IMG/VR virus record: IMGVR_UViG_3300044977_000027
Span: 1-22,948 of that record
Reading direction: 5' to 3' (one strand)
DNA from: a virus
Length of the DNA: 22,948 nucleotides
A program made the position numbers and the translations under genes. Below, one piece after another: positions 1 through 22,948 of the stretch. Position 1 is the stretch's first letter. The number at the start of each line of letters is the position of its first letter. Under the pieces are notes generated by a model. The model saw only the letters and a program-made list of their open reading frames with translations, did not search any database and was not told where the DNA came from.

Positions 1-126
1 TCTGCGCGGACTATCGTGACTACTGAGGCGGCCTTTCGGAAAAGACCGTTTGATCTCGTCGATCTGAGCTTTGGTAACCACGATGTCGACAACATCGGAA
101 TCGACCATTTGCTTTATCTTCCCCAT
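1..126 (-). CDS. Start of a further phage gene, cut by the left edge
   Basis: The ATG at 126 overlaps the preceding TGA (ATGA), as at many junctions here. The frame stays open to the edge, giving 42 residues beginning MGKIKQMVDSDVVDIVVTKA and continuing QIDEIKRSFPKGR. A second ATG at codon 7 has GGGGAAG about eight bases upstream and could be the true start. The mix of charged and hydrophobic residues fits a helical protein. The product cannot be named from this fragment. Confidence 0.55.
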   Translation of the reverse strand, partial: MGKIKQMVDSDVVDIVVTKAQIDEIKRSFPKGRLSSHDSPRR

Positions 127-1526
127 CAGAGCCCCGTGGGATCGATGCCGTGCTCTCTAAGCCGCTGCTCGACTGCCGCGCGGTCGGCCGGGGCGGTCTT
201 GGTCCCGTCGGAGCGGACGCCCTGGAGCGCGGCCCGGGCGGCGGCGAGCTCTGGATCTGTAGCACGTCTGAGGGCGCCTTGCGCGCCCTGATTTCCTGGC
301 GCCACGGCTGGTGCTGCACCGGGTTGCGCAGGCGCTGGAGCCGGGGCTTGCGGCGTGCCGCCGGACTGCTGCTGTTTCTGCTGCTCGTGCAGTTTGGTCA
401 CCTGATCGCGCGCCATCTCAAGCGCCTGATCTGGCTTTATGGCGGGATTCGCTGTCGTGATCAGGCGCTGGGCGGCCTGGACCTCGCTGACCCACTGGTG
501 CGGATTGTTCACGCCGGCGCGGGTCATCCCGTAGGCATCCGGGAACGTGAGCTTGATCCTTCCATTCTCCGGCTTCGCGTATTCCATCTGTAGGCTCTTG
601 GCCGTGCGGATCTGCGCCGTGTCGGCGGGGGCCAGACCCTTCCCAAGCGCGGCGGCGCCGAAATGCGTGGTGCCCGTGTTCTTGTCGAGATAGACGCCTT
701 CGTTCTGGTCGGCCGGGTTCGGACCGATGTAGGCAAACCGCCCCCGATCCGCCAGCACGCTGGCGGAATCGACGCGGCCCTGCGCCGTGATCGCCGCTGA
801 CCCCACCTTCCCCTGATAGCCGAGTTCCGACGCGCGCTCCCGCGCTCGAGCGATCAACTCGCCCGACTGCAGCCGCGCCCCGGTCTGCCCGTACTGCTCG
901 CCTACCTGGAGCTGCTTCAGGTAGTCCTGCATCTGCTCCTGGCTCAGTTCCGACGGGATACTGCCCTCTTCGATCCCAAGCCGAGCCTGCTGCAGCGCGC
1001 GCTCCTGCACCATCTGCCGCTGCTGCCCTAGCGCCGGCACGGCCTCTCGCATGGCATTGCCGACGGATTCGCCGAAGCCGCCAGTCCTGGTCGGAGCCAA
1101 CATCCCGGCCGCCGCCGCCAGCAGCGGCAGGTTCACGGTCTGCTGTTGACCCACGTTCTGCAGGTTCGTCATCGCGCGCTCGATCGCGGCCATCTTCTGC
1201 TGCGCCGCCTTGTCGCGCGAGTCCGCGAGATCTTGGAAACGCCCCGCCGGGTCGTTTCCCATCAAGGCCTGGCTCGCCTTGAAATAGCTCTTCGTCGTGT
1301 CCGAGGGTTCGTAGTCCTGCGGCGCCAAGGCGCTGGTGTCAGTCGCACTCAGGGCATAGAGCGGGTCCGTCATGCCCATGCCGTAGCCGTAGCCGGGCGC
1401 CAGCGCGGGGCCACGCTGTTGGCCCGTCGTCGTGCCGCCGGTCTGCTGGCGCGGCTGTAGCGCCCCCGTGGAGGCGCCCTGGTCGTCCTGGGTAGGAGCG
1501 GTGTAGTAGTCGTCGAGCGTGGCCAA
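126..1526 (-). CDS. Internal-virion-like phage protein, TTG start
   Basis: 466 residues if translation begins at TTG 1526 (ATLDDYYTAPTQDDQGAS). The previous gene's TGA is in the same frame, with one codon (TCC) between it and this TTG, and no clear Shine-Dalgarno site is visible. Re-initiation, a later ATG (residue 50) or readthrough of the TGA are the alternatives. The middle has the recognisable VNLPLLAAAAGMLAPTRTGG then FGESVGNAMREAVPALGQQR, a stretch seen in many uncharacterised virion proteins next to the portal/ejection cluster. Long helical Gln/Glu/Arg-rich segments follow. A Pro/Ala/Gln-rich linker comes before the end (RAAVEQRLREHGIDPTGL). The TGA overlaps the ATG of the next gene. 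Confidence 0.65.
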   Translation of the reverse strand: MATLDDYYTAPTQDDQGASTGALQPRQQTGGTTTGQQRGPALAPGYGYGMGMTDPLYALSATDTSALAPQDYEPSDTTKSYFKASQALMGNDPAGRFQDLADSRDKAAQQKMAAIERAMTNLQNVGQQQTVNLPLLAAAAGMLAPTRTGGFGESVGNAMREAVPALGQQRQMVQERALQQARLGIEEGSIPSELSQEQMQDYLKQLQVGEQYGQTGARLQSGELIARARERASELGYQGKVGSAAITAQGRVDSASVLADRGRFAYIGPNPADQNEGVYLDKNTGTTHFGAAALGKGLAPADTAQIRTAKSLQMEYAKPENGRIKLTFPDAYGMTRAGVNNPHQWVSEVQAAQRLITTANPAIKPDQALEMARDQVTKLHEQQKQQQSGGTPQAPAPAPAQPGAAPAVAPGNQGAQGALRRATDPELAAARAALQGVRSDGTKTAPADRAAVEQRLREHGIDPTGL

Positions 1527-1529
1527 GGA

Positions 1530-3152
1530 TCACGCGGCCCGGCGGTAGCCCGGCGACAGAGCCGGCGTGCGGCGGTAGCCACCGCGGGCATATCCCAGCG
1601 GCTTGCCAAGCTGCGCGCGCGCGTCGTCGGCGCTCGGCCCGGCGTAGAATGAACTGGGCAAGTTCGAAACCGCCGCCGCGACGTCGTCGGCTGTCGGCTG
1701 GCGGCCGCTCAACGGGGCATTTTTCGCAGCGTCGAGATCGTGCTGCCATGATGCCCAGTACGCCTTGGATTTCGGTCCTGGCGTCATGCCATAGCTTTCC
1801 GCAAGCTGACGATGCAGGGCCGGCAGTGACGCATTTGGCTGCGAAGCCGCAAGGCGCGCACCAACCATGGCGTCGTCGCTAGATGTGCTGCCGCCCTCGG
1901 CGTAGCCCTGGAGCGCACCGCCGCGCGCCATCCGACGTTCCGTGTCGGGATACATCTGGCTCTCCGTAATGTCCCGGCGCATCGCGTCGACATCTTTCTC
2001 TGCCTCTGGGTCGTGCGGATCCCTCGGGTTCCCGGCCCGATGTGCCCGCAGCGCCTGCCACCAGTCCTCGGGCTCGAGGTTCGTGCCGTAGTCGCCATAG
2101 CTCGCGGTCCTGACCAACGAGCGGCCGCCCTCGGCATAGCCCTGGAGCGCACCGCGGCGCACGTGGCCGCCCTTGGCCGCCCCGATCCCGAGCGACTGCG
2201 CGCCCAGCGCCGTCCCGACCGCCGTCGAGAACGGCGAAGCCCCGAACGCCGACGGGAACGTCTCGGTCGCCGTCTGCGACGTCGACCCGACCGGCAACCC
2301 GTGCAGGAGATTGGACACGAAGCCCAGTTGCGAATACGGGTACTGCTGCTGCTGGTTGAAGTTGTTGATCGACGCGTTGATGTTCTCCTGCGACAGCGTG
2401 TCCTGCTGCTGACCCGACGCCGCCAAGTTCGCGACGTCGAAACTCCCGAGCTGCGATTGCAAGGCGCCCATCTGGCCCTGCTGCGAACCAAGACTTCCCT
2501 CGAGCGATGCCAAGTTCCCGAGCTGTCCCGCTCCGGCCATCTGCTCCTGCTGCTGCTGCTGCGCCGCCCCGAGCGCGCCCTGGAACCCCGTCTGCAATGC
2601 CTGACTGACCGCAGGATTGAGCGCCTGCTGCTGCGCCAACAGGGCGTTGTTGTCCGCCTGCATCTGCTGCGGCGACGCCGCCTGACCCGCGCTCACGAAC
2701 TGCGACTGGATCGACGGCAGTACGTTCTGCTGGAAATTCGTGTTGCTCTGCTGCTGAAGCGCCGACACCACATCGTTCGTGTACGGGTTCAGGAAATTGT
2801 TGATCTGCGAGGCCCCGATCGGCTGCGCCGCCTGATTCGTCAGGTTGGCGGCCTGCCCGGCAAGCGCCCCGCCCTGGTTGATGAAGTTCTGACCCGACGA
2901 CAATGCCGGCTGCCAATCCCCGACGTTGCTCCCGGCCAACTGCTGCGATTGCAGAGTCTGAGAACTCGGCGTGTATACTTGCTGTCCAGGGAAAGGAGTG
3001 AAGGGCTGCTGAGCAAGATTAGTCGCAGCGTTGTCTAAATTGAACGCGCTTGTCTGGAGCCAAAGTGGAAAATTTGTTGACGTATCACTACCAGTTGGCA
3101 CCGGTACTGGACTTGAACCCTGGAAAAGCATAGAACTTATGCCTGAACTCAC
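1530..3152 (-). CDS. Gln-rich internal-virion-like phage protein
   Basis: 540 residues from GTG 3152 (GGGAG six bases upstream). The N-terminal two thirds are Gln/Asn/Ala-rich (LQTSAFNLDNAATNLAQQPF, INNFLNPYTNDVVSALQQQS, QQQALNPAVSQALQTGFQGA). The LNPYTxxVVxAL motif recurs in uncharacterised virion proteins of short-tailed phages. A five-codon CAG run encodes QQQQQ. The C-terminal third has two copies of RGALQGYAEGG (or GGALQGYAEGG) and ends LGYARGGYRRTPALSPGYRR, related to the RGGHMVRGAL stretch of the protein before the endonuclease. The first 65 or so codons lie in low-GC DNA, unlike the rest. It is likely an ejected internal virion protein. Its TGA is in frame with the next gene. Confidence 0.65.
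   Translation of the reverse strand: MSSGISSMLFQGSSPVPVPTGSDTSTNFPLWLQTSAFNLDNAATNLAQQPFTPFPGQQVYTPSSQTLQSQQLAGSNVGDWQPALSSGQNFINQGGALAGQAANLTNQAAQPIGASQINNFLNPYTNDVVSALQQQSNTNFQQNVLPSIQSQFVSAGQAASPQQMQADNNALLAQQQALNPAVSQALQTGFQGALGAAQQQQQEQMAGAGQLGNLASLEGSLGSQQGQMGALQSQLGSFDVANLAASGQQQDTLSQENINASINNFNQQQQYPYSQLGFVSNLLHGLPVGSTSQTATETFPSAFGASPFSTAVGTALGAQSLGIGAAKGGHVRRGALQGYAEGGRSLVRTASYGDYGTNLEPEDWWQALRAHRAGNPRDPHDPEAEKDVDAMRRDITESQMYPDTERRMARGGALQGYAEGGSTSSDDAMVGARLAASQPNASLPALHRQLAESYGMTPGPKSKAYWASWQHDLDAAKNAPLSGRQPTADDVAAAVSNLPSSFYAGPSADDARAQLGKPLGYARGGYRRTPALSPGYRRAA
1891..1921 (-). repeat. 31-bp direct repeat, copy 2 (GALQGYAEGG coding)
   Basis: Partner of the copy at 2125-2155, 30 of 31 bases identical. 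It encodes the second GALQGYAEGG near the C terminus of the Gln-rich protein. Confidence 0.85.
2125..2155 (-). repeat. 31-bp direct repeat, copy 1 (GALQGYAEGG coding)
   Basis: Together with 1891-1921 this forms a 31-bp direct repeat with a single mismatch (a at 2136 versus g at 1902). Both copies are in the same frame and encode GALQGYAEGG. A crossover between them would remove 234 bp (78 codons) in frame. Confidence 0.85.
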
Positions 3153-4228
3153 TTGTTTCTCCCGGGGCGAAGAGTCTTTATTACTTTCTCTCTGTGTTCT
3201 GTTGTCAGTTTGCGCCCACGAAGTTTGGCGGCTATTTTCTCTTTAGTCTCTTCTGACAACTTCTTGCCGACGCTGAAGCTGCGCAAATGGGCGGCCTGTT
3301 CAGGCGATAGAGGAATACCGCGGCGAGACGCCCGCTTAGCAAGGCCGGCGAGAAAGCGCGCCCGGAATTCTGGATCGGCATGTTGTTGGCGAGCTTTCTC
3401 GGCAAGCTGACGGCGCTTCTCAGGGTCGCTCATCTGCTTCGTTGCCCGCAGCCGCGATGCCTCCCTCTGCTCATCGGTGAATTCGGCCGGCGCGCCTCTC
3501 TTGGCACTAGCCTCGCGCATCTTTGCGCTGTACTCCGGCGTCTGCTGTGCCGCCGTGATAGCCGCTCTCTGCGCGTCTGTCCACGGGACGCCTTTCTTGC
3601 TGGCCGACGCCTTTGCCCTGGATTCCTCTGTCCATTTCCGACCCGTGTGGGATTCCCTAAGACGACGTCTACCATCCTCTGTCAGGCCAGACTTGCCGCG
3701 CCGGGCGATGCTGAGTCTTGCGCGGGTTTCTGGAGAAACGCTGCGACCAAGCATTGCGGCAGTCATCTTCGCGATATGCTCTGGAGTGCGCCGTTTCCCT
3801 CGGTTTGCTTTACCGATCTTCTCCTTAGTCTGGTCAGACAGCTTTCTACCTAGTTGCCATGCTCCCATCCGCTCTCTGGCTTCTATAGACTGCTTAACCC
3901 CGACGGGTTCTCCTCCTGTCGAAAGGTTGAAGCCGTTTGGCCTGAATGTGTTGTGGGCCGAGATCAACGCGCGCTCAACGGCACCGGCTTCGCGTCGATT
4001 AACGGCTTCGTAGAGAACCTGAAACGAGAATTCAGCGATGCCATGCTTCCTCATGGCCTGATGCAGGAACTTCATGCGTTTGCGGTCGCCGCTGAGCGCC
4101 GTTACCTTGTGCTGATCCCAGCGTTTTGTGGGGTCGCCTTTGTTAGTGATCCCGATGTAGCCACGGCCAGTCGAATCGTGCGTCACCTTGTAGACGACGA
4201 CGGGCCGGGATATGTCTTGGTCAGCCAT
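3149..4228 (-). CDS. Free-standing GIY-YIG homing endonuclease with NUMOD3 repeats
   Basis: 359 residues. The ATG at 4228 has AGGA six bases upstream; upstream codons in frame are intergenic. The GIY-YIG domain spans about residues 8-106. VVY (11-13) and YIG (24-26) stand for the GIY and YIG motifs. Arg36 (KRW) and Glu85 (VERALI) are the likely catalytic pair, and Asn101 (GFNLSTGG) closes the domain. The rest holds about nine NUMOD3-type DNA-binding units such as GRKLSDQTKEKIGKANRGK, RSVSPETRARLSIARRGK and KLSEETKEKIAAKLRGR. The gene is lower in GC than its neighbours. It interrupts no coding sequence: it sits between two virion genes, and its last codons contain the Shine-Dalgarno site of the next gene. 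It would cut an allele lacking the insertion and spread by repair. Confidence 0.88.
   Translation of the reverse strand: MADQDISRPVVVYKVTHDSTGRGYIGITNKGDPTKRWDQHKVTALSGDRKRMKFLHQAMRKHGIAEFSFQVLYEAVNRREAGAVERALISAHNTFRPNGFNLSTGGEPVGVKQSIEARERMGAWQLGRKLSDQTKEKIGKANRGKRRTPEHIAKMTAAMLGRSVSPETRARLSIARRGKSGLTEDGRRRLRESHTGRKWTEESRAKASASKKGVPWTDAQRAAITAAQQTPEYSAKMREASAKRGAPAEFTDEQREASRLRATKQMSDPEKRRQLAEKARQQHADPEFRARFLAGLAKRASRRGIPLSPEQAAHLRSFSVGKKLSEETKEKIAAKLRGRKLTTEHREKVIKTLRPGRNK
3159..3163 (-). promoter_or_regulatory. Shine-Dalgarno GGGAG for a GTG start, inside the endonuclease gene
   Basis: GGGAG lies six bases upstream of GTG 3152. It is formed by the last codons of the endonuclease gene. 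The GTG overlaps the endonuclease TGA as GTGA, so the mobile gene has kept or created translation start signals for its neighbour. Confidence 0.65.
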
Positions 4229-4261
4229 TGTCGATCCTATCCATCGGCAGTGTGTCAGAAG

Positions 4262-4287
4262 GGCCGGGCTGTTAGCGCAGCTCGGCC
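4262..4287. other. Inverted repeat in the gap before the homing endonuclease
   Basis: ggccgggctg (4262-4271) and cagctcggcc (4278-4287) flank a 6-base loop. Read on the plus strand they make a 10-bp stem with one G-U pair, followed by TTTCG. Read on the minus (gene) strand the same position is an A-C mismatch and no U-run follows. It could be a weak terminator for plus-strand transcripts, a processing site or a border of the inserted gene. Confidence 0.45.
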
Positions 4288-4301
4288 TTTCGCTGTGGGC
4301 G

Positions 4302-4330
4302 ATCATATCATGGCGGCAAAATCGCGTCAC
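4302..4330 (-). promoter_or_regulatory. Weak putative sigma70-like promoter for the homing endonuclease
   Basis: GTGACG (4325-4330) and TATGAT (4302-4307) on the minus strand are spaced by 17 bp and match the consensus at 4/6 and 5/6 positions. The site overlaps the stop codon of the upstream gene and heads the 98-bp gap before the endonuclease. Free-standing homing endonucleases often have their own weak promoter. Confidence 0.3.
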
Positions 4331-5508
4331 GCGGCGAGGCTCCCGCGGGCTTCGCGCATGTATTCGAGCGGGCCTTTCTTGCCCTGGGGAGCGATCACCT
4401 TCTTGCTGCCGGTGTCCTGATGAAGACGGCGCCGCATCTCATCGAGTACTCTGGCGCCAGCTTCATTACTGCCCCGTCCTAGTGCGGATACATCGCGGGC
4501 GGTCATGACATATTCGCCGTTACTTAATTTTGCGTCAACATCATCACTTGTACCATCGCCAGGGCCTTGGACGTAGTTCTGTCCTCCATCCGTGGCGAAG
4601 ACCGGCGGCGCCAAGGCGCCACCTCGGGCATAGAGCGCACCCCTGACCATGTGGCCACCTCTTGCCGCCGGCACCGGCGCGCCCAGGTTCTGGAGCTGGT
4701 TGCCGGCAAAGTATAGCTGCTCGGGTCCGCCGCCCTGGGTCTGGGTCGCACTACCCGGGAGCGGGTTGAGCGGGGTCCGGTTGATGAAGCCCGTGGGGTT
4801 GAGGTTGGCGTTGAAGACCGGCCCTTGCGTGGCCGCGGTCGAGCTCGGGCCCGGCGGGGCGACGGCCTTGGGCTTTGACAGGAGGCTACCGAGCCCGGCG
4901 AGGGCACCGAGGGCAAGCGAGGTCGTGCTCAGGCCTTTGCTCGCGAGCGCGCCGGCACTCGATGTCGCCGAAGCCGCCGGCGGTCCGCTGCCGCCCGCAA
5001 GCGCGTTTTCGGCTGTCGCTACCGTCGATGGCGATGCCCCGCCTTGGGTCTCGGCGGCGATATCGCCCACGACCTGATTTGGATCTGCCGGGTCGGCGCC
5101 GCTGCTGAACAGCCCCTGGAGAGTCGACATGGGGCTGCTCATCAAGTTGCTGAAAAAGCCCGGCGCAGCGCCCGGAAGCGTGCCGCTGCCGGCGCCTTCA
5201 AGGCCGCCGAATCCGCCCTGGAGGCCGCCAAGATCGGTGGCGCCGATGTCGAAGCCCGGCGCGGCCGCATCAACGCCCTGCGTTAACGGACCCAGCGTGG
5301 CATCGGCGCCGGCGGCCAGATCAGCACTAGACAGCCCACCACCGGCGATAGTCCCGGCATCGATGACGCCGCTGCCGAGCCCCGCGCCAGCGGCGGTCGC
5401 GCCGACGTCGGCCGCGCCCGCGGCCCCTGCGCCGACCGCCGCTGCCGCTCCCGCATCTGCCGCGCCCTCGCCGGCGATCGCCGCGGCCGGAATCGAAACG
5501 CAAGCCAT
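4327..5508 (-). CDS. Internal-virion-like Ala/Gly-rich phage protein
   Basis: 393 residues. The ATG at 5508 has GAGGAG (5515-5520) six bases upstream; the open frame above it is shadow. The first 130 residues are Ala/Gly-rich and hydrophobic (IAGEGAADAGAAAAVGAGAA), fitting a membrane-active ejection protein, though no clean transmembrane helix stands out. The C-terminal third is the recognisable part: RGGHMVRGALYARGGAL, then YVQGPGDGTSDDVDAKLSNG, EYVMTARDVSALGRGSNEAG and ARVLDEMRRRL. This GPGxGxSDxxxAxLSxGEYV signature is widespread in uncharacterised virion proteins of short-tailed phages. It shares RGGHxVRGAL with the Gln-rich protein beyond the endonuclease. Probably packaged and ejected with DNA, by inference. 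Confidence 0.65.
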   Translation of the reverse strand: MACVSIPAAAIAGEGAADAGAAAAVGAGAAGAADVGATAAGAGLGSGVIDAGTIAGGGLSSADLAAGADATLGPLTQGVDAAAPGFDIGATDLGGLQGGFGGLEGAGSGTLPGAAPGFFSNLMSSPMSTLQGLFSSGADPADPNQVVGDIAAETQGGASPSTVATAENALAGGSGPPAASATSSAGALASKGLSTTSLALGALAGLGSLLSKPKAVAPPGPSSTAATQGPVFNANLNPTGFINRTPLNPLPGSATQTQGGGPEQLYFAGNQLQNLGAPVPAARGGHMVRGALYARGGALAPPVFATDGGQNYVQGPGDGTSDDVDAKLSNGEYVMTARDVSALGRGSNEAGARVLDEMRRRLHQDTGSKKVIAPQGKKGPLEYMREARGSLAA

Positions 5509-5972
5509 CAGGCGCTCCTCGCTGGTATGTCCATGACGTAGACCTCTTCGATCTTCTTCGCGCCCATGGCCTCGAAGATCCGGCCGGCCTTGGGCGAGTC
5601 GCCGACGAGCCAGTGGTGCGGGAACGCGCGCTTGACGCCCACGGCCGCGAGCTCGTCGACCGCGGCCTTGAACAGCCGGTACGCGACCGTGCCGCCGCGG
5701 TTGTCGGGATCGATGAACCACGGACCCTGCCATGCCGCCAGGGTGCCGTTGTCCTCGAGATTGGGCGCGACGTAGAAGATGCAGTAGCCGACGAGGCGGT
5801 TGCCGTCTCGAGCCGTGACGACCTGGGCGACGTTGCCGTCGACTGCGGCCTTGCTGCGCGCGATGTCGGGGGCGAAGCCGGCGTCGGGGTCGAGCTCGTC
5901 GTGGTGCATACGCAAGAGCGGCAGGCAGTCGGGGTGGAACTGCGCCCAGGTCTCACGCCGATACGTGATCAC
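5508..5972 (-). CDS. GNAT-family N-acetyltransferase
   Basis: 154 residues from GTG 5972. The fold order fits GNAT. An N-terminal helix-rich part is followed by strand pairs QVVTARDGNRLVGYCIFYVA (50-69) and WFIDPDNRGGTVAYRLFKAA (85-104). The second contains the acetyl-CoA pyrophosphate loop in the form NRGGTVA instead of the usual Q/R-x2-G-x-G/A. The end, KAGRIFEAMGAKKIEEVYVM, is the usual closing helix plus strand of the family. GNAT proteins are common in phage late regions and are thought to acetylate proteins or small molecules; the target here is unknown. The TGA overlaps the next ATG (TGATG). Confidence 0.8.
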   Translation of the reverse strand: MITYRRETWAQFHPDCLPLLRMHHDELDPDAGFAPDIARSKAAVDGNVAQVVTARDGNRLVGYCIFYVAPNLEDNGTLAAWQGPWFIDPDNRGGTVAYRLFKAAVDELAAVGVKRAFPHHWLVGDSPKAGRIFEAMGAKKIEEVYVMDIPARSA

Positions 5973-6519
5973 GGGCGCGCTCCTTGAGCCAAGCGATCTT
6001 GTCCCGATTCTCCTGCATCAGCAGCAGTCGGGCCCGCATGTCGATCTGGATGTTGGTGTGGCGCATCAGATCCCACCACCACCGTGCCCACGGGACACCG
6101 GTGACGCAAAATTCCCAGAGCCGGCGCGCGGGGTTCTCGCGTGACAGGTCCTGGCAATCCATCACCAACGTGCCCGGAAGTGCCGCGATCTCGTCAAGGC
6201 AGCGCTCGATCGTCGTCAGGTCCACCCAAGCGGGATCGACACCTTGGCGCGCCAAGCTTGCTTCGATCTCGTGCCGCGGCCGGCGCAGCACGGCGAACCG
6301 GGCATCAGGGAAGACGCCGCGGACCCGGCGCCAGCCGTGCGCCATGCCGGTGTCGGCGACGCCAGTCTGCGGAGACTCCAGAGCCTTCCGGATCAGGTCG
6401 AAGTCGGCGAGCCAGGCGACGAGGTCATGACGGCACTGCCAGCCCGCGAAGGTCATCCAGCGCGCGCACCATGCCGTCCTGGAGCGCGGAGCTGCGAAAA
6501 TGATGAAGGGGGCGGTCAA
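5953..6519 (-). CDS. Sulfotransferase-like P-loop protein
   Basis: 188 residues from the TTG at 6519. The open frame runs far upstream but that part is shadow of the radical SAM gene. FAAPRSRTAW (residues 8-17) after a beta strand matches the 5'-phosphosulfate-binding loop of sulfotransferases (PRSGTTW type). FAVLRRPRHEIEASL (75-89) matches the region that contacts the 3'-phosphate of PAPS (R-x-P-R-x6-S). The protein is short for a full sulfotransferase (usually 250 or more residues), and the C-terminal part (WEFCVTGVPWARWWWDLMRH) is unusually Trp-rich. It may therefore be a reduced phage version or a related nucleotide-binding protein. The donor and acceptor cannot be told. The last 20 bases overlap the acetyltransferase gene. 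Confidence 0.6.
   Translation of the reverse strand: MTAPFIIFAAPRSRTAWCARWMTFAGWQCRHDLVAWLADFDLIRKALESPQTGVADTGMAHGWRRVRGVFPDARFAVLRRPRHEIEASLARQGVDPAWVDLTTIERCLDEIAALPGTLVMDCQDLSRENPARRLWEFCVTGVPWARWWWDLMRHTNIQIDMRARLLLMQENRDKIAWLKERARDHVSA
5980..5985 (-). promoter_or_regulatory. Strong Shine-Dalgarno (AAGGAG) for a GTG start
   Basis: AAGGAG sits seven bases before GTG 5972. It lies inside the end of the sulfotransferase-like gene and fixes the acetyltransferase start within the 20-base gene overlap. Confidence 0.7.
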
Positions 6520-7622
6520 GACAAGAGCTCCAGCGCCGCGGCCTCGCGGCCGGGATCCATCAAGGACACGAGTGGGTTGTCCGGCACCAGCCGCTGGCCC
6601 TGCCACCAGCCCTTGCGCATGCCCTCTCGCATTATGATTTGGATCGCGCCGGTGCCGATCGTACCGGGGACGAAACTCGCCCAGGGCCCGCGGCCATTCA
6701 TCCAGCGCATGTCGATCGTCTCGACCGTCGGCCAGCGGATGAGCGCGATCTTGATGTCGCCGCAGCGGTGGACGATGCGATAGGGATTGTTGCCCTCGCC
6801 ATCCGGGATTTGGCAACCGGCGCCGAACAGCGCCCTGAAGGCCGCGGCGGCCTGCGACATCCACATCGGGCCGCTGTCTTGGAACTGTCGCCCGATGTGC
6901 GCGGCGATGCGGATGCAGAAATGCCGAGGTCGCACGCCAACGCCCGCCAGGGCGACGATCTGCTGCGCCGCGAGCTTCAATGACCGATCGAAGTCCACGA
7001 TGGTGAAATTGACGTGCGTGAGCCGCCAGCCGAGGTCCACGGCGTTCATCAGACCCCTGAGTGCCTTGGCGTGCGCGCGCTCGCCGTTGTAATCGACGTC
7101 GTGGACCGAGACCGAGGCGTGGCGCAGGCCTGCGGCGTGGAGCCGCTTGGCATAGCCAGGATCGGCCAGCCTGATCCCGTTGGTCGTGATCGTGACGCCT
7201 TTGCCGCCGGCGATGATGGCCTGGATTATCTCGGGCAGGTCGGGCCGCATCGTCGGCTCGGCGCCCATGAGGCAGACCATCGGGGTCGGGCTCCCGAGCG
7301 CCTCCGCGACCACGTGCTCGAGCGAGCGGTCGACGGTGGCGTTATTCGGGTCCTGATAGCAGTTTGGGCACTTGAGCTGGCAGTGATTCGTGATGTCCAG
7401 CATCGTCACGTTGTTGTAGGCGGCGATGTCCGGCACCGTACCTGTGGGTTGCTGGCAATCGCGCCAGAAGGCCGCCGACGGGTCCAGCATGAACTCGAAG
7501 TCGCCATGGGCGGGGCAGGACTTCGTCATCCACACCGCGCCGCCGCGCTCGAGGACGGACGCAAGCAGGTCCCTGTAGCAAGCGGGACAAAGTGATCGGG
7601 TAGGGGATGGGGTCTGGGTCAC
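6516..7622 (-). CDS. Radical SAM enzyme with N-terminal CPxC/CPxHG module
   Basis: 368 residues from GTG 7622. No ATG lies in frame nearby, and the N-terminal cysteine module would be lost by a later start. Cys81, Cys85 and Cys88 (NHCQLKCPNCYQ) form the CxxxCxxC site for the 4Fe-4S cluster. MGAEPT (119-124) replaces the usual GGEP SAM-binding loop and TITTNG (144-149) is a further core strand. The extra N-terminal pattern CPAC (12-15) ... SCPAHG (35-40) followed by a D-x3-FW segment resembles the start of COG1964/MJ0619-type radical SAM enzymes, which act as methylases or in C-C coupling. There is no seven-cysteine SPASM domain; later cysteines are at 236, 270 and 287. The substrate is unknown. 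It leads a coupled trio with a sulfotransferase-like protein and an acetyltransferase. Confidence 0.8.
   Translation of the reverse strand: MTQTPSPTRSLCPACYRDLLASVLERGGAVWMTKSCPAHGDFEFMLDPSAAFWRDCQQPTGTVPDIAAYNNVTMLDITNHCQLKCPNCYQDPNNATVDRSLEHVVAEALGSPTPMVCLMGAEPTMRPDLPEIIQAIIAGGKGVTITTNGIRLADPGYAKRLHAAGLRHASVSVHDVDYNGERAHAKALRGLMNAVDLGWRLTHVNFTIVDFDRSLKLAAQQIVALAGVGVRPRHFCIRIAAHIGRQFQDSGPMWMSQAAAAFRALFGAGCQIPDGEGNNPYRIVHRCGDIKIALIRWPTVETIDMRWMNGRGPWASFVPGTIGTGAIQIIMREGMRKGWWQGQRLVPDNPLVSLMDPGREAAALELLS
6528..6531 (-). promoter_or_regulatory. Shine-Dalgarno GGAG that selects a TTG start
   Basis: GGAG lies eight bases upstream of TTG 6519. That TTG overlaps the radical SAM stop codon as TTGA, so translation is coupled. 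There is no ATG or GTG between it and the P-loop-like motif at residues 8-17. Confidence 0.6.
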
Positions 7623-7632
7623 GCGGCGCTCT

Positions 7633-7650
7633 GCGATGCTGCGGCATCGC
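7633..7650 (-). other. Small perfect hairpin in the leader of the radical SAM gene
   Basis: gcgatgc (7633-7639) pairs fully with gcatcgc (7644-7650) around a 4-nt loop. It ends 10 bases before the GTG at 7622. No T-run follows on either strand, so it is not an intrinsic terminator. It could influence translation start or mRNA stability. Confidence 0.5.
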
Positions 7651-7676
7651 CGGTCGCCAGGGGCCAGCGCGAGACG

Positions 7677-7705
7677 ACTATATCGGAAGTTGCCCGAGCC
7701 TTCAA
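7677..7705 (-). promoter_or_regulatory. Putative sigma70-like promoter upstream of the radical SAM gene
   Basis: On the minus strand TTGAAG (7700-7705) and TATAGT (7677-7682) are separated by exactly 17 bp; they match the consensus at 4/6 and 5/6 positions. The predicted start of transcription is near 7670, giving a leader of about 48 nt. The site sits at the head of the 79-bp gap, one of only two gaps longer than 20 bp in the window. That supports it, but no experiment does. Confidence 0.5.
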
Positions 7706-8034
7706 CCCGTCACCCACAGAATGCCGTTGACCGCGAAAGCCCAATGCCGCCAGTCCTTGAAGAACTGCGACCGCGGCAAGCCTAGACCGGCGTTATTCGG
7801 CAGGCTGACGAAGAGGTCGGCCCAGCTTCGCCATTGCGATTCCGGCACCTCCTTCATGGCGCCGGACGGCCCGAGCTGTAGATGCGACTGAAGCATCTGG
7901 GCTGTCCAGCGGTCCCATGTCGTGAACCTGGGATCAACGATGAAGATGCTGGGCTTGACCGTTGTCGACGACGGCCCTGGCCCCGGCGCCCATGAAGCCG
8001 TGTTCCAGAAAAAAAACCAAAGTCCGCCGGACAT
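7702..8034 (-). CDS. Small phage protein of unknown function
   Basis: 110 residues. The ATG at 8034 overlaps the upstream TGA (TGATG), and GGAG lies about ten bases before it. A frame open further upstream is shadow of the previous gene. The N terminus has a short aromatic hydrophobic stretch (SGGLWFFFWNTASW), too brief for a standard signal peptide. The body reads FIVDPRFTTWDRWTAQMLQS, then PESQWRSWADLF and DWRHWAFAVNGI: a run of Trp-containing helices. Short proteins of this pattern are frequent among phage late genes. Its stop codon overlaps the -35 box of the putative promoter that serves the following enzyme genes. Confidence 0.65.
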   Translation of the reverse strand: MSGGLWFFFWNTASWAPGPGPSSTTVKPSIFIVDPRFTTWDRWTAQMLQSHLQLGPSGAMKEVPESQWRSWADLFVSLPNNAGLGLPRSQFFKDWRHWAFAVNGILWVTG

Positions 8035-8804
8035 CAGCAGCCTACTCCGAGAAGCATCAAGCGGTGTGGGCACGCGGGCGGACCAGGCTTGACCAGGAGC
8101 GAGGCGCCATACGTCGGCTCGGATAGCGGCGACAGGGACCACGCTTTGGTCCCGGTCGCGGAGGCGCTCGAAAGCTTCAGATAAGCGCTCCCGAAGAAGA
8201 ATATGCCGCCTGTAGCGCCATTGGCGTCCGAGATCACCGTCATCCCGCTCGGCGCGCCAAGCGTATCTGCCGGGCTCGCACCGGACGCGTCGAACAGTAG
8301 GCAGATCAACAGGTCGGTAAGGTTTCCTGTCGTTGGGGTGATCGACGGGCTCGTCGGCGTGAGCGATGTCGGGTTTGCCGAAGTAACGGCAGCGCCGTCG
8401 AAGGGCGACGTGGCCTGTCCGGAAATCTCGAAGAACGCCCAGTTGCCGTGCGACGAAGAATTCGTCCACTGGACCGTATCCGAGAACGCCCCCGTAACGG
8501 TGGCGACCTTGTAAAACACCGCGATCGACGTGAAGGTCTGGATCGTCGTCGTCGGGATCAGGGCGGTCATGCCACCCACGGTGTTGATCCCGGTTGGGGC
8601 GCTCACGCCTCCGTATATCTGGATCGCCACGATCTCCAGATCGCCGGCCGTCACGGAGCCGGTGCTGGAAACGGCGGCGCTTGTGCCAACGGCAAAATTC
8701 TGAGCGTTGACCGTGCCAGCGACGACAGTGGGGTTCGCGGCGACCGCCGGTAGCGCCCACAGCAGCGCTAGCCATAGACCTGCCCATGTCGCGAAACGCA
8801 GCAC
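8034..8804 (-). CDS. Exported beta-sandwich-like phage protein
   Basis: 256 residues, starting at GTG 8804, one base after the previous TAG. No ATG in this frame precedes the hydrophobic segment, and the signal peptide (LRFATWAGLWLALLWALPAVA, cut before AN) only makes sense from the GTG. The mature part alternates short strands (VSSTGSVTAGDLEIVAIQIY, TSIAVFYKVATVTGAFSDTV, NWAFFEISGQATSPFDGAA, AWSLSPLSEPTYGASLLVKP). This order is typical of secreted or virion beta-sandwich domains in which the last strand reads W-x-(L/M)-x ... KP. A carbohydrate-binding role is possible but not shown. It ends in a short Cys-containing tail; the TGA overlaps the next ATG. Confidence 0.65.
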   Translation of the reverse strand: MLRFATWAGLWLALLWALPAVAANPTVVAGTVNAQNFAVGTSAAVSSTGSVTAGDLEIVAIQIYGGVSAPTGINTVGGMTALIPTTTIQTFTSIAVFYKVATVTGAFSDTVQWTNSSSHGNWAFFEISGQATSPFDGAAVTSANPTSLTPTSPSITPTTGNLTDLLICLLFDASGASPADTLGAPSGMTVISDANGATGGIFFFGSAYLKLSSASATGTKAWSLSPLSEPTYGASLLVKPGPPACPHRLMLLGVGC

Positions 8805-8805
8805 T

Positions 8806-9252
8806 CTACGGGTAGCTCAAGAAGAGGTTGAACGAGGCGCCCATCGCGTTATTGATGTCCGAATCCGGGATGATCGCGGCCTGGGTAATCGCGATAGCCG
8901 CCGACGTGATCGGCGTAGCGCCGGCCACCGTCGCGTCCGAGATGACCGTCCCGTTCGCCGCGACCAGTTCGGCCATGTTCACCTTGAAGTTGTCGAGCGC
9001 CCCGATCGTCGCAATGAGCGACGAGCAGAAGTTGATCCGTTTGATGTGGTTGATCGCCGTCGTCCCGTTCTCCACCAGAATCGTTGTGTTGCAGTAGTTA
9101 ATGAACGACTCGCGCACGCGGTTCTGGAACGTCGGGTCCTGGGACAGCCACGTCTGGTCGGTCAAGTTCGGCGAGGCTGTTGCAGCGGCATCGGCGCGCT
9201 GAACGGAGACGAGCAGCAACAGGACGGCGGCTAGAACCGGTTTTCTGAACAT
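8806..9252 (-). CDS. Small exported phage protein
   Basis: 148 residues. The ATG at 9252 has GGAGAAGG about six bases upstream and begins a signal peptide (MFRKPVLAAVLLLLVSVQRA, cut near ADA). A longer open frame above it overlaps the previous gene and is Arg-rich shadow. The mature part (TASPNLTDQTWLSQDPTFQN, then RVRESFINYC) is largely helical. It then has GTVISDATVAGATPITSAAI and ends GASFNLFLSYP. Two cysteines (NYC, NFC) could pair. I recall similar small proteins among phage late genes, with no known function. It lies inside the run of exported proteins and would be co-translated with its neighbours. Confidence 0.7.
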   Translation of the reverse strand: MFRKPVLAAVLLLLVSVQRADAAATASPNLTDQTWLSQDPTFQNRVRESFINYCNTTILVENGTTAINHIKRINFCSSLIATIGALDNFKVNMAELVAANGTVISDATVAGATPITSAAIAITQAAIIPDSDINNAMGASFNLFLSYP

Positions 9253-9269
9253 TTGATCCCTTCTCCCTT

Positions 9270-9812
9270 TTAAGACCCAGCATACCCCTGGGAATTGCAC
9301 ACTTGTGTCGAGCTCGCACTCCCTGGCGTGAACTTGAGCGCTGTAGCGGCCGCCACGACCAGCGGCGTCGGGAACGAGATTGCGAAGCCCCCGCCCGCCG
9401 GATTCGGCATGCTCCAGCCCGACGTATCGTTCAGCGTGACGAGCGAGGTAGTCGTGCCCGTGTTTCCGCACTGAATCGCCGTCACGTAGATCTTAACCCC
9501 AGCGGCCTGGGCGGCGATGATCTGGGTCTGCGTCGTGCTCGTCTGCGAGCCCGACCCGGAGACGAAGTTCTCCTTGTTGGCGTAGGGCATCGTGATGGTC
9601 TTGCCCACGAGATCGCAGACATACCAGACGCTTGTAAAGGGCACGCCCTCCGGCGGTATCTCGGCGTTTATGGCCTGGCAGCCTGCGGGATAGGAACTAG
9701 ACCCCGTGGCGATGTCTTGCGCTTTCAAGCCTGTCCAATGGGTCGCCACGACGGCGAGGGCCAGGAACAGCGCGAGGCCGAGAAACGCGAAAATGACGTG
9801 GCGCCTCTTCAT
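9270..9812 (-). CDS. Small exported or membrane-anchored phage protein
   Basis: 180 residues. The ATG at 9812 overlaps the previous TGA (ATGA); the frame is open 18 codons further up but that is the tail of the previous gene. The N terminus MKRRHVIFAFLGLALFLALA has two positive residues and a long hydrophobic core, fitting a signal anchor or a signal peptide cut after VVA or LKA. The rest has four cysteines (YPAGCQAI, WYVCDL, IQCGNTG, TQVCNSQ) and Ser/Thr-rich beta-prone sequence with TSLVTLNDTSGW. Paired cysteines agree with an oxidising compartment. I do not recognise the family. It ends in TAA, the only TAA stop in the window, 17 bases before the next start. Confidence 0.7.
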   Translation of the reverse strand: MKRRHVIFAFLGLALFLALAVVATHWTGLKAQDIATGSSSYPAGCQAINAEIPPEGVPFTSVWYVCDLVGKTITMPYANKENFVSGSGSQTSTTQTQIIAAQAAGVKIYVTAIQCGNTGTTTSLVTLNDTSGWSMPNPAGGGFAISFPTPLVVAAATALKFTPGSASSTQVCNSQGYAGS

Positions 9813-12562
9813 TGGATCAACCCCGAGATAAATCCGGTGATCGTGCCGCTGGTGAAGGTGAAGCACGTCGTCGCGCTCGTGAGCATGGCCGTGATCCCGG
9901 TCGAATATGCCGCCGGGACCTGACCGTAATTTATCGACGCGCTGCCGCTCGCGGGCAGGGGCGCGCAGGAGAGCGGCGTGATGGTCGAGCCCGTGGTCGG
10001 CGCCGTGGTCGCGTTGATGACGACCAGGAAGCCGGCCGTCGTCGTCTGGTTCGTCGCGTTGACCGAATAGAGGTTTCCGGCCGCGGCTTTGAGCACCTTA
10101 GAAGCCGCTGCGGTCGCGGTAACGACAGGCGTGATCGCCGGATAGTTCGGCGAGAGCACGACTACCTGCGCTGGATCGGTTGCGGCCGGAGCTGTCGAGG
10201 CCGCTTTGACCGCTCCGGTGTTAGTCCCATCCGTTATCTTGACGGGCCAGCCATTCGCGACCGTGTTGGCGGAGCCCTGCGTTACAGACCCGATCGCGGC
10301 ACTTCCCGCCGGCAACGGCGAGTTCGGTGAAATCGCCACCACAACGCTCGGATCCGTTGCAGCCGCGGCGGTCGACGCCGCTTTGACAGCCCCGACGTTG
10401 GTTCCGTCCGTGATCTTGGCCGTCCAGGCGCCGGATGCCGCCGCGGCCGTGCCTTGCGCCACAGACTGATTCGCCGTCAAGGCTCCGATGACGGCCGACC
10501 CAGCAGGCAATGGAGAATTCGGCGACAGCGCCACGACCTGCGAAGGATCGGCAGCAACGGCTGCGGTGCTCGCGGCCTTGACGGCGCCGATGCTCGTCCC
10601 GTCTGTGATCTTCACCGGCCAGCCGTTGGTGGCCGTGTTCGCCGTGCCCTGATTGGCCGTGGCGGTGCCGCCGCTGACCTCGACGTTGGTGACTGCGGCC
10701 GGCTGCGAAGAGGCCCGGATCTGCCCGCCGACCGAGCCCGAGGTAAAGGCCGAAACCCTCAGACGTACCTGAGACATGCCGGCGGTCGGCTCGAGCGAGA
10801 CCGTGACCGGGCCCGTGATCGAGGCAAATGTCAGGGCCGGTCCAGCGCCGCCGCTCGGGGTCACGACGGTCAGGAGGGTCCAGTTCGTGCCGTCGACCGA
10901 GCCTTCGGCGACGACCGTGGCGACGAAAGTCCCGGTGACATCGGCACCGACGCTCTGCGTACCCGAGACCGTGATTGCCGCTGCCGCGTTCACGGCGGCT
11001 AGGCCCGAGAAGTTGACAACCGTGTCCGGCGCACTCGCGGGCAACGTGGTTCCGCTGGCGACGCCCTGGACCGTGATGACGTTGGCCGAGGGGGTGCCGG
11101 CCGTGCCCGGGGCCGAGCCCGCGATCGTGGTCGTGTCCTGCCCAACGGCAACGCGCGCCGATCCCGTCCCGACCGCGCCCGCGCCCGTCAGCGTCGTGAC
11201 GCCGTTGACCTGGGCGAGGCTTACCGACTGGTTTGCAGTCAGGGCCCCGATGGTGGCGCTGCCAGCCCCTAGCGTTACCGTGCCGACCGCCGCCGAGCCG
11301 GCGCCAAGGGCGACAGTCCCGAGCGCATTCGTGCCCGCTGGCAGCGGGGAATTCGGTGAAAGCGCGACTACGGCCGATGGGTCGGTGGCCGCCGCCGCAG
11401 TACTGGCGGCCTTGACCGCCGTGGTGTTGGTGCCGTTGGTGAGCTCCACCGGCCAACTATTCGCAACGGTGTTCGCGGTTCCCTGGTTCGAGGTGAGGGT
11501 GCCGGACACGCCCCAGGGCGAGCCGCTCTGCGCGACGCTCGGCGTGTTGGTGATGAAGGCGTTGACGCCCGGGACCGTCACGGCGCCAGGCGACGTGCCA
11601 TAGGCCGAAGGCGCGCCGAGCGTCGAGCCGGCCAACTGTGTAGAGTTCTGCGCCCATGGCGGGGTGCCCTGCTGGACCGTCCAAGTCCCGCTCTGCGTCG
11701 CCGCCACAGTGCCCGTGACCGTGACGGTGCCGGGGTCTACCTCGAGCCTGCCCGTGGCGGCATCGACCTGGAGGCGGCGCCAAACCGTATTGGTGGCGTC
11801 CCAGCCCTCGAGCAGGCTCTCGACCAGAGCGGCCGAGGTCGGGTTCGCGACAGCATCGCCTGGCGTCGACGCGCCCGTGATCGCGACGACGTCGGCGCTC
11901 GTAAGCGCGCGGATCTGGTACTTCGAGCCGGTCACTCCGCCGGCCAGGGTCGCGAGGTTGCCGCCGGTCTCTTGCGAGGCGTTCGCCGGCAGCGGCAGCG
12001 ATGCGGCGCTGATGGCTTGCGTCGCCGGGAAGTTGCTGACCGAGACCGAGCCAACAGCGGCGCTGCCGGCACCCAGGACCACGACTCCCGGGTCAACCTC
12101 GAGGCGCCCGGTCCCGGTGTCGACCTGGATACGGCGCCACACTGAGTTCGCCGGATCCCACCCACCCAGCAGCGCCCAGTCGATCAGGCCGGTGGTCGGG
12201 TTCGCGAAGCTGTCGCCCGGCGTCGCCGATCCGACCACCGCTGTCGATCCCGTGATGCCGATATTCCACGACCCGCTCTGGGTCACGGCGATCGATGAGT
12301 TCTGGACCTGGACCGGCAGGCTTCCGGTCGACCCGATCGGCACGCAGTTGTCGGTCGAGAAATCGCAGAATGTGAAGCGCTGGCGATAGACGCTACTGCC
12401 AAGTGCTGTAGTAACGACGGAGTGGTCTATTAGCTTCCCACTTGAGTCCGGCGGCACTTCTACTGCACCATCTGTGCCTCCGCCGGCCATTACTTGATTT
12501 GATAACAGAATAAGTAGCAGAACTACTATAAGTCTGGAGAGCCTAAGATGTTCTCCTCGCAT
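9809..12562 (-). CDS. Large exported repeat-rich fiber-like protein
   Basis: 917 residues. The ATG at 12562 lies inside the end of the nozzle-like gene (20-base overlap) and has GGAGG six bases upstream, which fixes the start. A signal peptide follows (RLIVVLLLILLSNQVMA, predicted cut before GGG). Two copies of a GWDxxNxVWRRxQVDxxTGRLEVDPG unit come first, then PSAYGTSPGAVTVPGVNAF. The second half has four copies of a block containing AVKAASTAAAATDPS and VVALSPNSPLPAG. The C-terminal domain has two cysteines (LSCAPLPASGSASI ... TSATTCFTFTSGTITGFISG). The motifs are common in phage structural proteins of unknown fold. The first 60 codons lie in a low-GC patch unlike the rest, so the export signal may have been acquired separately. 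Confidence 0.7.
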   Translation of the reverse strand: MRGEHLRLSRLIVVLLLILLSNQVMAGGGTDGAVEVPPDSSGKLIDHSVVTTALGSSVYRQRFTFCDFSTDNCVPIGSTGSLPVQVQNSSIAVTQSGSWNIGITGSTAVVGSATPGDSFANPTTGLIDWALLGGWDPANSVWRRIQVDTGTGRLEVDPGVVVLGAGSAAVGSVSVSNFPATQAISAASLPLPANASQETGGNLATLAGGVTGSKYQIRALTSADVVAITGASTPGDAVANPTSAALVESLLEGWDATNTVWRRLQVDAATGRLEVDPGTVTVTGTVAATQSGTWTVQQGTPPWAQNSTQLAGSTLGAPSAYGTSPGAVTVPGVNAFITNTPSVAQSGSPWGVSGTLTSNQGTANTVANSWPVELTNGTNTTAVKAASTAAAATDPSAVVALSPNSPLPAGTNALGTVALGAGSAAVGTVTLGAGSATIGALTANQSVSLAQVNGVTTLTGAGAVGTGSARVAVGQDTTTIAGSAPGTAGTPSANVITVQGVASGTTLPASAPDTVVNFSGLAAVNAAAAITVSGTQSVGADVTGTFVATVVAEGSVDGTNWTLLTVVTPSGGAGPALTFASITGPVTVSLEPTAGMSQVRLRVSAFTSGSVGGQIRASSQPAAVTNVEVSGGTATANQGTANTATNGWPVKITDGTSIGAVKAASTAAVAADPSQVVALSPNSPLPAGSAVIGALTANQSVAQGTAAAASGAWTAKITDGTNVGAVKAASTAAAATDPSVVVAISPNSPLPAGSAAIGSVTQGSANTVANGWPVKITDGTNTGAVKAASTAPAATDPAQVVVLSPNYPAITPVVTATAAASKVLKAAAGNLYSVNATNQTTTAGFLVVINATTAPTTGSTITPLSCAPLPASGSASINYGQVPAAYSTGITAMLTSATTCFTFTSGTITGFISGLIQ
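10138..11461 (-). repeat. Four copies of an AVKAAST / SPNSPLPAG protein repeat
   Basis: Copies lie near 11317-11461, 10484-10628, 10291-10435 and 10138-10258. Each encodes W-P/T-(V/A)-K/E-I/L-T-(D/N)-G-T, then AVKAASTAxAAxDPSxVV and xxSPNSPLPAG. The three lower-coordinate copies are clustered with roughly 193 and 150-190 bp spacing; the first stands apart. Edges are approximate. Confidence 0.75.
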
Positions 12563-14162
12563 CGGCGACCTCCGCGTGCAGGAGGTGGCGACCGGACTCG
12601 TAATATCCGCCCAGCACGTTTGATTCGATGTGCAGCCGCATCAGCCGCGCCGTGCTCTCGGGACTCTTGAGACCGGTCAACTGTTCCTGCGGAACCTGGG
12701 GCACGAACCGGATCGGAAAGCTGGGCCCCTGGACTTCGCCCTGGCGCGCGTGCGAGGAATTCGCCGACGTCAGCATGTAGGCGAACATGTCGCCGAATTG
12801 CTTGAAGTCGGGCTCGAGCTGCTGCGCCGACATGCCCTGGTCGTTCGGCGGCGTGTTCTTGATGCCGCCGATGAACGGTGTCTCGAAATATGACCGGATC
12901 GGCACTGGTGCTTGGCCCGGGGTCACCTGGTCGTAGCCGTTCTCGTGCAGCCAAAGCGTGTACTTGCCGTTAGGGCCGGGCACCGAGCCGCCCATGAGCG
13001 GGTAGCGGATGCCCTGGGCGAGGTAGCCGCAGCTGCGGCCGCCGTTCGGCAGCGCGGTGTCGTACCAGACGTTCTCGCGGACATTGAAGATCGCGGCGTG
13101 CGACGGCTCCGTGGCGCCGAAGAGCGGTGCGCAGAACCAGATCTCGCCGAAGCGCGGCACCTTGAACGCGAAGGACTTGACCGCGTAATTCCAGTTCATG
13201 TTGTCGAAAAACCAGTCCTGATTCTGTGTGTTCAAGACCTCGACCGTGGTGCCGTTGAAGACCATGAAGCGGTCGATGCCGGCCCAGAAGTAGAGGCCGT
13301 CGTATTCGATCACGGTGTCCGAGGACAGGATCGAGGTCGAGGGCGAGATCGTGTTGAAGGCGAAGACCGGCGTCCCGCCGATGAACGTGGCGCCGATGAG
13401 CTCGGAGATTGACCAGAAGAGCGCCGCCGGGCTCTGCGCCCCGCCGCCCCGCAGTGGATAGCCATAGACGATCTTTTGCGCCGAGATCCTGGCCGTGCCG
13501 GCCCCGGTGGTGCCCTGCGAGACCCCGAGGGTGTTGACGATGTTCGGCGCCGACCAGTTGACCTGACCGCCGGCACCGAAGGCGAAGACGTAGGGCTGGG
13601 CCGCCACGATACCGCCGGTGACCGAGGGCGGGATGTAGATGCCGCCACCGATGTTGGCGGGCTGCTGGACCTGCTGCAGCGGTGTCTGGGCATCGATCTG
13701 CCCGACCAGCGGCAGGGCCGGGATAGCGCCGGCGAGAAACTGCGTATCGGTCGCCGGATGGGCGACCAGTTGCACGACGGTGCTCGTGGTGTCGAAGAGC
13801 GCATCCAGGGTCCAGCCAATCGCCGGGCCGCCGGGGAAGCCCCCGCCCAGCGGCGTTCGGTCAGCAGAGCTGATGAAATTGCCGTTCGGGTCCAGGATCA
13901 CCTGCTGGATGCCGGCCGTGGTGCCGACATGGACGATGATCAGATCGCCGGAATAGTAGATATGGATCTTGCGCGGGACGCCGTTCAGGCCCTGGAACGC
14001 GGCCACATAGCCCAGGATCTTGCGCGGGCGGGAATTCCGGAAGCGGCACCAAAGCATGTGCAAATAGCGATTGGCGTCGAAGCGCGTGCCATCTCGTTGC
14101 ACTCCGGGGCTGAAGTCGAGAGAGATCGGGACATCGGCGATCGGCTGGACCTGGGGCGGCAT
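12543..14162 (-). CDS. Tail nozzle / stabilisation-type protein (T7 gp12 / P22 gp10-like role)
   Basis: 539 residues. The ATG abuts the TAG of the collar fiber gene. The N terminus (DVPISLDFSPGVQRDGTRFD ... WCRFRNSRPRKILGY) is typical of podovirus nozzle proteins, whose chain starts by defining a no-wrap ring and then builds a beta-propeller. Propeller-like strands recur: IHIYYSGDLIIVHVGT, VIEYDGLYFWAGIDRFMVFN, WNYAVKSFAFKVPRFGEIWF, HAAIFNVRENVWYDTALP, KYTLWLHENGYDQV, RSYFETPFIGG. The C-terminal region (ARLMRLHIESNVLGGYYESG) matches the same type. It probably forms the distal tube through which DNA leaves. Its last 20 bases overlap the next gene. Confidence 0.7.
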   Translation of the reverse strand: MPPQVQPIADVPISLDFSPGVQRDGTRFDANRYLHMLWCRFRNSRPRKILGYVAAFQGLNGVPRKIHIYYSGDLIIVHVGTTAGIQQVILDPNGNFISSADRTPLGGGFPGGPAIGWTLDALFDTTSTVVQLVAHPATDTQFLAGAIPALPLVGQIDAQTPLQQVQQPANIGGGIYIPPSVTGGIVAAQPYVFAFGAGGQVNWSAPNIVNTLGVSQGTTGAGTARISAQKIVYGYPLRGGGAQSPAALFWSISELIGATFIGGTPVFAFNTISPSTSILSSDTVIEYDGLYFWAGIDRFMVFNGTTVEVLNTQNQDWFFDNMNWNYAVKSFAFKVPRFGEIWFCAPLFGATEPSHAAIFNVRENVWYDTALPNGGRSCGYLAQGIRYPLMGGSVPGPNGKYTLWLHENGYDQVTPGQAPVPIRSYFETPFIGGIKNTPPNDQGMSAQQLEPDFKQFGDMFAYMLTSANSSHARQGEVQGPSFPIRFVPQVPQEQLTGLKSPESTARLMRLHIESNVLGGYYESGRHLLHAEVADARRTS

Positions 14163-16292
14163 CTAGGTCTTCACATACCAGTTAAACGCGAGGCCCGGCG
14201 GCGTGATGTTCATCGCCGCACCGCCGCCAGTCGCGACATTGGTGATTGTGATGCCTGTGGATGCGGCGGCGGTATTGCCTGGATTGGTTCCCGGCCCGTT
14301 ACCACCGGCGCCGTCGTTATTGCCGGCTCCGCCTAGCTGCTGATGAAAGTGCGTCGGGTCGTTCAGTGTGTTCGCATGGCTGTGCGAGACAAGCTCTCCA
14401 GCCGTCTGCACGTGCGTCTGAGCGCCGCCGCCCGTGCCCATCGTGACCGTGCTGGAGAACCCGCCGGCGCTACTATTGCTGCCAAGGCGTCCGGCTGCAC
14501 CGGCCGAGGATCCGACCATCTTGTCGGCGCCGAAGGGCGCGCGGCCGCGCATGTCCGGCACGTTGAAGGTGGTCGATCCATCGCCGACACCGTAAGGCGC
14601 GATCACGAGCGCGACGCCGACCGTGGTCGCGATTGCGGCTTGGGATAGCGTGATGGTCGCAGCCCCGACGGCGGTGATCGTCGTGCCGGTCGGGAGGCCC
14701 GGAGCCGAAATCGGCATGCCGGCGACCAAGTTGGTCGTCGACCCAACGTTGGTGATGCCGGTCGAGCCGTTGGTGATGTTGCCGGTGGTCTGGAACGTGC
14801 AGGCGTTGAAGAGCGTCGAGAAGGTCGTGCGGCTCACTGCGGTGCCGTCGCAGAGCAGATAGCCCGCGGGTGTCTGGACAGCAGCGGAGGCCATCACGGT
14901 GCCCGACGGTACGGCACCGTCGGCGCCGCCTAGCGCGCGGAAACTCGGCTGCGCAGCGCCGCCCGAGGTTGGGCCCGCCCAGACCGTGTTCGGTGCCTGC
15001 GTCACGGACGAGAACGTCAAGGTCCCCGTCGTGGTCACGGGCGAGCCCGAGACGGCGAATTCGGCCGATGACGCGAGTCCGACGCTCGAGACGGTGCCGG
15101 CGGTGGCGGAAAATACCGGCCACCAATTCCCGTTGGCGTCCGTGACGAACATGGCCGAGGTGCCGGCCGTGACGGTGAAGTTGGCGCCCGCGGTGCCGTT
15201 GTTGATCTTGTCCGAGACCTGGGGCGTGACCGTGACGGCGCCGCCCTGGGCGAAGACGCAGAAGACATACTTCGTCGTCAGTAGCGTGCTCAGGGGCAAG
15301 GTCAACGCCAGCGCCGCGGTCGCGACAAAGACCGTCTGGGTCGAGCTCAAGGTCAGGGTCTGGTTGGTCGCGATCGTGGACTCGGTGAACTGCACCGTCT
15401 GCAGGCCCAGGAGCGCAACAGCGGCGGCAGCGCTCGCCGACGTGAAGAGCCCGATGCCCGTGGTGGTGCCGCCGAAGTTCGTCAGCGCCGCGGTCGGTGT
15501 TGTGGCTCCGGTGCCGCCCTGGTTGACCGGCAGCGGCGAGGGCTGGAGACCGAAGGCGTTGAAGATCCCGACCCCGTTGACGATCGAACAGATGACCATC
15601 GCGGCGTTGCCGGGCTGCAGCACAAGGTTCGACTGCAGATTGATGGTCTCGGAGTTCGACGGCTGGATCGTCAGCGTACCTAGGCTTTCGTTGGCCATGA
15701 AGGCGAACCAGCCCGCGGTCAAGGTCGCGGAAGGGCTGAGGACATAGGTGCCGTTCGGCTGCGCGACAGAGCCCTGCCAGACGTTCATGGAGCCGCGGTT
15801 TTGCGGCTGCAGCGTCGTGTTCTGGATCAGGTAATTGGTCGGGAAGAAGACGTTGAGCGTCGAGCCGTTGGCCTGCAGGGTCTCGTTGTCCGCCAATTGC
15901 CCCGCGGAGGCGTTCGAGACCGTGGCGCCAAGCTGATACGCGCGCCACAGGCCCGCGACGCTTGAGTTGTTCGTGACGCTGATGATCCAGGAGACGCCGG
16001 GCTGGATCACTACGATTTGGTTGCCAGCGCCGTCCGTGAGGGTGAAGGCCAGGGCCCCGACGTTGGTGACGATGGAAGCGATCCCGGTGCTGCCCTGGTT
16101 GGCGGCCGGCATCGCGAGCGACTGATTCGCCGCCGTCGGTGTCACGTCGAGCTCGGCGGCCACATAGGGCACGCCCTCGACGGTCTCGATCGGCCAGACC
16201 AGGGGCGTGACCGTCGCGGCCAGCAATAGCGCCAAGTACTGCGCGAACGCCGGCCGCTGTGGGTTGCCGCCGAATTTGTCCGAGAACGCCAT
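14163..16292 (-). CDS. Tail fiber with phage tail-collar domain carrying an inserted module
   Basis: 709 residues with no signal peptide. The ATG abuts the previous TAG, and GAAGGA lies eight bases upstream. N-terminal and middle parts are beta-rich fiber sequence (LPVNQGGTGATTPTAALTNF is the classic fiber linker). From about residue 474 there is a tail-collar domain: AGYLLCDGTAVSRTTFSTLF, then APYGVGDGSTTFNVPDMRGR, ending HSHANTL and MNITPPGLAFNWYVKT. Between the two halves of the collar core lies about 55 extra residues (TGNITNGSTGITNVGS ... GMPISAPGLPTGTTI ... ITLSQAA). Modules like this occur in many phage fibers, and here it interrupts the collar loop. Role: virion fiber or short spike, probably binding the cell surface. 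Confidence 0.85.
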   Translation of the reverse strand: MAFSDKFGGNPQRPAFAQYLALLLAATVTPLVWPIETVEGVPYVAAELDVTPTAANQSLAMPAANQGSTGIASIVTNVGALAFTLTDGAGNQIVVIQPGVSWIISVTNNSSVAGLWRAYQLGATVSNASAGQLADNETLQANGSTLNVFFPTNYLIQNTTLQPQNRGSMNVWQGSVAQPNGTYVLSPSATLTAGWFAFMANESLGTLTIQPSNSETINLQSNLVLQPGNAAMVICSIVNGVGIFNAFGLQPSPLPVNQGGTGATTPTAALTNFGGTTTGIGLFTSASAAAAVALLGLQTVQFTESTIATNQTLTLSSTQTVFVATAALALTLPLSTLLTTKYVFCVFAQGGAVTVTPQVSDKINNGTAGANFTVTAGTSAMFVTDANGNWWPVFSATAGTVSSVGLASSAEFAVSGSPVTTTGTLTFSSVTQAPNTVWAGPTSGGAAQPSFRALGGADGAVPSGTVMASAAVQTPAGYLLCDGTAVSRTTFSTLFNACTFQTTGNITNGSTGITNVGSTTNLVAGMPISAPGLPTGTTITAVGAATITLSQAAIATTVGVALVIAPYGVGDGSTTFNVPDMRGRAPFGADKMVGSSAGAAGRLGSNSSAGGFSSTVTMGTGGGAQTHVQTAGELVSHSHANTLNDPTHFHQQLGGAGNNDGAGGNGPGTNPGNTAAASTGITITNVATGGGAAMNITPPGLAFNWYVKT

Positions 16293-16982
16293 CTAGGCGG
16301 TCCTTCGAACTTGCGAGCGGTCCAGCACTTTCTGAAGGTCCTGCTGCGCCAATGACGTCAACTCCTTGTCCCACCAGTCCTGCCACGTCGCGATCCTGGG
16401 GTCGTTCTTGATGAAGGGCGAGGCCTCCAGCAGTGCGCCGTAGAGCAGGCAGTTGGGCGTGTATTGGGTGAAGAAGTTGGTCTGGTTGCTCGGGTCGAGC
16501 AGCGGCGGCTGCATGTAGCAGAGCGCTTCGAGCGGGAAGTTCGCGGCCGGTGTCGGAACGATGAGCCAATGCGTCAGGTCATAGTCGGCGTAGAAGGTCG
16601 GCGGCTTCGTCGGATCCGTGGCGCTGTCGTCGGGCCAGAAGCCGCGGCAGTACTCGTAGGAGCGCGGGAACAGCGCTGTCCTGCGGTTGAAGTTGCCACC
16701 AGAGCCGTAGTTCATCGATACCGTCTGACGCCACCGGTCGGGCTTCGTATAGACGGCGACGCCCTGGGTGAGCATTGATCCCCCGACTTGGCCGCCGCCG
16801 GGATCGGTCAAGACTTCGAGCAAGCCCTGGAGCTTCAGATACTGGATGATCTTGCGCTCGGTCGCGTTCACGAGCCGCGGCAATTGCGCGAACACGGTCG
16901 GGTCCGTCGCCGCACTGCCGCCGCGCTCCAGGTACGCCTGCAGGTCGCCGATCAGCGACCCGTATGTCATAAAGGTCGGCAT
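16293..16982 (-). CDS. Head-tail adaptor protein (T7 gp11 / P22 gp4-like role)
   Basis: 229 residues, starting MPTFMTYGSLIGDLQAYLER at the ATG that overlaps the previous TGA by one base (TGATG). The frame is open 15 codons further up but those encode shadow sequence. Diagnostic stretches are GSAATDPTVFAQLPRLVNAT, ERKIIQYLKLQGLLEVLTDP, KPDRWRQTVSMNYG, LFPRSYEYCRGFWPD, FYADYDLTHWLIVPTP and the C-terminal LLYGALLEASPFIKNDPRI. This set is familiar from podovirus proteins annotated as phage adaptor or packaged-DNA stabilisation proteins, which sit between portal and nozzle. Its position just before the collar fiber and nozzle-like genes agrees. No good Shine-Dalgarno site is visible, so translation probably depends on coupling. 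Confidence 0.75.
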   Translation of the reverse strand: MPTFMTYGSLIGDLQAYLERGGSAATDPTVFAQLPRLVNATERKIIQYLKLQGLLEVLTDPGGGQVGGSMLTQGVAVYTKPDRWRQTVSMNYGSGGNFNRRTALFPRSYEYCRGFWPDDSATDPTKPPTFYADYDLTHWLIVPTPAANFPLEALCYMQPPLLDPSNQTNFFTQYTPNCLLYGALLEASPFIKNDPRIATWQDWWDKELTSLAQQDLQKVLDRSQVRRTA

Positions 16983-18106
16983 CAGAGCGCGAAGCAGCTC
17001 ACGGCCAAGATGTCGCTCGCGACCCATGCCGCAGCGGCGCCCGCCGTGTTGAAATTACCGATCGTCGCCGAGCTAGCCGATGACGCCGTCTGCTTGGTCA
17101 GGAAGACCGTCGTCGACTGCGTGGTGATGTCGGTCGCGTAGCAGTTCCAGCCATTCGCCGCCGTCGGCAAGCCGATCACGCCCGAGGTCGCGGAGCCGCC
17201 GGTCCCGACATTGACCCGGAAAGCCGCCGTGCCGTTGCTCAAGGTCACGGACGGCGTTGAGCCGAAGCCAGACGAGATCGTGGGCGCCGCCGTGCTTAGA
17301 AGCAGGTTAGAAACATTGACCGGCGACTGGACGACGATCGCCGTGTTGGCCTTGAGGTTGAGCGGCGCGCCCGTCGCCGCGCTCGCGTCGATCGTGATCC
17401 CGCCCGTGACGCCCGCGCCGGTCGCGAGCTTGGCCGTCGGTGTCGCGCCGTCGACCAGCGACAGGATCTCGGTCGAGCTCGCGGTTCCGGTCGCGAGCTG
17501 GAGGCTAGCCTGGGTGCTCGCCGCCGTGTTGGCGTTGGATACCCGGATCTCCGATGTGCCGCCCGAGACACTCTTGCGGAGGTCGATGAAGTCCTGAGTC
17601 GTATTCGTGCAGCCGGCACATCCGTAGATCACATGCTGGCTGCTGTCGGCGTGCCATACCTCGGCGCCGTTCGTGAACGAGCCGAGCGTGCTGGTGGCGG
17701 GTTGATAGAAGCCGACCCCGGAGCCCGGGATGTTGAGACCGGTGTAGCTCGAGGTCGTGAAGGTCCCGGCCGCCGGCGTCGAGCCGCCGATCACGGTGTT
17801 GTCGATCGTGCCGCCGGTCAGGATCGCGCCCGCGCTCCGCAGGCTGCTGAAGGTCCCAGACGCGGGCGTGATGCCGCCGACCACGACATTGTCCATCGTG
17901 CCGCCGACGATCGCGGCCATCGTGTTGGTGAAGGCCTTGATCTGCAGTGCCGTGAACGTGCTCGTGACCCCGGCTTGGTCGCCGAGCACGAGCTCGCCGC
18001 CCGAGAGCGCGCCCGCGGGAGGAAATCCCGAGATCTTGACGCCCTGGGCCTCGGCCGCGCCTGTGAGCAGCGCCAGGGCCAAGATCGCGCACAGAAGACT
18101 CTTCAT
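16982..18106 (-). CDS. Exported phage tail fiber-like protein
   Basis: 374 residues. The ATG at 18106 overlaps the preceding TGA (TGATG) and has GGGAG eight bases upstream; a longer open frame above it is Arg-rich shadow. The N terminus is a Sec signal peptide (MKSLLCAILALALLTGAAEA, cut before QG). It is followed directly by a fiber anchor-type motif (ISGFPPAGALSGGELVLGDQ). Two motif copies, GGTMDNVVVGGITPASGTF and GGTIDNTVIGGSTPAAGTF, are the common fiber signature in which identical folds alternate with variable loops. The C-terminal part (GFGSTPSVTLSNGTAAFRV, ending ASDILAVSCFAL) is also typical of phage fibers. It is presumably a receptor-binding or fiber-accessory protein. The export signal in front of an anchor motif is unusual. 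Confidence 0.75.
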   Translation of the reverse strand: MKSLLCAILALALLTGAAEAQGVKISGFPPAGALSGGELVLGDQAGVTSTFTALQIKAFTNTMAAIVGGTMDNVVVGGITPASGTFSSLRSAGAILTGGTIDNTVIGGSTPAAGTFTTSSYTGLNIPGSGVGFYQPATSTLGSFTNGAEVWHADSSQHVIYGCAGCTNTTQDFIDLRKSVSGGTSEIRVSNANTAASTQASLQLATGTASSTEILSLVDGATPTAKLATGAGVTGGITIDASAATGAPLNLKANTAIVVQSPVNVSNLLLSTAAPTISSGFGSTPSVTLSNGTAAFRVNVGTGGSATSGVIGLPTAANGWNCYATDITTQSTTVFLTKQTASSASSATIGNFNTAGAAAAWVASDILAVSCFAL

Positions 18107-21100
18107 CAGAAATACTCCCACGTCACGACCTGGCCGCCGCCGCCCAATGCGCCACCACCGCCGGTACTCCCGTTGAGAGCCGAACCGCCGCCGCCGCCGC
18201 CACCACCCGGGAACTGCCCGGCCGCGCCAGCGCCGCCGGTGGTGGTGATCGAGGAGCCGCCGCCGCCGCCGCCATTTCCTACGCCGCCGGTTGGTTGGCT
18301 CGACTGAGGCGTTGCACTCGTGTTTGCAGCCGCGCCTACGCCACCCGTACCCCATGGATTTACGCCGCCGTTACCCCCGGGCTCCTGGGCCGGTGTGGCC
18401 GTAATCCACCCGCCGTTGCCACCACCAGTCGCACCCCAAATAGCGGCGCCGCCGCCACCACCATTCGACGTACTGCAACCGCCACCGGCGCTGCCGCCGC
18501 CGTAGAGCGTGGCATTAGAGAACGTGCTCCCTTGGTTGCCGTTGGAACCAACGGTGAGCTGGTTTCCTGCCCCGATTGTGCCACCGTTACCCGCTGTGGA
18601 GCCGGAAGAGAGTGTTGTGAACCCTGGTGCGCCGCCGCCACCACTGGTCGCGCTCGCGCTGATTTGCCCGCCTTGACCGCCGCCGCCGCCGCCAGCACCA
18701 ATAAATGTTCCGAATTTCGAGACACCGCCCTGACCGCCGTTGGCGCCGCCAGTGCTGGTAGCTGTGGCGCCCGTCCCCGCCGTGCCCGCCCCACCGACCG
18801 TGACCGTGACGCTTCCGCCTAGATCACTGGTACGAAAACATGAATAGACGGGGCTGGCTCCGCCGCCGCCTGCGCCGCCGCTCGCTGCCGTCCCGGAAGT
18901 CGTCTGCGCTCCACCGCCACCACCCCCGCCGCCGCCGACCACCAGAACGCAAGTAGCGACCGCGCCCGTGGCAGGTGTGTACGTGCCGCTGCTGTTGAAG
19001 AGCGTGACCTTGGTGGCCGATGGGCCACTGGCGCCACCGATCCCGCGCTGCGTCTCGTAGTTCGAGCCATCCGAGAAGATCCGGACGCCCTGGTTGGTCG
19101 TCAGCGCGATCGATGTGCCGCCGTCGATGCGGCTGGTCGTCGGCGTGACCGTGACCGTACCGGCGCCGAGGTTCTCGAAGTCGGCGCTCCACCCGGAAAG
19201 AAAGCTGCCGCTCTGCCCGGCTTGCGCGATCGTCACTCCGACGGCTGATGCGTTGCTGAACGTGACCAGTTTGCCCTGGTCGCTGTTCGCGACTGCGTAT
19301 GACGTGCCCGTCTGCGCATTGACGAGATTCGAGACCGTCACGGTCCCGGTCGTCGTGATCGCGCCGCCGGTGCTGCCGGGCGAAACCGTGAGGCCATTGC
19401 CTGCCGTGACGGACGTGACGCCGCTGCCGACGCCGACCGAGCACGACTGCCCGGCGTCGATGACGTCGCCGCTGGCATCGAACTGGGCACAATGGCCGTT
19501 CGTCAGTGCCCCGGCGGCCGTAGCGACGGTCGCGCTGGTGCCCGAGGTGTTGGTGCCAGACAGCGTCGTGCCGCTCGTGCCGTATCGGGCAATTTGCCCC
19601 GCAGTGCCCGAGTTGACGGTGCCCGACCCGGTGCCACAGGCTGCGCCCTGGTCGACGATATTGCCGTTTGGGTCGATCTTCGCGCAGTCGCCTGACGTCA
19701 GGCTTCCGGATGTGGTGGCGAAGGTAGTGGTGTTGCCCGAGCGCGCGCCGCTGGATGGCGCCACCCCGGCGCCGCCGCCGATCACGGGATTGTTGGCCGA
19801 GAGAACTGTCGATGACGCTATCGTCGTCGATCCCGTGAATGCCAGTACCCCGCCTGAAGTTCCTGTCGCGAGTCCCGTGCCGCCGGCGGTCGGGCCAAGC
19901 GTGCCGAACGACATCGCGGCGGCACCGCCACCACCGCTCAGCAGCGGCTGGCCGCTGGACCCTGCTGCGGTCGGCAGATTGAAGTTGTAGGTGCCGGCGG
20001 TCGCCTGCGGTGCGATCGTGATGGTGCCGGAGGCGCTACCCTCGAGCAGAACCTCGCCCAAGATCGAGTTCGCCTGCCCAACCGTCAGGACGCCGCTCGA
20101 GATCGTGAGGTTTGGCGTGCCCGAGATCGCGGTTCCGCTCGATGAATAGAAGCCTACTTGGCCAGTCGAGCCGCTGTTGACGGTGCCCGAGCCACCCGCG
20201 ACCGCGCAGGCGGCACCGTTATCGATGTGGTTTCCGTTGGCGTCGATCGAGACGCAATGGCCCGACGTCTGGGTGCCCGTCGTGGTCACGAACGTGGTGG
20301 TGTTGCCCGAGCGCGTGCCCGAGGTCGGCGCCCCGGCACCGCCGCCGATCACCGGCGCGTTTGCCGTGAGCGCGGCCGATGACGCCAAGATGCCGGTGCC
20401 GGTGAAGGCCAAGACGCCGCCCGCCGTTCCCGAGGTCAATCCTGTGCCGCCCGCGCCGACGCCGAGCGTGCCATAGGAGAGCGCCGCACCGGCGCCGCCG
20501 CTCAACAGCGGAAGCCCCGCGGTGCCGGGCGGCAGAAGCGCCCAGAGAGACGCCCCACGCGTCAGCAGCGCGCCCTGGCTTGTGCCGATGATGTCCAGGA
20601 CCTGGGACGGCGTCAGGTCGATCTCGCTCGCCGGCGACCCCGTGTTGTTGCCGCGCACAGAATTCGCGGCCGAATTGACGATCTGCGCCTTCGTAATGCT
20701 GTTGCCGGCAATCGTGGTCGTGATCGCGGTCGTGCCGGAGCCCGTGACGGCGCCCGACAGCGTGATCAGTTGGTTTGCGGTCAGGACCGGCACGTTGTTG
20801 ACGTCCACCGCCTGGGCATTGACCGTACCCGCGGACAGCAGGCCGCCGGTCGGGCTCCCGACCGCAACAGCACCCTGAGACGTCAGATTGCCGGAATAGA
20901 CGCAGCCGACGGCATTCGTCGGGCACAGCGCCGCACCCGAGTTCGCGATCGAGAGACCGGAATCGCTGAGCACCGTCCCGTTGCTGCTGTTCCAGAGCGC
21001 GACGTCGCCCGAGGTCGTCGAGCCTGGCCCGTTGACGCTGCCGGTTCCGGACGAGGTCCAGGCCGGCAGCTGGCCGGTGCCGTTGGCGGTCAGGATCTGG

Positions 21101-21456
21101 CCCGACGGTCCCGGCAGAAGGCATTGCCATGTCGTCGCGCCGCGGACCAGCACAGAGCCCTGGTTCGTGCACGCCATGGCGTCGATGATCGACGACAGCG
21201 GGTTCGGGATCGGCAACCCCGTTATCAGGGACAAGTTCGACAACACGGTGTTGCTCGGGATGTTCTGCAGACCGCCGGACGAGAGCCCGGCGATCGCCGA
21301 TGTCGTCGTCTGCCGCGCGAGGCCGTTCTGGAAGACGACGACCGGCTCCTGCCCGTTCAGCGTCGACGCCGGCGGCAGCGCATTGCCGGGCACGTTCTGC
21401 GCCGCGGCCGCGAGCGGCAACAGCAGGAGCGCCAGGATGGCGAAGAGACGCCTCAT
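18106..21456 (-). CDS. Exported, repeat-rich phage tail fiber-like protein with glycine-rich C terminus
   Basis: 1116 residues. The frame is open for 154 codons upstream, but that part is Arg-rich shadow of the previous gene. The ATG at 21456 overlaps the previous TGA (ATGA) and starts a textbook Sec signal peptide (MRRLFAILALLLLPLAAAA, predicted cut before QN). After it comes a fiber N-terminal motif (LNGQEPVVVFQNG ... QTTTSAIAG). The middle has near-repeats built on PLLSGG, GTLG, GGTGL, GGVLAFTG, PVIGGGAG, RSGNTTTF and GTVNSG. Three Cys pairs of the form HC/DC-x3-D-x-(N/S)G-x3-D-x-G-x2-C occur near residues 399, 589 and 655. From about residue 825 (GTYTPATG, then VLVVGGGG) to the end the chain is glycine-rich, like the glycine-rich terminal domains of many phage fibers. 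A beta-rich host-range protein is likely. The signal peptide is the odd feature, since virion proteins normally stay in the cytoplasm. Confidence 0.75.
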   Translation of the reverse strand: MRRLFAILALLLLPLAAAAQNVPGNALPPASTLNGQEPVVVFQNGLARQTTTSAIAGLSSGGLQNIPSNTVLSNLSLITGLPIPNPLSSIIDAMACTNQGSVLVRGATTWQCLLPGPSGQILTANGTGQLPAWTSSGTGSVNGPGSTTSGDVALWNSSNGTVLSDSGLSIANSGAALCPTNAVGCVYSGNLTSQGAVAVGSPTGGLLSAGTVNAQAVDVNNVPVLTANQLITLSGAVTGSGTTAITTTIAGNSITKAQIVNSAANSVRGNNTGSPASEIDLTPSQVLDIIGTSQGALLTRGASLWALLPPGTAGLPLLSGGAGAALSYGTLGVGAGGTGLTSGTAGGVLAFTGTGILASSAALTANAPVIGGGAGAPTSGTRSGNTTTFVTTTGTQTSGHCVSIDANGNHIDNGAACAVAGGSGTVNSGSTGQVGFYSSSGTAISGTPNLTISSGVLTVGQANSILGEVLLEGSASGTITIAPQATAGTYNFNLPTAAGSSGQPLLSGGGGAAAMSFGTLGPTAGGTGLATGTSGGVLAFTGSTTIASSTVLSANNPVIGGGAGVAPSSGARSGNTTTFATTSGSLTSGDCAKIDPNGNIVDQGAACGTGSGTVNSGTAGQIARYGTSGTTLSGTNTSGTSATVATAAGALTNGHCAQFDASGDVIDAGQSCSVGVGSGVTSVTAGNGLTVSPGSTGGAITTTGTVTVSNLVNAQTGTSYAVANSDQGKLVTFSNASAVGVTIAQAGQSGSFLSGWSADFENLGAGTVTVTPTTSRIDGGTSIALTTNQGVRIFSDGSNYETQRGIGGASGPSATKVTLFNSSGTYTPATGAVATCVLVVGGGGGGGGGAQTTSGTAASGGAGGGGASPVYSCFRTSDLGGSVTVTVGGAGTAGTGATATSTGGANGGQGGVSKFGTFIGAGGGGGGQGGQISASATSGGGGAPGFTTLSSGSTAGNGGTIGAGNQLTVGSNGNQGSTFSNATLYGGGSAGGGCSTSNGGGGGAAIWGATGGGNGGWITATPAQEPGGNGGVNPWGTGGVGAAANTSATPQSSQPTGGVGNGGGGGGSSITTTGGAGAAGQFPGGGGGGGGSALNGSTGGGGALGGGGQVVTWEYF
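18109..18985 (-). repeat. Glycine-codon (GGN) rich tract encoding the fiber C-terminal domain
   Basis: The coding strand is dominated by GGC/GGT/GGA triplets, seen as gcc/acc/tcc runs on the plus strand (for example near 18186-18210, 18258-18275 and 18910-18940). They encode runs of up to nine glycines. The domain continues to the last residues (VVTWEYF). GGN tracts can gain or lose triplets without breaking the frame. Confidence 0.8.
19600..20515 (-). repeat. Two long degenerate repeat units in the fiber-like gene
   Basis: The stretch from PLLSGGAGAALSYGTLG (about 20515 downward) recurs from PLLSGGGGAAAMSFGTLG (about 19955 downward). The order of motifs is the same in both: GGTGL, GGVLAFTG, PVIGGGAG, SGxRSGNTTTF, Cys pair, GSGTVNSG. 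Boundaries are approximate. The units are diverged at the DNA level, so they look like old duplication or modular exchange rather than recent slippage. Confidence 0.6.
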
Positions 21457-22034
21457 GGGAAGAACAGCCCGTTGTTGAGCCACAGGATCGTACCGTCCTC
21501 GACCGTCACCCCCTGGTTCGTCGGCCACACCGGCGGCATGGCACCGCTCTGGCCCGGCAGCACGCAGACGAAACGCCAGATCTCGGTCCCGGCGGCGTTG
21601 AAGCCGGTCGCAACACCCGGCGTCACCTCGGCCCCGATCGCGAAGGTCGTGTTCGGCTGCCACGGGATCTCGGGCAAAAGCTTTACCACCGGGGGCGCGA
21701 GCGCGATGTCGCCACCACCGCCGCCCACACCAACCGCCACGCCACCACCGGTCCCGAGCACGGCCTGGATCTCGTTGGCGTAGACATGAGTCGAGCCCTG
21801 CTGCAGCCCGAGCTTCAAGTCCGGGCGCGCGTGTTCGAGCGAGATGTCCTCGGTCTCGCGCGGCGCCAGCCGCCACGGGTCGATCGGATCCCGGCAGCCC
21901 TTGTCCTTGCAGACCCATAGACCAGGCTCGTTGCCGTCCTCGACGAGCTCGTCGTACGGGTACTTAATTTTGCAGCGCCCACAGATTCCTATCGCGATCT
22001 TGGTGCGCCCGCGGGTGTTGAGGTACAGCGGCAT
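21453..22034 (-). CDS. Zinc-ribbon phage protein with C-terminal fiber-type repeat domain
   Basis: 193 residues. Cys18, Cys21, Cys42 and Cys47 (CGRC ... CKDKGC) form a plausible zinc ribbon near the N terminus, followed by DPWRLAPRETEDISLEHARPD. A Gly/Val-rich linker (GGGVAVGVGGGGG) leads to a C-terminal domain of about 70 residues. Its W-P-N-T and W-x-F-V-C pattern, then PPVWP, VxDGTILWLNNG, is common in phage tail-associated binding domains. The ATG overlaps the upstream TGA (TGATG), with a weak GAGGA about 11 bases before it. Its place between the adaptor-like gene and the fibers suggests a virion part or assembly factor. The exact function is unknown; a DNA-binding role for the ribbon is possible but not indicated by context. 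Confidence 0.7.
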   Translation of the reverse strand: MPLYLNTRGRTKIAIGICGRCKIKYPYDELVEDGNEPGLWVCKDKGCRDPIDPWRLAPRETEDISLEHARPDLKLGLQQGSTHVYANEIQAVLGTGGGVAVGVGGGGGDIALAPPVVKLLPEIPWQPNTTFAIGAEVTPGVATGFNAAGTEIWRFVCVLPGQSGAMPPVWPTNQGVTVEDGTILWLNNGLFFP

Positions 22035-22948
22035 CAGGCGGTGTATCCTCTGATCGAGGGCGCGATCCGCAGCGGCCCTCCGGTGCGTTCCTCGGCCCAG
22101 GCCAGCATTTCGGCCTTCTGCGCCGCCTGCTCGACGTTCTGGATCCGCTGCTGCTTCGCCATCAGGGTGAAGTAGCTGGGCTGCCCGTTCTTCTCCTCGT
22201 CGGAAAACTCATAGATGGCCTTGGCCGCCAGCCTCCACTGCAGCGCCTCCAGGAAGCGCGGCGGCACCTCGACGCCGTTGGTCATGTCGCCGGGGTCTTG
22301 GATGAAGCGCCGCGCCAGCGCGACGATGGTGCCGTTGTAGAAGCCGTTCTGGTTGAGAGTCGGCCAGATCTTGATCACCGGCTGCGCCAACGGTCTGTCG
22401 ACGAAGCACGATACCGACCGGTCGCCCTGGAAGTTGAGGTTCGGCAGGTTCCAGTAATCGTCCATGTTGAGCTTGCCGAGCTCGATCGTCGTGTGGTTCG
22501 AGAGCCCGAACATGAACTGATTGACCGTCCACGGCCCCGTGGTCTCGGACAGCACCGCCTGTCCGGTCTCGGCCAGGATCGCGACCCCGGTCTCGGCCAG
22601 GACCTGCTGGCCCGGCAGCGCCAGTTTGACGTATTGCGCGAAGACCGCTGGTTGGAGGTCCGCGTAATACCACTGCCCAGGCGTCAGCGTCGTCGAGGGC
22701 AGCGTCTGGGACAGCGTGAAGTTGACCCCGTCGGGTGACGTCAAGACCTGGAGCGCCACGTTGGCGAGCGGGGCCGCGCCGCCCTGGAGCACCCCGATGG
22801 TGTCGACCTCGGTCACGCTCCCGAAATTCACCACCACACCTGCGGGGTTCTGCAGCACCACGTCGGCATTGGGCGCGCCCGCGAACAGGATGCTGGCGTC
22901 AGCGCCCGTCAGCGTCGAGGCCGGCCCGCGGTAGGGATTGAATTGCCG
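22034..22948 (-). CDS. Head-tail adaptor-like phage structural protein with discoidin-like segment (5' end outside window)
   Basis: The frame is open to the right edge, so at least 304 residues are visible and the start lies beyond the window. An internal GTG at 22861 could be mistaken for the start. The C-terminal half has the look of podovirus adaptor/stabilisation proteins: NLPNLNF, a VDRPLAQPVIKIWP strand pair, then PPRFLEALQWRLAAKA and a helical tail ending AWAEERTGG. The N-terminal half contains a discoidin/F5-8C-like stretch (LTSPDGVNFT ... GQWYYADL ... AQYVKLALPG), a fold that often binds sugars. Between them sit three tandem 8-residue units of the type xxxLAETG. The TGA overlaps the next ATG by one base, so translation is coupled. 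Family placement rests on motif memory only; it could be any portal-proximal neck protein. Confidence 0.6.
   Translation of the reverse strand, partial: RQFNPYRGPASTLTGADASILFAGAPNADVVLQNPAGVVVNFGSVTEVDTIGVLQGGAAPLANVALQVLTSPDGVNFTLSQTLPSTTLTPGQWYYADLQPAVFAQYVKLALPGQQVLAETGVAILAETGQAVLSETTGPWTVNQFMFGLSNHTTIELGKLNMDDYWNLPNLNFQGDRSVSCFVDRPLAQPVIKIWPTLNQNGFYNGTIVALARRFIQDPGDMTNGVEVPPRFLEALQWRLAAKAIYEFSDEEKNGQPSYFTLMAKQQRIQNVEQAAQKAEMLAWAEERTGGPLRIAPSIRGYTA
22538..22609 (-). repeat. Three tandem 24-bp units inside the adaptor-like gene
   Basis: Units lie at 22586-22609, 22562-22585 and 22538-22561. The first two share an identical 16-base core (ccggtctcggccagga on the plus strand); the third is diverged. 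They encode three in-frame 8-residue units (QQVLAETG, VAILAETG, QAVLSETT), so unit gain or loss would keep the frame. Confidence 0.85.

Follow-up and report, generated by a model that had tools for sequence, protein, structure and literature searches.

Gene Organization of the Locus

The window (the whole stretch of DNA analysed here) is a 22,948-bp IMG/VR fragment that makes up the entire record IMGVR_UViG_3300044977_000027. It carries, on the minus strand and in order of transcription, genes for a radical SAM protein, a sulfotransferase-like protein and a GNAT-family protein, with a gp10-like tail gene on the upstream side of this trio and DNA-ejection-type genes on its downstream side:

12543..14162, minus strand: P22 gp10-like stabilization/head-closure protein, the upstream anchor (phrog_3287, 2.8e-20)
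7702..7944, minus strand: small conserved "IDPRF" protein ahead of the enzyme slot, start codon unsure (counterpart of a ~79-aa family)
6516..7622, minus strand: radical SAM protein, 368 aa, GTG start, assigned by Pfam, AF2 fold and tree to a GDGT-MAS/HMPTM-like viral subfamily
5953..6519, minus strand: sulfotransferase-like protein, 188 aa, TTG start (phrog_10855, 1.9e-13; phrog_38824, 8.1e-7)
5508..5972, minus strand: GNAT-family protein, 154 aa, GTG start, AAGGAG upstream (PF00583, 22.2 bits, cut-off 20.7; phrog_1249, 3.6e-11)
4327..5517, minus strand: Gly/Ala-rich virion protein with a tape-measure-like C-terminal motif, immediately downstream of the trio (phrog_6090, 4.1e-7)
1530..3152, minus strand: DNA-ejection-type internal virion protein (phrog_4287, 3.8e-9)

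The initial annotation had described the three enzyme genes as coupled by a TTGA overlap and a 20-base overlap, and both were confirmed: the radical SAM and sulfotransferase-like genes share four bases (TTGA, 6516-6519), and the sulfotransferase-like and GNAT genes share 20 (5953-5972). Shine-Dalgarno-like sequences precede the sulfotransferase-like (GGAG) and GNAT (AAGGAG) starts. The trio had also been placed between exported, fiber-like proteins and internal virion proteins, in agreement with the gp10-like protein (36% identical to a Caulobacter phage GB2A protein) and putatively exported repeat proteins encoded upstream, and the tape-measure-like and ejection-type proteins downstream. In strand and GC3 (0.82-0.91) the trio matches the adjacent virion genes. 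All three ORFs have homologues carrying common conserved motifs and are therefore not chance ORFs.

A Viral Family of Radical SAM Proteins

The radical SAM protein exceeds the Pfam cut-offs for PF23545 (55.4 bits) and PF04055 (56.4 bits), and the top PDB fold for its AF2 model (pLDDT 86) is GDGT-MAS (7tol/7tom, E 1e-17/1.5e-16, TM 0.68-0.70). Both hallmarks of the superfamily, the CX3CX2C motif and a partial TIM barrel, are present, as seen from C81/C85/C88, PF04055 and the fold matches. Two metal-binding motifs were located:

7506..7589, minus strand: N-terminal metal motif C12-X2-C15-X20-C36-X2-H39, exact spacing in 48/49 aligned viral family members
7359..7382, minus strand: radical SAM cluster motif C81-X3-C85-X2-C88, Cys in 49/49 aligned family members

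The N-terminal CX2CX20CX2H motif is identical to that of GDGT-MAS (MJ0619; PDB 7tol), where it forms the rubredoxin motif C9X2C12X20C33X2H36 (PMC9433317), and the CX3CX2C core is common to the viral proteins and GDGT-MAS/Tes, the archaeal tetraether lipid synthase. Unlike the synthase, the viral proteins are ~350 aa long, mostly have GAEPT (43/49) in place of GGEPT, and lack the conserved Cys of both auxiliary [Fe4S4] clusters, with no Cys conserved between residues 40 and 80 or beyond 88 in the window protein and its family. At 84.8 bits, the window protein scores far under the NCBIfam GDGT-MAS/Tes equivalog cut-off of 450. In a tree it clusters with 48 viral relatives (SH-aLRT 92), its branch being so long (3.0) that the exact position inside the family is unsure. 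The family is essentially viral, with 77 further loci lying mostly in large oxygenase-rich cassettes; cultured phages gave no match and cellular genomes weak matches only. In effect, the family resembles a tetraether lipid synthase made compact and stripped of its auxiliary clusters.

A ~183-aa protein family accompanies the radical SAM gene in 70 of 78 loci; a GNAT identity for this family, suggested by likeness seen by eye, was rejected since neither Pfam nor profiles gave a match. A RiPP system was likewise disfavoured: no convincing precursor-like small ORF other than that of the IDPRF protein lies beside the radical SAM gene, whose product has neither a SPASM match nor auxiliary Cys. The IDPRF protein belongs to the ~79-aa family, which 59 of the 65 gp10-type loci examined as relatives carry without a radical SAM gene.

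Sulfotransferase-Like and GNAT-Like Proteins

In the AF2 model of the sulfotransferase-like protein (pLDDT 93), the leading PDB folds are tyrosylprotein sulfotransferases (TPSTs; 5wrj, 3ap2, 8w5z), at TM-scores of 0.51-0.61, which are adequate for the fold but inadequate for the substrate. The resemblance comprises the P-loop sulfotransferase fold and the 5′- and 3′-PAPS motifs, whereas identity is 13-16% and the window protein has 188 aa against about 270-330. The predicted cofactor-binding motifs of the two smaller enzymes are:

6469..6489, minus strand: 5′-phosphosulfate-binding loop PRSRTAW (P11, R12, S13 and W17 invariant in 57 sequences)
6256..6282, minus strand: 3′-phosphate-binding motif R80-X7-S88 (R and S each in 56/57 sequences)
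5682..5699, minus strand: acetyl-CoA loop position of the GNAT, RGGTVA, deviating from Q/RxxGxG/A (alignment of 14 relatives)

Both the sequence motifs (5′-PSB and 3′-PB) and the modelled fold are those of a PAPS-dependent sulfotransferase. The window protein has no Pfam match, and its relatives match Sulfotransfer_3 under the cut-off. A kinase identity was rejected, as PRSxTxW replaces the GxxxxGK[ST] P-loop and the best folds are sulfotransferases. The family calls of the initial annotation were thus upheld by Pfam for the radical SAM and GNAT proteins, and the sulfotransferase call stands at the level of the predicted PAPS-sulfotransferase fold. Homologous proteins with PRSxTxW and R-X7-S are PHROG 10855 of Abidjanvirus and its relatives in Casjensviridae phages, annotated as hydrolase, NTPase or hypothetical; they differ in having no GNAT partner and in lying outside the virion slot. 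In three relatives, an APS-kinase/nucleotidyltransferase-like gene lies close to the sulfotransferase.

The acetyl-CoA loop is degenerate in the window GNAT and several relatives, and clearly intact in two related loci, L013 and L190. Acetylation, which had been proposed for this protein, is uncertain because of the degenerate loop, although the GNAT call itself holds. Like the gene for T7 gp13 (PF11090), the GNAT gene has nozzle genes on one side and internal core genes on the other; Pfam and sequence comparisons detected no similarity of its product to gp13. A Cobavirus GNAT beside internal virion proteins was earlier likened to T7 gp13 (PMC6775973); in Cobaviruses/SIO1 pc40 and T7 gp13, as in the window, tail-tube and internal virion genes are separated by a small or GNAT-type gene, but no sulfotransferase partner has been described for them (PMC6775973).

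Linkage of the Three Genes in Other Phages

The co-occurrence in phage genomes that the initial annotation had proposed to look for was found for two of the three genes. Profiles were required, since no match came from scanning IMG/VR and genome contigs with single window proteins. With them, the sulfotransferase-GNAT pair was found in 17 distinct IMG/VR lineages (window included), with overlaps of 1-35 bases or, in seven, as a fusion carried by uncultured phages. The sulfotransferase lies immediately upstream of the GNAT in 15/15 GNAT-anchored loci, and the GNAT-linked sulfotransferases form a single clade (0/500 shuffles were equally clustered). Where flanks were detectable, head-closure/gp10-like genes lie upstream and ejection or internal virion proteins downstream. 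The 50,697 cultured-phage records searched yielded no copy of the pair. Conserved adjacency and repeated fusion show that the sulfotransferase functions as a unit with the GNAT-like protein.

The complete trio was seen in the window only. No family radical SAM gene was found in 17 sulfotransferase-GNAT records, and no window-type sulfotransferase in 20 gp10-related and nine radical-SAM records, with working positive controls in both searches. A literature search for a combined radical SAM/sulfotransferase/GNAT system found nothing. The contents of the enzyme slot differ among close relatives (a GNAT; a hydroxylase and a cupin; a GNAT and a glycosyltransferase-like gene); the glycosyltransferase-like gene, in L013, was identified by eye only. 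Related sulfotransferases adjoin genes for Asp_Arg_Hydrox-like (Asp/Asn-hydroxylase-like) oxygenases in 20/80 loci (18/57 representatives), a pairing that forces at least three changes on the tree. In one relative, L279, such an oxygenase gene lies directly ahead of a sulfotransferase-GNAT fusion (leave-one-out E 1.3e-5), in the place of the window radical SAM gene, of which it may be the equivalent. The claim that the three genes act together was therefore strongly supported for the sulfotransferase and GNAT; for the radical SAM protein, relatives of which occur elsewhere without window-type sulfotransferase or GNAT, the gene overlap and slot analogy suggest that it may take part. Separate occurrence of each gene, named beforehand as evidence against linkage, was accordingly seen in part for the radical SAM gene and not for the pair.

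Possible Functions of the Enzyme Slot

The initial proposal that the trio decorates a virion or host-surface component remains plausible. Our leading explanation, tentative at somewhat below even chances, is that the trio, which occupies a variable slot bounded by the gp10-like tail gene and the genes for ejection proteins, is a late modification module combining C-H functionalization with sulfation and perhaps acetylation, likely of a neighbouring virion protein. Late expression would follow from gene position. A C-H-activating enzyme could be added ahead of the sulfotransferase-GNAT unit, either 2OG-Fe(II) hydroxylase-like (one relative) or GDGT-MAS-like radical SAM (window). The latter would change the substrate at an unreactive carbon, the sulfotransferase would transfer sulfate from PAPS onto a hydroxyl (that of tyrosine or a newly made one), and the GNAT domain might acetylate an amine or only hold the substrate. 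The likeliest substrate would be the adjacent virion protein, a tail-tip/fibre or ejection protein, because of gene position and because the closest solved folds are protein sulfotransferases. Catalytic motifs are retained in the radical SAM and sulfotransferase genes, and the near invariance of those in the sulfotransferase implies that catalysis matters. Counting against the module are the sighting of the full trio in the window only, the degenerate acetyl-CoA loop, the modest TM-scores to TPSTs as a guide to substrate, and the location of the sulfotransferases of related Abidjanvirus and Casjensviridae phages away from virion genes.

It is possible, but rather doubtful, that the GNAT-like protein instead has a role in structure or morphogenesis, occupying the T7 gp13 position, that the sulfotransferase is ejected or assembly-associated and acts in the new host, and that the radical SAM gene was inserted without any relation to them. 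The slot order agrees with T7 genes 12-13-14, the window GNAT and several related ones have a degenerate acetyl-CoA loop, and the Cobavirus GNAT offers a precedent (PMC6775973); however, similarity to T7 gp13 is undetectable, the sulfotransferase motifs are nearly invariant, and some slot GNATs (L013, L190) have an intact loop. We consider it unlikely that the enzymes act late in infection on the host envelope, altering LPS, capsule or lipid and so, for instance, keeping progeny or superinfecting phages from re-adsorbing. Membrane lipids are the substrate of the radical SAM protein's closest relative (PMC9433317), the large-phage cassettes of its family are rich in oxygenases, and the by-eye glycosyltransferase-like gene shares the slot in L013. 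Against this, no membrane-anchoring or sugar-nucleotide genes were recognized in the window slot, and the protein lacks the lipid enzyme's auxiliary clusters.

Variable slot contents in close relatives and the unlinked radical SAM gene elsewhere would also fit a slot that gathers morons as unlinked accessory genes, with the radical SAM gene present by chance. This is improbable given the overlap, fusion and single-clade linkage of sulfotransferase and GNAT, and the L279 hydroxylase at the equivalent place. Mesyanzhinovviridae and Casjensviridae include DNA-hypermodifying phages, and related sulfotransferases lie in their mid-genome clusters. Nucleic-acid or small-molecule hypermodification is nevertheless very improbable here, where the module lies among virion rather than replication genes and no thymidine or cytidine modification genes were recognized in the window.

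The late virion-modification module predicts that its sulfotransferase-GNAT unit would shift the mass of tail or ejection proteins, by +80, +42 or some other amount. Extended further, and with distinct doubt, it would mean a hitherto undescribed phage system of multi-step covalent self-modification of virion proteins, in which a combinable C-H-activating enzyme (a 2OG oxygenase or virus-specific radical SAM protein) would feed a sulfotransferase-acetyltransferase unit and yield particles with sulfated, possibly C-modified residues. If true, this would to our knowledge be the first protein-sulfation system in phages. The sulfotransferase-GNAT fusion gives firm genomic ground for treating both proteins as one system, and the radical enzymes that make up the viral radical SAM family are, as a group, unexplored.

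Gene Order in the Window

The gp10-like stabilization protein opens a minus-strand gene series in the window, the whole record being a 22.9-kb IMG/VR fragment. In transcription order, the genes are:

14162-12543, minus: gp10-like stabilization protein
12562-8034, minus: several putatively exported proteins
7702-7944, minus: small IDPRF protein, ahead of the trio
7622-6516, minus: radical SAM gene, first of the trio
6519-5953, minus: sulfotransferase-like gene, second
5972-5508, minus: GNAT gene, third
minus: Gly/Ala-rich virion protein, next after the GNAT gene
3149-4330, minus: GIY-YIG/NUMOD3 homing endonuclease gene, with a virion gene on either side
minus: DNA-ejection-type protein, after the homing endonuclease

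The three enzyme genes overlap one another; the 4-base and 20-base overlaps described in the initial annotation are exact, and Shine-Dalgarno-like sequences accompany the second and third genes. The nearest named-phage relatives of the gp10-like protein are in Caulobacter phages GB2A, RW, RLK, and KcrB, and in 59 of 65 related loci the IDPRF protein is conserved as the next gene after the gp10-like one. One of the putatively exported proteins (9809-12562, 917 aa) has an apparent signal peptide, repeated TDGT/AVKAAST blocks and almost no PHROG similarity. Judged by eye, similar homing endonuclease genes occupy the same place in two other phage loci, L013 (19528-20463) and L017 (14259-15218).

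A Recurrent Sulfotransferase-GNAT Module

A sulfotransferase and a GNAT-family protein form a recurrent, sometimes fused unit in a virion-gene slot, the region between the gp10-like gene and the ejection-protein genes. A sulfotransferase profile scan of IMG/VR gave at least 80 loci, and every member of the window's clade has a same-family GNAT directly after it or fused to it in a single reading frame. Starting from the GNAT, the reverse scan gave at least 15 loci, and in all 15 the sulfotransferase lies directly upstream. Because the IMG/VR scans relied on short peptide patterns and kept no more than 80 loci, all locus counts are lower bounds. After removal of near-duplicates, the module spans at least 17 lineages including the window, at least seven of them fused. 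On the sulfotransferase tree, GNAT linkage is confined to one clade, and inside that clade fusion state switched at least three times. Where recognisable, the upstream flank is a phrog_578 head-closure (gp10-like) gene and the downstream flank a phrog_598 DNA-ejection or phrog_418 internal virion protein.

The window sulfotransferase-like protein had no match in Pfam (relatives match Sulfotransfer_3 below cut-off) and matches PHROG families, one of them named "hydrolase." Its model (pLDDT 93) retrieved tyrosylprotein sulfotransferases as PDB matches 1-12. The 5'-phosphosulfate loop has PRS and W in all 57 sulfotransferase sequences, and R80, S88, and H31 are retained in 56; the R-X7-S spacing matches the 3'-phosphate site in known sulfotransferases. 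At the sequence level, the catalytic motifs of both the radical SAM and sulfotransferase genes are intact. The window GNAT lies just above the Pfam Acetyltransf_1 cut-off and matches PHROG 1249; in alignment, its acetyl-CoA loop is degenerate, as in several relatives. GNAT relatives occupy the slot without a sulfotransferase in MW202796, L013, and L016.

The neighbouring gene in other sulfotransferase clades encodes an Asp/Asn-hydroxylase-like 2OG oxygenase, as in 18 of 57 representatives (with Pfam confirmation for L206, L214, L218, L220, and L256); this enzyme is homologous to oxygenases beside viral radical SAM genes. In L279 such an oxygenase immediately precedes a sulfotransferase-GNAT fusion, the position held by the radical SAM gene in the window, and in the gp10-related phages L014 and L015 the slot holds an oxygenase gene together with a cupin-like one. 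Related phages also have, in this slot after the gp10-like gene, an annotated 3-oxoacyl-ACP synthase (L003, 20671-21615) and, by eye, an acyl-carrier-like small protein (L070, 4868-5158). Near the sulfotransferase in Casjensviridae and one relative (L010, 7003-7740; L012; L235) lies a fused protein with APS-kinase-like and cytidylyltransferase-like domains, which may supply PAPS.

A Virus-Enriched Radical SAM Family

The window radical SAM protein has HMPTM zinc-ribbon and radical SAM domains, both above Pfam cut-off. Among curated models and solved structures it comes closest to TrsS and the archaeal tetraether lipid synthase Tes/GDGT-MAS, the latter also being the best match of its AlphaFold model (pLDDT 86; E 1e-17, TM 0.68-0.70). 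Its N-terminal C-X2-C-X20-C-X2-H has exactly the spacing of the GDGT-MAS rubredoxin site (PMC9433317), and 48 of 49 members of the family keep it. Apart from the cysteines of this motif and those of the CX3CX2C cluster, none is conserved family-wide, so that both auxiliary clusters of GDGT-MAS are absent from the viral family.

The family is virus-enriched. Its profile found at least 77 IMG/VR loci, with at least 126 ORFs over 79 loci, many as tandem pairs; only seven relatives, all weak, among 84,980 prokaryote species; and no match among INPHARED phages. The window protein groups with viral proteins (SH-aLRT 92), yet on a long branch. At loci other than the window, the gene lies within large enzyme cassettes; among 78 radical SAM loci, TauD-type oxygenases occur in 49, Asp_Arg_Hydrox proteins in 47 and an additional radical SAM type in 43, along with several unannotated families. 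In the large aquatic phage contigs L093, L094, and L107-L182 the cassettes are dense, combining tandem radical SAM genes with TauD and Asp-hydroxylase-type oxygenases and with SGNH-esterase-like, tryptophan-halogenase-like and unannotated families, many of the proteins being without Pfam or PHROG match.

Possible Roles of the Trio

Co-occurrence of the three families in phages, raised by the initial annotation, held for the sulfotransferase-GNAT pair (fused in 7/17 lineages), while the complete trio was found in the window only. Searches of records, most of them fragments, found a radical SAM of this family in 0/17 sulfotransferase-GNAT records and such a sulfotransferase in 0/29 gp10-related or radical SAM records; positive controls for both searches gave matches. 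A role in morphogenesis or as ejected proteins is the main rival to modification of a virion protein, and it still stands because the slot order is syntenic with T7 genes 12-13-14; the comparison of a GNAT with T7 gp13 was first drawn for Cobaviruses (PMC6775973). In the modification reading, which is an inference, the sulfotransferase-GNAT unit would be supplied by the radical SAM enzyme, and the target would be a virion protein.
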